Below, piece after piece: positions 1 through 64,000 of a DNA stretch of 64,000 bases. A model generated the notes under the pieces. That model was not told where the DNA came from. It worked only from the letters and a program-made list of their open reading frames with translations, and did no database searches. The DNA is from an uncultured Clostridia bacterium. GTDB taxonomy: Bacteria > Bacillota > Clostridia > Lachnospirales > CAG-274. A program made the position numbers and the translations under genes. Each line of letters starts with the position of its first letter. Position 1 is the first letter of the stretch. Location: assembly GCA_947589665.1 (NCBI GenBank), contig CANQBJ010000001.1, forward strand, positions 62,001 to 126,000, in the 5' to 3' direction.

Positions 1-766
1 CTACGGCAACGCCGTTTACAAGCATTCTCTCCAATTTAGATTCCTCCTTAACAACAGTACCCTCTGCATCTGTCATACTGCTTCTTACTACTAGATTAAC
101 ATTGTATTTCTTGGCAAGCTCTACCGAACGGTTGTGAAGCACCTTGGCGCCAAGACTGGCAAGCTCCAGCATTTCGTCATAGGTTATCTCATCAAGCTTG
201 ACCGCATTCTTTACAAGACGCGGGTCACAGGTGTATACACCGTCTACGTCGGTATATATCTCACACAGGTCAGCCCCCAGCTTTGCCGCCAGAGCAACGG
301 CTGAGGTATCTGAGCCGCCTCTTCCCAGAGTAGTTATGTCCAGATGCCTGTTCACTCCCTGAAAGCCCGTTATTATAACTATATTCTTCTTTGCAAGCTC
401 ATTGTTTATCCTTTCTGTGGATATTTCCTTTATCCTTGCATTACTGTAGTTTGAAGTAGAATAGATATGGCACTGGAAAGCATTAAGGGAAATGACGGGA
501 TAGCCCAGCTTTTCAATAGCCATTGCCATAAGGGCAACAGACTGCTGCTCTCCTGTGGAAAGGAGCATATCCATTTCTCTCCTGCTTGCGTTGGGGTTTA
601 TTTCCATAGCCTTTTCTATAAGCTCATCTGTGGTATCTCCCTGTGCGCTCAGCACTACCACTACCTGATTGCCTTTCCTGTAGCTGTCCGTTATAGTATG
701 GGCAACGTGGTTTATTCTCTCTGCGTTGGCAACAGATGAACCGCCGAATTTTTTTACTATCAACAT
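1..766 (-). CDS. lysC: Aspartate kinase, 3' end cut by window edge
   Basis: Phosphorylates aspartate, the first step toward lysine, threonine and methionine. My translation of the minus strand from the ATG at 764-766 starts [18 protein letters not shown], the N-terminal aspartokinase lysine motif (KFGGSSV). It continues with [33 protein letters not shown] and [13 protein letters not shown], all typical of the amino-acid-kinase fold. A strong AAGGAGAT lies 7-8 bases before the start. The gene follows hom by 12 bases and belongs to the same operon. About 255 codons are present; the C-terminal ACT domains that decide feedback specificity lie outside the window, so the isozyme type cannot be told. 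Confidence 0.95.
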
Positions 767-778
767 AATTATATCTCC

Positions 779-2017
779 TTAGCCTTCAATTCTTATTGTG
801 TTGAGTATACCGTTTATACCTTCACTGTTTAAAAGCTGTTCAAGCCTTGCATCGGTCTGAGCCTCGCTTACCTTGTCAGTGACAAAGGCAAATTCGTCCT
901 CCGTATCGGATACCTCTATAATGCTGTCCGTACCGAATATCCTCTTAACGGCAGCCGCAGCGCTGTCCTTTTCGCTGTATTCCACTCTCACGAGCTTACT
1001 GACCCTTACATCTTCAATGTTCATAAGCTCCTGCTTTTCCTCTGACCATTTTATGCCTAAGTTTATATTTTTGTGCCTTACGGCATCTACTATATCGCTT
1101 ACAACGGCGCTTGCCGTAGGCAGCTTGCCTGCGCCTCTGCCGTAAAACATAACATCGCCCAGCATATTGCCCTTCAGCAGTATGGCATTGAATACATCGT
1201 TTACCATACTTAAGGGATTATCTGCCTTTACAATGGCAGGAGAAACTCTTGCCCATACCCTTCCGTCTTCAAAGCCTGCCTTTCCCAAAAGCTTTATAAC
1301 TCCGCCAAGCTTTTTGGCATAGAGCATATCCGTTGTGGAAATGTTTGTGATACCCTCTGTGTATATATCCTCATAGCTTACGGTTTTTTCCGTAGCAAGT
1401 GAGGCAAGTATGGCTATTTTCCTGCAAGCGTCGTGACCCTCTACATCTGCGGCAGGGTTCCTTTCGGCATAGCCCTTTGCCTGAGCGTCCTTAAGCACAT
1501 CGTCATAGTCTATGCCCTCATTTTCCATTCTGGTGAGCATATAGTTGGTAGTGCCGTTCAGTATGCCCGTAACTGCCTCTATCCTGTCTGATGTGATGCT
1601 CCTGTTTATTGGCCTTATAATAGGTATGCCTCCGCCTACGCTTGCCTCAAAGAGAAAGTTTACATTGTTGTCCTTCGCTATCCTCATAAGCTCTGCGCCG
1701 TGAGCTGCCACAAGTTCCTTGTTGGATGTGCATACGCTCTTGCCGCTTTGCAGCGCGCTCTTTACAAAGGAATAGGCAGGGTTTATGCCGCCCATTACCT
1801 CTACGACCACTTCTACCTCGTCATCATTTAAAATATCGTCGTAGTTATGGGTTATTATATCCTGAACAGGTTCTCCCGGGAAATCCCTGAGATCCAGTAC
1901 ATACTTAATATCTACAGGCTGCTCCGCCTTGGACTCTATAAGCTCCTTGTTTGTGTTCATTACCTCTGCAACACCTGAGCCTACAGTACCGTAGCCTAAA
2001 ATTGCTATAACCGCCAT
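779..2017 (-). CDS. hom: Homoserine dehydrogenase
   Basis: NAD(P)H-dependent reduction of aspartate semialdehyde to homoserine, the branch to threonine and methionine. The N-terminal Rossmann motif GYGTVGSGV is at about residues 8-16. The catalytic region includes GILNGTTNYMLTRM and AKGYAERNPAADVEGHDA. A C-terminal ACT-like domain ends the ~412-residue protein, the full family length with regulatory tail. A GTG nine bases upstream (2024-2026) would give a longer protein, but the AGGGAG site is best spaced for the ATG at 2015-2017. It sits between the ACT protein and aspartokinase genes on the minus strand, forming an aspartate-family operon. Confidence 0.96.
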   Translation of the reverse strand: MAVIAILGYGTVGSGVAEVMNTNKELIESKAEQPVDIKYVLDLRDFPGEPVQDIITHNYDDILNDDEVEVVVEVMGGINPAYSFVKSALQSGKSVCTSNKELVAAHGAELMRIAKDNNVNFLFEASVGGGIPIIRPINRSITSDRIEAVTGILNGTTNYMLTRMENEGIDYDDVLKDAQAKGYAERNPAADVEGHDACRKIAILASLATEKTVSYEDIYTEGITNISTTDMLYAKKLGGVIKLLGKAGFEDGRVWARVSPAIVKADNPLSMVNDVFNAILLKGNMLGDVMFYGRGAGKLPTASAVVSDIVDAVRHKNINLGIKWSEEKQELMNIEDVRVSKLVRVEYSEKDSAAAAVKRIFGTDSIIEVSDTEDEFAFVTDKVSEAQTDARLEQLLNSEGINGILNTIRIEG

Positions 2018-2022
2018 TATAT

Positions 2023-2466
2023 TCACTCCCTAGCTATTATTTTCATAGATTTCAAGCCCTTTATGCCGTTAATTTCGTTTATCAGCTCTCCAAGCTGTTT
2101 TTTCATATTGCCTGTTTCCATGCTTATGGTAACATTTGCAATGCCGTTTATAGGAATAGTCTGATTGATCGTGAGTATGTTTGCTCCGCTTTCAGCCATT
2201 ACATTGAGTACATTGCTCAGAAGTCCTGCCTCGTCCTTAAGATTAAAGGCTATAATGACAGTACTGCCTCTTGTATCGGCGCTGAGTCGGGAAACATAGT
2301 CCTTATACTTATAGTAGGCGCTTCTGCTTACTCCCACAATATCCACTGCCTCCTGTACGGAGGAGGTGATATGCTGCTCCAGAAGTCTTTTAGCCTCTAC
2401 TACCTTGATATAAACCTCAGGCAGTACCCTCTTATCGACAATATAATATTCAGAAGAATTATCCAT
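2023..2466 (-). CDS. pheB: PheB/UPF0735-type ACT domain protein
   Basis: Small regulatory protein with an N-terminal region that looks like a helix-turn-helix (EAVDIVGVSRSAYYKYKDYV, about residues 40-60) and a C-terminal ACT domain (STVIIAFNLKDEAGLLSNVL onward) expected to bind an amino acid. With the start at the ATG 2464-2466, preceded by GGGAG, the protein has 147 residues, matching the family size; earlier in-frame starts lack a ribosome site. It is first in the operon with hom and lysC. The pheB name is by family likeness; here the context fits aspartate-family control rather than phenylalanine synthesis. Confidence 0.85.
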   Translation of the reverse strand: MDNSSEYYIVDKRVLPEVYIKVVEAKRLLEQHITSSVQEAVDIVGVSRSAYYKYKDYVSRLSADTRGSTVIIAFNLKDEAGLLSNVLNVMAESGANILTINQTIPINGIANVTISMETGNMKKQLGELINEINGIKGLKSMKIIARE

Positions 2467-2510
2467 AGCTTTTGTACTCCCTGCACACACAATCGTTTTC
2501 CATAGGAAGA

Positions 2511-2539
2511 AATATACCATATCTCACCGCAAAAATCAA
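2511..2539 (-). promoter_or_regulatory. Sigma-A promoter of ACT-hom-lysC operon
   Basis: On the minus strand TTGATT (2534-2539) and TATATT (2511-2516) are separated by exactly 17 bases. Transcription would begin near 2504, about 38 bases before the ACT gene start. Confidence 0.7.
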
Positions 2540-2644
2540 GGGGTATTTTAAAAGTTTTTGTTAATGTTGGGGAAATATGTGTGAATGAATTATGAACAAA
2601 ATATCTGCTGTGTTGATTATACTTTGATTTGTAAATGTATATAG

Positions 2645-2742
2645 ATAAATTTTTGTTTATGCTAGTAACTCGACCCTTCCACCATGCTGCGCATGGTCCC
2701 CCTCCCCTTGCGAAGGGGAGGTCGTTTACCGCAAGGCGGTGG
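2645..2742. repeat. Truncated family-1 MITE-like repeat
   Basis: Inverted copy of the right part of the element at 58450-58714: same terminal sequence (ATAAATTTTTGTTTATG), then ACTCGACCCTTCC, the CCATGC/GCATGG hairpin, the CCCCTTGCGAAGGGG hairpin and the CCGCAAGGCGG hairpin. The rest of the element is missing; a family-2 element begins directly beside it. No protein is encoded. Confidence 0.75.
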
Positions 2743-2748
2743 TAATGG

Positions 2749-3083
2749 ATAAATTTTTGTTTATGTTAGTAGATATGAGAAATCCTATGAATTTTTCGTC
2801 GAAAGACCTGCGGTCTCCCATTTTATAGGTAACTTTTCGTGTGAATTTTCCCTCCCGCAGCCGCAGCGTGGCTAAAGCGGGAGTTTTGCCTCTTTTGGGG
2901 TCAGTAATTATGAAATAATATAATTTTGTGCCCCAAAAGCCGTTCGGAGGGTATGGGAACCATCGGAAGGTTCCCATGTTTTTTGTTACTTTTTTTCAAA
3001 AAAAGTAAATAAAAAATTTTTTATGATTTTTAAAGCAAAAAGCATATTTATCTTATTATTTAATAAGATAAATACAAATTTAT
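2749..3083. repeat. Family-2 MITE-like repeat, copy 1 (335 bp)
   Basis: Nearly the same sequence as 17162-17509. The ends form an imperfect inverted repeat (ATAAATTTTTGTTTAT at left, ATAAATACAAATTTAT at right). Inside are several hairpins: CTCCCGC...GCGGGAG, GGGAACC...GGTTCCC, and a long TTACTTTTTTT/AAAAAAAGTAA stem near 2985-3010. A minus-strand reading frame crossing it (MGTFRWFPYPPNGFW...) is probably not a gene. Confidence 0.8.
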
Positions 3084-3094
3084 TATATATTACC

Positions 3095-3122
3095 ATAAAA
3101 AACTGCCGCAGTGCGGCAGTTT
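3095..3122 (-). terminator. Terminator of the FtsEX-murein hydrolase operon
   Basis: Hairpin ACTGCCGCA/TGCGGCAGT followed on the minus strand by TTTTTT, just past the stop of the small membrane protein gene. Confidence 0.85.
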
Positions 3123-3128
3123 TATTAA

Positions 3129-3311
3129 TCACAGTCTTTCAGCAATATTAAATAATACAAATATCATTAACGATGAAACAACTAATGTCCACAGCATGGT
3201 CAGTAAAAGCAAAAGGCAGCCGGACCGTCTGAATGCAGCGCTTATAAACCATACTCCTACCAATACAAGCAGAATACACACTATAAAATTTGCTATAAGA
3301 AGTGCAAACAT
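3129..3311 (-). CDS. Small two-helix membrane protein
   Basis: Sixty-residue hydrophobic protein with two predicted membrane segments (about residues 2-24 and 32-54) separated by a short basic turn (AFRRSG). I do not recognise a family. AGGAGAATTATAACA before the ATG is a good ribosome site and overlaps the TAG stop of the upstream beta-propeller gene, so translation is probably coupled. It is the last gene before the terminator of the ftsE-ftsX-M23-propeller run, which suggests an envelope-related role, but nothing in the sequence shows what it does. Confidence 0.65.
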   Translation of the reverse strand: MFALLIANFIVCILLVLVGVWFISAAFRRSGCLLLLLTMLWTLVVSSLMIFVLFNIAERL

Positions 3312-3324
3312 TGTTATAATTCTC

Positions 3325-5577
3325 CTATTTCAGCGTTATTTCGGTAATTTTATCTATATCGTTTATATCTATAGCGCTTACAGTATCCCTGCCGAAGCAG
3401 TAGAAATAGCCGTTGAGCTTGCAGTACTGCAGAGGAGTATCAAAATCTCCGCTCTTTTCCACAGCGCCTATTCTCCTGAAGCCGTCATCAAGATTCAGTT
3501 CATATATATAGCTGCCGTCAAAGGTAACTCTGCCGCTTTCCTTGTCCGTAATGGTAACAGGCAGCATAAACATATTCTTCTCCTTGTCAAATGTAAAGAA
3601 ATCCGCATTTGCAAAGAGGGATGTGATTATATTATCCTTTCCCAGTTCCTCGCTGTACAGCTTTACGGTATTGTCTCTTCCCTCTATACTGTAGGCATTT
3701 GCCTTAAGTACATTATCGCCGTCGTCTATGGTCAGTATATGGCTTTCGTCATAGGGATATATAAGTATGCTTCCCGTTGAAAGCTTAAGCACGCCATAGC
3801 CCGCAGGATTTGTGGGATTAGAGCTGTCTATAAGGTACATTGCCTGTCCCTGTTCCTTTGGTATAAGAAATATCATATCCCCTGTAAATATGGCGGACTG
3901 CACAGGCGCATTGTTGGCAACTCTGTTTGCCTCGCCGCAAAGCTCCATATTGTTGTTGAGAATATATATATTTGTTATATTCTTATTTGTGCCTTTTTCC
4001 TTGTATTCCGTAGCTATGCTGAAATAACCTGCATTCTCATTCATGGAATGTCTGTCCAGTACATATCCCTTTACATTGCCCTTTCCGTTTAAGGCAATAT
4101 TTCCGTTTGAAAGACCTATTCTGTATATAAATGTGTTTTCTTCATTATTATTTGTGTCAAAGCCCGTATATCTGTTCTTTGCAACATAGAGATTGTTCTC
4201 TGAGAGATACACGTTCTCGCCGCCGCAGAGGTATGCCTTTACATTGGCAGGCACTGAAATATCCGTTATGTTAAGGGCTGATACCACGGTGTAGTCGTCG
4301 CTTCCTGCCTCGGGGAAGTACTGCACATCCACGAAGGTAAGGAAAGAATTTACACCCTCGGGAGGACATTCCCTGTATGACGGCGGATAGAAATGTCCGT
4401 CTGTCTGGGAATCGAAAACGGAAAGCTGAGATAAAAGATATATATAATCTCCGTGCTTTACTGAATTGACATAGCCTCCGTCAACTGAAAATTCCTTTTT
4501 CAGCGCAGGCTTTGATCTATCTGTTATATCGTATACATAGGCTGCGGCGCAGTCACAGTTGTTGCGTATATCCGAAGGCGTCCCGCCCTCGGTACCCTGA
4601 GCCTGAGTCTGTGCAGCGGCATCCGAAGTAGTGACCTCTGTGGGGGTCTCGCTGTCGTCAGCCCTTCTGTTTCCTGCCGCTACAAGGATATTGCCCTGTA
4701 AATACAGCTTTGAAACGGTAAAGCTCTCGTCTGTGTCTATTCTGCCTGCGGCTGTATTTGAGTTATGGTCTATTATATATATGCTGTTTCCTCTGCCGTA
4801 ATATATATATTGGCTGTCGCTTTGTATTACATCGCTTTTCTTGTCTGTTATAAGCTTTACTACAGAGTTATCCTCCTGAGCGTCTCCGCTGTCCTCGGCT
4901 CCTGCGCGCTTTAAAAATCCATTCCTGCCAAGTGCGTCCGTTATGCCCTTAAGGTTGCTTTCATTGGCAACATAGGGCAGACTGTTTACCTGGGCCTTAA
5001 GGCTGTTTATAAAGTCTGCGCTTTCGTCCTGAGTAAATGCCTGCTTGTCCTCCGATACAATAACAAGATCGCCGTAATAGTGTATCTCCTTGTCAAAGGC
5101 CTCGGCAAATACCTGAAGAGGAACATATATAGTGTTTCTTCTTTTGAATATCCTGTTGCTGTACTCAATATCCTTTTCTGAGGAGCTGCTTACAAGGTCC
5201 GCTTTTTCCTTGTCTATGACAAGAGCCTCGTTATTAAGCCTTATGGCTGCGCTGACCTCGTTCATATCGGCAGTAACGCTTGCGCCGTAGGCTGACTTGA
5301 AAAATGATATAGGGACATATGCCACCTGATTTTCAATAATGGGTACAAAGGAAGCGTTGCCGTTATCTATGAGCATCTGCTCCTTATCCGCCATTATTAC
5401 GGGACTTTCCTTGTACAGTACAACAGCCCTGTCAAGCCTGTCCTCTACCGCTACATCATCTGAACTGGGAGGAGCAGACACTATACCGTTATTTCTGCTG
5501 AAGACCTGTAGGCAAAGTACGAATGCCAGTATTATAAAATAAACAATAAGTATGCCAAGAACCATTTTGTTCTTCAT
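3325..5577 (-). CDS. Secreted/anchored beta-propeller domain protein with copper-amine-oxidase-N-like domain
   Basis: 750-residue envelope protein. Residues 1-27 form a membrane anchor or signal. Residues ~65-175 resemble the copper amine oxidase N-terminal-like module of Firmicutes surface proteins (repeated YVPI/YVPLQVFAEAF pattern). A Thr/Gln/Ala linker (TSDAAAQTQAQGTEGG) lies near residues 320-335, inside the large C-terminal domain of the secreted beta-propeller family (Beta_propel type). No catalytic motif is visible. It follows the M23 murein hydrolase gene by 17 bases and precedes a small membrane protein, so it likely acts at the cell wall. Function unknown; assignment rests on overall pattern. 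Confidence 0.75.
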   Translation of the reverse strand: MKNKMVLGILIVYFIILAFVLCLQVFSRNNGIVSAPPSSDDVAVEDRLDRAVVLYKESPVIMADKEQMLIDNGNASFVPIIENQVAYVPISFFKSAYGASVTADMNEVSAAIRLNNEALVIDKEKADLVSSSSEKDIEYSNRIFKRRNTIYVPLQVFAEAFDKEIHYYGDLVIVSEDKQAFTQDESADFINSLKAQVNSLPYVANESNLKGITDALGRNGFLKRAGAEDSGDAQEDNSVVKLITDKKSDVIQSDSQYIYYGRGNSIYIIDHNSNTAAGRIDTDESFTVSKLYLQGNILVAAGNRRADDSETPTEVTTSDAAAQTQAQGTEGGTPSDIRNNCDCAAAYVYDITDRSKPALKKEFSVDGGYVNSVKHGDYIYLLSQLSVFDSQTDGHFYPPSYRECPPEGVNSFLTFVDVQYFPEAGSDDYTVVSALNITDISVPANVKAYLCGGENVYLSENNLYVAKNRYTGFDTNNNEENTFIYRIGLSNGNIALNGKGNVKGYVLDRHSMNENAGYFSIATEYKEKGTNKNITNIYILNNNMELCGEANRVANNAPVQSAIFTGDMIFLIPKEQGQAMYLIDSSNPTNPAGYGVLKLSTGSILIYPYDESHILTIDDGDNVLKANAYSIEGRDNTVKLYSEELGKDNIITSLFANADFFTFDKEKNMFMLPVTITDKESGRVTFDGSYIYELNLDDGFRRIGAVEKSGDFDTPLQYCKLNGYFYCFGRDTVSAIDINDIDKITEITLK

Positions 5578-5594
5578 ATTGTCACCCTTTTAAT

Positions 5595-6800
5595 TTAATA
5601 TATGTAGCCTGTGGGATTGGTGTGAGCGCCGTTTATTCTTACTTCAAAATGAGAGTGAACACCTGTAGAGTAGCCTGTTGTTCCTGCACCTGCTATTACC
5701 TGGCCTCTTGAAACCTGCTGTCCTACGCTTACCTTAAGCACATTGTTATGGGCATAAAGCGTGGAATATCCGCCGCCGTGGTCTATTATGATGCATTTGC
5801 CGTAGCCGCCTCGCCAGCCTGCATATATTACAGTGCCGCTTTCGGCTGCTATTACGTCTGTGTTAAGCGTAGCCTTAAGGTCAAGACCTGTATGGAACTC
5901 CTGCTTTCCGCTTATGGGACTTCCTCTGTAGCCGTAGCCTGAGTTAGGCGCATAACCGTTATAGGCAGGTATAGGATACTGATATTTCTTTCCGTCTGTG
6001 TTATACACTCTGTTGCTTGAAGAACCTCTTGATGCTGCTACAGCCTCGCCTGCCGCCGCATTTGCAGCAGCCGCCTGTGCCGCTGCCTCTGCCTGAGCCT
6101 TCTTTATAAGGCTCTGTACATTGGCATCCTGCTGCTGAAGCTCTGCTATCTGAGCCTCATAGGTAGATGCATTTGCATCAAGCTGTTTTACTATAGCGTT
6201 CTTTTCGGCTATCTTTTTATCAAGCTCAGCCTGTTTGTCCTGCTGCTGCTTTTTGATATCCTCTATGCTCTTCTTGTCCTCCTCGATCTTCTTTACGTTC
6301 TCGCTTATTATCTTTTCGGCTCTTTCATACTTGGCAAGAAGATCGCTGTCATATTCCATAAGCCTGTTGGTATATTCCACACGGGTAAGAAAATCTCCAA
6401 AGTCCTCGGCGCTTAAAAGCACGTCTATATATCTGCTGTTGCCATACTCATACATTACCCTTATCCTCTTTTTAAGAGTATCGTGCTGTTCCTCTCTTAT
6501 CTTTGTAGCCTCCTCAAGCTCCTGTTGGCTTTTTTCCAGACGAGCCTGGGTATCGTTGAGCTTTGTATTAAGCTGCTGTATCTCCGCCTGCACCTGACCC
6601 AGTTCTGTATCCAGCTTGCTTACTTCCGTCTGGGTAGTCTCCTTCTGTGCATTTGTAGTGTTCAGGTTCTGCTGAGCCTGATTTATCTGATTTTTGAAGG
6701 CTGAACTCTTTTTCTGCAAATCGCTTACGCTTGCACCCTGTACTGCTGTTGAAGCGCAAAGGGCAAGAGATATAAGCATTGCCATAAATTTTTTATTCAT
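5595..6800 (-). CDS. EnvC/PcsB-like murein hydrolase: coiled coil plus M23 peptidase
   Basis: Secreted 401-residue protein: signal peptide (1-22), long coiled coil (about 25-235), Ala-rich linker, then an M23 (LytM) endopeptidase domain. The zinc ligands appear in HTGLD and HSHFE, with TLYAHNN between them, so the domain looks catalytically competent rather than degenerate like EnvC. Cleaves peptide cross-links in peptidoglycan. It lies directly downstream of ftsE-ftsX; by analogy with FtsEX-EnvC and FtsEX-PcsB/CwlO, the coiled coil probably docks on the FtsX extracellular domain and the ABC pair switches the enzyme on during division or elongation. Confidence 0.9.
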
Positions 6801-6861
6801 ATATTATCAACTCACTTTTTATATAAAACCATTGTGTACATTAAAATAGGACGGAAACCTC

Positions 6862-6940
6862 TCCGCAAATTGGCTCAGATGCCGATCTGCGGAAGATAGG
6901 CTGCCTTGGCTGAACCAAAGGAATGAAGACATTCCTTCGG
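6862..6940. other. Structured intergenic region between ftsX and M23 gene
   Basis: The 142-base gap holds two hairpins: TCCGCA (6862-6867) with TGCGGA (6888-6893), and CCAAAGGAATG (6915-6925) with CATTCCTTCGG (6930-6940). Neither is followed by a clear U-tract on the minus strand. It could be a leader, an mRNA processing site or an attenuator for the hydrolase gene. No known riboswitch consensus was matched. Confidence 0.4.
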
Positions 6941-6942
6941 AA

Positions 6943-8226
6943 TTATACGTTAAGATGCTTTCTTATAGAGCTTATGGAACCCATAGCACCTATGAGCATA
7001 CCTACTACAAGTGAAATAGGTATTATGACTATAAACAGTTCTTCCACTGTTCTCAGCTCTATTATAGTCCTTAAAGCGGAATACTGTGATGTAAAGAAGC
7101 TGTACAGCTTATAATAGCCTAACAGACAGAGTACGGAAGGTATTGCCGCGCCTATAAGACCTATTATAAGTCCTTCTATTATAAAGGGCCATCTTATAAA
7201 CCAGTCTGTAGCACCTACATACTTCATTATATTGATCTCATTCTTCCTTACATATACGGTAAGCTTTATGGTGTTTGTTATAATGCCTATGGCTACTATG
7301 CAAAGTATAGCTATAAGCACAATTGCCACTACCTTGAATATAGTATCTATTGTAATAAGAGTTTCGGTCACTTCCTGAGCGTGCCTTATGCTTTCTATAC
7401 CCTTGAACTCATAATCGGCATCTCCGGGCTTGGGAGTACGGTCTAAAGTACTTCCCTCTGTAGCTGCCTCGCTCTTTATGGAAGGCGTAGGTTTTGCGCT
7501 TGCTGCCTGATTTATGCCTGCGGGAGCCTGAGCGTCCTTGGCGGGAGGTGCCTGTGTAGTTGCCTGAGTTGCTGCCTGAGTAGCCGCTTGTGTAGCAGCC
7601 TGAGTTTCAGCATATACCTCTTCCTCAAAGGGATTGTAAAGCATTGCGGTTTTCTCGGTAACGGGCTGAGATGCAGCCTGTGTAGCCGCCTGAGTTGTGG
7701 TCTGTGTTGCCGCCTGAGTAATAGGCTGAGTCGTAGCCTCTGTCACAGGGTCGTTTGAATGCTTTTCCAAAAGCTCCTGCTCGTAATCCCATTGAAGCTG
7801 CTCCATCTGCGCTATGAAGGCCTTCTGATATCTTATGGCAGTAAGCTTTACATCAAGGGAACGGGGAAATGGATTATCGTTCTCCAGTCCGTCTAAAAGT
7901 CCGCTTTCCCACATAGTCTTGGCTGAATCAAGAGCCTCCTCCGCTGAGGTGTACTCCACTGAGGCTACATTGGGCATAGCCTCTATTCTCTCAACAAGCT
8001 CCTCTGCCTCCTCGTCTGTAGGCAGATCGCCTAAGTAAAGTGTAACTCCTATGTTGTCCTCTATCTGCTGCAATATGCTGTCCACATTGGCTATTATGCA
8101 CAGGGACAGTATTACTACAAATATACAGGCGCTTACTATGATTATTGAGGCAAGGCTCATAAGCCCGTTTTTGAAGATACCTCTGAAACCCTGATTAATA
8201 TAATATTTCCAAGTTCGAAGTTTCAT
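6943..8226 (-). CDS. ftsX: Cell division ABC permease FtsX with long Thr/Gln-rich insert
   Basis: Membrane subunit of the FtsEX complex. One N-terminal membrane helix (about 20-42), a large extracellular domain, then three C-terminal helices with the FtsX motif region ([20 protein letters not shown]). Usual Gram-positive FtsX is about 300 residues; this one has ~427 because about 130 residues of low-complexity Thr/Gln/Ala/Pro sequence (repeats of [10 protein letters not shown]) sit in the extracellular loop between about 155 and 290. The ATG at 8224-8226 preceded by GGTGG matches family N-termini ([15 protein letters not shown]); an upstream in-frame ATG is less likely. It overlaps ftsE by 32 bases. 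Confidence 0.93.
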
Positions 8227-8902
8227 CGTCGTATCCACCACCTTCAACATCTCTTAAAATAACACCCTTGTTAATGGCAACCACACGCTTTTGCATCTTG
8301 TCTACTATATCCTTGGCATGGGTCGATATAACAACGGTAGTGCCGTTTCTGTTTATCTCCTGTATAAGCTCCATTATCTCCCATGCGGTATCGGGATCAA
8401 GATTGCCTGTAGGCTCGTCTGCTAGCAGTATAGGGGGCCTGTTTATAATAGCACGGGCAAGGGCAACTCTCTGCTGCTCGCCGCCTGAAAGCTGATTGGG
8501 ATATGCCTTTACCTTCTTGCCCAAGCCTACCATTGCCAATATCTGAGGCACATTTCGTCTTATTATCCTGGGGCTTGTCTCCACTGCCTGCATTGCAAAG
8601 GCAACATTTTCATATACAGTCTTTGAGGGCAGCAGTCTGTAGTCCTGGAACACTACTCCTATCCTTCTTCTCAGATAGGGTATCTGACGTCTTTTAAGAG
8701 TGGTTATGTCCTTGCCGTCTATTATTATCTTTCCGCTTGTAGGCTCTGTTTCCTTAAGCAAAAGCCTGATAAAGGTAGACTTTCCGGAGCCTGAGGAGCC
8801 TACTACAAAGACAAACTCTCCCTTGTCTATATGTAAATTCATATCCCTCAGACCAACTGCACCATTTTCATAGATTTTGGTGACATTTTCCATATCTATC
8901 AT
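8195..8902 (-). CDS. ftsE: Cell division ATP-binding protein FtsE
   Basis: Cytoplasmic ABC ATPase, 235 residues, pairing with FtsX to gate a peptidoglycan hydrolase. Walker [10 protein letters not shown] (about 36-44), Q-loop region [10 protein letters not shown], signature [14 protein letters not shown], Walker [13 protein letters not shown] and the switch histidine in VISTHAKD are all present. An AAAGGAAG site precedes the ATG. It is first in the run ftsE-ftsX-M23-propeller, and a 29-base palindrome lies upstream in its leader. Confidence 0.97.
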
Positions 8903-8929
8903 TCGGTATACTTCCTTTCGTCCCTCGCC

Positions 8930-8958
8930 GATATCCTCCCTTTCAAAGGGAGGATATC
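8930..8958. promoter_or_regulatory. 29-base palindrome in the ftsE leader
   Basis: GATATCCTCCCTTT, one C, then its exact reverse complement. It lies between the regulator gene stop (8981) and the ftsE start. No U-tract follows on either strand, so it is not a classical terminator; it could be an operator, an RNA stability hairpin or a partial terminator. The CCUCCC arm could also mimic an anti-Shine-Dalgarno sequence. Confidence 0.55.
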
Positions 8959-8980
8959 AGTAAGGTCTAAAATTAAATTA

Positions 8981-10072
8981 TTAGTATATAAAGCTTTCTC
9001 TGTAGTTAAGATACTTGCTTACCATAAGCATTATCTTGAAGATAATGGCATCGTCAAAGTTTCTGAGGTCAAGACCTGTCATCTTCTGGAGCTTGTCCAG
9101 TCTGTATACAAGAGTATTCCTGTGTATATAAAGCTGACGTGAAGTCTCGGACACATTGAGGTTGTTCTCGAAGAACTTGTTTACGGTAGTAAGGGTCTCG
9201 TCGTCAAACTGATCCATGGAAACACCGTGAAGTACTTCGTTTACGAACATTTTACAAAGAGAGCCGTCCAGCTGATATATGAGCCTGCCTATACCCAGCT
9301 GCTCATAGTTTACAACATTCTTGCTTTCCTCGAATATCTTGCCTACCTCAAGGGCAAGCTTAGCCTCCTTATAGGAGAGAGAAACATTCTTAAGATCGTT
9401 TACGGCAGTGCCTATAGCCACATATACGCTTGTCATTGCCTCGGCGGTAAGGGTATCGTAAATAGTCTTGGCAATTGCCTCTATCTCCTCCCTGCCGTCC
9501 TTTTCCTTAAGCTCCTTTACAAGTATTATGCTCTTTTCATTGACAGCAGTTACAAAGTCCTTCTGCTTAGTTGGGAATATGCTTCTTACTATCTCCACTA
9601 CATTAAGGTCCTTGTCTATTTCCATTTCTATAAGGTATACGATCCTTCTTACGGAATTTTCAATATGGAGCTTTTTGGCTCTGGAATATATGTCTACAAG
9701 AAGAAGATTGTCCAGCAGGAGATTTTTGATGAAATTATCTCTGTCATATCTTTCCTTATAGGCAACCAAAAGATTTTGTATCTGGAAGGCAGTCATCTTG
9801 CCTATTCTGTAGGTCTCCTCGTCATCGCCCTTTATCATTACGATGTACTCGGCAGAGCCGTTGTCAAATACCTTGAAGTACTGATAGCCCTGTACAAGCT
9901 GATTTTCCGCAGGGCTTGCTATAAATATCTCGGCGTTGTCTATAGATGTGTTCACCATGGCGTCCTCGGTGGTAGCCACGATCTTACCCTCACGCTCCGC
10001 AACAGACAGTTCTCTTCTTGTAATGTTTTTCAGTCCGTCAATGGTACTTTGTAAAATCTGATTTGAAATCAT
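8981..10072 (-). CDS. PucR/CdaR-family transcriptional regulator
   Basis: About 363 residues. The C-terminal helix-turn-helix of PucR/CdaR type is clear (NVSETSRQLYIHRNTLVYRL, about 310-330, followed by the family's GLDLRNFDDAIIFKIML). The middle has the degenerate GGDEF-like region of CdaR proteins, and the N-terminal part is a likely ligand-sensing domain of unknown ligand. Of two possible ATGs, the one at 10070-10072 is 11 bases from AGGAGG, while the one at 10079-10081 is only 2 bases from it. It lies upstream of ftsE on the same strand and divergent from the zapA-like operon, so it might control one of them; this is inference. Confidence 0.88.
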   Translation of the reverse strand: MISNQILQSTIDGLKNITRRELSVAEREGKIVATTEDAMVNTSIDNAEIFIASPAENQLVQGYQYFKVFDNGSAEYIVMIKGDDEETYRIGKMTAFQIQNLLVAYKERYDRDNFIKNLLLDNLLLVDIYSRAKKLHIENSVRRIVYLIEMEIDKDLNVVEIVRSIFPTKQKDFVTAVNEKSIILVKELKEKDGREEIEAIAKTIYDTLTAEAMTSVYVAIGTAVNDLKNVSLSYKEAKLALEVGKIFEESKNVVNYEQLGIGRLIYQLDGSLCKMFVNEVLHGVSMDQFDDETLTTVNKFFENNLNVSETSRQLYIHRNTLVYRLDKLQKMTGLDLRNFDDAIIFKIMLMVSKYLNYRESFIY

Positions 10073-10359
10073 ATTCCCCATATCCTCCTTTGAATATTTA
10101 ATTTATTGCCAATATATCAATTATTTTTTCAATATAGATATATATACCTAATCATATTTTATAACAAAAGTACAAAAAAGGAAAGAGAAATTTATTAAAA
10201 AACTATAAAAATTGGGTGAATTTAATATTATTTTAATATTTTGTAAAGAAATTTTAATGTTATATGTTATACTTTTCAGTAAAAATGTGGTATTATGTAT
10301 ATATAAGCAAAAATCGGAGCAGTAGGCACGTAGATATAAATATGTCAGGAGGAAAAAAT

Positions 10360-11286
10360 ATGGATAAGGGAAATTCCAACGTAGAGGTAGTTATAGGGGG
10401 AAAAATATACAAGCTTTCAGGACAGGACAGTCCAGATTATATACAGACAGTAGCAAGATATATAGACGCAAAGCTCAGTGACCTTAAAAGAGCGGCTACA
10501 CCAAGCATAGTATATGACGAAAACTTTCCTATTATATTGGCTCTCAATATAGCAGACGATCTTTTCAAGGAAAGAGAAAACAAGATATCATCTATACCAG
10601 AGGGCAGCGAGGGTTACGGCGACAGGCTTATAGTACAGGCAAGGGAGATGACCGAGCTTAAAAATCAGCTTACATCCAAAACAAATGACTATAAGCTTCT
10701 TCTTGATCAATTCGAGGCAAAGAGCAGCGAGGTAGACGGTCTTAAAACAGACATTATCAATAAGGAGGACAAGATCGACGCTCTTGTGAAGAAGCAGGAG
10801 GAGATCAAAGCGTCACTTGAAGAGGCAAATGGCAGAATAGAGGAAAAATCACAGTATATAACAAACCTCAATGCCAAGATATCCGATAAGAACCAGGAGC
10901 TTAACAGCCTTAGCAAAAAGCTTGCCGAAAAGAACAATGCCTTAAACGAGCTTAACAAGAAATCAGCGGACAGGAATATAAAGCTCAACAACGTAAACAA
11001 GGAAAGAGACGAGCTTGCAATAAAGCTCAAGGCAGCCAACAATACCATAAGAGGCCTTGAGAACAATGCCGTAAAGACTGCCGAGGCTATGGACAGCATA
11101 ACGGCTGAAAGAAACGACTATAAGGCTAAGTACGAGCTTTTACAGGAGCAGTTTGAGGTTTATAAGAAAAGCCTTGAAATGAGCAACGAAACTCAGCTTA
11201 AGGCTGCCTTTGCCAAGATAAAGGCAGAAAATCTGGAGCTTACAAGAAAGACAAAGACTTTGGAAGCACAGCTAAGTAAAAAATAA
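10360..11286 (+). CDS. ZapA-domain cell division protein with long coiled-coil extension
   Basis: N-terminal ~75 residues match ZapA (NVEVVIGGKIYKLSGQDSPD, then YIQTVARYIDAKLSDLK), a protein that bundles FtsZ filaments. ZapA is normally ~90-110 residues; here the chain runs on to 308 residues with about 210 residues of charged heptad coiled coil. AGGAGG (10347-10352) lies 7 bases before the ATG at 10360, so the upstream in-frame residues are not part of the protein. It starts a plus-strand run with a U32 protein, a SEDS protein and a class B PBP, which supports a role in septation. Confidence 0.87.
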   Translation: MDKGNSNVEVVIGGKIYKLSGQDSPDYIQTVARYIDAKLSDLKRAATPSIVYDENFPIILALNIADDLFKERENKISSIPEGSEGYGDRLIVQAREMTELKNQLTSKTNDYKLLLDQFEAKSSEVDGLKTDIINKEDKIDALVKKQEEIKASLEEANGRIEEKSQYITNLNAKISDKNQELNSLSKKLAEKNNALNELNKKSADRNIKLNNVNKERDELAIKLKAANNTIRGLENNAVKTAEAMDSITAERNDYKAKYELLQEQFEVYKKSLEMSNETQLKAAFAKIKAENLELTRKTKTLEAQLSKK

Positions 11287-11301
11287 TCTACAGGTGATAC
11301 T

Positions 11302-13611
11302 ATGAAAAAGCCTGAAATTCTGGCACCCACAAGTACCAAGGAAAGCGTCATAGCCGCCCTGAACGGCGGCTGCGATGCAATATATATAGGCGGCAAGGAC
11401 TTCAGCGCCCGTCAGTATGCTGCAAACCCCTCTGACAACGAGCTTAAGGATATTATAGATATCTGCCGTTTAAGAGGGGTTAAGGTGTTTATAACACTTA
11501 ATATCCTATATAAGGAAAGTGAGATACAAAGGGTGCTGGATTTTGTGTCAAGGGTCTATGAATGGGGAGCATACGGGCTTATAGTACAGGATATTGGAAT
11601 GGCGGCGCTTATAAGGGAGCATTTTCCCGATATTGTAATAAGCGCCTCTACGCAAATGACGGTATACGGCAGCGAGGGTATTTCACTTTTAAATAAATTG
11701 GGCTATGGCAGAGCTGTGCTTGCAAGGGAATTGAGCCTTGAGGAAATAAAGAATATATGCGATATCAAGGGCAGTATGGAGATAGAGGTATTTGCCCACG
11801 GCGCCCTGTGTGTATGTATAAGCGGCCGCTGTCTTATGTCGAGCTTTATAGGGGGCAGAAGCGGAAACAGGGGACGCTGCGCCCAGCCCTGCAGAATGGA
11901 ATATAGCCTCTATAATAATGACAGACTTATTAAAAAAGGCTTCCTGCTTTCCCCAAAGGATATACAGACTGTTGATATACTTGACAAAATTGCCGAAACA
12001 GGTATCGACAGCCTTAAGATAGAGGGCAGGATGAAAACACCTGAGTATGTGTATTCTGCTGTCTCTGCCTACAGGAAATATATAGATATGGCATACGGCG
12101 GCAGGCTTTGTGCGGATAAGAGGGATATAAGCGAGCTTGCCCGTATATTCAGCAGAGGAGGCTCCTCCTCCCACGGCTATTACGACAGCTTTTCGGGAAA
12201 GCAGATGATGAGTATTCTTTCTCCCAAAAGCAGCGGTATAGAAATAGGAAGGGTAACAGGCTGCAAAAGGAACCTGTGTACCATAGAGCTTTACGAAGAT
12301 GTCATACCCGGAGACGGCATAGAAATATGGTCCCGTAAGCACTGGGGCACCTCCATAAACAGGAAAGCCTGCAGGGGCGAAAGGATAACAATAGAGTGCA
12401 AGGAAAAAACATCAGCGGGAGACAGGGTATTCCGCTCCTATGACAAGGCGCTTAACGACAGGCTTGGGAAAACCTATCATAATATCACAAGACAGAGAGA
12501 AATAAATGTCGGAATAAAAGCAAAGGCGGGAGAACCCTTGGAGTTAAGGGCTGAGGGTATGACCGTAAAAGGGGATAGGGGACAGATACCCCAAAATCAG
12601 CCTATGACTGAGGAAATGATAGCTTCCCGTATATCAAAGACGGGAGATACTCCCTTTAAATTCAATATAACGGATATAGATACAGACAGCGTATACTTTC
12701 CCGTTTCCTCCCTTAACAATGCCAGGAGAGAGCTTTGCTCAAGTCTTGAGGAAAAGCTTATATCGGAGGGCAGACGCGAGAATATAAAAGCCCGGTACAG
12801 TGCATTGCCACCACTAAAGGCAAAAGACACAATAATAACAGCCCTTGTAAGGACAGAGGAGCAGCTAAGAGCCTGTATCGACGCAGGAGTAAAGCGCATA
12901 TACTGCGAAATGTCGGATAAGAGATATATATCTATGTGCCACAGCAAGGGAGTTGAGATATACCTTGCTCTGCCCCATATAGCAAGGGGAAAAACATATC
13001 GGCAGTATATGGCTGAGAGTGAAAATACAGACTGGGACGGATATCTTATAAGAAGTCTTGCGGAAATAAATACGGATAAAAAGACTGTTGCGGACTATTC
13101 TCTCAATATTTTCAACAGCAGGTCAAGGGAAGTGCTTAAGGGCATATACTCTTATGTTACACTTTCCACAGAGCTTGACGCAGGAGAGCTTAGCAATATT
13201 GCCGATGACAGATGCGAGATAGTCGTATACGGAAGACTTCCTCTTATGACAACGCATCAGTGTCCCATAGGGCTTTATGAAGGCGGCAAGGGAAGTAAAA
13301 AATACTGCGCCCTAAGGCATAAAAAAGGTAATTATGTACTTAAGGACAGAATGGACGCAGAGCTTCCCATAATAAGAAACTGTGATGAATGCTATGCAAA
13401 TATACTGAGTCCTACTCCCATTTATACTATAGACAGAGCCGAAATACAAAATATAGGCGCAAAATATATGAGAATGGAATTTACGACAGAGAGCTATGAT
13501 ACTGCCCTTGAAATAGCAAGGGAGCATATAAGCATAGCCGAAAACAAAAATATGCCAAAGCTTAAGCCCGAAAACACAACTGACAGATATTTTCGCAGAG
13601 GAGTGATGTAG
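11302..13611 (+). CDS. Peptidase U32 family protein (RNA hydroxylation type) with DUF3656-like C-terminus
   Basis: 769 residues. The U32 signature is seen at about residues 160-200: EVFAHGALCVCISGRCLMSS followed by GNRGRCAQPCRMEY, with the four cysteines of the iron-sulfur-dependent tRNA/rRNA hydroxylation group (E. coli RlhA/TrhP relatives). N-terminal TIM-barrel-like start is KPEILAPTSTKESVIAALNGG. The C-terminal half resembles the DUF3656 extension of long Clostridia homologues and carries further cysteines (RNCDECYANIL). Likely modifies RNA with prephenate-derived oxygen chemistry rather than acting as a protease; which RNA is unknown. It is 2 bases from the SEDS gene, whose ribosome site lies inside its end. 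Confidence 0.88.
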   Translation: MKKPEILAPTSTKESVIAALNGGCDAIYIGGKDFSARQYAANPSDNELKDIIDICRLRGVKVFITLNILYKESEIQRVLDFVSRVYEWGAYGLIVQDIGMAALIREHFPDIVISASTQMTVYGSEGISLLNKLGYGRAVLARELSLEEIKNICDIKGSMEIEVFAHGALCVCISGRCLMSSFIGGRSGNRGRCAQPCRMEYSLYNNDRLIKKGFLLSPKDIQTVDILDKIAETGIDSLKIEGRMKTPEYVYSAVSAYRKYIDMAYGGRLCADKRDISELARIFSRGGSSSHGYYDSFSGKQMMSILSPKSSGIEIGRVTGCKRNLCTIELYEDVIPGDGIEIWSRKHWGTSINRKACRGERITIECKEKTSAGDRVFRSYDKALNDRLGKTYHNITRQREINVGIKAKAGEPLELRAEGMTVKGDRGQIPQNQPMTEEMIASRISKTGDTPFKFNITDIDTDSVYFPVSSLNNARRELCSSLEEKLISEGRRENIKARYSALPPLKAKDTIITALVRTEEQLRACIDAGVKRIYCEMSDKRYISMCHSKGVEIYLALPHIARGKTYRQYMAESENTDWDGYLIRSLAEINTDKKTVADYSLNIFNSRSREVLKGIYSYVTLSTELDAGELSNIADDRCEIVVYGRLPLMTTHQCPIGLYEGGKGSKKYCALRHKKGNYVLKDRMDAELPIIRNCDECYANILSPTPIYTIDRAEIQNIGAKYMRMEFTTESYDTALEIAREHISIAENKNMPKLKPENTTDRYFRRGVM

Positions 13612-13612
13612 T

Positions 13613-15226
13613 ATGACAGACGTTTATATCATAATCGCCAAATACCTTTTTATGCTGTATATAGCAATATTTGTTTTTAACGGCTTTATGATAAACCTTA
13701 CAAGGCAGGATATGGCTAAATTCAACGTAATAGCAGGACTTTCGGGTCAAAGGGTGTGCATTGCTCTTTTCCATATTACGGCATCTGTTATACTCATAGC
13801 CAATGCCGTTGAATATGAAATGCAGCCTGTAGTACTCTACTGTATAATAGGATTTATAGTGACTGTAGGCGGAAATACGCTTACTAAGGCAATATATCCC
13901 GAAGGCAGCCACCTTTTGTATAACTGTGTGTTTTTCCTTATGGATATAGGTCTTATGGTGCTTTACAGACTTGACACGGACCTTGCGGGAAAGCAGCTTA
14001 TATGGAACAGTATAGGTATATTTATGATGCTTATACTGCCTAAACTCCTTGAGGTGACTCCCAGACTTGACAGATTTAGAAAGCTGTATATAATCGCCGC
14101 TTTCATACTTCTGGCGGCAACTCTTTTGTTCGGCAGGAGCGAGGGCGGCGCCACCAACTGGATAAACATAGGCCCCATAGGCTTTCAGCCCTCAGAGCTT
14201 ATAAAGGTATTCTTTGTATTTTACCTTGCGTCCTGCTTTGCGGAAAAGCCTACGCTTAAGGAGCTTATAATACCCGCTGTGCTTTCTGCAGCAGTGGTGC
14301 TGTGCCTTGTAGCCCAGACCGACTTAGGTTCGGCTCTCATATTCTATATGACATTCCTTATTATGGTATTTACCGCTACATCCAACTATCTCTATTTCAT
14401 ACTGGGTATAGCGGCAATATGCCTTGCCTCCGTAGCTGCATATGGACTTTTCCCACATATAAGGACAAGAGTTGAGGCATGGCAAAACCCATGGATAGAT
14501 GTAAATGACAAGGGCTATCAGATAGCTCAGTCCCTTTTTGCAATATGTACCTGGGGCATAACGGGTATAGGCTTTACAAGAGGCTATGCCAACAGTATAC
14601 CCGTAGTGGAAAGAGATTTTATATTTGCGGCAATTTGCGAGGAGTTCGGCGTAATATTTGCGGCGGGACTTATACTTGTGTTCGTGCTTATATTCCTGGA
14701 GGGCGCAAGAGGCGCTCTTGAGAACAGAAACCGTTTCCTGACACTTCTCTGCACAGGCTTTACGGCGCTTTTTGCCTTTCAGGCATTCCTTATAATAGGC
14801 GGTGTTATAAAGATGATACCTCTTACAGGCGTTACACTGCCCTTTATAAGCTACGGCGGAACCTCAATAGTAATAAGCTACATTATAATAGCGGCTATGC
14901 AGTGGATAATAATGCGCAACGAGGCATATTCCCACGACAAGCCTATTGAAGAGGTAGACACAAGAAAGCGCCATGCTCAGACAAGGAAAGCGGCGGCTAT
15001 GGAAAGACCTGCAAGAAGAAGTACGGAACAAAAGTCCGTATCGTCAGCAAAAACAACTGCAAAGAAAACGGCAAAGCAGCAGACAGCCGCACAGACGCCT
15101 GCAAGGACCGTAAAGACAAGTACTCAAAGACCTGCAAGGACTGAAAAGTCAAGTACTCAAAGACCTGCAAGGCATAAAACGGCTCAGACCTCAATGACCG
15201 AAAACAGGGGAAGGAGGAATAAATAA
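13613..15226 (+). CDS. SEDS-family peptidoglycan glycosyltransferase (FtsW/RodA/SpoVE type)
   Basis: Polytopic membrane enzyme that polymerises lipid II. The SEDS core includes GGATNWINIGPIGFQPSE (about 178-195), VAQTDLGSALIFY, and the C-terminal PLTGVTLPFISYGGTSI loop with PFISYGG diagnostic of the family. Three extra hydrophobic segments precede the core. After the last helix comes a ~95-residue basic tail containing imperfect repeats of STQRPART, probably cytoplasmic. The TAA stop and next ATG share one base (TAATG), with AAGGAGG before it, so it is coupled with the partner transpeptidase. Whether it is the divisome, elongasome or a third SEDS pair is not decidable here. Confidence 0.93.
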   Translation: MTDVYIIIAKYLFMLYIAIFVFNGFMINLTRQDMAKFNVIAGLSGQRVCIALFHITASVILIANAVEYEMQPVVLYCIIGFIVTVGGNTLTKAIYPEGSHLLYNCVFFLMDIGLMVLYRLDTDLAGKQLIWNSIGIFMMLILPKLLEVTPRLDRFRKLYIIAAFILLAATLLFGRSEGGATNWINIGPIGFQPSELIKVFFVFYLASCFAEKPTLKELIIPAVLSAAVVLCLVAQTDLGSALIFYMTFLIMVFTATSNYLYFILGIAAICLASVAAYGLFPHIRTRVEAWQNPWIDVNDKGYQIAQSLFAICTWGITGIGFTRGYANSIPVVERDFIFAAICEEFGVIFAAGLILVFVLIFLEGARGALENRNRFLTLLCTGFTALFAFQAFLIIGGVIKMIPLTGVTLPFISYGGTSIVISYIIIAAMQWIIMRNEAYSHDKPIEEVDTRKRHAQTRKAAAMERPARRSTEQKSVSSAKTTAKKTAKQQTAAQTPARTVKTSTQRPARTEKSSTQRPARHKTAQTSMTENRGRRNK

Positions 15227-16677
15227 TGAGAAGTGCTATTAGAAAGGTATTCTGGCTTTATTTGATCCTTTTCCTCATACTTATAGGCTATCTTTTAAAG
15301 CTGTGCCTTTACGATTCCCATTCCTTTGTGGCTAATCCTTATAATACAAGACTTTCAGGCAGCGAAGAGAATATAAAAAGAGGCTCAATATACGATGCCA
15401 ACGGCGATGTTATAGCAGAGGATGTGCTTCAGGAGGACGGTACCTATAAAAGAGTATACAACAATGCCGAAAACTATGCCCACACAGTAGGATATACCGT
15501 AAAGGGCAAGGCAGGTGTTGAATCCAAGTACAATTTCAGGCTGACTACAGTCAGCTTTGAGCTTATACAGAGGATAGCGGGGCTTTTCGGCGGTAAAATA
15601 GAGGGCAACAGCCTTGTGCTGACCCTTGACGACAGACTGCAGAAAATAGCAGGCGATGAGCTGAGAGGGCAGAAAGGCTCTATTGTTGCTATGGAGCCTT
15701 CAACGGGCAAGATACTCTGTATGGTGTCCACTCCCTCCTTCGACAGCAATACCGTTGATGAAAACTGGGAGGAGCTTAATTCGGACGACGAAAATTCACC
15801 TCTTCTGAACAGGGCAACACAGGGACTTTATCCCCCCGGCTCTACCTTCAAGATAGTGACTGCCGCCTCCGCCATAGAGAATAATGTAACGGATATGACT
15901 TATAAATGCACAGGCGCGGAAAAATTCGGCCACAGTATAATACACTGCTACAACGGACAGGCTCACGGAAATATGGACTTTACCTCAGCCTTTGCCGAAA
16001 GCTGCAATACCTACTTTGGTACTCTTGGCACACAGCTAGGCGCTGAAAAGCTTATGTCGACTGCCAACAGCTTCGGCTTTAACAAGGATATAGGTCTTGC
16101 TCTTGAATACAGCAAGTCCACCTTCCCCATGACAGCGGATGCCGATGTCAACGAAATAGTTGAAACAGCCTTCGGACAGGGCAGGACCCTTGTATCTCCG
16201 CTTTTTATGGCTATGATAACATCAGCCGTGGCAAACAACGGTATGATGATGCAGCCCTATGTTGTGGATCACAGCCTTACACCCGGCGGCGGTGTGCGAA
16301 ACAGGACGCTTCCCGCCAAGCTCGATCAGATAATGAGCCCAGATACCGCCTATAAGCTTAAGGACCTTATGTGCGAGGTGGTAAACAGCGGAACGGCACG
16401 TAATGCTGCCTTCAGCGTAAGCGAAGAAAAGACGGAAACCCTTGCCTCAGGCGCATCGGTCACCTCTTCGGACAGCACCGCAGTACAGGTAGCAGGCAAA
16501 ACAGGAACGGCGGAAAATCCCCACGGCGATGACCACGCATGGTTTGTAGCCTTTGCTCCTGCCGACGATCCGCAGATAGCAGTATCCGTACTCCTTGAAA
16601 ACGCAGGCAAGGGCAGTAATGCCATACCTGCCGCAAGGAAAATAATGAAGGAATATTTGGAGAATATATATCAGTAA
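15226..16677 (+). CDS. Class B penicillin-binding protein transpeptidase
   Basis: Membrane-anchored D,D-transpeptidase, 483 residues, cognate partner of the upstream SEDS protein. N-terminal helix at ~8-26, short dimerisation-type region (IKRGSIYDANGDVIAE), then transpeptidase domain with the three active motifs: SxxK in GSTFKIV (near 206), SxN in ESCNTY (near 259) and KTG in AGKTGTAENP (near 425). It is shorter than PBP2/FtsI because the pedestal is small, resembling PbpA of the Clostridia/Actinobacteria FtsW-PbpA pairs. A strong terminator follows. Confidence 0.94.
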   Translation: MRSAIRKVFWLYLILFLILIGYLLKLCLYDSHSFVANPYNTRLSGSEENIKRGSIYDANGDVIAEDVLQEDGTYKRVYNNAENYAHTVGYTVKGKAGVESKYNFRLTTVSFELIQRIAGLFGGKIEGNSLVLTLDDRLQKIAGDELRGQKGSIVAMEPSTGKILCMVSTPSFDSNTVDENWEELNSDDENSPLLNRATQGLYPPGSTFKIVTAASAIENNVTDMTYKCTGAEKFGHSIIHCYNGQAHGNMDFTSAFAESCNTYFGTLGTQLGAEKLMSTANSFGFNKDIGLALEYSKSTFPMTADADVNEIVETAFGQGRTLVSPLFMAMITSAVANNGMMMQPYVVDHSLTPGGGVRNRTLPAKLDQIMSPDTAYKLKDLMCEVVNSGTARNAAFSVSEEKTETLASGASVTSSDSTAVQVAGKTGTAENPHGDDHAWFVAFAPADDPQIAVSVLLENAGKGSNAIPAARKIMKEYLENIYQ

Positions 16678-16678
16678 A

Positions 16679-16708
16679 ACAAAATCCGCAATATTGTTGC
16701 GGATTTTG
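16679..16708 (+). terminator. Terminator of the division operon
   Basis: AAAATCCGCAA ... TTGCGGATTTT stem directly after the PBP stop codon, ending in TTTTGT. Confidence 0.8.
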
Positions 16709-16725
16709 TCGTTATGTGCTAAAAT
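16697..16725 (+). promoter_or_regulatory. Possible promoter of the 25-residue peptide gene
   Basis: TTGCGG (16697-16702) and TAAAAT (16720-16725) with 17-base spacing. It overlaps the terminator stem of the preceding operon. Start of transcription would be near 16732, giving a leader of about 78 bases. Confidence 0.45.
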
Positions 16726-16809
16726 AGTAAGAAACAAAGGGGAACCTGAGTTCTGCAGAAGGGATTAACAAGACGGTTGCAATACTGCCCCCGGAAAGGG
16801 GATGTCGGT

Positions 16810-16887
16810 ATGGACTATTACAAATTTGTTTTAGTACTTATTTTAGTTCTGAACATATTAGTCATTATCGCATATATAGTAAAATAG
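16810..16887 (+). CDS. 25-residue hydrophobic peptide, type I toxin-like
   Basis: The reading frame MDYYKFVLVLILVLNILVII... ends in a single lysine after one membrane-spanning stretch. It has the size and make-up of membrane-active type I toxins (Fst, Hol-Tox-like). The Shine-Dalgarno-like GGGGA (16798-16802) can pair with CCCC just upstream (16788-16791), as in toxin mRNAs whose ribosome site is masked. AGCCGTC (16886-16892), overlapping the stop codon, pairs with GACGGTT (16910-16916) and could alternatively pair with GACGGTT in the leader (16773-16779). A second stem, GGTGCAGCC/GGTTGCTCC, follows near 16939-16960. Antisense RNA not demonstrated; call is inference from layout. Confidence 0.5.
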   Translation: MDYYKFVLVLILVLNILVIIAYIVK

Positions 16888-16966
16888 CCGTCCATGCCCT
16901 GAGAAAGCTGACGGTTATTTAAAACAACTTATTCTTGAGGTGCAGCCGTAAGGTTGCTCCCTTTAT
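16886..16966. other. Hairpin block after the toxin-like peptide gene
   Basis: Two stem-loops in series: AGCCGTC with GACGGTT (16886-16916), then GGTGCAGCC with GGTTGCTCC (about 16939-16960) followed by CTTTATT. The arrangement suits shared or convergent terminators of a sense toxin RNA and an opposing antisense RNA. Confidence 0.4.
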
Positions 16967-17089
16967 TGAATCGGAAGGATTTATCCGACAGGGCTGAAAG
17001 CCCTGCTTTTAAGCGAAGCTTAAAAGTTCTGATGTATTTTTATAATAACATATATCGCATGTTTAGTCAACAAATTTTTATACGCCCTG

Positions 17090-17120
17090 GATTTTCGGGG
17101 GTCCTGGACCCCCGAAAATC
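17090..17120. terminator. Near-perfect palindrome, possible bidirectional terminator
   Basis: GATTTTCGGGGGTCC / GGACCCCCGAAAATC with a one-base centre, followed by GGTATTTTTT on the plus strand. The same core recurs at 29734-29780. No gene ends immediately beside it, so it may be a dispersed palindromic unit. Confidence 0.5.
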
Positions 17121-17161
17121 GGTATTTTTTATTTGATACGAATTGTGTATATAAGTAAGGA

Positions 17162-17509
17162 TGTTGCATTAAATTTGTGTTTATGTTAGTAGATACGAGA
17201 AATCCTATGAATTTTTCGTCGAGAGCCATGCGGTTTCCCATTTTATAGGTAACTTTTCGTATGAATTTTTCCCTCCCGCAGCCGCAGCGTGGCTAAAGCG
17301 GGAGTTTTGCTTCTTTTGGGGTCAGTAATTATGGAATGATATAACTTTGTGCCCCAAAAGCCGTTCGGAGGGTATGGGAACCATCGGAAGGTTCCCATGT
17401 TTTTTGTTACTTTTTTCAAAAAAGTAAATAAAAAATTTCTTATGCTTTTTAAAGCAAAAAGCATACTTATCTTATTAGTTAATAAGATAAACAAAAATTT
17501 AATGTAACA
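17162..17509. repeat. Family-2 MITE-like repeat, copy 2 (348 bp)
   Basis: Terminal inverted repeats of 23 bases with two mismatches (17162-17184 and 17487-17509; left end begins TGTTGCATTAAATTTGTG). The interior is nearly identical to 2749-3083 including the CTCCCGC/GCGGGAG, GGGAACC/GGTTCCC and TTACTTTTTT/AAAAAAGTAA stems. It carries no transposase. The minus-strand reading frame inside it differs in its ends from that in copy 1, arguing against a protein. Confidence 0.85.
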
Positions 17510-17586
17510 AACCCATTAAAACACGCAGGAGTGGCGAGAAGGCAGAAGAAAGGCAAATTATTACGCTAAACATTAAATTTTAAATA

Positions 17587-17622
17587 TGAAAAAGGCTGCC
17601 AAAGGCAGCCTTTTTCATATGA
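17587..17622 (-). terminator. Terminator of the cohesin-peptide operon
   Basis: ATGAAAAAGGCTGCC, AAA, GGCAGCCTTTTTCAT: a strong stem two bases past the stop of the 44-residue peptide gene, with T-rich flank on the minus strand. Confidence 0.85.
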
Positions 17623-17623
17623 A

Positions 17624-17758
17624 TTAGAATGATCCTATTTCGTTATATTTTTTGCCATCCAATGCAGATTTAAGAGTAATACCGCCGCTTACTAACAATA
17701 CAGATTCAGTATTTTTAAGAGTGGTAATACTCATTTCAGGTTTTGTATATCTCTTCAT
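17624..17758 (-). CDS. 44-residue peptide following the cohesin-like gene
   Basis: Short gene with ATG at 17756-17758 behind GGGAGG (10-base spacing) and a TAA at 17624-17626. The peptide starts MKRYTKPEMSITTLKNTESV, has a central GG, and ends YNEIGSF. It has no signal peptide or membrane segment. The YTKPEM start followed by an acidic/hydrophobic stretch and GG recalls leader regions of some RiPP precursors and a common class of small Clostridia peptides of unknown function. It lies 15 bases after the cohesin-like gene and directly before a terminator, so it is the last gene of that operon. Function unknown. Confidence 0.6.
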   Translation of the reverse strand: MKRYTKPEMSITTLKNTESVLLVSGGITLKSALDGKKYNEIGSF

Positions 17759-17773
17759 AATCAATTACCTCCC

Positions 17774-18739
17774 TTATTTAACAATTTTATCTGAACCAAC
17801 TGATAAAGCTGTATCTGCATAGCTTGTAGGAAGCTGCTCAGGAATTGTTAAAGTACCTATTACTGCGGTTTTGCTGGTAGCTGTGCCTTGATCATCATAA
17901 GAATTGTATGTTGCAACAACATCAGCGGAGCCTGTACCCTTGTCAAGTACTCTTACAGGGAATTCATAAGTGTCCTTAAGTCCACCTAACTTTAAAGGAC
18001 TAAGCTCTGTTCCGTTAATGGATATAGCTGTGATTTGACAGTTATCCGGAACCTTAGAACCGTCTACTGTGATCTTAAATGCACCTGCGCAAGCGTTGAT
18101 TTTTTTTGAAGTAACATCCGCTGATTTTTGTGTTACTGTACCAGAATCACACAGTTCGGCAAGTTCTATTTTTATTAGATCTTTATTTAATGCTTCTTCC
18201 TTACTTAAATCATAGCCATCTTTTACTGTATATAACAAATATAATTCTATACCATCACCAAGATTAGGAATTCTATTGGCATCAGTAATAGACCAAGACA
18301 TATGTAAGTTACCATTATTGTTAGGATCTGACATATTATTTGTATAAGCACCCGGATAATTTCCTCTGTATGGTTCAAATGTACTTACAGCATAGTCAAC
18401 CATATTACTACTACTGTTCTCATCTCCCAAAACCTGAGGACCGTATTCTAACAATTTATCATATAAATCGCTACCTGCAACACTTTCATCAATACCCAAA
18501 GTTACGGCATTTTCATCACAACTCACTATAAGTTCAAAAGCTGTTGCAGAACCAGAAGGAGTATCTATATCTATTGGGAAAGCCAGATACTTGCCTGCAT
18601 TATCCGTTCCTTCATATATATCAATAGGATAGCCGACATCACACTTTTCTGGTGAAGCGGCAAATACAGAAAAACTACTTGATGCAGTTACAACAAGAGT
18701 AATTGCTGTAAATATACTCACAAATGTTTTTAATTTCAT
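17774..18739 (-). CDS. Secreted cohesin-like beta-sandwich protein
   Basis: About 321 residues with a signal peptide ending near ...SVFAA. The first ~200 residues after it (KYLAFPIDIDTPSGSATAFE, later VDYAVSTFE and LHMSWS) have the alternating pattern of cohesin or cohesin-like domains, and residues ~225-321 look like a further beta-rich module. No dockerin, sortase motif or SLH domain is seen, so how it stays at the surface is unclear. The ATG at 18737-18739 follows GGAGG; an upstream ATG overlaps that site and is unlikely. It follows a cohesin-dockerin gene in one operon. Cohesin assignment is moderate. Confidence 0.6.
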   Translation of the reverse strand: MKLKTFVSIFTAITLVVTASSSFSVFAASPEKCDVGYPIDIYEGTDNAGKYLAFPIDIDTPSGSATAFELIVSCDENAVTLGIDESVAGSDLYDKLLEYGPQVLGDENSSSNMVDYAVSTFEPYRGNYPGAYTNNMSDPNNNGNLHMSWSITDANRIPNLGDGIELYLLYTVKDGYDLSKEEALNKDLIKIELAELCDSGTVTQKSADVTSKKINACAGAFKITVDGSKVPDNCQITAISINGTELSPLKLGGLKDTYEFPVRVLDKGTGSADVVATYNSYDDQGTATSKTAVIGTLTIPEQLPTSYADTALSVGSDKIVK

Positions 18740-18762
18740 ACGTAACTGTTCCTCCATTCTAA

Positions 18763-19554
18763 TTATGACTCAATAGGGAATTTAGCAATAAGACCAACCA
18801 GTTTTCTTGACATTAAGCTTACATCATTTATAGAAATACCTTCTGTTGTATCTACATTGCCTCTGGCTATCTGGTCACTATCAAGTGTAATTAAACCTAC
18901 TAAATTTCTTCTAGCCAAACTTATATCATTGATCTGCAAGGCACCATTGCCGTCAACATCGCCATATATGAAATCAGCCAAATCAATCTGACCGGTTTCA
19001 ACGACCATATCATTAGTTATGCCGCCGCCTTCTTCATTAGTCTTGACAGTACTATTATCTTCATCAACAAGCTGAGTCATAGCGACATCAACAGGAACAG
19101 ATGTTGCGGCTTCGTCCTTAACGGTAAATGTGACCTCAGCCATAGTTTCCTTAGCTGTGCCCTCTGACGCCTTGACCTGAACAGGTGTAGCTGAAGCCCA
19201 TGCTATTATAAGAGTTTGCTTACCATTGGCAGCAGATTGGATGCCTGATACTATTATACCGTCTGTAAAAGCGGATCCCTCTTTTGCATAAGGTGAATTT
19301 GCATCCCCATTCGCAACAGGAGTCGCTTCTTTAGGATCATATGTAAAGGTCATGACATAGCCGTTTACAACAGCTGTTTCATTGGCATCGGGAATGACCA
19401 TAACGGGAACGTCAACAGTATTGCCCGTATGCTCGCTGCCGTCTACATGGCCTGAACTTCCGCCAATGGCGTACTGTTCGGCATGAGCGCTGACAGCCAT
19501 GACAGCTATTGCCGCACAAGCTATACTTGCGCCTATAAAGCTTTTCAACTTCAT
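18763..19554 (-). CDS. Secreted cohesin-like protein with C-terminal dockerin
   Basis: 263 residues: signal peptide (1-25), cohesin-like domain (about 30-185; VDVPVMVIPDANETAVVNGY, then VMTFTYDPKE), and a type I dockerin at the C-terminus (about 195-260). The dockerin has two calcium repeats, GDVDGNGALQINDISLARR and GNVDTTEGISINDVSLMSR. Dockerins bind cohesins to build extracellular enzyme complexes, so this protein could be an adaptor joining one scaffold to another. It is first in the operon behind TTTACA-17-TATCAT and next to two dockerin-bearing pectate lyases. Confidence 0.8.
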   Translation of the reverse strand: MKLKSFIGASIACAAIAVMAVSAHAEQYAIGGSSGHVDGSEHTGNTVDVPVMVIPDANETAVVNGYVMTFTYDPKEATPVANGDANSPYAKEGSAFTDGIIVSGIQSAANGKQTLIIAWASATPVQVKASEGTAKETMAEVTFTVKDEAATSVPVDVAMTQLVDEDNSTVKTNEEGGGITNDMVVETGQIDLADFIYGDVDGNGALQINDISLARRNLVGLITLDSDQIARGNVDTTEGISINDVSLMSRKLVGLIAKFPIES

Positions 19555-19591
19555 GATTAACCTCCTTTTTTATTTAATTTTCAGTATATAT

Positions 19592-19620
19592 ATGATAACA
19601 TTTTTTGGGGGTTTTGTAAA
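19592..19620 (-). promoter_or_regulatory. Promoter of the cohesin operon
   Basis: Minus-strand TTTACA (19615-19620) and TATCAT (19592-19597) with 17-base spacing, about 40 bases upstream of the cohesin-dockerin gene. Confidence 0.6.
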
Positions 19621-19680
19621 TAGTAATTTTTAGGTCTGAACATTTAATTCTTATTTTAATAATAATTATTTTATTAATTT

Positions 19681-19713
19681 CTCAGTAGGGCGCACATTGT
19701 ACGCCCTGCTGAG
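19681..19713 (-). terminator. Hairpin after the giant pectate lyase gene
   Basis: CTCAGCAGGGCG / CGCCCTACTGAG stem on the minus strand, 35 bases past the stop, followed by an AT-rich but not pure-U stretch. Confidence 0.6.
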
Positions 19714-19747
19714 TGTTAAAAAATTCAATGCAGCAGTCCGTTTACAT

Positions 19748-22700
19748 TTACTTCACCATTTTAAATACATCGTCAAATGTAATTCCGTCAGGGAATTTAT
19801 CAGCCTTACAGTAAGAAATTATTTCATCTCTTATCCTGTATATCTCCTTTTCAAGTTCATCTGTGTTGGAAGGCTTTGTTACGCTCTTTCCACTTGGAAG
19901 AACATCGCTACTGTGACCATTCCAGCCATATACATGGCTCCATGACTGAGCAATATAATCTTCAAGCTGATAATTTGGCTTTCCTGCTGAGTTAAAGGCT
20001 ATAGTATAGTTGAAATTCGTATTTACCTTTTTGCTGTTATTATTGTCAAAATTCTTTGCCTTATGGTCAAATGCCAGACAATATTCTACATTTCTGGTAA
20101 TACTTCCGTCAGAACTAGTATTTCCTGAACCAAACTTAAATCCATTTCCGTTCATTTCAGTATTGGCAGTAGAGAGCCATGAGGAAATATCTTTATTGTT
20201 TATCTTTGTTCCGCTGTTGTCATATGTACCGCTTTCATACTTTGTCTTGAATGCCGAATTGGATTTGATCATATCATTGATACTCTTCATCTTGGTATCA
20301 AGAGGGTCTCCGTTGTCAAAATCAAACTTGCCTGTGAAAACATTAGGATTGCCATTATTCCAGCAAGCTGAATGATGATATTCTATAAACGGTGTTTGCT
20401 GCGTTTTATCATAGGAATCCCAACCATCGTCTGAGTTATCCCATGAATAGCAGTATTCAAAACAGGTATTTGAACAGCCAAGCTTAGGAGCAAAACCATC
20501 GGCATTGGAGCCTGCATTATCTACATCGCAGTTTCTGTAGGAATAGCAATATCTTATTACATTGCCCTTTGAATTGTCATCAAGCTGTATTCCTGTATCA
20601 TAACAATATCTTACTATACAATGCTCTATCTTATTATTGTTAGAGCCTTGTACTGCTATGCCATTATCTCCTGCATTTTCAATAATAAGATTTTGTATAA
20701 TATTATTATTGCTGCCGCTCTTTAATTGTATACCATATGCAGAATCTCCAACAGCTTCGCTTGAAAAATCAAGCACAGGGTATGTGCCGTCAGGCTGCTT
20801 CTTGCCTACAAGAGCGCCATTGGAACCTGCTATTACAAGCTTTGAAGAAAGCTTTATTTCAGGAGCGTCTACATATATTGTACCGTTTGAAATATTTTTT
20901 ACGGCATTTACAAGATCAGATGCTGTCTTAACAGTTGCAACAACATTTGAAGGCACAGGTGATAACTGTGGCTCAGGACCTGATGGCGGAAGCTCAGTTT
21001 TTTCCGTAGTGGTCTGTGTAGTCTTTTCGACCTTAGCCGTTGTAGCTTCCGTAGTTTTTTCTGTAACAACTGTACTGCCGTATGTCACCTCTACAGAAAT
21101 TATGTTTGCGGAGGTGCCGCCTGTCTGACCTGCGGTTATTTTGTATACTCCTGCAGGAACTCCGCTTACTGTAAGGGTCTTCTCTCCGCCGGCGTGGTCT
21201 ACGGGCTCGCCTGATTTACCATAGAATATTACCCATGCAGCCTTGTCGGTGTCACTTGAACCGCATTTATATGTAATAGTAACTTCGGCGCCGTTGTTAA
21301 GCTTAAGCTCTACATAGCTGTTAGAAGAATCATTTATCTTGACCTCGCCTTTGCTTGACTGATTGCCGCTTACCTTAAAGTGAGATGTATCGCTCAATAT
21401 ATTACTATATTGATAAGTACCTGCGGGAAGAGCCGTAAGACCGGATTGATCCTTAGTGGTAGCTTCTGTTGTTGTTTCCTTAGTTGTAGTTGTTGCCTTT
21501 GTTGTAGTTGTTGCCTTTGTTGTAGTTACTTCCTTTGTTGTAGCTTCTGTTGAAGGCTCCTGTACTTCTCCGTCCTTTGGCGTAACATTTATGCCGTATA
21601 TCTCAGGATTTGTACTGATGCCGCCAAGGTAAACTACATTGCCCTTATTAAGAGTTATGTTAAACATATCATAACCCGATGCGGAAGGCGTAACGGACGT
21701 TATCTGCGTTCCGTCAGACCTGTTGACAAAGGCATATGTCTTATCTACGTTATGACATATGGCAAATGATACGGTCACATCTTCAAGAGCCTCTATCTGA
21801 GCCGCAAGACGATATGTAACGCCATTTAATTTGGTCTGCACACTGTCTGTCTTGACATAATGACTTGCTTCTATGTCTCCGAACGTGGCAGGAAGATCTG
21901 TCTTACCGCTATATCCAAGATCATATTTAAGGTCCTGAGCGGCAGTTATCTTAACTCTGCCCGTAGAATATATCTCTTTGCCGTTTGCAATGTCTGTTGT
22001 AGGTATCCAGTCAAAGCTGCCTGAAGGTGCAGGAGGCTCAGGAGGAGTCACCGTACCTCCGCTGCCTAAATTGCTGAGTATCCACAGAACATCGCCCATG
22101 TCTATTCCTGTCTTGCCGTCACAGTCTGCATTGGCAAGAGCAACTGAACTTTCTATGGACTTAATATGAGAAATATGGTTGAGCACAACAATGGCGTCTG
22201 CTGTCTCTACCTTGCCGTTCATATCAGCATCGCCCCTTAAGGACTGGGCTGATGTGGTTACGGTAACAGTTCCGTTTTTAACAGTATACTTAATATCCGT
22301 AGCTTCATCAGACTTAATGTCTTCAACACTTATATTTACGTTGGTAGTGCTGTTTGCCGTAAAGTTTACATAGAAGAGGTAACCATCTTCTATAGTATTG
22401 GCAGAATTTACACCTGCTACCTTTACCTGACCTGATGACGGATTTGCTTCTATCTTGTCTGTCGTGCAAGCCGTACCGTTCTGTACAGATACGTATGTAA
22501 GAGCGCCCGGCGTGTAGCTCAATGTAACAGCATAGTTTGCAAGAGAAGTGATGCCGCTTATCTTAACAGGTACGCTTACCTTTGCGCCCCTTGATACCGT
22601 CTGGCTCACAACCGAAAGCTCCGCCGTATCAACGGTAGGCTCTACAGGCTTAGGCGTATCTGATACATACTCTATGTAGAAGAAGTTAGGAGTACCACTG

Positions 22701-25147
22701 CCCTTTGTTATAGTATGTGTTCCTGCATCTATTGCATATTCATAAGCGCCGCTTCCGAGAATTGTCATGCTTGTGAACTGTACCGGTGTGCCGTCTATAT
22801 TTATATTGGCGCCGCTTTCGCCATTTACAACAAGTATGAGCTTTCCTTTGCCTGATGTAAATCCTATATGGGTACTTGATTCCATCTTAAGACATCTTGT
22901 AAGAGTCTGACCCTTATAGTCTACAGTACCCTTGCCTGTTGAAAGATTGCCTTCAAAATCAAAGAATTCCTCAGGATCGTTAAGTCCGTCATGTGTGAAG
23001 TTATGGAGAGTATTATCTGCATCGGTATCTCCGCCGCCAACATCTCCGCCGCCCTGAGCCTGAGTGGTAGCCTGAGTATCGGGCTCCTGAGAACTGCTCT
23101 TTGTAGTAGTCTGAGTTGTATCCTTAGCCTGAGTGGTAGCCTGAGTTGTAGGCTCTGCTTCTGTAGGCGCATTAGGATCGAAGGCAGTTATCTTGAGGTG
23201 AGTTATCTTAGCTTCCTTATATTGGCCCTTATCTAATATTCCTGACTGTATGATATAAGTGCCTGCAGGCAGATTGTAAGCCGTATCTGTACCTGAGATT
23301 ATCTGCTCGCCGTCTGAATTCATAAGAATTACAGGAGTATTTGAACCGCCGTCTGTAATTGAAATATTAACGGCTGTATTTACATTGAATACTATATCCT
23401 GACCTTCTGCGTTCCTGCCGAGATTTACACATGAACTGCTGAGCTTGCTGACATTGAATATAATATTGTCCTTAGTCATGTGAGTGCTCGTAAGATACTT
23501 GTTGTTAAGATCCTGATCATATGGAAGCTTTACAGAAGCCGTAGGCTGTCTGTCGCCTGCTACAACGGAGGTATCTACGCTTTCGGGATCCATAACAGGC
23601 TCCGCCTTCATAACGCCAGCCTGTGAAAGTACCGTCGCCTTGGCAAGAGCTATGCTTTCATCAAGCTTGTAATTGCCTGACGGTATATAGCTCAGACTTG
23701 GATTGGTATCAAAATCAGAATATTTGTTGTTGTTTGGAATAACCTGGTTTTTATCCGTTACTACAGTAGCGTTCATATTTCCCTTACAGCCTGTAAGAGA
23801 GTCGTTATAGCTCTTTATAGGGCCTCCGTCGCTCTTTACCCACTGGGGATCATTACACTGATAGAATAAATTGTACTCCGAGAAAATGTAACAGTCTGCT
23901 CTTGTGTTCATAGCATAGGCTGTCTGATTTTCAAAGAAGTTGTTATACATATGTATATTTGCCTGGCGTCCGAGAGGACCTCTGGATTCACAATCCTTCC
24001 AATGATTGTGATGATATGTCAGATTGTACTGAAGACTTGTGTCCGAAGAACCTACAAGATTTGTCTTGTGGTAGCCCTCATAGTAGCAGTAGCTGTTTGT
24101 GAAATACTGACCTCTCTTGAAATCGCAGGCGCCGTCGCCGCCGTCCTTGTCGCCTTCGGCAGGGTTGGAAATAGTCGGCTTGTAGAATTCACAATGGTGT
24201 ATCCAGCAGCGCTCGACCGGAGCTGATAATTCGCTGCCCGTCTGCTGACCTTCCATGCCTACGCAGTCCTCGGGAACATTGCGGAAGGTTATATTCCTTA
24301 CCTCAAAGCTCTTGCCGAAGCGGCCTGCCTGATAGCCTGCTGTTGAGCATATAAAGTGTATGCCCCAGCCGTCTACTGTGGCGTCTGTACCTATACCCTC
24401 TATTGTAACGTCTTTGCCGCCCTGCATTCTTGCCATAAAGCCGTTGTCGCCTACCGAACCGCCGTAATTAACGGAATCGTATGCGGTAAGACCATCAGGA
24501 GCCTTTACATCGCCTATTATCCTGACTACAAGAGGCGTTCCTTCTTGAGCAAGCTTTTGTATAATGCCGCTGTTGGTATTTGTCAATGCTCCTGTTTCCT
24601 TAGGAGTCGCACCTGCTGAGTTAAGTATGTTGCCTATACCTGTGACTGTTGTGCCTCCTGCCGTTACAGAAACACTGTCCTTGTTTTCATTGGTAACATA
24701 CAATACCTTTGCGTTTGGCTTAAGAGTACCTTCATCCGTATATGCGCCTACGCCCTCGTTATAATTAAAGTGGGCATAGCCTGAACGGTCGTACTCATAA
24801 ACCGTTATGTTTTCTTTCTTAAGCGTTGTGCCGCCTGCGGTTACGCTTAATGTATAGCTGCCGGGCTTTACTCCCGGAATGTCTATACGTACCTTTCCGT
24901 TTACATCTCTTACGAGATACTGCAGAGCATCGCCATCAAGCTGACCTGACGTTGTGCCGCTCCAGGATACAGCCGTTACGTCTTTGTCACTTACGCCTGT
25001 AAGCTCTGCAAATATTGTCTCATACCAGCCGCCGCCTGCTATTGTAACCGTTGCTGCCATTGCGTCAACAGGCGCAACAGTCATTGAGCCCACAAGCATG
25101 GCTGCTGAGAGAAATGTGCTTAAAATTCTTTTTAAGCCCTTTTTCAT
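19748..25147 (-). CDS. Giant bifunctional pectate lyase: PL1 - cohesin-like - dockerin - CBM-like - PL9
   Basis: 1799-residue secreted enzyme. Modules by position: signal peptide (1-32); PL1 beta-helix (about 160-510; YHHNHWKDCESRGPLGR carries the substrate arginine region); beta domain (530-650); Thr/Gln linker (660-705); CBM-like domain (710-830); cohesin-like domain (835-955); dockerin (965-1030; RGDADMNGKVETADAIVVLN and NADCDGKTGIDMGDVLWIL); two further CBM-like domains (1045-1190, 1235-1355) separated by a TTK/TTE linker; C-terminal PL9-type beta-helix (1395-1799; SNADGFAPKLG, NSDDGWD, GNGFKFGSG). Cuts polygalacturonate by beta-elimination, presumably with two catalytic centres. The internal dockerin is unusual. 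Module borders are approximate. Confidence 0.88.
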   Translation of the reverse strand: MKKGLKRILSTFLSAAMLVGSMTVAPVDAMAATVTIAGGGWYETIFAELTGVSDKDVTAVSWSGTTSGQLDGDALQYLVRDVNGKVRIDIPGVKPGSYTLSVTAGGTTLKKENITVYEYDRSGYAHFNYNEGVGAYTDEGTLKPNAKVLYVTNENKDSVSVTAGGTTVTGIGNILNSAGATPKETGALTNTNSGIIQKLAQEGTPLVVRIIGDVKAPDGLTAYDSVNYGGSVGDNGFMARMQGGKDVTIEGIGTDATVDGWGIHFICSTAGYQAGRFGKSFEVRNITFRNVPEDCVGMEGQQTGSELSAPVERCWIHHCEFYKPTISNPAEGDKDGGDGACDFKRGQYFTNSYCYYEGYHKTNLVGSSDTSLQYNLTYHHNHWKDCESRGPLGRQANIHMYNNFFENQTAYAMNTRADCYIFSEYNLFYQCNDPQWVKSDGGPIKSYNDSLTGCKGNMNATVVTDKNQVIPNNNKYSDFDTNPSLSYIPSGNYKLDESIALAKATVLSQAGVMKAEPVMDPESVDTSVVAGDRQPTASVKLPYDQDLNNKYLTSTHMTKDNIIFNVSKLSSSCVNLGRNAEGQDIVFNVNTAVNISITDGGSNTPVILMNSDGEQIISGTDTAYNLPAGTYIIQSGILDKGQYKEAKITHLKITAFDPNAPTEAEPTTQATTQAKDTTQTTTKSSSQEPDTQATTQAQGGGDVGGGDTDADNTLHNFTHDGLNDPEEFFDFEGNLSTGKGTVDYKGQTLTRCLKMESSTHIGFTSGKGKLILVVNGESGANINIDGTPVQFTSMTILGSGAYEYAIDAGTHTITKGSGTPNFFYIEYVSDTPKPVEPTVDTAELSVVSQTVSRGAKVSVPVKISGITSLANYAVTLSYTPGALTYVSVQNGTACTTDKIEANPSSGQVKVAGVNSANTIEDGYLFYVNFTANSTTNVNISVEDIKSDEATDIKYTVKNGTVTVTTSAQSLRGDADMNGKVETADAIVVLNHISHIKSIESSVALANADCDGKTGIDMGDVLWILSNLGSGGTVTPPEPPAPSGSFDWIPTTDIANGKEIYSTGRVKITAAQDLKYDLGYSGKTDLPATFGDIEASHYVKTDSVQTKLNGVTYRLAAQIEALEDVTVSFAICHNVDKTYAFVNRSDGTQITSVTPSASGYDMFNITLNKGNVVYLGGISTNPEIYGINVTPKDGEVQEPSTEATTKEVTTTKATTTTKATTTTKETTTEATTKDQSGLTALPAGTYQYSNILSDTSHFKVSGNQSSKGEVKINDSSNSYVELKLNNGAEVTITYKCGSSDTDKAAWVIFYGKSGEPVDHAGGEKTLTVSGVPAGVYKITAGQTGGTSANIISVEVTYGSTVVTEKTTEATTAKVEKTTQTTTEKTELPPSGPEPQLSPVPSNVVATVKTASDLVNAVKNISNGTIYVDAPEIKLSSKLVIAGSNGALVGKKQPDGTYPVLDFSSEAVGDSAYGIQLKSGSNNNIIQNLIIENAGDNGIAVQGSNNNKIEHCIVRYCYDTGIQLDDNSKGNVIRYCYSYRNCDVDNAGSNADGFAPKLGCSNTCFEYCYSWDNSDDGWDSYDKTQQTPFIEYHHSACWNNGNPNVFTGKFDFDNGDPLDTKMKSINDMIKSNSAFKTKYESGTYDNSGTKINNKDISSWLSTANTEMNGNGFKFGSGNTSSDGSITRNVEYCLAFDHKAKNFDNNNSKKVNTNFNYTIAFNSAGKPNYQLEDYIAQSWSHVYGWNGHSSDVLPSGKSVTKPSNTDELEKEIYRIRDEIISYCKADKFPDGITFDDVFKMVK

Positions 25148-25171
25148 AAATTTCTTCCCTCCCGTTATAAA

Positions 25172-27232
25172 TTATAATGAAGATATTAATTCATTTACAT
25201 ATCTTGCTATTTTGTAAGCATCTGAGCCCGTTACCTGACCATCGCCGGTAACATCGGCTATGCTTGCCACAGACTTTATTTTTCCCACTACATACTGCAG
25301 TATATGGCTTACGTCCTCCATATCTACAATTCCGCTGCCGTCTGCATCTCCCTTTATACCGCTGACAGGTGACTTCGTTGTAGCCTCCTCAGAGGGTTCG
25401 ACTACAGGCGCCTTTGTGGTGGTGGTAGTTGAGGTCTCCTTTGTAGTGGTAGTAGGCTTTGGCGGTTCTACTGTTCCTCCGGCTGAGGTGCCGCCTACGC
25501 TTACCAGCGTTGATTTATAACTCTCCACCGCTGACTTGAGCTTTGTGTCCACATCAGAGGAGGAAGCATCTGTAAGACCCGGATAATCGCTTCTTGATGT
25601 GCCTGTGCTTTCAAAGAAATCTCCGCCGTTCATACGTCCTGCATCTGCCATGACTATACGCGGAACATCGGCAACAGGATCTATGTCGGAGGCGCTTACG
25701 CCCAAGTCATATGCTGAATTTGTATCAAAGTTATTATATGCCATTGAACCCACAAGGGTCTTGACAGAGGAAGGAACCGTCTGTGTTCTGGAGGATACCT
25801 CATAGGCATCGAACTGTACGGAATGACTTCCTGTGTCATAAGGCATATATGAACCCCCTTTTGAGGTCTGTATATTGTTTATGATATTGTTATATGCCTT
25901 TATAAATCCGCCTCCTTCATTTGAAAACTCGCTCTTGTCGTCATATGTGCCGGTGCTAGGCTTATATACGTCTGAGCCCTGCTTAGACATGAGCATGGGA
26001 TACTTGACCTCGTCAAAATAATTGTTCTCAACAAAGGCATTGCTGTTCTTTACTGCGCCTACTCCGAATTTTGATACTCCGTCAAAATAGTTATTATAAA
26101 CATGTACAGAATGTATTCTTATTCTTGGATGTCTTGAATCCGAATGATCAAACCAGTTGTGATGATATGTCAAATGGGCTTCTTCGGTATCTCCCATGCC
26201 GCACAGAGATGTCTTGCCCGCATCCCACAGATGATTGTAGGACATTGTCACATAGTCCGTCTTCTTGGCATCAAGAGAGCCGTCGCCCTTAGCCTGATCC
26301 TCATCGCTACCTGTGCTGCCATAGAACAGATCCAAATTGTGTACCCATATGCCGGAATTGTCCGTATCCATTGAAACGCCATCGTCCATAAAATTCATTA
26401 TGGCAAAATTCCTCAGCTCTGTATCAGCGCAGTTCCTTATAAGGAAGCCAAAGTCCTTTATAACGGCATCTTCTCCTATGCCCTCTATTGTCAGCTTCAT
26501 ATCTGTGTGAGCTTTATTGCCCTTTACCTGAAGGCCTTCCTCAGCGCTTGATATATGATCCAGATCGGCCTTGCTGACAGTACCTATAATACGCACGTCA
26601 AGAGGTCTCTGCTCAAATTTTGTATTGGACAGCATACCGTCAAAAATGCTCTGCAAGCCGGTGAATGTGGACTTGCCGCCGTTTTTGTCCGTCACAAGCT
26701 CTGCCGTGACCGTCTTTGCATTGTCGGCTGTAACATATATCACCTGAGCATTGTCCTTAAGTGTACCGTCGGGCTTGTATGCACCCGAAGCATCGCCGCC
26801 TGTAGCGGAATTTTTTGAAAAGGCAAAGCCTTTGCGCTGATGTGCCTTTACATTGAGAGTACTTGTGGTAAATGCCTGAGCTTCGTTTAAAGCTCCGTTA
26901 ATAACAGGCACTATCTTTATTACATACTCTCCTGCTTTAAGTCCTACAGCGTCTGCTCTGAAATGATCCGCATACTTTCTTATAAGCTCGTTGTCAAGCC
27001 TTGTATATGCCGAATCATTTGCGCTTGCTTCCTTTACATAAGCCGCAAAGCCCTGTGCATTGGGAACAGTTGTCCACTCGGCATATGCCGATTCAAACCA
27101 GCCTCCCTGCTCCAGTATATATCCTCCTGCCGCTGTTACCGACAGTACTGACATATTTGAAAGCATTATGCCGGAAGAAAGCATTGCCACTGAAACAAAT
27201 AAGCTTAAAACTCTCTTTAAGCTTTTTTTCAT
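25172..27232 (-). CDS. Dockerin-bearing PL1 pectate lyase
   Basis: 686-residue secreted enzyme. Signal peptide (1-34), N-terminal beta domain (40-135), PL1 parallel beta-helix (about 150-500) with the family motifs WVHNLDLFYGS, KGDGSLDAKK (calcium aspartates) and YHHNWFDHSDSRHPRIR (catalytic arginine region), Thr-rich linker (about 590-620), then a C-terminal dockerin (KGDADGSGIVDMEDVSHILQ and DVTGDGQVTGSDAYKIARYV). It cleaves pectate by beta-elimination and should attach to a cohesin. AAAGGAGG precedes the ATG. The N-terminal ~150 residues resemble those of the neighbouring PL1-PL9 enzyme, so the pair probably arose by duplication. Confidence 0.92.
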   Translation of the reverse strand: MKKSLKRVLSLFVSVAMLSSGIMLSNMSVLSVTAAGGYILEQGGWFESAYAEWTTVPNAQGFAAYVKEASANDSAYTRLDNELIRKYADHFRADAVGLKAGEYVIKIVPVINGALNEAQAFTTSTLNVKAHQRKGFAFSKNSATGGDASGAYKPDGTLKDNAQVIYVTADNAKTVTAELVTDKNGGKSTFTGLQSIFDGMLSNTKFEQRPLDVRIIGTVSKADLDHISSAEEGLQVKGNKAHTDMKLTIEGIGEDAVIKDFGFLIRNCADTELRNFAIMNFMDDGVSMDTDNSGIWVHNLDLFYGSTGSDEDQAKGDGSLDAKKTDYVTMSYNHLWDAGKTSLCGMGDTEEAHLTYHHNWFDHSDSRHPRIRIHSVHVYNNYFDGVSKFGVGAVKNSNAFVENNYFDEVKYPMLMSKQGSDVYKPSTGTYDDKSEFSNEGGGFIKAYNNIINNIQTSKGGSYMPYDTGSHSVQFDAYEVSSRTQTVPSSVKTLVGSMAYNNFDTNSAYDLGVSASDIDPVADVPRIVMADAGRMNGGDFFESTGTSRSDYPGLTDASSSDVDTKLKSAVESYKSTLVSVGGTSAGGTVEPPKPTTTTKETSTTTTTKAPVVEPSEEATTKSPVSGIKGDADGSGIVDMEDVSHILQYVVGKIKSVASIADVTGDGQVTGSDAYKIARYVNELISSL

Positions 27233-27497
27233 GAATTTATTCCTCCTTTATAAATAAACTATATAAACATGGTTTATCCTGAAACCCCCTGTGATTTTTC
27301 ATTTCACACCATATTGATATACTTTATATCATACATCAAACAAAAAAATTTTCAATGAACAAATTATGAATTTTACCCCCCCCCTGAATTTTTATTTATT
27401 ATATACAATTTTTTAAGATTTTTTTGTAAATTTGTACTAATCGGACTTTTGGATTCATAGACTTTTCTGTAGTGGATGTGTCGGCGGAGGGTGTGTG

Positions 27498-28436
27498 ATG
27501 TTAAAAAAAATAAGTCTTGCTTTTGTTGTTATATGCTTTGTTTTTAACGGCTTTTTCATATATTCTCAGGAGTATTCGGACAAGGTGGCGGAGGATGTGA
27601 CCTTCTATGAAATGGGGGACGCCTCTCTTACGGTCTCAGATACCCTTACGGCGCAGTATGTTCCCGACTTTGACATAAGCAAAATGAGGGATATCAGCTA
27701 TCTCAGAAAATATTATTACGCAGTAGATAAAAAGACAGGTATGGATGAGAAGCTTTTTGATGCGGATAAGCTTATGAATACGGATGTTACTATTAATAAG
27801 GAAGGAAACGGACCTAAAATTCTTATTTTTCACACCCACGGCAGCGAAATGTTTGCCGACAGCAAAAATGTGAATGAAGGAGTTATTGGTGCAGGCGAAT
27901 ATCTAAAAAGTCTGATAGAGGATAAATACGGTATAGAGTGCTTACATATCACAGACCGCTTTGACGTGGTAAACGGCGCTGTCCAAAGAGACGGCGCCTA
28001 CGAGAGAATGGAGCCTGTCATTACTCAGGTCATAAAGGAAAATCCATCTATTGAACTGGTCATAGACCTGCACAGGGACGGTGTAAACGAAAATTTGCGC
28101 CTTGTAAGCGAGGATAACGGCGAAAAATGCGCTAAGGTTATGTTCTTCAACGGACTTTGCGCCAAATGGGAAAACAACGGGCTTAGGAGCATAAAAGGTC
28201 TTGAAAATCCCTATCTCCAGACAAATCTTGCCCTTAGCCTTAAGATGCAGCTTGCTATGAATGAACTTCACCCTAACCTTACCAGAAAGATATATCTAAA
28301 CGCTTACCGCTATTCCCTGCATATGAAGGATAAAAGTATGCTTATTGAACTGGGCGCCCAGACAAATACCGTCGAGGAAATAAACAATAGCATCGAAAGA
28401 ATAGCAGAGGTGATAGGTAGGGTGTGTCTGTATTGA
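27498..28436 (+). CDS. spoIIP: Stage II sporulation protein P (SpoIIP) amidase/endopeptidase
   Basis: 312-residue membrane-anchored peptidoglycan hydrolase used in forespore engulfment, where it works with SpoIIM and SpoIID. N-terminal signal anchor (1-22). The SpoIIP motifs are present: LIFHTHGSEMF (zinc histidine and glutamate), VIDLHRDG (second histidine) and LIELGAQTNT (catalytic glutamate). The ATG at 27498 lies 7 bases after GGAGG and is preferred over the in-frame GTG at 27495. The family's usual neighbour gpr is absent; the gene stands alone between the pectinase locus and a repeat element. Confidence 0.9.
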   Translation: MLKKISLAFVVICFVFNGFFIYSQEYSDKVAEDVTFYEMGDASLTVSDTLTAQYVPDFDISKMRDISYLRKYYYAVDKKTGMDEKLFDADKLMNTDVTINKEGNGPKILIFHTHGSEMFADSKNVNEGVIGAGEYLKSLIEDKYGIECLHITDRFDVVNGAVQRDGAYERMEPVITQVIKENPSIELVIDLHRDGVNENLRLVSEDNGEKCAKVMFFNGLCAKWENNGLRSIKGLENPYLQTNLALSLKMQLAMNELHPNLTRKIYLNAYRYSLHMKDKSMLIELGAQTNTVEEINNSIERIAEVIGRVCLY

Positions 28437-28464
28437 ATCGGCATTTGATAAAAAAAGAGGAGGT

Positions 28465-28735
28465 ATTAATTTTTGTTTAGGGGAATAATGACCTCTCCAC
28501 CGCCTAACGGCGGTCCCCCTCCCCTGATAGGGGAGGCTGTTAACCGTAAGGCAGTGACTAAGGTTCAATTATTGTTTTCCCCACTATTTAAGCGACTTTG
28601 AAAAAACACACACCTAAACCTCCCCTACCAGGGGTTTGCATCGGAAAGTTATCTGACAAGCCGAAGGCTTGCTTTTGCGTAGCAAAAGTGCTGAAGGGGG
28701 ACCAACCGAAGGTTGGTGGAGAGGTCATTAAGAGG
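28465..28735. repeat. Family-1 MITE-like repeat, inverted diverged copy
   Basis: Internal inverted repeats AATGACCTCTCCACC (28487-28501) and GGTGGAGAGGTCATT (28715-28729) are exact complements. Between them are hairpins CCGCCTAACGGCGG, CTCCCCTGATAGGGGAG, CAAGCCGAAGGCTTG, CTTTTGCGTAGCAAAAG and CCAACCGAAGGTTGG. The CTAAACCTCCCCTACCAGG part is the reverse of the middle of the copy at 48516-48834. The left outer end (ATTAATTTTTGTTTA) is kept, the right outer end is not evident. Confidence 0.75.
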
Positions 28736-28783
28736 CTTAAATCAAACGACCGTCAGATCGTACTTAAAGATATAATGTATGAT

Positions 28784-29320
28784 CTACTCCCTTACAATAA
28801 ATTTCTCAAATTTTCTGCCTTCATTGAAAAGCTTTGAGTAAACATAGGTGCATTTTCTGTACAAACTAAACTGCTTTTCAGCCTTTTCAATATTTCCGTA
28901 GACCTTCCAGCAGCCGCACATAAGGGCATTTCTTCCCTTATTTTCAATAAATCCCATAACATCTTCAACGGGATAGCTTAAAAACAGACCTATTTCGTGG
29001 GGGAAATCGCCGCTGTGGGACAGTCTTTCTTTCAGATGTTCTATGCACATATTGCAGTCCGTACAGTAGCCGAATTTCCGCATAAGCCCCGAACACTCAG
29101 GTCTGCAAAGGTCTTTTGCAAGTCTTTTTTTCCTGTAGACGTATAAAAGAGCAGTACTCCCTCTCTTTACAAGCACTGCGGCATATATGCCCTTTTCATT
29201 GTATTTTTTGTTAAAATCCTCTACCTTGCTGTCAATATCCGTAATATCAGTATTGAAAATACTCCCCGTCTTAAGTCCTGCCAGGGTAGGGGCGCAGTAG
29301 CTTATAAGTCCCCTTTCCAT
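28784..29320 (-). CDS. DUF3793 family protein
   Basis: 178-residue cytoplasmic protein typical of Clostridia. Family marks seen: SYCAPTLAGLKTGSIFN at the start, FPHEIGLFLSYPVEDVMGFI, and CGCWKVYGN. Several cysteines (RPECS, YCTDCNMCIEHL) could bind metal, but no function is known to me. GGGAGG stands 8 bases before the ATG, overlapping the end of the upstream DUF2325 gene by close spacing (one base gap), so the two are co-expressed. Neighbouring operators resemble sites of DtxR-type metal regulators, which makes iron handling the best guess. Confidence 0.85.
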   Translation of the reverse strand: MERGLISYCAPTLAGLKTGSIFNTDITDIDSKVEDFNKKYNEKGIYAAVLVKRGSTALLYVYRKKRLAKDLCRPECSGLMRKFGYCTDCNMCIEHLKERLSHSGDFPHEIGLFLSYPVEDVMGFIENKGRNALMCGCWKVYGNIEKAEKQFSLYRKCTYVYSKLFNEGRKFEKFIVRE

Positions 29321-29321
29321 A

Positions 29322-29597
29322 CTATATGCCTCCCAATATATCTTTAAGAGCGGCGGCAGAGCTGCTGTGCGAACGCACTATTTTAATATTTTTCTTAAGA
29401 GCCTCCTGTGTTGCCGTAACTATCATTTTGTGGCATACGGTGTTTGTAAAAAGCACCATTATATCGGGCTGCCCTATTTTGCTTCTGAGATTGCTGTCTG
29501 GCTGAGTAAATATCTTAGCCTTGCATTTGTGACATTTGCAAAGCTGCTTGTATTGATTTACCATTCTGTCGTTGCCGCCTATTATAACTATACTCAT
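29322..29597 (-). CDS. DUF2325 family protein
   Basis: 91 residues. Begins SIVIIGGNDRMVNQYKQLC, with the nucleotide-binding-like GGN start and the later LFTNTVCHKMI and RSHSSSAAALKDIL motifs of DUF2325 proteins. Contains a cysteine-rich KCHKCKA stretch. Biochemical role unknown. First gene of a two-gene operon with DUF3793, read from a consensus promoter with two GTTAGC-N4-GCTAAC palindromes between promoter and start. Confidence 0.85.
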   Translation of the reverse strand: MSIVIIGGNDRMVNQYKQLCKCHKCKAKIFTQPDSNLRSKIGQPDIMVLFTNTVCHKMIVTATQEALKKNIKIVRSHSSSAAALKDILGGI

Positions 29598-29626
29598 AAT
29601 TATCCCCCGTTTCGTATCAAATATTA

Positions 29627-29712
29627 GTTAGCTACCGCTAACTTAATGGCCTAAAATATAGTTAGCAATCGCTAACCACATTTATTATACCTATTTTTTC
29701 ATTTTTTGTCAA
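29627..29712 (-). promoter_or_regulatory. Consensus promoter with two palindromic operators
   Basis: Minus-strand TTGACA (29707-29712) and TATAAT (29684-29689) are separated by 17 bases, a perfect sigma-A promoter. Two 16-base palindromes, GTTAGCAATCGCTAAC (29661-29676) and GTTAGCTACCGCTAAC (29627-29642), start 34 bases apart and cover the expected transcription start and early transcribed region. This is a repressor-type arrangement. The half-site resembles DtxR/IdeR-class operators (TTAG...CTAA); the regulator is not in the window. Confidence 0.75.
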
Positions 29713-29733
29713 CACCCAAAAAGTATTAAAAAT

Positions 29734-29780
29734 AAAACACCGATTTTCGGGGGTCCTGGACCCCCGAAAATCGGTGTTTT
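29734..29780 (-). terminator. Strong bidirectional terminator of the envelope cluster
   Basis: AAAACACCGATTTTCGGGGG ... CCCCCGAAAATCGGTGTTTT, a near-perfect inverted repeat of about 47 bases lying 20 bases past the PAP2 gene stop, T-rich on the minus strand. Shares its core with 17090-17120. Confidence 0.85.
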
Positions 29781-29800
29781 TGAAATAGTACTGATTGTGT

Positions 29801-30292
29801 TTATAGTAAAAAGCCGAATACTCCGCCTATAAGGGCGATCATCCAGCCGCACACTACGTCAAGAGGATAGTGTATGCCCGTCATTATCCTTGAAAAGCCT
29901 GTACAGAAGGAAAGCAGAACAAATGCCGCCGCCACAGGAGGGCATACGAGCAGCCAGCTTAAGGATATTATAAGAGAAGATGCCGCATGATTGCTGGGCA
30001 GGGAGCCGTTTTCCTCGTGTGGCACAAGGGCTTCTATATCCTCTGATTCAAAGGGACGGGGCTTATTAAGTATTTTTCTGAGAGAAGTATTTACAACAAG
30101 CACTGCGAAAGGCACTAATATATACCTTGGTATCAAAAGAATATCCGACCCGAACAAAAGGATAATAAATCCCAGTCCGTAAATAACAACATATATGAAC
30201 TTTGAAAAACGGGATAATAAAACTGCCGCCTTCGCAGCAGTTTTGTTATTCACCGTGTAGTTATAAATTCTGTAAAAAAGCCTTTTATTCAT
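29801..30292 (-). CDS. PAP2-family membrane phosphatase
   Basis: About 163 residues, mostly membrane helices. The three phosphatidic-acid-phosphatase motifs are present: KILNKPRPF, GSLPSNHAASS and SRIMTGIHYPLDVVCG, with the catalytic histidines in PSNHA and GIHYPLD. Likely removes phosphate from undecaprenyl pyrophosphate or another lipid phosphate, which suits the adjoining polymer-synthesis genes. The ATG at 30290-30292 follows GGGGAG and shares a base with the dapF stop (TAATG), so translation is coupled; ORF codons upstream lie inside dapF. Confidence 0.88.
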   Translation of the reverse strand: MNKRLFYRIYNYTVNNKTAAKAAVLLSRFSKFIYVVIYGLGFIILLFGSDILLIPRYILVPFAVLVVNTSLRKILNKPRPFESEDIEALVPHEENGSLPSNHAASSLIISLSWLLVCPPVAAAFVLLSFCTGFSRIMTGIHYPLDVVCGWMIALIGGVFGFLL

Positions 30293-31134
30293 TATTCTCC
30301 CCATGTGCCGTCGCATATAAAAGCTGCGGGACCTGTCATATAAACATGGTTATCCTCTTCGTTCCAGTGTATGGTAAGCGTGCCGCCTAAGAGCTTTACC
30401 TCTACAGGCACTCTTGGGCATATGCCCTTTATATTGGCAGCTACGACTGTGGCGCAGGTGCCTGTGCCGCAGGCCCAGGTCTCTCCCGCTCCTCTTTCCC
30501 ATACTCTCATTTTAAGGTGAGTAGCATCTACAGTTTCCACAAATTCCACATTTGTCTTTTTGGGAAAATGAGAGTCTGTCTCTACAACGGAGCCGTATTT
30601 TTCAACGTCAAAGCTCATAACATCGCTGTCTATAAAGGCGACTGCATGGGGATTGCCCATAGATACGCAGGTAAATGCAAACTCCTTGTCACAGGATTTT
30701 ATCTTGATATCAACGGCAGGCTCGCCCTCTGCATTTACAGGGACCTCCGCCGCCTTAAGTATGGGCTCGCCCATATCCACTGTCAAAAGCTCCGTCTCGC
30801 CCTTGTCATTTTCATGTATCTCAATTACCTTTATTCCCGCAAGGGTCTCAAGGGTAATAGGGTTTTTCTTGACGATGCCTCTGTCGTATACATACCTGCC
30901 TACGCAGCGTGAAGCATTGCCGCACATCTCTGCCTCTGAGCCGTCTGAGTTGAACATCCTCATCTTCACATCAGCCACATCGCTGGGACATATAAGCACA
31001 AGACCGTCTGAGCCTACACCGAAATGTCTGTCGCTTATTTTCTTAGCCGTATCGGAAGGATCGTCAACCCTTTCCTCAAAACAGTTTACATATATATAAT
31101 CGTTGCCGCAGCCGTGCATCTTAGTAAATTTCAT
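30292..31134 (-). CDS. dapF: Diaminopimelate epimerase
   Basis: Converts LL- to meso-diaminopimelate for peptidoglycan and lysine. 280 residues, usual length. Motifs: [12 protein letters not shown] at the start, the first catalytic cysteine in [16 protein letters not shown] and the second in [16 protein letters not shown]. It sits at the end of the envelope-polymer cluster, 12 bases after the PrsA-like gene and overlapping the PAP2 gene by one base. Confidence 0.97.
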
Positions 31135-31146
31135 AGTCTACCTCCG

Positions 31147-32091
31147 TTATTCAATGTGTATTTCGTTCCATACAGCATCGTTTTTTGTTATTTCCGTATT
31201 TCCCGCCCAGCTTTCATTCTGAGCCTGATATATCTCCTGTTTCTTTTCGTTTATATAGTTTTCCCTTATCTGCTTTTGCAGAGCCTCGCTGCTCTTGTCT
31301 ACCACATCTATTACTTTGAATATATGATAGCCGTCGGTATCCTCCGAAAGCGTACACTGTCCCTTTTTAAGGGAATATATTTTATCCAAAGTATTTTCCG
31401 TATAAAGGCTGGGGTCCAGAGTAAAGGAGTCCTTATTGCCCTTTGGCGATACCCTTGCAAGCACGCTGTCAAAGTCTGCACCCTTGCTTATATCCTCATA
31501 GGCAGCCCTTATTTTATCTAAGTTTTCGGTGCCTGAGGTATCTGCCTGTAGAAATATCTCCTTTACCACATAGTCGGTAAACTCGGATTTGTTTTCTTCA
31601 TTATACTGAGCAAGATACTCGGCAAACTCCTCTTCATTTATGACATAGCTGTCTGTAACATAGCTGTATACCTTTTGCTGAAGTATACCCTCCTCCATGA
31701 TACCGTATATCTTATCTCTGCTTAGCTCATACTCTGAAAGCTGTTCGGGAGTAAACTCGGCAAGCAGGCTGTCTGTCTGCTCGTCTATAAGAGCCTTGTC
31801 AGCCTCCTCTATTGCTATATTGAGAGAAGGAGCCTCCTTTACGGCAGTCTTTACCATAAGTATGGAATTGACTGCGTTCTGCTTTGCCACCTCTTCGGCG
31901 CTTACACCGTCAAAGTCGGCAAGCCATATATCGCTGCCGCCCTGCTGCTCAAAGTTTTTCTTCTGCTCTATAAGATAGACCATAAATTCTCCTCGGTCTA
32001 TTTTGTCATTGCCTATTTTCACAACATAGTCCTTGCCTATTGAACAGCCTGTAAGTACTGCAAGCATCAATATAAATATTACCCTTTTCAT
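31147..32091 (-). CDS. PrsA-like lipoprotein peptidyl-prolyl isomerase
   Basis: Surface lipoprotein foldase, about 314 residues. The ATG at 32089-32091, behind GGGAG, gives a lipoprotein signal with lipobox LAVLTGCS; the longer frame upstream lies inside the tagA-like gene and is not real. An N-terminal SurA/PrsA-type helical region is followed by a parvulin-type domain near residues 185-285 (VKEIFLQADTSG, DSVLARVSPKG, GYHIFKVIDV). Expected to assist folding of secreted proteins outside the membrane. Confidence 0.86.
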   Translation of the reverse strand: MKRVIFILMLAVLTGCSIGKDYVVKIGNDKIDRGEFMVYLIEQKKNFEQQGGSDIWLADFDGVSAEEVAKQNAVNSILMVKTAVKEAPSLNIAIEEADKALIDEQTDSLLAEFTPEQLSEYELSRDKIYGIMEEGILQQKVYSYVTDSYVINEEEFAEYLAQYNEENKSEFTDYVVKEIFLQADTSGTENLDKIRAAYEDISKGADFDSVLARVSPKGNKDSFTLDPSLYTENTLDKIYSLKKGQCTLSEDTDGYHIFKVIDVVDKSSEALQKQIRENYINEKKQEIYQAQNESWAGNTEITKNDAVWNEIHIE

Positions 32092-32108
32092 AGACAACTC
32101 TCCCTGTC

Positions 32109-32846
32109 TTACTTCATATCGCCCTTGATTTTCTCCTTTATGACTACCAGCATAAAAAGGGGCAGCTGCATCATTCTGCCTATCCTTGAGGGCTGTTTCA
32201 TAAGTCTGTAAAACCATTCCAGACCGTGGCGCACAAAGAACTCAGGAGCTCTCGGCACATTACCGCACCAGCCGTCAAAGCTGCCGCCTACGCCTACAGC
32301 CGCTTTTATGTTTAAGCCCTTGATATTTTTATATATCCATTTTTCCTGCTTTGGAAAGCCTATGCCCACTAAAAGCAGGTCGGGTCTTTTATGGTTTATG
32401 TCGGCTATTATTTCTTTTTCCTTGTTATCGTCAAAATATCCGTCGGCGCAGCCCACTATACTGATGCCGGGAAAACGCTTTTCAATAGCCTCCTTAGCCC
32501 TTTCTGCAATACCGGGAGCAGAGCCGAAGAAATATACCGTCTTGTCTGTATTCTTTATCCTGTCGAATACCGACAAGAGCATATCATAGCCCGCAACTCT
32601 TTCCTTAATAGGATTTTTGGTAAATTTAGAGGCATATACTATACCTATGCCGTCGGGCACGTTCATAGCCGAGGAATTGAGTATATCCATAAATTCCTTA
32701 TCCTTGCGGGCTTTCATTACCATTTCCGGATTAGGCGTAAATACCATAGCTTTTCCGTTTAAATCAAGGAAGCTTACCATTTTATCCACAGCCTCCGAGG
32801 GCTTTATATTGTTGAAGGGTACTCCCAATATCTTACAAATACTCAT
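32109..32846 (-). CDS. tagA: WecG/TagA/CpsF-family glycosyltransferase
   Basis: Transfers a sugar, typically N-acetylmannosamine, to undecaprenyl-PP-GlcNAc to begin a wall polymer. 245 residues with family motifs TPNPEMV, NVPDGIGIVYA, VGIGFPKQEKWI, GVGGSFDGWCG and the C-terminal GLEWFYRLMKQPSRIGRMMQ that tethers the enzyme to the membrane. Together with the UDP-ManNAc dehydrogenase upstream in the cluster it points to a ManNAc/ManNAcA polymer. Confidence 0.92.
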   Translation of the reverse strand: MSICKILGVPFNNIKPSEAVDKMVSFLDLNGKAMVFTPNPEMVMKARKDKEFMDILNSSAMNVPDGIGIVYASKFTKNPIKERVAGYDMLLSVFDRIKNTDKTVYFFGSAPGIAERAKEAIEKRFPGISIVGCADGYFDDNKEKEIIADINHKRPDLLLVGIGFPKQEKWIYKNIKGLNIKAAVGVGGSFDGWCGNVPRAPEFFVRHGLEWFYRLMKQPSRIGRMMQLPLFMLVVIKEKIKGDMK

Positions 32847-32859
32847 AATATTATCCCTT

Positions 32860-33309
32860 TTACTTAATAGAATAGCCGCCCTTTACAAGGAACCATGCCG
32901 CCTCTGTCACCTTAACTCCTCTGCCGTCGTCACGAGGCACTATCATTATATGATTAAGCGTTGCCTTATGACCGTTATACAGCGCCTGACCTGTAGTAGC
33001 GTCTACTATACCTTCCTTGCCGCTTATTACGATATCGCCCTTGCCTGCTCTAAGTATCATCTCCGTGCCTTCGCCGCCTATAATAGTCTTGCCTACTCCC
33101 ACAGATACGGGAATATAGCTGCCTCCTGCGGAAACGGTACCGCTGCTGTCGGAGCCTATCATATTCATTACCTGATTTATCTTGTCATCCACATAGCTCT
33201 TGGAAACAAGAGGGTCCGCCTCTGAGCCTGCGTCTGCGGCAAATACCGTACCCATTACAAGCACAACGCTTGCCAGAACACTTACAAAGCCTATTAAAAA
33301 TCTTTTCAT
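32860..33309 (-). CDS. Small secreted protein in the envelope cluster
   Basis: 149 residues with a clear signal peptide (MKRFLIGFVSVLASVVLVMG ... ending VFAA). The mature part has a predicted helix (SKSYVDDKINQVMNMIG) and a beta-rich C-terminal half containing MILRAGKGDIVISGKEGIVD and HIMIVPRDDGRGVKV. I do not recognise a named family, though it looks like a conserved Clostridia type. It overlaps csaB by 4 bases (ATGA) and is followed by tagA, so it is likely part of polymer attachment or surface assembly. Function unknown. Confidence 0.7.
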   Translation of the reverse strand: MKRFLIGFVSVLASVVLVMGTVFAADAGSEADPLVSKSYVDDKINQVMNMIGSDSSGTVSAGGSYIPVSVGVGKTIIGGEGTEMILRAGKGDIVISGKEGIVDATTGQALYNGHKATLNHIMIVPRDDGRGVKVTEAAWFLVKGGYSIK

Positions 33310-34436
33310 TTCAAACTCTCCTTTTTGTTTCTTATAAGGCTGAACTGTGCAGAAAGCAGTCTGTCGTTTTCATCAGCCTTTTTTATCATAGTATCCGCCT
33401 TAGTCTTAAGGCAAGCTTTATATTTTTCCATATTGTCAAATATTTCACATACCTGTGAATATATTTTATCGGAGTCAAGCTTTTCACTTCTCACATCTCC
33501 ACCCTCGGGCATATCTAACTCCTTAAGATAATACTCTATCTTGGGATCGTATATTATGCCTACCATAGGCACGTTCTTGACTGCGGCAAATATAAGGGAG
33601 TGCAGCCGCATACTTATCATAAGATCAAAGCGTCCTATGATACCGAGTATCTGACCGGGGTCGTAGCGTTTTTCAAGCATATAGCTTTTCTGCGTCATAG
33701 CGGAGCATACCCTTTTTGAAATATCTATATCCTTGGGGAACTCCATAGGCAGAAGCACCACATCCTTGCCGCTGCTGACTATATCGTCGCATACCTTGGC
33801 TATTTTTACAACATAATCGTCACCGTACTGTGCCTTTTGCCATGCTCTTACACAAACGGCTACCCTTTGTCTGTCTGAGGGTATGCCCTCTGCCTTAAGC
33901 AGCTTTTCAGCCTCTTCGCCGCCTATGGACTCCAGCTTGAAGGCAGGGTCTGCCGTTACGCTAACATGGGGATTTGTAACGCCTATGCTCCTCAGGTCCT
34001 GTTCGGAAAGCTTTTCCCTCAGCGTAATAACGTCTACAGTGTTTACAACGCTTTTCACAAGCCGTCTGTTGAGCCTTCCCGTAACGGGGCCTATGCCGTT
34101 GGCATAGAGCATAACTCTCTTTCCGAAAAGCTTGGCGATCTTTATAATGCTGAGATAGTACAAAAGAGAACGGGTGCTGGTACCGTTCTGTAAAAGTGTA
34201 CCTCCGCCGCTCAGTATAATATCGCTTTTTCTGACAGCAGAAACGACCTGCGCTATATTGAACCGCTGCACTGAGTTTATGCCATATTCAGTTTTAGTGA
34301 AATCAGGTCTGTAGCTTAAGGCTGTGATATTGACATCCTTTGCCATTTTTCTGATATTTGTGGTCATAGCCTGCAATATAGCCTCATCACCGCAATTACC
34401 ATAACCATGGTAGCCTGCTATCAACAGATTTATCAT
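33306..34436 (-). CDS. csaB: Polysaccharide pyruvyl transferase CsaB
   Basis: Adds pyruvate ketal to a wall polysaccharide, the mark by which SLH-domain proteins bind the cell wall. 376 residues: AGYHGYGNCGDEAILQAM at the N-terminus, LSGGGTLLQNGTSTRSLLYY, YANGIGPV, and SMRLHSLIFAAVKNVPMVGI are typical CsaB segments. AGGAG precedes the ATG. Its place beside TagA-, WecC- and polymerase-type genes suggests a pyruvylated secondary wall polymer. No SLH protein is in this window. Confidence 0.92.
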   Translation of the reverse strand: MINLLIAGYHGYGNCGDEAILQAMTTNIRKMAKDVNITALSYRPDFTKTEYGINSVQRFNIAQVVSAVRKSDIILSGGGTLLQNGTSTRSLLYYLSIIKIAKLFGKRVMLYANGIGPVTGRLNRRLVKSVVNTVDVITLREKLSEQDLRSIGVTNPHVSVTADPAFKLESIGGEEAEKLLKAEGIPSDRQRVAVCVRAWQKAQYGDDYVVKIAKVCDDIVSSGKDVVLLPMEFPKDIDISKRVCSAMTQKSYMLEKRYDPGQILGIIGRFDLMISMRLHSLIFAAVKNVPMVGIIYDPKIEYYLKELDMPEGGDVRSEKLDSDKIYSQVCEIFDNMEKYKACLKTKADTMIKKADENDRLLSAQFSLIRNKKESLK

Positions 34437-34441
34437 ACATA

Positions 34442-35821
34442 TTACTCCTTTTCAGAGTTTATTCTCTTGTTCTCCTCATACCATATACCCATTATTATTG
34501 CCGCAAAGAGCCAGAAAAGGCTTGTCATCATAGGAGTTTCAAACACATTTTCAAAGAAATTGTGAGCTATCACACCGCATAAGCCTGCAAGTATGCCTGT
34601 TGAAAGCTCCTTAGACTCCCTTGTGGAGGATATCCTTATTGTTCTAAAGGAATTTATAACAACGCTGTATATAAGGACCATAAAGGCGCCAAAGCCCAGA
34701 AGTCCTGATTCTACAGCCATTTTAAGCATATTGTTGTCCATATAGAAGGTATCTGTCCAGGTGTAGCCTACAAGGTATTTCATACCGTTGTTCATAGCCA
34801 CGGCGCCGCCGAAATGACCCAGACCAACGCCTAAAAGCAAATTGTTCTTAAGTATCTCAAGACCTGTGAGCCAGCGCACAAGTCTGCCGCCTCTTAAAGA
34901 GGACTCTATATATTCGGGGCTGAGCATATAGCTTATCCTGTCGCCTACGCTTGGCACTGCCACAACCACAAGCACAGCCAGTATTACCGCAGGGATAATA
35001 AAGCGCTTGTCCTTAAGCAGTATATATATGCCTGCCGCCAGCATAAAGCCTATCCATGCGCCTCTTGAGAATGTAAACACAAGGCTTGCAAGCATAACAA
35101 GAGCCACAAGGCAGAAGAATATCCTGCTCAGTGTTTTCTTGGTTATAAGGGCAAGAGATACCGTCATGGGTATTGCCAAGGTCAGCAGTGAGCCGAAAAT
35201 ATTGGGGCTTGTGAATATGGAGAATACTCTTGTCCTTACTCCTGCCTCGTTTTGGTCTACCCAGCCTGCAGGCATTTCAACGCCTATGGCATACTGATAC
35301 ACTCCATAGAGGGCAAGCAAGCCAACTATAAGCACAAAGCAAAGAGTGACCGCCTTAGCGGACCTTTCCCCCTTTACAAGCTGTATCACCACAAAGTACC
35401 ACAGCATATACTGTACTATTGCACGAAAGCCCTCTACACCTACGGAGAAGTCTGTTGAATTGAGTATAAGGCATATGAGCATAGCCGAAATAAAGAGGAA
35501 AAGCGGGAAATCAATAGGTGTTGATTTAAAGTTATCCTCATTTCTGCTTTTTATCCATTTAACTCCCCACAGACCTACAAGACCTATGAGAAAAAGCTCG
35601 TCCCATATACTTGATATACTGCCTGCAAAGGTCCTTATCGCCGTATCCAGAACACCGTAGCCTGCCAGGAAGAACACTGCCACATCATAGTCAAATATCA
35701 TAAAGGCAACAGCCGTGAGGACAGCTATTGCGGCAAGAGCAGCCAAGGGACCCATACTGCCGCAGCAAAGTCCCAGTATTATTCCTATTATGACTACCAA
35801 AATAACCGGTTTATTATTCAA
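34442..35821 (-). CDS. O-antigen ligase/polymerase family membrane protein
   Basis: 459 residues, about a dozen membrane helices. The large extracytoplasmic loop and the conserved arginine/histidine region of Wzy/WaaL proteins are seen (FTFSRGAWIGFMLA, then GVGLGHFGG and GLLGFGAF). Acts on lipid-linked sugar chains as polymerase or ligase at the outer face of the membrane. The start is a TTG at 35819-35821 with GGTGAT before it, close to the stop of the upstream membrane protein gene. Confidence 0.85.
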   Translation of the reverse strand: MNNKPVILVVIIGIILGLCCGSMGPLAALAAIAVLTAVAFMIFDYDVAVFFLAGYGVLDTAIRTFAGSISSIWDELFLIGLVGLWGVKWIKSRNEDNFKSTPIDFPLFLFISAMLICLILNSTDFSVGVEGFRAIVQYMLWYFVVIQLVKGERSAKAVTLCFVLIVGLLALYGVYQYAIGVEMPAGWVDQNEAGVRTRVFSIFTSPNIFGSLLTLAIPMTVSLALITKKTLSRIFFCLVALVMLASLVFTFSRGAWIGFMLAAGIYILLKDKRFIIPAVILAVLVVVAVPSVGDRISYMLSPEYIESSLRGGRLVRWLTGLEILKNNLLLGVGLGHFGGAVAMNNGMKYLVGYTWTDTFYMDNNMLKMAVESGLLGFGAFMVLIYSVVINSFRTIRISSTRESKELSTGILAGLCGVIAHNFFENVFETPMMTSLFWLFAAIIMGIWYEENKRINSEKE

Positions 35822-35825
35822 AATA

Positions 35826-36371
35826 TCACCCCAACATAATGTCTGTAAGCCATTTTACCGCCCTTACAGCAATACTTGACAAAAAGGCGGTCATATATAT
35901 ACCGCACAGTACCACAAACATACCTACTGCAAATATTACCCAGCAGAGTACCATATTTGTAAGGGTAACACTGTCCGTGATTATCATAGCGACAATGCTC
36001 CCTATAGGTATGCTCATGAGCAGTATGCCTGCAAGGTATGTTATATTGCCTGCACCAAAACCCTTTACTTTGTTTACAAGGGCATAGAGCATACTGCCCT
36101 TTATGGCAGGGGCAATAAGCCTGTGCAAAAAGCCGCAAAGCCTGTCCACAATATGGGCAAGACCCTGTATCATACGGTACACAAGACTGTATCTGAAGTA
36201 AGGCTTCTTGTAGATATACCTGTGTATTATACTGTGTACTATGCTGTTCTGCCAGCATATGCCTATGGCACCGACACACCTTTTAAGCATGCTGTTATCA
36301 TAGGCATTCAGCGCAGACCTAACAATATATAAAACAAATCTGCAAAACACACTGTTTGTAATATAGCTCAT
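35826..36371 (-). CDS. Integral membrane protein of the polymer cluster
   Basis: About 181 residues. The N-terminal half is basic and amphipathic; the C-terminal half carries two or three membrane segments (GAGNITYLAGILLMSIPIGS, MVLCWVIFAVGMFVVLCGIY). I do not recognise a family. ATG at 36369-36371 follows GGAG by 9 bases. It lies between the polymerase and DUF4330 genes on the same strand, so it is likely a membrane component of the polymer pathway. Another overlapping frame on the same strand (35818-36279) is rich in Cys/His/Tyr and has no ribosome site, so it is not taken. Confidence 0.7.
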   Translation of the reverse strand: MSYITNSVFCRFVLYIVRSALNAYDNSMLKRCVGAIGICWQNSIVHSIIHRYIYKKPYFRYSLVYRMIQGLAHIVDRLCGFLHRLIAPAIKGSMLYALVNKVKGFGAGNITYLAGILLMSIPIGSIVAMIITDSVTLTNMVLCWVIFAVGMFVVLCGIYMTAFLSSIAVRAVKWLTDIMLG

Positions 36372-36387
36372 ATAAAACAACTCCGTT

Positions 36388-36894
36388 TTACTCGTCTTTC
36401 CACTCTATGTTCCTTATTCTGCCGTTAGCCTCTACGGACTGAGTTTTAATAATATAGTTATAGCCCACTCTTGCCTCTTGTCCGCCTACCTTAAGCACAA
36501 CAGATGAGGGGTCTATCTTTTCCTTTATAACAACAGTAACGTCCTTCCAGAGAGGATGCTCGCTGAGTACTGCCTTGCCTGTAGCGTCTGTGCCTACATA
36601 GGCAGCAGGCTCGCTCTTTACATCGACTATTTCGGCATCGGTGAGCTTGCCGCCTGCCGCAACATGCTCGCCTACCTTAAGGTTCTCGCCGACCTCAGGC
36701 ACCTGAAGACTTGAGAACACGGTGATATAGCAGTATTTATCCTCGTCAAGGGGATTTAAGCCGTCTATATTCCTTTTGCTGGATGTAAGTCTTATGCCTG
36801 CAGCTGCAACGACTGCAATTATCACAAGCACAACTATAATATCGATAATGTTAAGCTTGCCGAATATTTTTCCTTTTTCGTCTATTAACTTCAT
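36388..36894 (-). CDS. DUF4330 family membrane-anchored protein
   Basis: 168 residues. The start LIDEKGKIFGKLNIIDIIVV is the DUF4330 hallmark: a short cytoplasmic lead and one membrane helix (about 16-36). The rest is an extracytoplasmic beta-rich domain. Family members occur in exopolysaccharide clusters of Firmicutes and cyanobacteria; activity unknown. AAAGGAG precedes the ATG, and the gene begins 2 bases after the glycosyltransferase stop. Confidence 0.85.
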   Translation of the reverse strand: MKLIDEKGKIFGKLNIIDIIVVLVIIAVVAAAGIRLTSSKRNIDGLNPLDEDKYCYITVFSSLQVPEVGENLKVGEHVAAGGKLTDAEIVDVKSEPAAYVGTDATGKAVLSEHPLWKDVTVVIKEKIDPSSVVLKVGGQEARVGYNYIIKTQSVEANGRIRNIEWKDE

Positions 36895-36895
36895 A

Positions 36896-38029
36896 TTATT
36901 TCTCCTTTGCTATTTTGTTATATATTTCAATATGGGTCTGAGCCATTTTCTCACAGGAGAAAAGCTTTTCCGCTCTGTCACGGAAGGTCCTTCCCATTTT
37001 TATACGCATTTCATCGTTTCTGCAAAGCCGCCTTATCCTGTCGGCAAGAGCATTATGATCTCCCGAAGGCACCAGATAACCGCTCCTGCCCTCCTCTATC
37101 ATTTCGGGTATGCCGCCTACTGCCGTAGCCACCGTAGCCGCCGACATCCTTGCTCCTTCAAGAAGAGCATAGGGAAAGCTTTCGGAATAGGAGCTCAGAG
37201 TATTTATATCCATATATTTATAGAAGCTGTTCATAACTACGGGGTCGGTTATCTGACCTGCCATATACACTCTGTCCCCCAGTCCGTTATCCTCTATATA
37301 TGCCTTGCATTTATCCCACATTTCGCCGCTGCCGAGGATCACAAAATCTATATCCTCCTGCTTTTCGCATATGACCCTTGCCGCTTTGAGGAACACGTCA
37401 ACTCCCTTTACGGCATAAAGCCTTGCGGCAATGCCTACATATTTCTTTTCGGGAGTATAGGGTACCTTTATACGCTCAAAAAACCTTTCCTTTTCCATAA
37501 GGGGCAGGTCGCAGCCAAATTCAATGCCGTTGTATATGACATTAAGCCTTTCAGCCTTAAAGCCGCGCTTTACAAGCATATCCTTAAATGCCCTTGTCAC
37601 AGTGAAAACGTGCTTAAAGCGTCTGAGAGCAAAGGAATTGATAGGAGTATATATCATCTGCTTTCTGATATTGTCCTTAAAATCCAGTCTGTAGTCGCTG
37701 TGGAGCGTAGTCACCATAGGCACCTTCACCTTTTTCATAATAAAAAGCGATATATAGTTGGCTCTGGCTCCGTGGCAGTGTACTATATCGCAGCCGCAGG
37801 TATTCATATAGCGGCATATCTTGCTAAGCACCGATATGTCATACCTCTTTTTCTGAGGTATTACGGTAACGGGAATACCCAAAGCCCTTGCCTCCTCTGT
37901 GAAGATACCCTCCATAATACATAGAAGTTCAGCGTCTATATTCTGTTTTCTGAGATTGGAGAGGAGCGTAAGCACATGGGTCTTGGCGCCCCCTGTATCT
38001 CCTCCGCTTATAAAGTGAAGTATCTTCAT
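36896..38029 (-). CDS. GT4-type glycosyltransferase
   Basis: About 377 residues with a GT-B fold. N-terminal donor-proximal loop GGDTGGAKTHVLTLL, central VGIAARLYAVKGVDVFLKAA, and the C-terminal E-x7-E region SYSESFPYALLEGARMSAAT are typical of retaining GT4 enzymes. It transfers a nucleotide sugar onto a lipid-linked oligosaccharide at the inner membrane face. ATG at 38027-38029 is placed 7 bases after GAGG; an ATG 15 bases upstream lacks a site. Confidence 0.88.
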   Translation of the reverse strand: MKILHFISGGDTGGAKTHVLTLLSNLRKQNIDAELLCIMEGIFTEEARALGIPVTVIPQKKRYDISVLSKICRYMNTCGCDIVHCHGARANYISLFIMKKVKVPMVTTLHSDYRLDFKDNIRKQMIYTPINSFALRRFKHVFTVTRAFKDMLVKRGFKAERLNVIYNGIEFGCDLPLMEKERFFERIKVPYTPEKKYVGIAARLYAVKGVDVFLKAARVICEKQEDIDFVILGSGEMWDKCKAYIEDNGLGDRVYMAGQITDPVVMNSFYKYMDINTLSSYSESFPYALLEGARMSAATVATAVGGIPEMIEEGRSGYLVPSGDHNALADRIRRLCRNDEMRIKMGRTFRDRAEKLFSCEKMAQTHIEIYNKIAKEK

Positions 38030-38044
38030 TTCATGACCTCGCAT

Positions 38045-39292
38045 TTACATTTTGTCAAAAACCTCTGCCAATTTTTCTGTCAGACGCTTTCTTTCAAAGC
38101 CCTCTATGACAGACCTGTCAGGGTCAAAATCAAGTGTGCCGCTGCACCAGCTGTCATAGTAAAGCTTGATATTTTCCTTTATAGCAGCTACATCGTCGGT
38201 ATCTGCCACTATACCTATCCTGCTTTCCCTTACAAGGTCTGCGGCGCAGCCCTTCGGAAGTATGGCAAGGACAGGTCTGTTGGTATTCATATATTCAAAT
38301 ATCTTGCCTGTGTAGAAGGCATTGGCGCCGCGTCCGCTGCCCTCTATAAGCACAAGTATATCTGCGCCTATCTGATGGGATATACATACGTTATGGGGCA
38401 CATAGCCCACTATCTCAAAGCTGTCTGTAAGTCCATAGCTGTCTATCTGCGCCCGGAGCTTATCCTTATGGTAGTTGCCTATGAGCTTTATGAGTATTTT
38501 GTTCCCGTCTATACTGCCCTCGCTTTTAAGCTGCTTAAGAGCCTCAAAGAAGGTGTCGGGCTTTCTTCTGCCGTACAGCGCACCTGTATATACCATTGTC
38601 ATTCTGTCATTGTGAGGCTTAGCGGCAGCGTCCATGCCGACAAAGTCCTCAGCATCATATCCATTGGGTATAAAAAAGAAATTATCACCCTTTATATTAT
38701 TATTCCTTATAAAATTTTCACGCATTACGGGAGTATTGGTTATAAGCATATCGGCAGAGGTGACCGCCTCATGCTCCATAGCCTTTTCCTTTTTTGTCCT
38801 CAGAGCGCCGTAGGGATTGTCAAGAGTATAGGGATTGTTTGTCCACTCGTCGCGAAAATCCACTGCCCACTTTATATTTGGCATTTTTTTCTTGATGTAA
38901 AGCCCCAGAAGGTGATCGCTGTAGGGCGCAGAGGTAGTGTATATTATATCGATATTCTCGTTTCTTATTACCTCAAGTACCTTCTTTTTTGAAAACTCCA
39001 TCCAGAACCTGGCGGTATCGGGTATAATAAATTTGCCCAGTACCTTGCCCGGTATTCTGAATATGCCCTTCATTTCAGGGAGTTCATAGGGCTTTGTCCT
39101 GTATATCTTAACACCCTCCGGTATATCCTTGAGAAGCGTTTCGTCCTTAAGGGGCATATTGCCTACCTCTCTTGTAAACACAACAGGCTCATAGCCAAAG
39201 CTCCTTAAGTGCTTGACAAATTTGACGCTCCTCTGTACGCCTGAACCGCCCATAGGCGGAAACTGATTTGCTATGATCAATACTTTTCTCAT
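38045..39292 (-). CDS. GT4-type glycosyltransferase (WcaI-like)
   Basis: 415-residue GT-B enzyme. The start IIANQFPPMGGSGVQRSVKF and the later TSAPYSDHLLGLYIKKKMP and VYTGALYGRRKPDTFFEAL match the group with a Glyco_trans_4-like N-terminal domain; the C-terminal acidic motif is GKIFEYMNTNRPVLAIL. Substrate unknown. It precedes another glycosyltransferase with 15 bases between chosen starts and follows the KilA-N insertion. Confidence 0.86.
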   Translation of the reverse strand: MRKVLIIANQFPPMGGSGVQRSVKFVKHLRSFGYEPVVFTREVGNMPLKDETLLKDIPEGVKIYRTKPYELPEMKGIFRIPGKVLGKFIIPDTARFWMEFSKKKVLEVIRNENIDIIYTTSAPYSDHLLGLYIKKKMPNIKWAVDFRDEWTNNPYTLDNPYGALRTKKEKAMEHEAVTSADMLITNTPVMRENFIRNNNIKGDNFFFIPNGYDAEDFVGMDAAAKPHNDRMTMVYTGALYGRRKPDTFFEALKQLKSEGSIDGNKILIKLIGNYHKDKLRAQIDSYGLTDSFEIVGYVPHNVCISHQIGADILVLIEGSGRGANAFYTGKIFEYMNTNRPVLAILPKGCAADLVRESRIGIVADTDDVAAIKENIKLYYDSWCSGTLDFDPDRSVIEGFERKRLTEKLAEVFDKM

Positions 39293-39310
39293 AATTGCTT
39301 ATTCCTTACT

Positions 39311-39367
39311 ATCAGTATTATATAAAAACAACCGATTTTCCCGTGACCAGGTCACGGGAAAAATTAT
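39311..39367. repeat. 57-bp direct repeat, copy A, flanking the KilA-N gene
   Basis: Matches 40231-40288 with two substitutions and one one-base gap. It contains the palindrome CCCGTGACC/GGTCACGGG inside ACCGATTTTCCCGTGACC and the TAA stop of the KilA-N gene at its edge. May act as that gene's terminator as well as mark the insertion. Confidence 0.85.
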
Positions 39368-40194
39368 TTTTTTTCCAATGATCTTATAGTTTCAATACTT
39401 AACCTTGACAGAGTATCAAGCTGTTTAACGGCATATGTCCTCAATATCTGTATTCTTTCGCTTTGCGATATGCCTTTTTCGATCAGGATCGCATTATAGC
39501 TTTCCATATTTGCCATAACAAGAAGCTGATCTATATCTGCATGATCCCGTATATTGCCCTGCTTATCAGGATTTTCGTCACGCCATTGCTTTGCTGTTCT
39601 GTTGAACAATGCCACATTCAGCATATCCGCTTCGCTTGCATAGGTCATAGACTTCTGAAAAGCAGTGACCTCCTCCGGTATAAGATTTTCCTTTATCGCA
39701 TCTGTGTGTATACGGTAATTGAGCTTCGACAATTCCCTGTTAAGATTCCAATTCAGTGATATCTTACTGTTTTCATCAAGCTTTATTCTCTGATAATCCT
39801 TTATAATATAAAGCTTGAACTCGGCAGACACCCATGATGCAAATTCAAAGGCAATATCGGAATGAGCATATGTACCCCCATATCTTCCTGCCTTAGTGAC
39901 TATGCCTATTGCATTGACACCTTCTATCCATTTTGTAGGCGACATTGTAAAGGCATTTAATCCTGCCTGCTTTCTAAACCCGTCGAATTCGACGGGTTTA
40001 AAATTTTCGTTATGAAGTATTTCCCAAAGTCCCAAGAACTCAATGGTATCTCTTCCGCGCATCCAGTTTCTTATTACATCATTAGGATCATCGCTTTTAT
40101 AACGGGCAATATCCGTCAGCGAAATATATTCATTTTTAAAATCCTCTGTATAGATACTTATTTCATAGCCATTAGCATAAATAGTATCTTTCAT
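39364..40194 (-). CDS. KilA-N domain protein (phage-type)
   Basis: About 276 residues. The KilA-N domain covers the first ~115 residues: ANGYEISIYTEDFKNEYISL, DPNDVIRNWMRGRDTIEFLG and KWIEGVNAIGIVTKAGRYGG, followed by the diagnostic GTYAHSDIAFEFASWVSAEF. The C-terminal part is helical and resembles KilA-N proteins from phages and mobile islands. It probably binds DNA. It stands alone between two sugar-polymer genes and between 57-bp direct repeats, so it is a cargo or remnant of a mobile element. A start at the ATG 40192-40194 is chosen; no strong ribosome site is visible. Confidence 0.86.
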   Translation of the reverse strand: MKDTIYANGYEISIYTEDFKNEYISLTDIARYKSDDPNDVIRNWMRGRDTIEFLGLWEILHNENFKPVEFDGFRKQAGLNAFTMSPTKWIEGVNAIGIVTKAGRYGGTYAHSDIAFEFASWVSAEFKLYIIKDYQRIKLDENSKISLNWNLNRELSKLNYRIHTDAIKENLIPEEVTAFQKSMTYASEADMLNVALFNRTAKQWRDENPDKQGNIRDHADIDQLLVMANMESYNAILIEKGISQSERIQILRTYAVKQLDTLSRLSIETIRSLEKK

Positions 40195-40230
40195 TTGTTT
40201 ACTAACCAATTTATTTACCCGTTAAATATT

Positions 40231-40288
40231 ATCCGTATTATATGAAAACAACCGATTTTCCCGTGACCAGGTCACGGGAAAAAATTAT
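40231..40288. repeat. 57-bp direct repeat, copy B
   Basis: Second copy of the sequence at 39311-39367, with the same palindrome and the TAA stop of the UDP-ManNAc dehydrogenase gene at its edge. The two genes therefore end in the same 3' sequence. Confidence 0.85.
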
Positions 40289-41544
40289 CTTGTGCCGTCG
40301 CCTAGGAGTACGTATTTTGCTCCTGCCTTTTCTACATCCGCTCTGCTCCAGAAGTTTCTTGTATCGAGTATTATCCTGTTATTCATATCCTCTGTGAGCT
40401 TTGCAAAGTCAATGTCCTTGAACTCGTCATGATTTACTCCGAGAACTGCTATATCCGCACCCTTTACGGCATCGTATATACCAAAGTCCTCGTCAAGCTT
40501 TTCACCTGCGTGAGGATCGCATATCCTTACGTTGACACCCTTTGCCCTTAAGCTGTCGGCAAGGTGCATAACGGGAGATTCTCTTACATCGTCTATATTC
40601 GGCTTATAGGTAACGCCGTAAAGAGCAACTGTCCTGCCCTCTAAGCCGCCAATAAGACCTGATATCTTATTCTCTACAAACTCAGGCATAGAGTCGTTGT
40701 TAAGTCTGCCCTGATGTATAAGCTTTGCGTTCTTGCTTTTCTCAACAAGGAACCATGGGTCAAGGGCTATACAGTGACCGCCTACACCGGGACCCGGAGA
40801 AAGTATATTTACTCTTGGGTGCTGATTTGCCATTCTTATAACGTCCCAGCAGTTTACGCCAAGCTCCTCGCTCATCTTTGCAAGCTCGTTAGCAAGAGCT
40901 ATATTCACATCTCTGAATGTATTCTCCATAAGCTTGCACATTTCGGCAGTAGTGGAGGTGGTAATAAATATTTCGCCTTCAACTATGCTTTCGTATACCT
41001 TTTTTACCTCTATGCTTGACTTTTCGTTGATACCGCCTACAATACGGCTGTTTGTCCTTAACTCCTCCAGAACTCTGCCCGGCAGTATTCTTTCGGGAGA
41101 ATGGGCTACCAGAAGCTCTTCGCCAAGCTCAAGACCTGTTTCCTTAAGTATAGGGAGCATAAGGTCTACAACTGTCCTCGGAGGTGATGTAGACTCAAGT
41201 ATAACTATATTGCCCTTTCTCACATGGGGAACGATAGCCCTTGTAGCTGACTCAACATATCTCATATCGGCAGTCTTGTCCTCGTTGATAGGAGTGGGAA
41301 CAGCTATGATATATACATCGCAGTCATCGGGGCAAGTAGTCTGAGCAGTAAGCCTGCCGCTTGCTACAACCTGCTTTACAAGGTCACCCAAACCAGGCTC
41401 CTCAATAATAATCTCACCCTTGTTAAGAGCGTTTACAGCCTTTTCGTTAAGGTCGTAGCCCACAACTCTGTGACCCTTTGACGCAAACATTGCAGCGGTA
41501 GGCAGACCAACGTAACCGATACCTATAACACAGATGCTTTTCAT
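40285..41544 (-). CDS. wecC: UDP-N-acetyl-D-mannosamine dehydrogenase
   Basis: Oxidises UDP-ManNAc to UDP-ManNAcA with NAD. 419 residues: Rossmann start ICVIGIGYVGLPTAAMFASK, the SPERILPGR segment, and the catalytic-cysteine loop GPGVGGHCIALDPWFLV, which is WecC-type rather than UDP-glucose dehydrogenase type. AAAGGAAG precedes the ATG. It supplies a uronic sugar for the polymer made by the rest of the cluster. Confidence 0.92.
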   Translation of the reverse strand: MKSICVIGIGYVGLPTAAMFASKGHRVVGYDLNEKAVNALNKGEIIIEEPGLGDLVKQVVASGRLTAQTTCPDDCDVYIIAVPTPINEDKTADMRYVESATRAIVPHVRKGNIVILESTSPPRTVVDLMLPILKETGLELGEELLVAHSPERILPGRVLEELRTNSRIVGGINEKSSIEVKKVYESIVEGEIFITTSTTAEMCKLMENTFRDVNIALANELAKMSEELGVNCWDVIRMANQHPRVNILSPGPGVGGHCIALDPWFLVEKSKNAKLIHQGRLNNDSMPEFVENKISGLIGGLEGRTVALYGVTYKPNIDDVRESPVMHLADSLRAKGVNVRICDPHAGEKLDEDFGIYDAVKGADIAVLGVNHDEFKDIDFAKLTEDMNNRIILDTRNFWSRADVEKAGAKYVLLGDGTR

Positions 41545-41573
41545 TTTGTTTTCTTCCTTTCGTTATATAAAAT

Positions 41574-43073
41574 TTATTTTATCTTTGCTTTTATTACGGC
41601 AAGCTCGTCCTTTATCTCGCCTGTAACCCATAATACTATACCATATACTATAATACCACAAAATACAAATATTGCCAAACATAATTTATTATCGGGCAGT
41701 ATCAGCTTAAGTATCTCAATAACAGCTACCATAACCGCAGCGGAAAAGAGTATTCTGAAAAGTCTCTTAGGCTCTATGGACCACTTGAGATAATGCCTTG
41801 TGCCGTATCTTGCCATAAGGAAGTAGGCAAAAAAGCCTATGAACGTAGTCACGGCAGCTATAGCGTAGCTGTTTGTAAGCTTTATAACTATATAGAAAAG
41901 CACTACCTTCATAACGCCGCTTATAAGACTTCTCTTGAATATAGCGTTAGTATTGGAATTAAGCTCCCAGTGCTTTATGGAATACTCCGTAAGTCCTAAA
42001 AACATCATACCCAGCGCTACCCAGAACATAACTATATGTCCTGAAAAATAGCTTTTTTCAAATAATGCCCTTGCAGCTGCATCGCTTACGGCAAACACTC
42101 CCGCCACAGCGGGTATAGCCACAAGCATATACATCCTTACAGCCTGATTGAGAAGCTTTTGCACATCGCCCTTTCTGCCCTCGGACCATGCCCTTAATAT
42201 AGTAGGGTAGCAGCCTCGCATAACAGAGGCATTAAGCAGAGTAAAGGCAGTTGATATAAGGGAGTAATTTGTCTGATAAACTCCCGATGCACCTAAGCCC
42301 AGTGTAGCCGTTACTATAAGAGCGTCCGAACGCGTAAGGCAGGAGGTGGCAAGCTGATTTCCCATAAGGGGCATACCGTAGTCCTTAAGCTCTTTTAATA
42401 TAGCCTTGTCCGCCTTGCCCTTTATATAGCTGAATATCCTAAGGCGCTTGGCTCCTATTACGGAAACCGCAAGATCGGTAAGGAAATAGCTTAAGAATAT
42501 CCATTCAACCTTATTTCCCCACAGCATACAGAACAGTACCATAAGCACCAGCCTGCCGCATACTGTTATGACGGAGAGAAGAAGATTGAGCTTTGCCTCT
42601 CTTATAGCCGCAAGCATGGATATCATAAGCTGAGCCGTGTTGTAGGTCACAAGCCAAAGCACACAGCATATGAGGAGCCTGCCGCTGTATACCGATGTAA
42701 ACTTTTCCACAAAGGCGGTATTTCCGAAAAAGATCAGGAGTACCGCATATATAATGAAGGCAAGCACAACGGATATTACATTTACCTTTAGCCATGCTGA
42801 AAATACCGTTGAATAGAAATCCTGATGCCTGCCAGCTATATCGTATTTGTTGATATAGCGCAGCACCGACTGTACAAGCCACTGTATAGCCACCATACCC
42901 ACAGTGGTTATAATGATGTTGGCATTGTTATAAAGTCCCATTTGGCTGTCTATATAGAGGTAGGTCATTGCAGACATAGTGACAATGCCTACAATACCCT
43001 CTATAGCCTTGGCTATCATATATATAATTGTTTCCTTGCCCATTGTAGCCTTTTTAGTTGCGTTTTCCGACAT
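41574..43073 (-). CDS. Polysaccharide flippase (MOP/Wzx family)
   Basis: 499 residues, about 12-14 membrane helices, with the usual N-terminal KETIIYMIAKAIEGIVGIVT pattern of oligosaccharide flippases. Moves lipid-linked repeat units across the membrane. It lies between the phosphodiester glycosidase and WecC genes. GAGG precedes the ATG. Confidence 0.87.
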   Translation of the reverse strand: MSENATKKATMGKETIIYMIAKAIEGIVGIVTMSAMTYLYIDSQMGLYNNANIIITTVGMVAIQWLVQSVLRYINKYDIAGRHQDFYSTVFSAWLKVNVISVVLAFIIYAVLLIFFGNTAFVEKFTSVYSGRLLICCVLWLVTYNTAQLMISMLAAIREAKLNLLLSVITVCGRLVLMVLFCMLWGNKVEWIFLSYFLTDLAVSVIGAKRLRIFSYIKGKADKAILKELKDYGMPLMGNQLATSCLTRSDALIVTATLGLGASGVYQTNYSLISTAFTLLNASVMRGCYPTILRAWSEGRKGDVQKLLNQAVRMYMLVAIPAVAGVFAVSDAAARALFEKSYFSGHIVMFWVALGMMFLGLTEYSIKHWELNSNTNAIFKRSLISGVMKVVLFYIVIKLTNSYAIAAVTTFIGFFAYFLMARYGTRHYLKWSIEPKRLFRILFSAAVMVAVIEILKLILPDNKLCLAIFVFCGIIVYGIVLWVTGEIKDELAVIKAKIK

Positions 43074-43084
43074 AGCGACCTCAC

Positions 43085-45901
43085 TTAGCCTATATTCTCA
43101 AATTCGTAGTACATTTCTTTTTCGTTGCCCTTTAGTCTTAAATAACTAAGGCTGTTTCCTCTTATGCCTGCAATATTTATATATCTTACACCGTCCTTAA
43201 GCTCTGAATAGCTGCTTTCTCCTACGGAAGAAAGAACGATGACATTCTTACCGTTATCGTGTACGGCAGTCCTGAATATATCGTGAAGGGCATCACGCTC
43301 CCTGTAATCCTTAATGCCTGAGAACAGATAGCTGTCCATCATTACCACTATATTATTCTTGCTCATTCTGTTGATATAATCCTGCAGATATCTCCACTGA
43401 TCCGTGCCTGCGGACTTAACGCTGCCCCCTGCAATACCTATGGATACAAAGGAGAAATTATCACTGTTGTTTGTGGCATACTTATTCTGCCATGCAACAG
43501 AGGGAACAGCGGAGGTATTTGCAATACCGTCCTTCAGCACAAGAGCGGAGGCATTTTCCGACATAGCTGATATTACGCTATTGGCAGCGGCAGAGCCTAT
43601 GCCCGTTGAATATCCGAATACGGATATCTCTTCATAATTACCGTCAATACTGTCAAGGTCCGTATTCATATAGTCGTTTACATCACTTCTTGCGCCGCTG
43701 CCCATACTTGTGGGAGCAAAGGCAACAAGATCGTCTACATATACTGTACCGCTCAGACTGTTTATGTCGTCTGTGTTAAGACAGGATACATATATCTTGT
43801 CCAGCTTTACGGGAGTAGAAAGATTTTGCGGTACGCTTATTTTTGCCTGCTGCCACTGTGTATTGGTAAGCTCCTCTGCCACAAGAACATTTTCCTCATG
43901 GCCGTCGTTGTCCGTAAAGCGTACATTAAGCAGGTAATTGCTTCCGTCGCCCTTGTACCACAGCATAAGGTCTGAGGTGTCCGCAGGCAGCATTATGGGT
44001 TTTTCGTCAAAGCTTGCATATACTGCCTGTGTGGTAGTCATATTGTTTACAAATCCATAGTCTATCCTAAGACTACTTTTTCCGTCTGAGCCTACGCCCT
44101 TTTCTATACTTGCGGAGCCTGTAAGTCCTGAATCCGCAGGGTAGAAGAGCATATTCATATTTCTGCGGGATTCAAAGCTGTTTATGGCAATATGCTTTTT
44201 GCCTACAGCTATCCTAATTGTAGAGCTTACGTCATAGCCTGAGGCGGTAAGTGTGGCGATACCCTCGCTTTTAGCCACAAAGCTGCCGTTTTCAATAGTG
44301 CCTATGCTTTCGTCGTCAACTGTCCATTTTATATTGTTCTGATCTACGTCAAGGGAATAGCCGTCCTTGTTAAGAAGTACCGCATTCAATTTTGTCTTTT
44401 CGCCTACGCCCAAGGCATATGTCCCTGCCGTTGCCTGCAAAGCCGCTGCGCCCTTTAATATGGTAACATCCACATAGCCCGAAATATCACCGTAGGTAAC
44501 GGTTATCCTACCCTTGCCCTCAACGGAGGGAGTGAACCTGTTCTCATTCCATGTGCCGTCAAAGGAGGAGCTGAACTGCAGCTTGCCCAGATCGGGGTCT
44601 ATCTCCTTCATAGTGCCGTCGTAAAGCCTTATATTGACTGTGCTTGGGAAGTCCTTGAACATATAGCTGTTTTCATTCTCGGCTATATAGGGCTTTAAGA
44701 AGGCGGGCTTTCCAGCCTCGCCCACAGCCTTTATGCCCAAGCCGTTGGCAACGGAGCGGAGTGAACCCTCGCTTGGCACATTTACTACCTTTGTGCTGTC
44801 TGAGTCCTCTGTCTGGACTACCATAGTTGTAGAACCGCCGCCGTCAAAGTGTATAGCGTCGTAGGCTCCGTATTCACGCATAATATTGGCAGCCTCTGTA
44901 TGTGTGGCACCTATGCCGTTTCTTCTGCCGTCTATACACACTATGTATATCCTTGTCTTTTCCTTGTTTACACCTATCATTGTACGGGGATTGCGCGCAT
45001 TCTGACCTATTATAAGTCCGGAGGCTACATTTTCTCCGTTCCTCAGAAGCTCGCCGCCGCCGCTTAAGCCCATCTCTATTGAGGATATGCTCTTGGCACT
45101 TCTGAATACAAACTTTTCATCCTCGGCAAAGCGCACCTCCATACCTGTTGAGAACTTGGACAATACCGCATCCCTCTGTGAATTGGGTACGGCTATGATA
45201 TAGCCGTTTTCGGGTATAGTGACCGTTGCGCCGGGATCTGAAATGCTTGTTATAACATTGTCCTCCACCACTATCTTGCTAAGCTTTGTAAAGGTCTTGT
45301 CAAGAGATGAGGTATCCGACATAACATTCCTGTCAAAGTATACGGGCTTTGAAAAATCAGTGACCTTGTTCTTGGCACCCAGTACTATAGAACTGTCCGA
45401 AGGACCGTAAAAGCCTATTGAGCTCTTTACATAATCTATAAAAGGCACGCCGTCACTGTCAATAAAAAAGCCTGCATATCTGTTTTCACTGCCGTTGTAG
45501 TAATTCTGAGCCGCTATCATCTGACCGTTGCCCGCTACCTGACCCATACTTGACATCCTGCTGCCTGAGCCGAAGAAGTCGCCGTTTACGGCAGCTATGA
45601 CGCCGTTGTCCTTTGCCAGCTTGTCCACAGAGGCTTTAAAGCCAAGACCGTCTACGCTCTCTATTACATCAAGAGCAAGATTTGTTTCAGCCGCATCTAT
45701 GGTCAGCACATAAATATCCATCCAGCCTGCGGGATAGAGCCTTCTGCTCTTTTCGTAGGTAAGGCCCTTGGCAATTTCCTGTATGTCCTTTTTCTCATAG
45801 AGCACGCCGTCTGCCGCCGCTGCCTCCACAACTCCCAAAGAAGAAAGCGCCATTACAGCAGCCATACCTATACTGCTCAATACTCTCAAAATTTTCTGCA
45901 T
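43085..45901 (-). CDS. Secreted phosphodiester glycosidase (NAGPA family) with Ig-like and carbohydrate-binding-like modules
   Basis: About 938 residues. Signal peptide (1-28). NAGPA domain (about 75-395) with VIAAVNGDFFG, NPRTMIGVNKEKTRIYIVCI, DGRRNGIGATHTEAA and HFDGGGSTTMVV, which hold the acidic and glycine motifs of exopolysaccharide phosphodiester alpha-N-acetylglucosaminidases. Then Big_2-like Ig regions (about 410-575), a beta-sandwich resembling a carbohydrate-binding domain (580-740), and a C-terminal domain of calcineurin-like or hydrolase look (750-935; VFGYSTGIGSAAANSVIS). Likely trims phosphodiester-linked sugars from the wall polymer. ATG at 45899-45901 follows GGAG. Confidence 0.85.
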   Translation of the reverse strand: MQKILRVLSSIGMAAVMALSSLGVVEAAAADGVLYEKKDIQEIAKGLTYEKSRRLYPAGWMDIYVLTIDAAETNLALDVIESVDGLGFKASVDKLAKDNGVIAAVNGDFFGSGSRMSSMGQVAGNGQMIAAQNYYNGSENRYAGFFIDSDGVPFIDYVKSSIGFYGPSDSSIVLGAKNKVTDFSKPVYFDRNVMSDTSSLDKTFTKLSKIVVEDNVITSISDPGATVTIPENGYIIAVPNSQRDAVLSKFSTGMEVRFAEDEKFVFRSAKSISSIEMGLSGGGELLRNGENVASGLIIGQNARNPRTMIGVNKEKTRIYIVCIDGRRNGIGATHTEAANIMREYGAYDAIHFDGGGSTTMVVQTEDSDSTKVVNVPSEGSLRSVANGLGIKAVGEAGKPAFLKPYIAENENSYMFKDFPSTVNIRLYDGTMKEIDPDLGKLQFSSSFDGTWNENRFTPSVEGKGRITVTYGDISGYVDVTILKGAAALQATAGTYALGVGEKTKLNAVLLNKDGYSLDVDQNNIKWTVDDESIGTIENGSFVAKSEGIATLTASGYDVSSTIRIAVGKKHIAINSFESRRNMNMLFYPADSGLTGSASIEKGVGSDGKSSLRIDYGFVNNMTTTQAVYASFDEKPIMLPADTSDLMLWYKGDGSNYLLNVRFTDNDGHEENVLVAEELTNTQWQQAKISVPQNLSTPVKLDKIYVSCLNTDDINSLSGTVYVDDLVAFAPTSMGSGARSDVNDYMNTDLDSIDGNYEEISVFGYSTGIGSAAANSVISAMSENASALVLKDGIANTSAVPSVAWQNKYATNNSDNFSFVSIGIAGGSVKSAGTDQWRYLQDYINRMSKNNIVVMMDSYLFSGIKDYRERDALHDIFRTAVHDNGKNVIVLSSVGESSYSELKDGVRYINIAGIRGNSLSYLRLKGNEKEMYYEFENIG

Positions 45902-45944
45902 ATACAAATCTCCAATCGTAAAAAATTACATTAATACATTTTCT

Positions 45945-45973
45945 ATTATACTATTTATAGGAATAAATTTCAA
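45945..45973 (-). promoter_or_regulatory. Sigma-A promoter of the envelope-polymer cluster
   Basis: Minus-strand TTGAAA (45968-45973) and TATAAT (45945-45950) with 17-base spacing, about 45 bases ahead of the phosphodiester glycosidase start. No other equally strong promoter is obvious until the terminator at 29734-29780. Confidence 0.75.
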
Positions 45974-46075
45974 CGAAATAGGGATTATGTAATTTATTTG
46001 TAAAAAAAGGACCAAAAATTGCCGTCGTCTTAATAAATCCCTGTTTTATGGGAATACGGATATCAGCTTTCCATG

Positions 46076-46218
46076 AAAAAACCCCGACGCACAAGCGTCG
46101 GGGCATTGTATTCTGTAAAGCTCAATAATGGAAGTTAGAAAGGGTAGGGGGAGAACTTCATTCATTAAAGAGCTTTAGGTAAAAACCAATGGACAAGAGA
46201 TATCTTGTTCATCAGCTT
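46076..46218 (-). ncRNA. Candidate small RNA with C-rich loop
   Basis: A transcript of about 143 bases is bounded by a promoter (TTTACA 46248-46253, 17 bases, TATAAT 46225-46230) and a strong terminator (CCCCGACGC/GCGTCGGGG then TTTTTT, 46103-46076). Predicted folds: a short 5' hairpin ACAAGA/TCTTGT; a long stem joining AAAGCTC (46176-46170) to GAGCTTT (46123-46117) with further pairing inside; an apical loop near 46154-46136 reading CUCCCCCUACCC, complementary to Shine-Dalgarno sequences; then the terminator stem. No convincing reading frame with a ribosome site lies in it. Family not recognised. Confidence 0.6.
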
Positions 46219-46224
46219 ACATAC

Positions 46225-46253
46225 ATTATATAACATAGAGCATATAATGTAAA
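46225..46253 (-). promoter_or_regulatory. Sigma-A promoter of the candidate small RNA
   Basis: TTTACA (46248-46253) and TATAAT (46225-46230), spacing exactly 17 bases, on the minus strand downstream of spoIVA. Confidence 0.75.
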
Positions 46254-46387
46254 TAGTTTTTTTGTGAAATAAATGAGAACATTTTTTGAAAAATTGTGTA
46301 GAAATATGCAAAATTTTAATAAAAAATATAAAATATTGACCATTATTATATTTTATATGAATAAATTGTGAATTTCCTGTCATTTTG

Positions 46388-47866
46388 TTACAGCAGTATG
46401 CATATTATACCGCCGCTGCCCTCGTTTATGATCTTCTGAAGGCTTTCCTTGAACTTGAACTGAGTGTCCTCTGGCAGACGCATAAGCTTGGTGTTAAGGT
46501 CATCGGTCACAAGCTCCTTAAGAGTCCTGCCAAAAATACTGTATTCCCAAATACTGTTAGGGTCTACGCTGTACTGGGCGTTAAGATAGTCCACAAGCTC
46601 CTTTGACTGCTCCTCAGAGCCTACTATAGGCGCAACGGTAGTCTTGATATTGGTCTTTATAAGGTGTATTCCCGGAGCCTCAGCCTTTATTTTTATACCG
46701 TATCGGCTGCCCTGCTTAAGTACCTCTGGGGGTTCAAGAGCCATATCCTCAACAGAGGGCGTAACTATGCCGTAGCCCTTTTTATTTACCTCATCAAGGG
46801 CATTCTTTATCTTGTCATACTCCTTTTTGGCATCGGATAACAATTTAATAGTAGAAATAAGCTCAAACTCACTGCTTATTTCGGTACCCGTAGTTTCCGT
46901 AAGCACGTCATAGAAAATATTGTCGTTAAGGAAAAGCTCTATGTATGCCTTGCCCTCCCCCAGGTCTATGTTTTCGGAATATATCTTCTTTACATTTTCG
47001 TTTTCGTTTAATATCTCGGAGGCTGCGGGTATATCCTTGATACCGTTTATGCCCTCTGCCATAGCCTTTGCCGATTCTATTATGCTGCTTTTTATATGGT
47101 AGCTGCTGTCCATTGCCTCAAGCCACTTCGGTATGGCTATATCCACCTCGCCCAGTGGGAAGGCATATAAAGCCTCGCTCAGTATATTGCTTATGTCCTC
47201 TGTAGTCATATCCCTGCAATTTACCGCAAGCACAGGCATTTTATATTTGTTCTCCATCTGCGTCCTTATTTCCTGTGTCTGCTCAGAAGAGGGGTCCTTG
47301 CAGTTAAGTATTATGACAAAGGGCTTTCCCGTGTCCTTAAGCTCCTTTATTATCCTTGCCTCGCTGTTTATGTAGCTTTCCCTGGGGATATCGGTAATAC
47401 TGCCATCTGTAGTAATAACAAGGCCAAGGGCTGCGTGATCCGTTATTACCTTATGTGTGCCAAGCTCGGCAGCCTGGGCAAAGGGCATTTTGCTTTCTGA
47501 CCAGGGTGTGGACACCATTCTGGGGCTGTTGTTCTCTGTGTGTCCCTTTGCCCCGTCTACTATGTAGCCTACGCAGTCTATAAGCCTTACATTTAAGCTT
47601 ATTCCCTCGGCAGGGCTTATTGTAACTGCCTCGTTAGGCACAAACTTAGGCTCCGTAGTCATTATTGAAGTACCCTCTGCCGACTGGGGCAGCTCATCCC
47701 TTGTCCTTGTTTTTACATATTCGTTTTCAATATTGGGTATAACGAGCTTTTCCATAAAGTTTTTTATAAATGTAGACTTTCCCGTTCTCACAGGTCCTAC
47801 TACGCCAATATAGATATCTCCGCCTGTTCTCTCCGCTATATCCTTATATACATCATAGCTGTTCAT
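46388..47866 (-). CDS. spoIVA: Stage IV sporulation protein A
   Basis: ATPase that polymerises on the forespore surface to form the spore-coat base. 492 residues, full length. N-terminal GTPase-like fold with Walker A VGPVRTGKSTFIKNF (about 23-37), TRDELPQSAEGTSIMTTEPK, and LIDCVGYIVDGA; the middle and C-terminal domains end with the hydrophobic GSGGIICILL tail used for membrane docking with SpoVM. GGAGGTATGTT precedes the ATG. A sigma-E-like promoter lies upstream, agreeing with mother-cell expression. Confidence 0.96.
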   Translation of the reverse strand: MNSYDVYKDIAERTGGDIYIGVVGPVRTGKSTFIKNFMEKLVIPNIENEYVKTRTRDELPQSAEGTSIMTTEPKFVPNEAVTISPAEGISLNVRLIDCVGYIVDGAKGHTENNSPRMVSTPWSESKMPFAQAAELGTHKVITDHAALGLVITTDGSITDIPRESYINSEARIIKELKDTGKPFVIILNCKDPSSEQTQEIRTQMENKYKMPVLAVNCRDMTTEDISNILSEALYAFPLGEVDIAIPKWLEAMDSSYHIKSSIIESAKAMAEGINGIKDIPAASEILNENENVKKIYSENIDLGEGKAYIELFLNDNIFYDVLTETTGTEISSEFELISTIKLLSDAKKEYDKIKNALDEVNKKGYGIVTPSVEDMALEPPEVLKQGSRYGIKIKAEAPGIHLIKTNIKTTVAPIVGSEEQSKELVDYLNAQYSVDPNSIWEYSIFGRTLKELVTDDLNTKLMRLPEDTQFKFKESLQKIINEGSGGIICILL

Positions 47867-47893
47867 AACATACCTCCGTTCAAAGTTATAATC

Positions 47894-47921
47894 ATTGTAT
47901 GATATTTCAGGTGTAAATATG
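47894..47921 (-). promoter_or_regulatory. Sigma-E-like promoter of spoIVA
   Basis: On the minus strand CATATT (47916-47921), 14 bases, CATACAAT (47894-47901). This matches the mother-cell sigma-E pattern (ATATT, 14-15 bases, CATACANT) and lies about 30 bases before the start codon. Confidence 0.65.
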
Positions 47922-48118
47922 TAATTTTGAACTTTATGAAAAACTTACAAAAATTTGGCTTAAATTTTGTAGAATACTACCAAAATCGTTTTTTCTGTTT
48001 CACAAAAATTACCGCAATGTTGAAAAATTGTGTCATAAAACGGATTTTTACCAGTCAAAGGCAAAAAAACAGGGCTCAACTGTGCAAAATTTACAAATGC
48101 AGGGCATAAAAAATAAAT

Positions 48119-48147
48119 TTGACAAAACCTCAAATTCAAGTTATTAT
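48119..48147 (+). promoter_or_regulatory. Sigma-A promoter of the HPr-like gene
   Basis: TTGACA (48119-48124), 17 bases, TATTAT (48142-48147), about 50 bases ahead of the start. Confidence 0.75.
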
Positions 48148-48204
48148 TACATTGTAACAATTAATTTTTTGGATGTTTATCCATTTAAAGGGAGGTAAAC
48201 GATT

Positions 48205-48435
48205 ATGAAAAATTTAACTCTTAAATTAGACTCAATTGACAAGGTAAAGGATTTTGTAAACATTATAAGCACTTTTGACGGTGACTTTGATTTAGCTTCC
48301 GACAGATATGTTGTAGACGCAAAGTCAATAATGGGTATCTTCTCATTAGACGTTAGCAAGCCTATCCGCCTTGACGTACATGATGACGCTGAGTTTGACG
48401 CAGTTAAGGCTAAATTAGGCAAGTACGAAGCATAA
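48205..48435 (+). CDS. HPr-like protein lacking the phosphocarrier histidine
   Basis: 76-residue HPr-fold protein. True HPr has a GxHARP motif around residue 15; here that loop reads KLDSIDKVKDFV with no histidine, so it cannot carry phosphate in the sugar PTS. The regulatory serine region is kept as VDAKSIMGIFSLDVSKP (Ser41). It thus resembles Crh of Bacillus, which acts only after serine phosphorylation by HprK. Strong GGGAGG site, consensus promoter, and its own terminator make it a well expressed single gene. A HprK-related kinase gene lies about 1.9 kb away on the other strand. Confidence 0.85.
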   Translation: MKNLTLKLDSIDKVKDFVNIISTFDGDFDLASDRYVVDAKSIMGIFSLDVSKPIRLDVHDDAEFDAVKAKLGKYEA

Positions 48436-48467
48436 TTATTGAAATTTATTATAGCTTTATAAACCAG

Positions 48468-48509
48468 AAGGAGATGTCGCATTTGAATATGCGACATCTC
48501 CTTATTTTA
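48468..48509 (+). terminator. Terminator of the HPr-like gene
   Basis: AAGGAGATGTCGCAT and ATGCGACATCTCCTT form a perfect 15-base stem followed by TTATTTTAT. Confidence 0.9.
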
Positions 48510-48515
48510 TGACAC

Positions 48516-48834
48516 TGTACGTATAAATTTTTGTTTAACTGAGTAAAATATACCTCTCCACCGCCTAACGGCGTCAGCACTTTCGGCTTTGCCGAAAGCC
48601 GACCTAACGGTCGTCCGATAAATCTTTCGGTGCAATGTCCCCCTCCCCTGATAGGGGAGGTTTAGGTGGGTGTCTTTCAAAGTTGCTTATTTACTTAGAA
48701 AAACAACAACTAAGCTGCTGTCACAGCCTTTGCGGTGCATAACCTCCCCTAGCGTAGCGTCGGAGGGGAGGGGGACCATGCGCAGCATGGTGGAAGGGTC
48801 GCCTTACTAACATAAACACAAATTTAATGCAACA
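48516..48834. repeat. Family-1 MITE-like repeat, copy at 48.5 kb (~319 bp)
   Basis: Outer ends TAAATTTTTGTTTA (left, about 48524-48537) and TAAACACAAATTTA (right, near 48813-48826) are inverted repeats; the right end continues ATGCAACA, the same end as the family-2 element at 17162. Inner ends ACCTCTCCACC and GGTGGAAGGGT are also inverted. Inside are hairpins such as CTTTCGGC/GCCGAAAG, CTCCCCTGATAGGGGAG and CCATGCGCAGCATGG. No protein-coding content. Confidence 0.8.
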
Positions 48835-48853
48835 GCCTCTTTTATCGTGCAGT

Positions 48854-49330
48854 TTATTTTATTTTAAATATTTTTTTAATTACTCTCTTAATGCGGTTCA
48901 TACCGCCGAACAGTATATGCCTTAGGGGCATAATGCCTACCCATATCCTGACATAAGCGCGGTACAGCTTATTGTCGGCGGAAAAGGTCCTTTTGCCTCT
49001 GTGTATCTCGGTGACTATTCCCGCAAGCTGATCGTGGCGTATGCCCCTTTCTACAGTCCACTGATTGTCGCCGCACATATTGTATGTACCGTCGGCATTT
49101 ACCCCCACTACTCTGTGGAGTACAAACTGACCGTCATCTCTTATATACAGAGGAAGGTCATATTTTTTAAGAGGGTCAACAGCCTTTTTTATAACAACTC
49201 TGTCGCCGTCGTTGTGTATGGTGGGGAGCATACTCGTGCCTTTGGGATTGAAATTGACTGTACCGCCGCTTTCAAGCATTTCCTTCATTACACCGTATAT
49301 CTCATTGAGCCTTACCTGCTTAGTCTGCAA
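48854..49330 (-). CDS. S24/S26-family (signal-peptidase-like) peptidase
   Basis: 158 residues. The serine motif NPKGTSMLPT puts the nucleophile at Ser33 and LHRVVGV places a histidine near 72, the Ser/His pattern of the SipW/S26B-type signal peptidases rather than Ser/Lys. MCGDNQW is the usual GDN motif. The C-terminal ~40 residues are basic and hydrophobic and may anchor it. The likely start is the TTG at 49328-49330, 9 bases after GGGAG, overlapping the PqqD gene by 11 bases. Last gene of the kinase-PqqD-peptidase cassette; it could release a leader peptide. Confidence 0.82.
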   Translation of the reverse strand: MQTKQVRLNEIYGVMKEMLESGGTVNFNPKGTSMLPTIHNDGDRVVIKKAVDPLKKYDLPLYIRDDGQFVLHRVVGVNADGTYNMCGDNQWTVERGIRHDQLAGIVTEIHRGKRTFSADNKLYRAYVRIWVGIMPLRHILFGGMNRIKRVIKKIFKIK

Positions 49331-49586
49331 TAAAACCAGCTCCCTTTAAGGAGGTCATATATTCCGCAACATCCCTTCTGGCAGTTTCCTCATCTGTATC
49401 GTATTCCTTGAGTACTCTCTGCACAAGCTCCTCCTCGGAAACATCCTCTTCAAGATTCTTCCAGAGGAAGGCGCCTACATCGTTAAGCGTTATAACGCCG
49501 CTGAAATCCATTGTACCCTCGCCTACAGGCACTACTATATTGCTGCCTGCCACCTCTCTCAATAAATAACCGTCTTTTATCTTCAT
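49320..49586 (-). CDS. PqqD-family peptide chaperone (RRE domain)
   Basis: 88 residues forming the winged-helix PqqD/RiPP recognition fold: LLREVAGSNIVVPVGEGTMD, then ITLNDVGAFLWKNLEEDVSE and EEELVQRVLKEYDTDEETAR, ending KGAGFI. Such proteins bind the leader of ribosomally made peptides and present it to enzymes. It is flanked and overlapped by a HprK-like kinase gene (3 bases upstream) and an S26 peptidase gene. Confidence 0.88.
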   Translation of the reverse strand: MKIKDGYLLREVAGSNIVVPVGEGTMDFSGVITLNDVGAFLWKNLEEDVSEEELVQRVLKEYDTDEETARRDVAEYMTSLKGAGFIAD

Positions 49587-49589
49587 AGC

Positions 49590-50297
49590 TTATTCCTCCA
49601 CTTTTATTCCGTTATAGCTTACCTCAGCCGCTTCCTCGGATATATTGCAGCCCAGTCTGTAGAGCTTTACGCTGCTCAGTACTCTGTCCAGCATATCCAG
49701 AAGCATTATCATCCTGTCCTTTTCGGCAGGTCTTATGGTCTGCTGCATTACAAGGGGTATTGCCTCCACTGCCTTTATCTGCTTTACCCAGTTGTCCTCC
49801 GAGCGCTCTAAAAACACAATTGCTCCAAGAGGCACCTTCATATTAAGGTTTCTGTCAGTCTTACCGCTCCAGGGGGTACCATATACCCAAAGCCTGTCGT
49901 CTACAAGCCTTATGGCGGGCTTATCGTCATTTATTATCCTTGCATTGTCCGCGCCGAAATGCTTTTGCCAAAGCTCCGTGTGTGTAGACTTTCCCGTACC
50001 GGGATCGGCGGAAAACAAATAGGCATAGCCGTCCTTTACAACACCGCTGCTGTGGAGCATAAAGCCGTTGAAGTGCAAAAGCGCCTCGTAAAATGCCGCT
50101 CCCGTATAGACATATTCTATATCATCTATTGTAAGATGAGGGCTTTCCCTATGCCACTGCTCCAATGTCTCGTCGGGAATATCTATTGTTATCTGAGGCT
50201 TTTCAAACTCAGTCTCATAGAACTTAGCCTGCTTAAGCATTGTGTCATATTTATATTTGATAAGCAAATCTATATCTGCAACTCTTAGTTTATGCAT
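49590..50297 (-). CDS. HprK-related kinase of a PqqD/S26 cassette
   Basis: About 235 residues of the HPr-kinase/PEPCK-like fold. The P-loop is FSADPGTGKSTHTELW; other family marks are GFMLHSSGVV, RIINDDKPAIRL and YGTPWSGKTDRNLN. It lacks the N-terminal domain and full signature of true HprK/P, and matches the small kinases found with PqqD proteins in RiPP and lasso-peptide gene sets. ATG at 50295-50297, 7-8 bases after AGGAG, is preferred. Promoter TTGTTA-17-TATACT just upstream. Target may be a RiPP precursor, or speculatively the HPr-like protein nearby. Confidence 0.82.
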   Translation of the reverse strand: MHKLRVADIDLLIKYKYDTMLKQAKFYETEFEKPQITIDIPDETLEQWHRESPHLTIDDIEYVYTGAAFYEALLHFNGFMLHSSGVVKDGYAYLFSADPGTGKSTHTELWQKHFGADNARIINDDKPAIRLVDDRLWVYGTPWSGKTDRNLNMKVPLGAIVFLERSEDNWVKQIKAVEAIPLVMQQTIRPAEKDRMIMLLDMLDRVLSSVKLYRLGCNISEEAAEVSYNGIKVEE

Positions 50298-50317
50298 AAA
50301 CATACTCCTTTTGTACA

Positions 50318-50346
50318 AGTATAGCACAGTTACCCGAAACTAACAA
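50318..50346 (-). promoter_or_regulatory. Promoter of the kinase-PqqD-peptidase operon
   Basis: Minus-strand TTGTTA (50341-50346) and TATACT (50318-50323), spacing 17 bases, in the short gap after the methionine gene stop. Confidence 0.55.
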
Positions 50347-50353
50347 GCATTTT

Positions 50354-52102
50354 TTATTTTTTCCCAATTATAGCAAAAAGGTCCTCTGCAATGGAAAGCC
50401 TGTTAAATGGTATTATAAAGTAAAAGCCGTCTGCAAAGTCATATACCTTGTCCATGACCTCCCCGGATATATCAATACCCACCTTCTGCGCCTCAGCCCT
50501 TGTCATATCGGGAGAAAACCTTTGCACAACACTGCGGGGAACGGTTATTCCCGTAAGCTCATTTTTGATAAAAAGGGCATTTGTATAGCTTACAAGGGGC
50601 ATTATTCCCACAAGCATTTTAGCGGAGCTTATATGCTTTTTTATATCCCTGAGTACGGCTATATCCTTATCGTCATATACAGGCTGAGTCAGAAAAAATT
50701 CCGCTCCAGCCTCTTCCTTGAGCCTTATCCTCTCTATCTCCGTTTCTATGTTTCTTCTGGCATAATTTATGGCTCCGCCGTAGGATACTCTGCTGTCGGC
50801 AAGCTGTATGTCGTTCATTTCCCTTATGTATTCCATAAGCTTTACGGAATCGAAATTGAAAACGCCTTTTATATTATCTCTGCTTGTGCTTGGCACAGGG
50901 TCTCCCGTAATAACAAGGAAATTCCGTATATCGTTTATATATGCGCCTAAAAGCTGAGAGCCTATGCCTATGGCATTCTTGTCACGGCAGCATATATGGG
51001 GCATTACATTCACACCTGTTTCCCGCGCTACCTTTATACTCATAAGTACGGAGTCCGCCCTTGTTCTTCCGCTGGGGGAATCCGCAAAGGTTATAACGTC
51101 TACATTTTGCTTTTTAAGGTAATTGGCAGTTTCCATAAGAGCGGTACAGTCTCCGTTCTTAGGGGGATCAAGCTCTACGGCAATTATTTTGCTACCCTTT
51201 CCCTTGTCTGCAAAGAATACATTTGACCTGCCGCTTTTATGTGAGCCTGTGGTCTTTTCAGCCTTGTGCCTGTGGGGGACAAATGTCCTTTCAAGGCTTA
51301 CGGCATCGCCTACAGCCTTTATATACCGCGGGTCCGTACCGCAGCAGCCTCCCAGTATATCGGCATATTCCGCAATTTCCGCCATTTTGCCCGCATAGTA
51401 ATTTATATTGTCCAGAAAAACCATTCTGTCCTGTATCACAGAGGGATAGCTGGCATTGGGCAGAGCAGTTATGAACTTATCCGTATTTATATCTGCATCC
51501 CTTAATACCTTAAGAAGATGTCCCGGACCTATGCCGCAGTTAAAGCCCATAGCGTCTATTTCCGCTATAGCGCCTGCCTTCTCCATAAGCCGTCTTGCGC
51601 TTATGCCCTCTTCTGTGTAGCCGTGCTGATTAACGCAGAACTGCGTTATTATAAAAGCGTCCTTTTTTCTCTCTTTTATATGCCTTATGACCTCTGTTAC
51701 AGGCTCGATCTCAGAAAATGTCTCAAATACAAATATGCTGCCGCCCTTTTCTATAAAGGTATCTGCAATAGTATAGTAGTCCTCTTCGTTTCCCGGACCT
51801 ATGTCACAGGCAACAAATACATCGTCTCCTGCCGCCCTTACGGCAATATCATAGGCGGCGGCAATATTTTCCTTAAGCTCCGCCTCAGTACAGTTAAGGC
51901 CTGTCCTGTTGCTTTCAAAGGTATTTGTCCTTATGAGCCTTGCGCCCTTTTCGATATAAGCCCTGTGTACACTGTATACAGCCTCGCTGTCCTCGGTATT
52001 TGCCTTTTCAGCCATGATATCTGGGTGTACAGAGGCAAAATATGTGCCGAAGGCGCCATCGCACAGAAGTCTGTGTTCCTTAAGATATTTTCGTATATCC
52101 AT
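50354..52102 (-). CDS. Bifunctional homocysteine S-methyltransferase / methylenetetrahydrofolate reductase
   Basis: About 582 residues. N-terminal half is the homocysteine S-methyltransferase barrel (LLCDGAFGTYFA; zinc cysteines in GFNCG and LGGCCGTDPRYI). C-terminal half is MetF-like (VELDPPKNGDCTALME, ITGDPVP, GAEFFLTQPVYD). Fused genes of this kind make methionine and 5-methyl-THF. The ATG at 52100-52102 follows GGTGAG; an in-frame GTG 9 bases upstream is possible. It begins just after a lipoprotein gene on the same strand. Confidence 0.93.
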   Translation of the reverse strand: MDIRKYLKEHRLLCDGAFGTYFASVHPDIMAEKANTEDSEAVYSVHRAYIEKGARLIRTNTFESNRTGLNCTEAELKENIAAAYDIAVRAAGDDVFVACDIGPGNEEDYYTIADTFIEKGGSIFVFETFSEIEPVTEVIRHIKERKKDAFIITQFCVNQHGYTEEGISARRLMEKAGAIAEIDAMGFNCGIGPGHLLKVLRDADINTDKFITALPNASYPSVIQDRMVFLDNINYYAGKMAEIAEYADILGGCCGTDPRYIKAVGDAVSLERTFVPHRHKAEKTTGSHKSGRSNVFFADKGKGSKIIAVELDPPKNGDCTALMETANYLKKQNVDVITFADSPSGRTRADSVLMSIKVARETGVNVMPHICCRDKNAIGIGSQLLGAYINDIRNFLVITGDPVPSTSRDNIKGVFNFDSVKLMEYIREMNDIQLADSRVSYGGAINYARRNIETEIERIRLKEEAGAEFFLTQPVYDDKDIAVLRDIKKHISSAKMLVGIMPLVSYTNALFIKNELTGITVPRSVVQRFSPDMTRAEAQKVGIDISGEVMDKVYDFADGFYFIIPFNRLSIAEDLFAIIGKK

Positions 52103-52113
52103 ATATCTCACCG

Positions 52114-52794
52114 TTACAGAAGCTGACAGAATATACCGTGTACATAATCATTTACAATATAAAATCTCATGATATAGCCTGACTTTCTTGTAGCCTCGCT
52201 GAAGTCCTGACCCTTCGGAGTAATGACTCTTTCCACATTTCCCTGATCATCGGCTACTGTAAAATACAGGTCTATGGTATAGCTGCCATCATCATGCTGA
52301 TTTGTGATATATTCCTCGTTTTCTTCATCTATTAAATAGGCATTTATTATCTCTTCTACCTTAGAGCAGTTCTTGTCCGTGTCCGTAACCGCAACGCCTG
52401 TAGTAACTATACCCTTTGAATTGGTAAGAGGTATCCTGCCGCCCTGGTATACAAAATCGGTTACAACATTATTCTCAACAGCTTGTCCATCTTTATCTGT
52501 CTGCAATATCTTGCCCGAATTCATTACAACTCCCTTTGAAGCCTCCTCAGCCTTCTCGTCGTCATACTCTACTGTCTCCGGGTCCACTCCAAGTACCGCA
52601 ACTGCCTTAGAGGGATAGTTATCATCATCCAGAGTATAGAGTATAAAGTCATTTATACTGTATTTTCCCGGTACTGTAGTACCCTTTACAATACTCTCCT
52701 CGGCAGCGGTATTTTCAGGCACTTCTGCGGCATCCCTTCCGCAGCCTGATAATATAAGGACCGATAACATAGCCAAACACAATAATTTTTTCAT
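52114..52794 (-). CDS. Lipoprotein of unknown function
   Basis: 226 residues with a lipoprotein signal (MLSVLILSGCGRD, lipobox LSGC). The mature part is acidic and contains a possible beta-rich domain (YSINDFILYTLDDDNYPSKA, TVADDQGNVERVITPKGQDF). No family recognised. CGGAGG stands before the ATG and TTGAAG-17-TATATA further upstream is a likely promoter. It precedes the methionine gene closely, but the functional link is unclear. Confidence 0.7.
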   Translation of the reverse strand: MKKLLCLAMLSVLILSGCGRDAAEVPENTAAEESIVKGTTVPGKYSINDFILYTLDDDNYPSKAVAVLGVDPETVEYDDEKAEEASKGVVMNSGKILQTDKDGQAVENNVVTDFVYQGGRIPLTNSKGIVTTGVAVTDTDKNCSKVEEIINAYLIDEENEEYITNQHDDGSYTIDLYFTVADDQGNVERVITPKGQDFSEATRKSGYIMRFYIVNDYVHGIFCQLL

Positions 52795-52970
52795 AATAAA
52801 CCTCCGTTATTTATATAATATTTGTAATTTTTCTCTTCAATATACTTTAACTGCAGTACATATGACAGAAATCCGTACATACTCCTATTTTATCAGATAA
52901 TTACGCCTTGTCAATAATTACTGTCAATTTAGTATACCACAACTTTACGGGTATTTCAAACAGACAAAAG

Positions 52971-52993
52971 AAAAAAGGGTCTCTTAGAGACCC
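52971..52993 (-). terminator. Terminator of the CGNN small protein gene
   Basis: GGGTCTCTAAGAGACCC stem followed on the minus strand by TTTTTTCTTTTG. Confidence 0.85.
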
Positions 52994-53004
52994 CCAACAA
53001 TACA

Positions 53005-53196
53005 TCAGCACTTGTTGTCACAAATACCGCCTATGCCATTATTTCCGCAGCAGCAGAAAAGAAGTATAAGGATAATTATCCATGAGCAGTCGTTGTTGCC
53101 ACAGCCGCCGAAAAGATTACCTACTCCATTGTTATTTCCGCAGCAGAAAAGAAGAATAATGATGATCCATAAAGTATTGTTGTTACCGCAACCCAT
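53005..53196 (-). CDS. Cys/Gly/Asn-rich two-repeat small membrane protein
   Basis: 63 residues made of a tandem repeat: CGNNNTLWIIIILLFCCGNN and CGNNDCSWIIILILLFCCCG, each a Cys-Gly-Asn segment followed by a short run of isoleucine/leucine. It ends GGICDNKC. The pattern recalls small cysteine-rich or YjcZ-like spore-associated proteins in Firmicutes, but I cannot assign a family. ATG at 53194-53196 lies 9 bases after GGAGG; a strong terminator follows. Hydrophobic runs of 9-10 residues are short for spanning a membrane. Confidence 0.65.
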   Translation of the reverse strand: MGCGNNNTLWIIIILLFCCGNNNGVGNLFGGCGNNDCSWIIILILLFCCCGNNGIGGICDNKC

Positions 53197-53289
53197 ATAA
53201 GTTACCTCCAATTTCTAATACAATTCAATTTTATGCGGGAGTACGGAAATATTGCAGGTCCACATTAAAAAAATTTAATTTTTATGCAG

Positions 53290-53318
53290 TTGAAATAAAT
53301 AATAAATTATGGTATATT
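53290..53318 (+). promoter_or_regulatory. Promoter of the EamA-proline operon
   Basis: TTGAAA (53290-53295), 17 bases, TATATT (53313-53318), 28 bases before the EamA gene start. Confidence 0.7.
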
Positions 53319-53345
53319 CTATAGATAGTGAAAAGAGGGAATAAT

Positions 53346-54242
53346 ATGTACAGCATATACATAGTGACAGCGGCAGTGCTGTGGGGTATAATAAGCCTGT
53401 TTTCAACAGAGCTTAAGGCCTGCGGCTTAAGTCCCGGCGGCATAGTTGCGGTGCGCAGCTTCGGTGCGGCGGCAGTGCTGTCGCTGATATTTCTTATAAA
53501 GGATAAAAGTATTTTTAAAATAGAGCTTAAGGATATAAAATATTTCATAGGTACGGGAATAATAAGCTTTGTATGGTTCAACTGGTGTCTTTTCACATCG
53601 ATGAACGAGTGTACAACAGCCATAGCGGTGGTATTGCTCTATACCGCTCCCGTGTTCGTGGTATTCTTGTCAGCGCTGATATTTAAGGAAAGGCTTACAG
53701 CCTTAAAGCTTACGTCCCTTGTTATGACGATTTTAGGCTGCGCCTTTGTTACGGGTATTGCAGGCGGAGATATAAACGGAACTCCCTTCGGCATAATATG
53801 CGGCATAGGCTCAGGGCTTTTCTATGGGCTATACAGTATATTCGGCCGCTTTGCCCTCAATAAGTACAGAGATGTGACAGTTACCGTATATACCTTTATA
53901 TTTGCGGCAATAGGCTCAATACCCCTTTGCCATAGGGCTGAGATATCCTCTGTGCTTTCACAGCCACGGGGAGCGCTGACATCGGCGCTTATAGTACTTC
54001 TTTCAACGGTAACTCCTTTCCTTTTATATACAAAGGGACTTTCAAGGGTAGAATCGGGCACAGCATCTATACTGGCGACTATCGAACCGGCAGTGGGAGT
54101 GCTTGTAAGCGTATTCATACTTCGCCAGCAGCTTACTTTTACAAGCCTTGTAGGAATAATACTTATATTTTCCGCAGCTATAATACTTAATATAAAATGG
54201 GAGAGCAGAAATGGAATACAGACAAAGACTGAAAAATTATAA
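53346..54242 (+). CDS. EamA/DMT-family transporter
   Basis: About 298 residues in ten membrane helices, two EamA repeats (VTAAVLWGIISLFSTELKAC for the first, GIICGIGSGLFYGLYSIFGR for the second). Members export or import amino acids and metabolites; its position ahead of proB and proA suggests export or uptake of a related amino acid. ATG at 53346 follows GAGGG. The end overlaps proB by 32 bases. Confidence 0.87.
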   Translation: MYSIYIVTAAVLWGIISLFSTELKACGLSPGGIVAVRSFGAAAVLSLIFLIKDKSIFKIELKDIKYFIGTGIISFVWFNWCLFTSMNECTTAIAVVLLYTAPVFVVFLSALIFKERLTALKLTSLVMTILGCAFVTGIAGGDINGTPFGIICGIGSGLFYGLYSIFGRFALNKYRDVTVTVYTFIFAAIGSIPLCHRAEISSVLSQPRGALTSALIVLLSTVTPFLLYTKGLSRVESGTASILATIEPAVGVLVSVFILRQQLTFTSLVGIILIFSAAIILNIKWESRNGIQTKTEKL

Positions 54243-55017
54243 AAGAATAATAATAAAGGTAGGAACGACATCCCTTACATATGAAAACGGCAAATTCAAT
54301 CTCCGTAAAATGGAGCGCTTTGCAAAGGTGCTTACAGACCTGAGAAACAGGGATATAGACGTTGTGCTGGTGTCCTCTGGTGCCATAGCCGTAGGCGCTG
54401 AAAAGCTGGGCTTAAGCGAAAGACCTAGGGACGTCATAGGCAAGCAGGCATCCTCAGCCGTAGGTCAGGCTATACTTATGCAGATGTACGAGAGATTTTT
54501 CGGCGAGTACAATCAGAAGATAGCACAAATACTTCTTACAAAGCCTGTTTTTGATGCAGAACATAAGAAAAGGAACGCAAGCAATACCTTCAACAAGCTT
54601 TTTGAGCTTAAGGTAATACCTATAGTAAATGAAAACGATACCGTAGCAACAGACGAGTTTAACGAGTTTTCGGACAACGATACCCTTTCAGCCTATGTTG
54701 CGGCTATCGTAAAGGGAGACCTGCTTATAATACTTTCAGATATAGACGGTATGTATACCTCAGACCCCAACAAGGACGAAAGGGCAGAAATGATAAATGT
54801 AGTGCCTGATATAACAGACGAGATATATTCCCTTGCGGGAGGCTCTGCGTCCATGTTTGGCACAGGCGGTATGATAACAAAGGTGCAGGCGGCGGACTTC
54901 CTCAGCAAAAGAGGTATAGATATGGTCATAGCTTCGGGAGAAAGCCCCGATGTGATACACGACATACTTGAGGGAAACAATGTAGGCACTCTTTTCGTAG
55001 GTAAAAGAAATGAATAA
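54211..55017 (+). CDS. proB: Glutamate 5-kinase, short form without PUA domain
   Basis: Phosphorylates glutamate in the first step of proline synthesis. 268 residues of the amino-acid kinase fold: IIIKVGTTSLTYENG, VVLVSSGAIAVGAEKLG, VNENDTVATDEF, FGTGGMITKVQAADF. The ~100-residue C-terminal PUA domain of longer ProB proteins is absent, as in many Clostridia, which may change proline inhibition. GGGAGAG precedes the ATG. Confidence 0.95.
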   Translation: MEYRQRLKNYKRIIIKVGTTSLTYENGKFNLRKMERFAKVLTDLRNRDIDVVLVSSGAIAVGAEKLGLSERPRDVIGKQASSAVGQAILMQMYERFFGEYNQKIAQILLTKPVFDAEHKKRNASNTFNKLFELKVIPIVNENDTVATDEFNEFSDNDTLSAYVAAIVKGDLLIILSDIDGMYTSDPNKDERAEMINVVPDITDEIYSLAGGSASMFGTGGMITKVQAADFLSKRGIDMVIASGESPDVIHDILEGNNVGTLFVGKRNE

Positions 55018-55543
55018 GCTTGAAATACGCAAAAAATTCAGAGAAATAAGGCAGACTGCCGCTCCCTCGTCAATAACCGATAAAATATATGCCTCCGAGT
55101 ACTACAGGCTTGCAGAGAAAATATTTACATTTGTAAGCTATGGCAGTGAAATAGATACGATACCCTTTATAAAAAGGGCGTTAAAGGACGGCAAGACTAC
55201 AGCAGTGCCTGTGATGCTCAATAAGGGTGAAATGGTATTTATTGAAATAAGCTCCCTTGCCGAGCTTACTCCAAATAAATACGGCATACCAGAACCAAAA
55301 TATAATGAAGAAAAGCTTCTGATCTCAGACAGTAAAACCCTTATAGCCGTACCTGGGCTTGCCTTTGACAAGGATAAATACAGGATAGGCTACGGCGGAG
55401 GATATTATGACAGATACCTGAGCAAAAATGAATATATGGTGTCGGCAGGCTTGTGCTATGAAGCACAGCTTACAGAAAGCCTGCCCAGAGAAGAAACGGA
55501 CATACCCGTTGATATTATAGTAACGGAGGGAAGAATAATATGA
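55010..55543 (+). CDS. 5-formyltetrahydrofolate cyclo-ligase
   Basis: Converts 5-formyl-THF to 5,10-methenyl-THF with ATP. 177 residues with the family motifs VPGLAFDKDKYRIGYGGGYYDRYL and PVDIIVTEGRII near the end. It overlaps proB by 8 bases and proA by 4, so it is tightly built into the proline operon even though its reaction belongs to folate metabolism. Confidence 0.93.
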   Translation: MNKLEIRKKFREIRQTAAPSSITDKIYASEYYRLAEKIFTFVSYGSEIDTIPFIKRALKDGKTTAVPVMLNKGEMVFIEISSLAELTPNKYGIPEPKYNEEKLLISDSKTLIAVPGLAFDKDKYRIGYGGGYYDRYLSKNEYMVSAGLCYEAQLTESLPREETDIPVDIIVTEGRII

Positions 55544-56787
55544 AAACTCTTACAGAAATGGGAAAAGACGCTCTTACCGCCAAAAGAGCCATAGCAAAGC
55601 TGACTACGGGAGATAAAAACCAGCTTCTTTTAAGCTGCGCTGAGGCTTTAAGGCATAACTGCGACAGCATAATATCTGCCAATGCCATTGACCTTGACAA
55701 TGGCAGGGAGAACGGTATCAAGGCATCGCTCATAGACAGGCTTACCCTTAACAGGGACAGGATATTTGCTATGGCAGAGGGGCTTGAGCAGATCGCCGAG
55801 CTTCCCGATCCCATAGGCCAATTTGAGAATATGAAAACACTGCCAAACGGACTTATAGTAGGGCAGAAAAGAGTACCTATGGGTGTAATAGGCATAATAT
55901 ATGAGGCAAGACCCAATGTCACCTCAGATGCTTTCGGACTTTGCATAAAGGCGGGAAGCGCCGTTATATTAAGAGGAGGCAAGGAGGCAATTAACTCCAA
56001 CAGAGCAGTGGTATCCGTGTTCAAGGACAGTATAAGAGCTATGGGCATAGATGAAAATATAGTTCAGCTTGTGGAGGATACCTCAAGGGAAAGCGCAAAT
56101 CAGATGATGAAAATGAACGGATATATAGACGTGCTTATACCGAGAGGCGGAGCAGGTCTTATACAGAGCGTGGTGCAGAATTCTACCGTTCCCGTTATAG
56201 AAACGGGAGTAGGCAACTGCCATGTATTTGCCGATGAAAGCGCAGATATAGATATGGCAGTGAATATAATAGTAAATGCCAAGGCTCAGAGACCCGGAGT
56301 ATGCAATGCCGCCGAAACATTTCTTGTGCATAAGAACATAGCGGAGAAATTACTTCCTCCCGCTGTTGCGGCACTCAGGAAAAAGGGTGTCGAGATAAGA
56401 GGCGACGAAAGAGTACAGGCTGTAATTCCCGATGTCAAGCCTGCTACAGAGGAGGACTGGGCAACGGAATACCTGGACTATATTCTTGCCGTAAAGGTAG
56501 TGGACAGCATAGACGAGGCTATAGACCATATTGCAAAATATTCCACAGGACATTCCGAGTGTATAGTGAGCCAAAGCTATGAAAACACACAGAGATTTTT
56601 AAATGAGATAGATTCAGCCGCCGTATATGTAAATGCGTCTACAAGGTTTACAGATGGCAATGAATTCGGCTTCGGCGCAGAAATAGGCATAAGCACTCAG
56701 AAGCTCCACGCAAGAGGTCCTATGGGACTTAAGGAACTGACTACTACAAAATATGTTATATACGGTAATGGTCAGGTAAGAAAATAA
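55540..56787 (+). CDS. proA: Glutamate-5-semialdehyde dehydrogenase (gamma-glutamyl phosphate reductase)
   Basis: Second step of proline synthesis. 415 residues. Motifs: MGVIGIIYEARPNVTSDAFG, AVILRGGKEAINSN, DVLIPRGGAGLI, ETGVGNCHVFADESAD, with the catalytic cysteine in RPGVCNAAETFLV. GGAGGG precedes the ATG, which overlaps the cyclo-ligase stop (ATGA). Confidence 0.97.
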   Translation: MKTLTEMGKDALTAKRAIAKLTTGDKNQLLLSCAEALRHNCDSIISANAIDLDNGRENGIKASLIDRLTLNRDRIFAMAEGLEQIAELPDPIGQFENMKTLPNGLIVGQKRVPMGVIGIIYEARPNVTSDAFGLCIKAGSAVILRGGKEAINSNRAVVSVFKDSIRAMGIDENIVQLVEDTSRESANQMMKMNGYIDVLIPRGGAGLIQSVVQNSTVPVIETGVGNCHVFADESADIDMAVNIIVNAKAQRPGVCNAAETFLVHKNIAEKLLPPAVAALRKKGVEIRGDERVQAVIPDVKPATEEDWATEYLDYILAVKVVDSIDEAIDHIAKYSTGHSECIVSQSYENTQRFLNEIDSAAVYVNASTRFTDGNEFGFGAEIGISTQKLHARGPMGLKELTTTKYVIYGNGQVRK

Positions 56788-56800
56788 ATGAGGTATAGGT

Positions 56801-57706
56801 ATGGTTGGCAGTACAATACAAAGTCGAATAGATGAAAATGGTAAATTAATTATAGAAAAAATCCCACATGAAAGTAATCTAATTATTATCCATACTATCA
56901 TATGGGTTATTGTAGTTTTATTAATAATTGTTTTTATTGCTTTATTGCTACGTTACATAATTGCTAAAAAATATGAAAATGAAGTTATTAAACATAGTAA
57001 AAGATATAACAAACTACAAGAAATAAACAAAATATACAGTAATAAATTCTGTGATTTAGCACCGGAAAACATCTATAATAAAAAAATGAACAATAAAAAT
57101 CAGTTCGACTTATTTAATTATGACAAGTTTTTTATGAATACTATAAAGCAAGAAAAAGAGTTTTATGTTAAAGCTTTGAATAAAGCAAATAATAATAAAA
57201 ATTTCTTTCAAGATTACATAAATGAAATTAATTCTATTGCTCCCGATACAGAAATAGAAAATAAACGATTTAAATCACTGTATACAAAGATTGAAAACAA
57301 ATTATTTGATAAAGAAAAGTTATCACCCGTTACTTCAATTAAAATGACATGCAATTTAAGTTATACAAGTCCTAAAGGAAGAAATCATTACAAGAAAGAT
57401 TTTCATTACGATGCTGATGATATCAATAAAAAACTTGAATACATTGACGAATATAATAATTATACGGAAACAAAAGAATATCAAAGAAAATTAATGACTC
57501 CGACATTAAGATACGAAATCATGCAAAGAGATGGCTTTAAATGTGTACTCTGCGGTCGCACTGCTGAAGATGGTGTAAAACTGCAAGTTGATCATATAAA
57601 GCCTGTTTCAAAGGGAGGTAAAACAATTAAAGAAAATCTGAGAACATTATGTAATGAATGTAATTTAGGTAAAAGAGATAAATATGACGAAAATGGATTG
57701 AATTGA
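56801..57706 (+). CDS. Membrane-anchored HNH endonuclease-like protein
   Basis: 301 residues. One membrane helix at about 26-50 (LIIIHTIIWVIVVLLIIVFI), a long Lys/Asn-rich middle region, and a C-terminal HNH domain: LRYEIMQRDGFKCVLCGRTA, VDHIKPVSKGGK, ENLRTLCNECNLGKRDK, with two CxxC pairs for zinc and the His/Asn residues of the active site. Codon use is clearly more AT-rich (AAT, AAA, TTA) than proA before it and sfsA after it, so it was probably acquired. GAGGTATAGGT precedes the ATG. Target unknown; such proteins may serve phage defence. Confidence 0.83.
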   Translation: MVGSTIQSRIDENGKLIIEKIPHESNLIIIHTIIWVIVVLLIIVFIALLLRYIIAKKYENEVIKHSKRYNKLQEINKIYSNKFCDLAPENIYNKKMNNKNQFDLFNYDKFFMNTIKQEKEFYVKALNKANNNKNFFQDYINEINSIAPDTEIENKRFKSLYTKIENKLFDKEKLSPVTSIKMTCNLSYTSPKGRNHYKKDFHYDADDINKKLEYIDEYNNYTETKEYQRKLMTPTLRYEIMQRDGFKCVLCGRTAEDGVKLQVDHIKPVSKGGKTIKENLRTLCNECNLGKRDKYDENGLN

Positions 57707-57712
57707 TAGAAA

Positions 57713-58393
57713 ATGAAATATAAAAATATAGTAAGGGGTAAATTCATACTCCGTGAGAACCGCTTTATAGCCCGTGTCGAAATAGACGGCAAAACAGAGG
57801 TCTGCCATGTTAAGAACACGGGACGGTGCAAGGAACTCCTTATAAACGGCGCAGAGGTCTTTCTGGAACCGTCGGATGACCCAAAAAGAAGGACAAAATA
57901 TTCCCTTGTTGCCGTCAACAAAAAGGGCAGGCTTATAAATATGGATTCACAGGCGCCCAACAAGGCTGTTGAGGAGGCTCTGAGAGAGGGAAGGCTCTTT
58001 GAGAATATTACATTCCTGAAAAGAGAATGTACATACAGGGATTCCCGCTTTGACTTCTATATAGAACAAGGGCATATAAAGACCTTTATAGAGGTAAAGG
58101 GCGTTACACTGGAAAACAACAATGTGGTAAGCTTTCCCGATGCTCCCAGCGAAAGAGCCGTAAAGCATGTAAATGAGCTTGTAAAAGCTGTTGAAGAGGG
58201 CTACAAGGCCTGCGTACTCTTTGTGGTACAGATGAGGGATGTGGACTATTTTACACCGAATGTGGAAAACCATAGAGAATTTGCCCTCGCCCTTAAAAAA
58301 GCTGCCGAAAACGGCGTAAATATACTTGCCTATGACTGCAATGTAAGCGAAAATGAAATGACTCTGAATGATAAGGTAAAAGTCGTATTGTAA
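57713..58393 (+). CDS. sfsA: SfsA family protein
   Basis: 226 residues matching sugar fermentation stimulation protein A: GKFILRENRFIARVEIDGKT, CHVKNTGRCKELLINGAEVF, FIEVKGVTLENNNVVSFPDA, and VLFVVQMRDVDYFTPN. The C-terminal part has a nuclease-like fold; the real function is uncertain, with nucleic-acid binding reported for E. coli SfsA. It follows the acquired HNH gene by 6 bases and ends before a strong terminator. Confidence 0.93.
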   Translation: MKYKNIVRGKFILRENRFIARVEIDGKTEVCHVKNTGRCKELLINGAEVFLEPSDDPKRRTKYSLVAVNKKGRLINMDSQAPNKAVEEALREGRLFENITFLKRECTYRDSRFDFYIEQGHIKTFIEVKGVTLENNNVVSFPDAPSERAVKHVNELVKAVEEGYKACVLFVVQMRDVDYFTPNVENHREFALALKKAAENGVNILAYDCNVSENEMTLNDKVKVVL

Positions 58394-58406
58394 TATTTGT
58401 GTTCAG

Positions 58407-58449
58407 ACTGCCGCACTTAGCTTTGAAAATAGCTAAGCGGCAGTTTTTT
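58407..58449 (+). terminator. Terminator of the proline-sfsA operon
   Basis: ACTGCCGCACTTAGCT pairs with AGCTAAGCGGCAGT; TTTTTT follows. Confidence 0.9.
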
Positions 58450-58714
58450 ATAAATTTGTGTTTATAGCAATAGGTTCGACCTCTCAGTCAGCCCCGTTCA
58501 CAGCTATTTTTATATAAGCTTTTGCCGCGGCTGACAGCTCCCCTGATTAGGGGAGCCTTAGGTGGGTGCTTTGCAAAAGCCCTTATTTACTTAGAAAAAC
58601 AACAACTAAGCTGCTTTCACCGCCTTGCGGTAAATGACCTCCCCTTCGCAAGGGGAGGGGGACCATGCGCAGCATGGTGGAAGGGTCGAGTTACTAACAT
58701 AAACATAAATTTAT
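58450..58714. repeat. Family-1 MITE-like repeat, copy at 58.5 kb (265 bp)
   Basis: Terminal inverted repeats ATAAATTTGTGTTTAT (58450-58465) and ATAAACATAAATTTAT (58699-58714), one mismatch. Inside: CTCCCCTGATTAGGGGAG, CCGCCTTGCGG, CTCCCCTTCGCAAGGGGAG and CCATGCGCAGCATGG hairpins. Shares about 100 bases (from TTAGGTGGGTG through AACTAAGCTGCT) with the copy at 48516-48834. Confidence 0.85.
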
Positions 58715-58751
58715 TATCTCATCAAATTAACTCTCAAAACATTCACATCAC

Positions 58752-58790
58752 AAAAATGACGGTTTTGTCATCAAGACAAAACCGTCATTT
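58752..58790 (-). terminator. Terminator of the ilv operon
   Basis: AAATGACGGTTTTGTC and GACAAAACCGTCATTT make a perfect 16-base stem 30 bases past the ilvB stop, with TTTTT on the minus strand. Confidence 0.9.
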
Positions 58791-58819
58791 CAGAAACCTA
58801 TATATAACAATATAATACC

Positions 58820-60502
58820 TTAATTTTCTTCGTACTCATCAAGGGTTATCATACTGTCAATGCTTTCGCCTGCGGGGATCATAGGGAATACCTTTTCATC
58901 CCTGTCTATCTCGCATACTATGAGAGCAGGCTTACCGCTTGCAATAGCGCTCTTTATGGCATCGTCAACTTCTTCGGGCTTTGTTACATTATATGTAACA
59001 GCCTTATATGCCTGACCCAGCTTAATAAAGTCTGTAGCCTTGTCAAGATTAGTCTGAGAATATCTTGCGTCATAGAAAAGGTCCTGCCACTGCCTTACCA
59101 TACCGAGAACGTGGTTATTTATAACTATCTCTATAATAGGCACGTCATTTGCAACTGCTGTAGCCATTTCAATATGGTTCATATAGAAACAGCCATCGCC
59201 TGCGATATTGAATACTACCTTATCGGGCTGACCTACCTTGGCGCCTATGGCAGCGCCTAAGCCGTAGCCCATAGTACCCAGACCGCCTGATGATATGAAA
59301 TGTCTTGGATACTTGTTCTCTATGAACTGGCAAGCCCACATCTGATGCTGACCTACCTCGGTAACTATTATCTCTTCGCCCTTGCAAATAGCGTTTATTC
59401 TCTCCATAATATACTGGGGCTTAAGTGTGCCGTCATGTACATACTTAAGAGGAAATTCTGCCTTGTATTTCTCTGCCTCAGCAAGCCATTCCTTCCTCTC
59501 TTTCTTCTCCAGACGTGCATTTATACGCTTTACTACCTCATTTACATCGCCTATGACTGAACAGTAGGCAGGTACGTTTTTGCTTATCTCGGCAGGGTCG
59601 ATATCTATATGCAGTACCTTTGCATTAGGGGCAAAGGTCTTGAAATTAGTTGCAACTCTGTCGCTGAAACGAGCGCCCATAGCTACTATAAGGTCGCACT
59701 CGTTTGCAAGAAGATTGGATGTCTTGGTGCCGTGCATACCTATCATACCCGTATAGTTGGGATGGTCCGCAGGAACGGTGCCTAAGCCCATAGCTGAGCA
59801 TGAAACAGGCATATCCTGACTTTCTATAAGCTTTATTATCTCATCTGTAGCCTCGGCATTGATACAGCCGCCTCCGCAGTAGAGGAAAGGCTTTTCGGCA
59901 TTGTGGATAAGCTCGACTGCCTCGGACAAGTCCTCCTCGGTAATGGTGTTTACTCTCTTTTCAACAGGGATAGGCTCCTGTGGAGTATACTCGCACATAG
60001 CTGCCGTAACGTCCTTTGTAATATCTATAAGCACAGGACCGGGGCGTCCCTTCCTTGCTATCCAGAAGGCCTTCCTTACAGTATCGGCAAGCTTGGTAAC
60101 GTCCTTTACAAGGAAGTTATGCTTTGTAATAGGCATAGTTATGCCTGTGATATCCACTTCCTGAAAGCTGTCCTTGCCCAGATATGAATTGGCAACATTG
60201 CCTGTAATAGCGACCATAGGCACACTGTCCATATAGGCTGTGGCTATGCCCGTTACAAGATTACAGGCACCGGGACCGCTTGTGGCAAGGCATACGCCTA
60301 CCTTACCAGTAGCCCTTGCATATCCGTCTGCCGCATGGGCGGCGCCCTGCTCGTGAGATGTAAGATAGTGCTTTATTTCGTGCTGATGCTTGTATAAAGC
60401 ATCATATATATTCAGTACGGCGCCTCCCGGATAGCCGAATATAGTATCTACACCCTGCTCCTTAAGGCACTCTACCAATATTTCAGAACCATTTAATAAC
60501 AT
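58820..60502 (-). CDS. ilvB: Acetolactate synthase large subunit
   Basis: Thiamine-diphosphate enzyme making acetolactate or acetohydroxybutyrate for valine, leucine and isoleucine. 560 residues. Motifs: VFGYPGGAVLNIYDALY with the ThDP-activating glutamate in TSHEQGAAHAADGYARATG, and the cofactor motif AGDGCFYMNHIEMATAVAND. GGAGG lies 5 bases before the ATG. No ilvN small-subunit gene follows; a terminator does. It ends the minus-strand leuB-ilvD-(secreted)-ilvB run. Confidence 0.95.
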   Translation of the reverse strand: MLLNGSEILVECLKEQGVDTIFGYPGGAVLNIYDALYKHQHEIKHYLTSHEQGAAHAADGYARATGKVGVCLATSGPGACNLVTGIATAYMDSVPMVAITGNVANSYLGKDSFQEVDITGITMPITKHNFLVKDVTKLADTVRKAFWIARKGRPGPVLIDITKDVTAAMCEYTPQEPIPVEKRVNTITEEDLSEAVELIHNAEKPFLYCGGGCINAEATDEIIKLIESQDMPVSCSAMGLGTVPADHPNYTGMIGMHGTKTSNLLANECDLIVAMGARFSDRVATNFKTFAPNAKVLHIDIDPAEISKNVPAYCSVIGDVNEVVKRINARLEKKERKEWLAEAEKYKAEFPLKYVHDGTLKPQYIMERINAICKGEEIIVTEVGQHQMWACQFIENKYPRHFISSGGLGTMGYGLGAAIGAKVGQPDKVVFNIAGDGCFYMNHIEMATAVANDVPIIEIVINNHVLGMVRQWQDLFYDARYSQTNLDKATDFIKLGQAYKAVTYNVTKPEEVDDAIKSAIASGKPALIVCEIDRDEKVFPMIPAGESIDSMITLDEYEEN

Positions 60503-60520
60503 AATTACCTCCGTTTAAAT

Positions 60521-61087
60521 TTAATATAAGCCCGAATAGTCGTCAGCCTTATACATTTCTATATATTTTTCAGGATAATGATAATCCGCATCTATGCCTT
60601 TTTCAAGCAGGGGATAAAGGTCATACTCAAATATCTGCGTTGAAGTAAGGCTGTGTCCGTTTTTGGAAACTCTTGTAAGGGTTTCAAAGCCCATATGGCC
60701 TTGGTGTATAAATATGCCGTTTATATCGCATTCATAAAGAGCGGAATGGCTTGCATCAGCTTCGCCTAAATAAACTATTTTGCCGTATTCACAGCTATAG
60801 AATTTATAGGTGTAGTCTGCCTCACAGCAGCCTATCTTAACACAGAGCTCCTTATATCCGTCTTTGTTTATATCATAAGCGCAGTATTCTACCTCTGTAT
60901 CGCCGGTACATGGTTCGCTCCAGGTGTTTACTCCGTCTGAATAGGTGGCTGTATGTCCTGCTTTGCTCAGCCACTTAAGTTCATTGATATATACTGCCTT
61001 TACATCCTCCTGCATAGCTGATACAGGCGCAGCCGTAATAGTCAGCATCATAATGAAGGACAATAAAACAGCTATAGTCCTTTTCAC
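60521..61087 (-). CDS. Small secreted protein between ilvD and ilvB
   Basis: About 188 residues with a signal peptide (ending near APVSA). The mature part contains YDINKDGYKELCVK, an EF-hand-like/VCBS-like Asp-rich calcium motif, and six cysteines. I recognise no family. AGGAGG is one base from an ATG (61091-61093) but 7 bases from the GTG at 61085-61087, so the GTG start is more likely. A secreted protein inside a branched-chain amino acid operon is unexpected. Confidence 0.65.
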   Translation of the reverse strand: MKRTIAVLLSFIMMLTITAAPVSAMQEDVKAVYINELKWLSKAGHTATYSDGVNTWSEPCTGDTEVEYCAYDINKDGYKELCVKIGCCEADYTYKFYSCEYGKIVYLGEADASHSALYECDINGIFIHQGHMGFETLTRVSKNGHSLTSTQIFEYDLYPLLEKGIDADYHYPEKYIEMYKADDYSGLY

Positions 61088-61099
61088 AGCCATACCTCC

Positions 61100-62758
61100 T
61101 TAGTTCAATACGGCGCCCTTGTCTGCTGAGCTAACAAGCTTTGCATATCTTGAAAGATAGCCTGTCTTTATCTTAGGCTCAGGTATCACCCATGTCTTTC
61201 TTCTCTCAGCAAGCTCCTCGTCGCTTACCTCTACGTTTATCTTGCCGCCGTTTATATCTATATCTATAATATCGCCCTCGCGCACAAGACCTATATTTCC
61301 GCCTGCGGCTGCCTCGGGAGATACATGACCTATGCTTGCGCCTCTTGACGCTCCGCTGAAACGACCGTCTGTAATAAGAGCAACATCCTTATCCAGCTTC
61401 ATGCCTGCAAGAGCAGATGTAGGTGAAAGCATTTCTCTCATACCGGGACCGCCCTTGGGACCCTCGTATGTGATGACCACAACATCGCCCTTTACTATCT
61501 TGCCGCCGAATATAGCTGCAATGGCGTCCTCCTCAGAGGTGAATACTCTTGCAGGACCCTTATGCTTAAGCATTTCGGGAGCAACGGCGCTTCTCTTTAC
61601 AACGCAGCCGTCCTTGGCAATATTTCCTCTTAATACTGCAATACCGCCTGTTGTGGAATATGGGTTATCGACCTTTCTTATAATAGTACCGTCGGCGCCT
61701 TCTATACCCTCTATATTCTCGCCTACAGTCTTTAATGTAACTGTGGGATTGTCAAGCTCAAGTAAGCCAAGCTTGTTTATCTCAGCCATAACTGCGGGAA
61801 TACCGCCTACAAGGTTCAGCTCCTCTATATAGTTAGGGCCTGCGGGAGCAAGGTGACAGAGATTTGGAGTTTTTGAGCTTATCTCATTTGCTATGTCCAG
61901 ATTTATCTCAACTCCTGCCTCATGGGCAATGGCAGGAAGATGGAGCATAGAGTTAGTTGAGCAGCCCAGAGCCATATCCATTGTAAGAGCATTCTTAAAT
62001 GCTTTTTCATTCATAATATCTCTTGGCTTTATATCCTTTTCCACAAGCTTCATTATCTGCATACCCGCATGCTTTGCAAGGCCTATTCTGTCGCCGTAAA
62101 CAGCAGGTATAGTGCCGTTGCCGGGAAGAGCCATACCTATTACCTCTGAAAGGCAATTCATGGAATTAGCTGTGTACATACCTGAACAGGAGCCGCAGCT
62201 TGGACATGACTTGTCCTCATATTCCTTAAGCTTTTCTCTGCTTATAAGTCCTGCCTCATAAGCGCCTACTGCCTCAAATGTCTTTGAAAGAGAAAGCTTT
62301 TCACAGCCCATGGTTCCTGCAAGCATAGGACCGCCGCTGCATACAATAGCGGGGATATTAAGTCTTGCGGCTGCCATAAGCATACCAGGGACTATCTTGT
62401 CACAGTTGGGTATAAGCACAAGACCGTCAAAGCCATGTGCCATAGCCAGACTTTCAACGCTGTCGGCAATAAGCTCTCTCGTAGGAAGAGAGTAGTGCAT
62501 TCCTATATGTCCCATAGCTATACCGTCGCATACACCTATTGCAGGCACCTCTATAGGTGTGCCGCCTGCGGCAAGTACACCTGTCTTGACAGCCTTTGCA
62601 ATATTGTCAAGGTGAATATGACCGGGTATTATCTCACTCTTGGCATTGACCACACCTATAAGCGGTCTTGCCAGCTCTTCATCCGTATAGCCCATCGCCT
62701 TGAATAATGAACGGTGGGGCGTCTTGTCGGGACCCTTTTTAACTCTGTCGCTTATCAT
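61100..62758 (-). CDS. ilvD: Dihydroxy-acid dehydratase
   Basis: Iron-sulfur enzyme giving the 2-keto acids of valine and isoleucine. 552 residues, full length. Motifs: [20 protein letters not shown] (cluster cysteine), [20 protein letters not shown], and the C-terminal [26 protein letters not shown] precedes the ATG. It follows leuB after a gap holding two hairpins. Confidence 0.97.
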
Positions 62759-62806
62759 TTGTTGCCTTCCTCCTTGTATATTCGTATATATAAATTATTA
62801 TTTTAT

Positions 62807-62867
62807 GATTTTCAAGCAGGAATTTCAGTGAAATTCCTGTTTGAAAATCAGGTGTACAGCGGTACAC
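62807..62867. promoter_or_regulatory. Tandem hairpins between leuB and ilvD
   Basis: GATTTTCAAGCAGGAATTTC (62807-62826) pairs with 62830-62849, a 20-base stem with one wobble; next to it GGTGTAC/GTACACC forms a small hairpin around 62851-62867. No clear U-tract follows on the minus strand. It may protect the leuB mRNA end or tune ilvD expression. Confidence 0.55.
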
Positions 62868-62878
62868 CCGATAATTTA

Positions 62879-63949
62879 TCAAAGGTTTTCAATAATTAAC
62901 TTACCCATTTCCTTGCAGCCGACCTGCTTCATACCCTCGCTCATGATATCGCCTGTTCTGTAGCCCTTATCAAGGACCTTTGTAACGGCGTCCTCAATGC
63001 ACTTAGCCTCTTCCTGAAGACCGAAGCTGTACTTAAGCATCATAGCGCCTGAAAGAATAGTAGCGATAGGATTGGCAAGGTCCTTGCCTGCTATATCGGG
63101 AGCAGAGCCGTGTACAGGCTCATACATACCAAGAGTACCCTCGCCAAGACTTGCAGAAGGCAGCATACCGATAGAGCCTGTCATCTGAGATGCCTCATCG
63201 GAAAGGATATCGCCGAAAATATTGCCAGTAACGATAACATCAAAGGTAGTAGGCCTCATTATAAGCTGCATAGAGGCATTGTCTACATAAAGATGGTCAA
63301 GCTCTACATCGGGATAGTCCTTTGCAACCTCTAATACAACACTTCTCCAAAGTCTTGAAGACTCCAGTACATTCTGCTTGTCCACGTTGGTAACGTGCTT
63401 ATTTCTCTTTCTTGCTATTTCAAAGGCAGTCCTTGTTATTCTCTCAACTTCCTTTACGGAATACTGCTCTACATCGTAGGCAGCCTCGCCCATATCTGTC
63501 ATCTTTCTGCCCTTTTCGCCGAAGTACATACCGCCTGTAAGCTCTCTTACGACCATAATGTCTACTCCGTCTGCAACAAGCTCGGGCTTAAGAGGACAAG
63601 CGTCCTTTAAAGCATCGTGAAGAGTTGCGGGTCTTAAATTGGCGTATAAGCCTAAGGCACCTCTTAAGCCTAAGAGTGCTCTTTCGGGTCTTTTATCGCC
63701 GGGGAGAGTGTCCCACTGCCAGCCGCCTACTGCGCCCAGAAGAACGGAATCGCTTGCCTTACATACGTCAATAGTTTCCTGGGGAAGAGGTTCGCCGTAC
63801 TTATCGATAGCGCAGCCGCCGCCTAAAACGTAAGTATATTCAAAAGTATGACCGAATTTTTCACCTATAGCATTGAGTACGGCTATATTCTGCTCCATTA
63901 CCTCAGGACCTATGCCGTCGCCTGCTACTACTGCAATTTTATAGTTCAT
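62879..63949 (-). CDS. leuB: 3-isopropylmalate dehydrogenase
   Basis: Third step of leucine synthesis, oxidising 3-isopropylmalate with NAD. About 356 residues. Motifs: [46 protein letters not shown], the metal-binding [16 protein letters not shown], and [19 protein letters not shown] at 63947-63949 follows GAGGTG; three codons upstream in frame are not part of it. The preceding partial gene ends 11 bases away. Confidence 0.97.
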
Positions 63950-63960
63950 TTTATACACCT

Positions 63961-64000
63961 CTATTTAATTCCTAATTTGACCTTAGTCTGCTCGATAAGA
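63961..64000 (-). CDS. 3' end of an upstream leucine-operon gene (possibly leuD)
   Basis: Only 12 codons and a TAG are visible; the reading [12 protein letters not shown] is open to the window edge. Its stop touches the leuB ribosome site. Gene order in Clostridia (leuC-leuD-leuB) suggests leuD, but the fragment is too short to prove it. Confidence 0.45.

Follow-up and report, generated by a model that had tools for sequence, protein, structure and literature searches.

What does a set of peptide-modifying enzymes act upon when no precursor gene lies beside it? The question is raised by three closely spaced genes, K, B and S, on the minus strand of the window (the whole 64-kb stretch of DNA analysed here), within which, as the initial annotation had noted, no precursor gene adjoining the trio is found. 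That annotation had read the three as an HprK-like kinase, a PqqD protein and an S26 peptidase, and the cassette is real, being overlapping, confined to one strand and recurrent in 16 of 41 related genomes. K (49590–50297) starts with an ATG behind AAAGGAG, an alternative longer GTG ORF running from 50327; a gap of 3 bp separates it from B (49320–49586), which in turn overlaps S (48854–49330; start TTG) by 11 bp. The comparison of gene neighbourhoods that the annotation had proposed found K-B-S contiguous in nearly all of the 16 trio-positive relatives while the flanks varied and consisted of unrelated housekeeping genes; we therefore regard the trio as a unit. Purifying selection on all three genes is strong (dN/dS about 0.04–0.09 against one relative), and a PADLOC search gave no link of the trio to defence. 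Downstream of S, the window carries at 48550–48840 a GC-rich inverted repeat, CCTCCCCT...AGGGGAGG, which resembles a dispersed repeat.

A Pfam search with K gave no match, and against NCBIfam only weak matches to ScmC and HprK-related models were obtained. Since sequence searches against the PDB gave no useful match for K (nor for S), K was placed by its fold: its AlphaFold model (pLDDT 89) has HprK/P and PEPCK as top PDB structure matches, which makes it an HprK/PEPCK-fold kinase. The motifs GTGKSTH (P-loop), INDDKPA and TPWSGKTD are intact and are conserved in 19 relatives, the P-loop being invariant. B, present in a single copy in the genome, is a discrete PqqD-type RiPP recognition element (RRE) [PF05402, E=6.5e-18]. 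S resembles leader peptidases of the SipW/archaeal-type S26 group [TIGR02228, archaeal-type signal peptidase I, E=1.6e-4], with putative active-site residues S33, H72 and D88/E94; among its homologues S33, H72 and D88 occur in 43 of 43 and E94 in 42 of 43.

The trio was suspected to be a peptide-modifying set, and this is borne out by its kinship with the Linear Polyphosphorylated Peptides (LPP) described in May 2026 from Paenibacillus alginolyticus, whose genes are ordered lppA-K-B-S-D-N (PMC13381572). There LppK (HprK-like) phosphorylates core Ser3; LppB, an RRE, binds a YxxP leader (YxxPxVLxHQxIxFETxxS), contacting its Tyr and Pro through N33, Y60 and D70; and LppS (SipW-like; S29/H68/D93) removes the leader with the help of LppB (PMC13381572). 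The window likewise has an HprK-like kinase, a discrete RRE and a SipW-like leader peptidase in the order lppK-lppB-lppS, so that the enzymology of the trio is known in outline. The B family profile matches the LppB crystal chain 9x8z [E=2.5e-6] as well as TbiB1 [E=1e-10]; in the 9x8z alignment N33, Y60 and D70 of LppB correspond to N35, Y62 and D72 of B, pocket residues which are kept in 35/35, 34/35 and 30/35 sequences, respectively. LppB was the only LPP enzyme compared directly by sequence, K being likened to LppK and S to LppS by fold, motifs and gene order. At the acid position of S, E94 is a Glu where Asp may be expected. In the kinase tree the orphan trios of the family form one clade, nested among the kinases of full A-K-B-S-D-N clusters.

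The system differs from LPP in several respects. It is found in Clostridia rather than Paenibacillus; the LPP precursor lies within or beside its cluster, whereas here none lies beside the trio and the precursors discussed below are scattered over contigs; and no ABC gene corresponding to the MsbA-like exporter of the LPP cluster is found beside the trio, although an ABC gene is present in relatives L036 and L037. The PF14907 NTP transferase (lppN) is absent from the genome as assembled, but homologues occur in 11 of the 16 trio-positive and in 0 of the 25 trio-negative relatives. The precursor leaders keep YxxPx[IVL] and, as in LPP, a Ser shortly past the leader motif, while the second half, HQxIxFET, is replaced by [DE][IV][IV]Tx. 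Because of these differences in leader, adjacent precursor, exporter and NTP transferase we call the trio LPP-like and not a strict member. The annotation had ranked it as the best candidate in the window for an undescribed system; as lppK-lppB-lppS has been characterised (PMC13381572), the machinery cannot be so described. The enzymes represent an LPP variant, and the novelty lies in the substrates.

The strict Bacilli LPP motif, YxxPx[VLI][LIVM]..F.T, used as a finder, gave no convincing precursor in the loci. Canonical clostridial clusters, inspected by eye, then supplied the leaders; in them a leader ORF precedes the genes of K, B and S, of an ABC exporter and of a PF14907 NTP transferase. 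In such full clusters of class-level relatives an ORF of 30–60 aa lies directly upstream of K, for example MKKPYLAPEIEIQQFEVEDIIALSSDLGDFEEIDM (L106). A DNA pattern built from a class-level cluster leader matched six places in the genome under study, the reversed pattern, our control, matching three. All six are ORFs of 43–50 aa belonging to one family, five of them directly behind genes for secreted proteins and one at a contig start. A seventh family ORF lies beside one of the six. The eighth is a peptide of 44 residues in the window, MKRYTKPEMSITTLKNTESVLLVSGGITLKSALDGKKYNEIGSF (17624–17758, minus strand), preceded by a Shine-Dalgarno-like GGGAGG and located 15 bp behind the gene of a secreted protein; it had been named at the outset as a possible distant substrate, and profile matches now identify it as a precursor of the family. 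From these eight a profile (A4) was built, which finds 11 places in the genome, eight by construction and three new, the weakest of the latter [E=0.024] showing no tight pairing with a secreted-protein gene. The suggested genome search for short peptides with a common leader has thus yielded about 10–11 dispersed precursors, with the N-terminus MKxYxKPxIxI...(D/E)(I/V)(I/V)TxS or close variants. No NCBIfam family describes them. Between orthologous precursors dN/dS is mostly 0.1–0.35 (a single close pair gave no information), and most pairs show stronger conservation in the leader than in the core.

Trio and precursors occur together. K and S are found in exactly the same 16 of the 41 related genomes, and A4 matches all 16, with 1–20 precursors each and a best E per genome of 8.5e-21 to 5.4e-5. 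Only one of the 25 trio-negative genomes has a precursor set, G020, which is 71% complete and in which K, B and S were not found; the others have no A4 match or single weak ones, mostly inside longer reading frames. G008 has neither trio nor precursors, both of which are present in two other members of its genus. The resulting contrast (16/16 against 1/25; Fisher p=1.6e-10) is not corrected for relatedness. A broader leader profile (A5), run on 391 Clostridia, matches 66 genomes, 65 of them with K, that is 65 of 116 kinase-positive against 1 of 275 kinase-negative genomes (p=1e-40); since genomes are related, both p-values overstate independence. Several Clostridia families have up to 17 precursors per genome. 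In a number of class-level genomes K and S are on separate contigs, so that the enzymes too are dispersed. In three loci of other Clostridia (L102, L104, L026) the kinase lies away from S amid genes which by eye are thymidylate synthase, DHFR, uracil glycosylase and PolA. In G019 a further homologue of S, extended at its C-terminus (L038:67–933), lies beside ParA/ParB-like genes and without a kinase.

In the regions retrieved, 66 of 71 precursors have a same-strand gene no more than 60 bp ahead, typically at 9–20 bp and in several cases overlapping. A crude script served as signal-peptide heuristic; it passed 48 of 58 complete upstream genes against 71 of 288 in the background (p=9e-17), and several of the ten misses resemble mis-started or truncated secreted proteins. 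At class-level loci an upstream same-strand ORF lies within 60 bp in 24 of 30 cases. The partners include pectate lyase, pectinesterase with GDSL lipase, papain-type protease, leucine-rich-repeat adhesin, and proteins without a Pfam match.

To the last group belongs the partner of the window precursor, a secreted protein of 327 aa (17774–18757, minus strand) with a low-confidence AlphaFold model (pLDDT 56), whose aligned relatives are also linked to precursors. Upstream exoprotein genes of the same run (18763–27232, minus strand) encode a cohesin-domain protein, a 1799-aa pectate lyase with CBM77 and a 686-aa pectate lyase with dockerin (25172–27232). The entire run including the precursor (17624–27232) hints at a small cellulosome-like set for the degradation of pectin. 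A near-identical precursor (L151:178–321 and L213:4968–5111) stands behind a similar exoprotein in two genera with kinases of only 64% identity, possibly by horizontal transfer of an exoprotein-precursor module. Precursors with a VEER leader variant (L255, L271) lie downstream of a SPASM-like cysteine-rich protein and not of an exoprotein; perhaps they represent a second modification type. We found no description of dispersed RiPP precursors coupled to exoproteins in the literature, a search which covered open-licence papers.

Many of the partners have a C-terminal domain in common. Among 4258 ORFs, a profile of 18 such C-termini matches only those from precursor regions, including five proteins outside the training set. 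In pairs with otherwise unrelated bodies the similarity of the peptide cores follows that of the C-termini (r=0.61), the leaders scarcely doing so (0.11). The pectate lyase at 25172–27232 terminates in a dockerin, and no peptide gene follows it; the homologue in L152 (40% identical) has a C-terminal domain of the precursor-linked type together with a peptide gene. Like the dockerins of the same genome, the domain is a module at the C-terminus of pectate lyases and further exoenzymes, but it is accompanied by a separate gene for a peptide; two dockerin loops within the last 140 residues occur in none of the 58 partner proteins.

How is this arrangement to be explained? We consider it very probable that K-B-S is a stand-alone, LPP-like maturase which acts in trans on a family of dispersed RiPP precursors. 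One could instead take K for the HPr(Ser) kinase of the genome, with B and S as incidental neighbours. K has the HprK fold, the genome contains no PF07475 HprK, and an HPr-like protein encoded nearby (48205–48435, plus strand), which the annotation had offered as an alternative substrate, keeps a Ser-46-like motif, SIMGIFSLD. This HPr-like gene, however, does not adjoin the trio in relatives and its product has no YxxP leader; the genomes that contain K are also those that contain S, and across the class K follows the leader peptides. We judge this reading very improbable. It can scarcely be credited, furthermore, that a lasso-peptide cluster has decayed and left B, K and S behind as functionless remnants. 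It is true that at the trio the cyclase, the B2 protease and an adjacent precursor are all absent. Nevertheless the trio motifs are intact, many precursors are conserved, and the selection values given above point to constraint on trio and precursors alike. Paeninodin-type lasso peptides share the HprK-like kinase and discrete (B1) RRE with the trio, but lasso clusters combine a macrolactam cyclase with a B2 cysteine peptidase, neither of which is present at the window trio, with its S26 serine peptidase. The annotation held that constant company of a lasso cyclase or another known RiPP enzyme would speak against a new system; no macrolactam cyclase or B2 peptidase is found at the trio loci of the family, save for an asparagine synthase gene near the S homologue and ABC exporter of one relative (L036:317–2158), a possible link to lasso-like clusters which the decay reading may count in its favour.

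A more serious contender, which we nonetheless think somewhat improbable, is an ordinary LPP pathway whose products are secreted natural products; its tie to exoproteins would then reflect no more than shared regulation or hitch-hiking at the 3' ends of exoprotein genes, functional contact being absent. For LPP and lasso peptides, both natural products, no role is known (PMC13381572), some class-level precursors adjoin K-B-S-ABC-N as in a normal cluster, and those behind the SPASM-like protein lack an exoprotein. Such a pathway accords poorly with the pairing of 66 of 71 precursors, with cores that track the C-terminal domain across unrelated bodies, and with a homologous lyase that carries a dockerin and no peptide gene. 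Since C-terminal domain and precursor are adjacent in the DNA, their co-variation could arise by shared recombination without contact; such joint recombination of a gene's 3' end and the adjoining precursor is the chief explanation other than physical contact.

Other known systems offer partial parallels. SynChlorMet has, side by side, ScmC and ScmD, distant relatives of K [E=9e-9] and B [E=4.5e-5] whose scores fall far short of the curated cut-offs (35 bits against a cut-off of 125, and 23.6 against 100); it differs from the trio, which has no radical SAM enzymes. In the prochlorosins one trans-acting enzyme serves many precursors scattered over the genome, with lanthipeptide chemistry, unlike the trio here. 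We know of no tie between prochlorosin precursors and exoproteins.

For the trans-acting maturase we suggest the following course, the enzymatic steps being modelled on LPP. Precursor and secreted protein would be made together from a bicistronic message, their genes often lying about 13 bp apart or overlapping. B would bind the YxxPx[I/V/L] leader of each precursor of 40–50 aa; K would phosphorylate, perhaps several times, the conserved Ser right past [DE][IV][IV]Tx; and S, guided by B, would cut off the leader near this Ser. The core would be specific for the C-terminal domain of the partner. Thus the mature phosphopeptide would most probably work together with the exported protein on the cell surface, for instance as a tag, either bound or linked. 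That mature phosphopeptides partner secreted proteins seems to us, taken by itself, plausible though a little short of an even chance, and the export route, the binding to the C-terminal domain and any linkage to surface polysaccharide are speculative.

Most of the NTP-transferase copies sampled lie, as judged by eye, amid genes resembling those of polysaccharide synthesis. This agrees with the association of LPP with capsule loci in Bacilli and motivates the idea of surface tethering. In its widest form, which we advance tentatively and think rather unlikely, there would be a genome-wide system of surface sorting or tagging, an alternative to dockerins. Secreted proteins otherwise unrelated would each have, at the C-terminus, a domain fitted to its own RiPP phosphopeptide, the gene of which follows immediately; the single central K-B-S trio would mature every one of these peptides, NTP transferases in polysaccharide loci would extend them in many relatives, and peptide and domain together would tether the protein to the cell surface.

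RiPPs are usually discovered by searching beside the modifying enzymes, and substrates as distant as these would be missed. The link between kinase and exoprotein-coupled peptides across Clostridia offers a testable function for the LPP enzymes, for which no biological role is known (PMC13381572), namely partnering with exported proteins. It points, moreover, to a C-terminal module of a new type on the plant-cell-wall enzymes and adhesins of gut Clostridia, and with it what may be an unrecognised means of decorating or attaching exported proteins.
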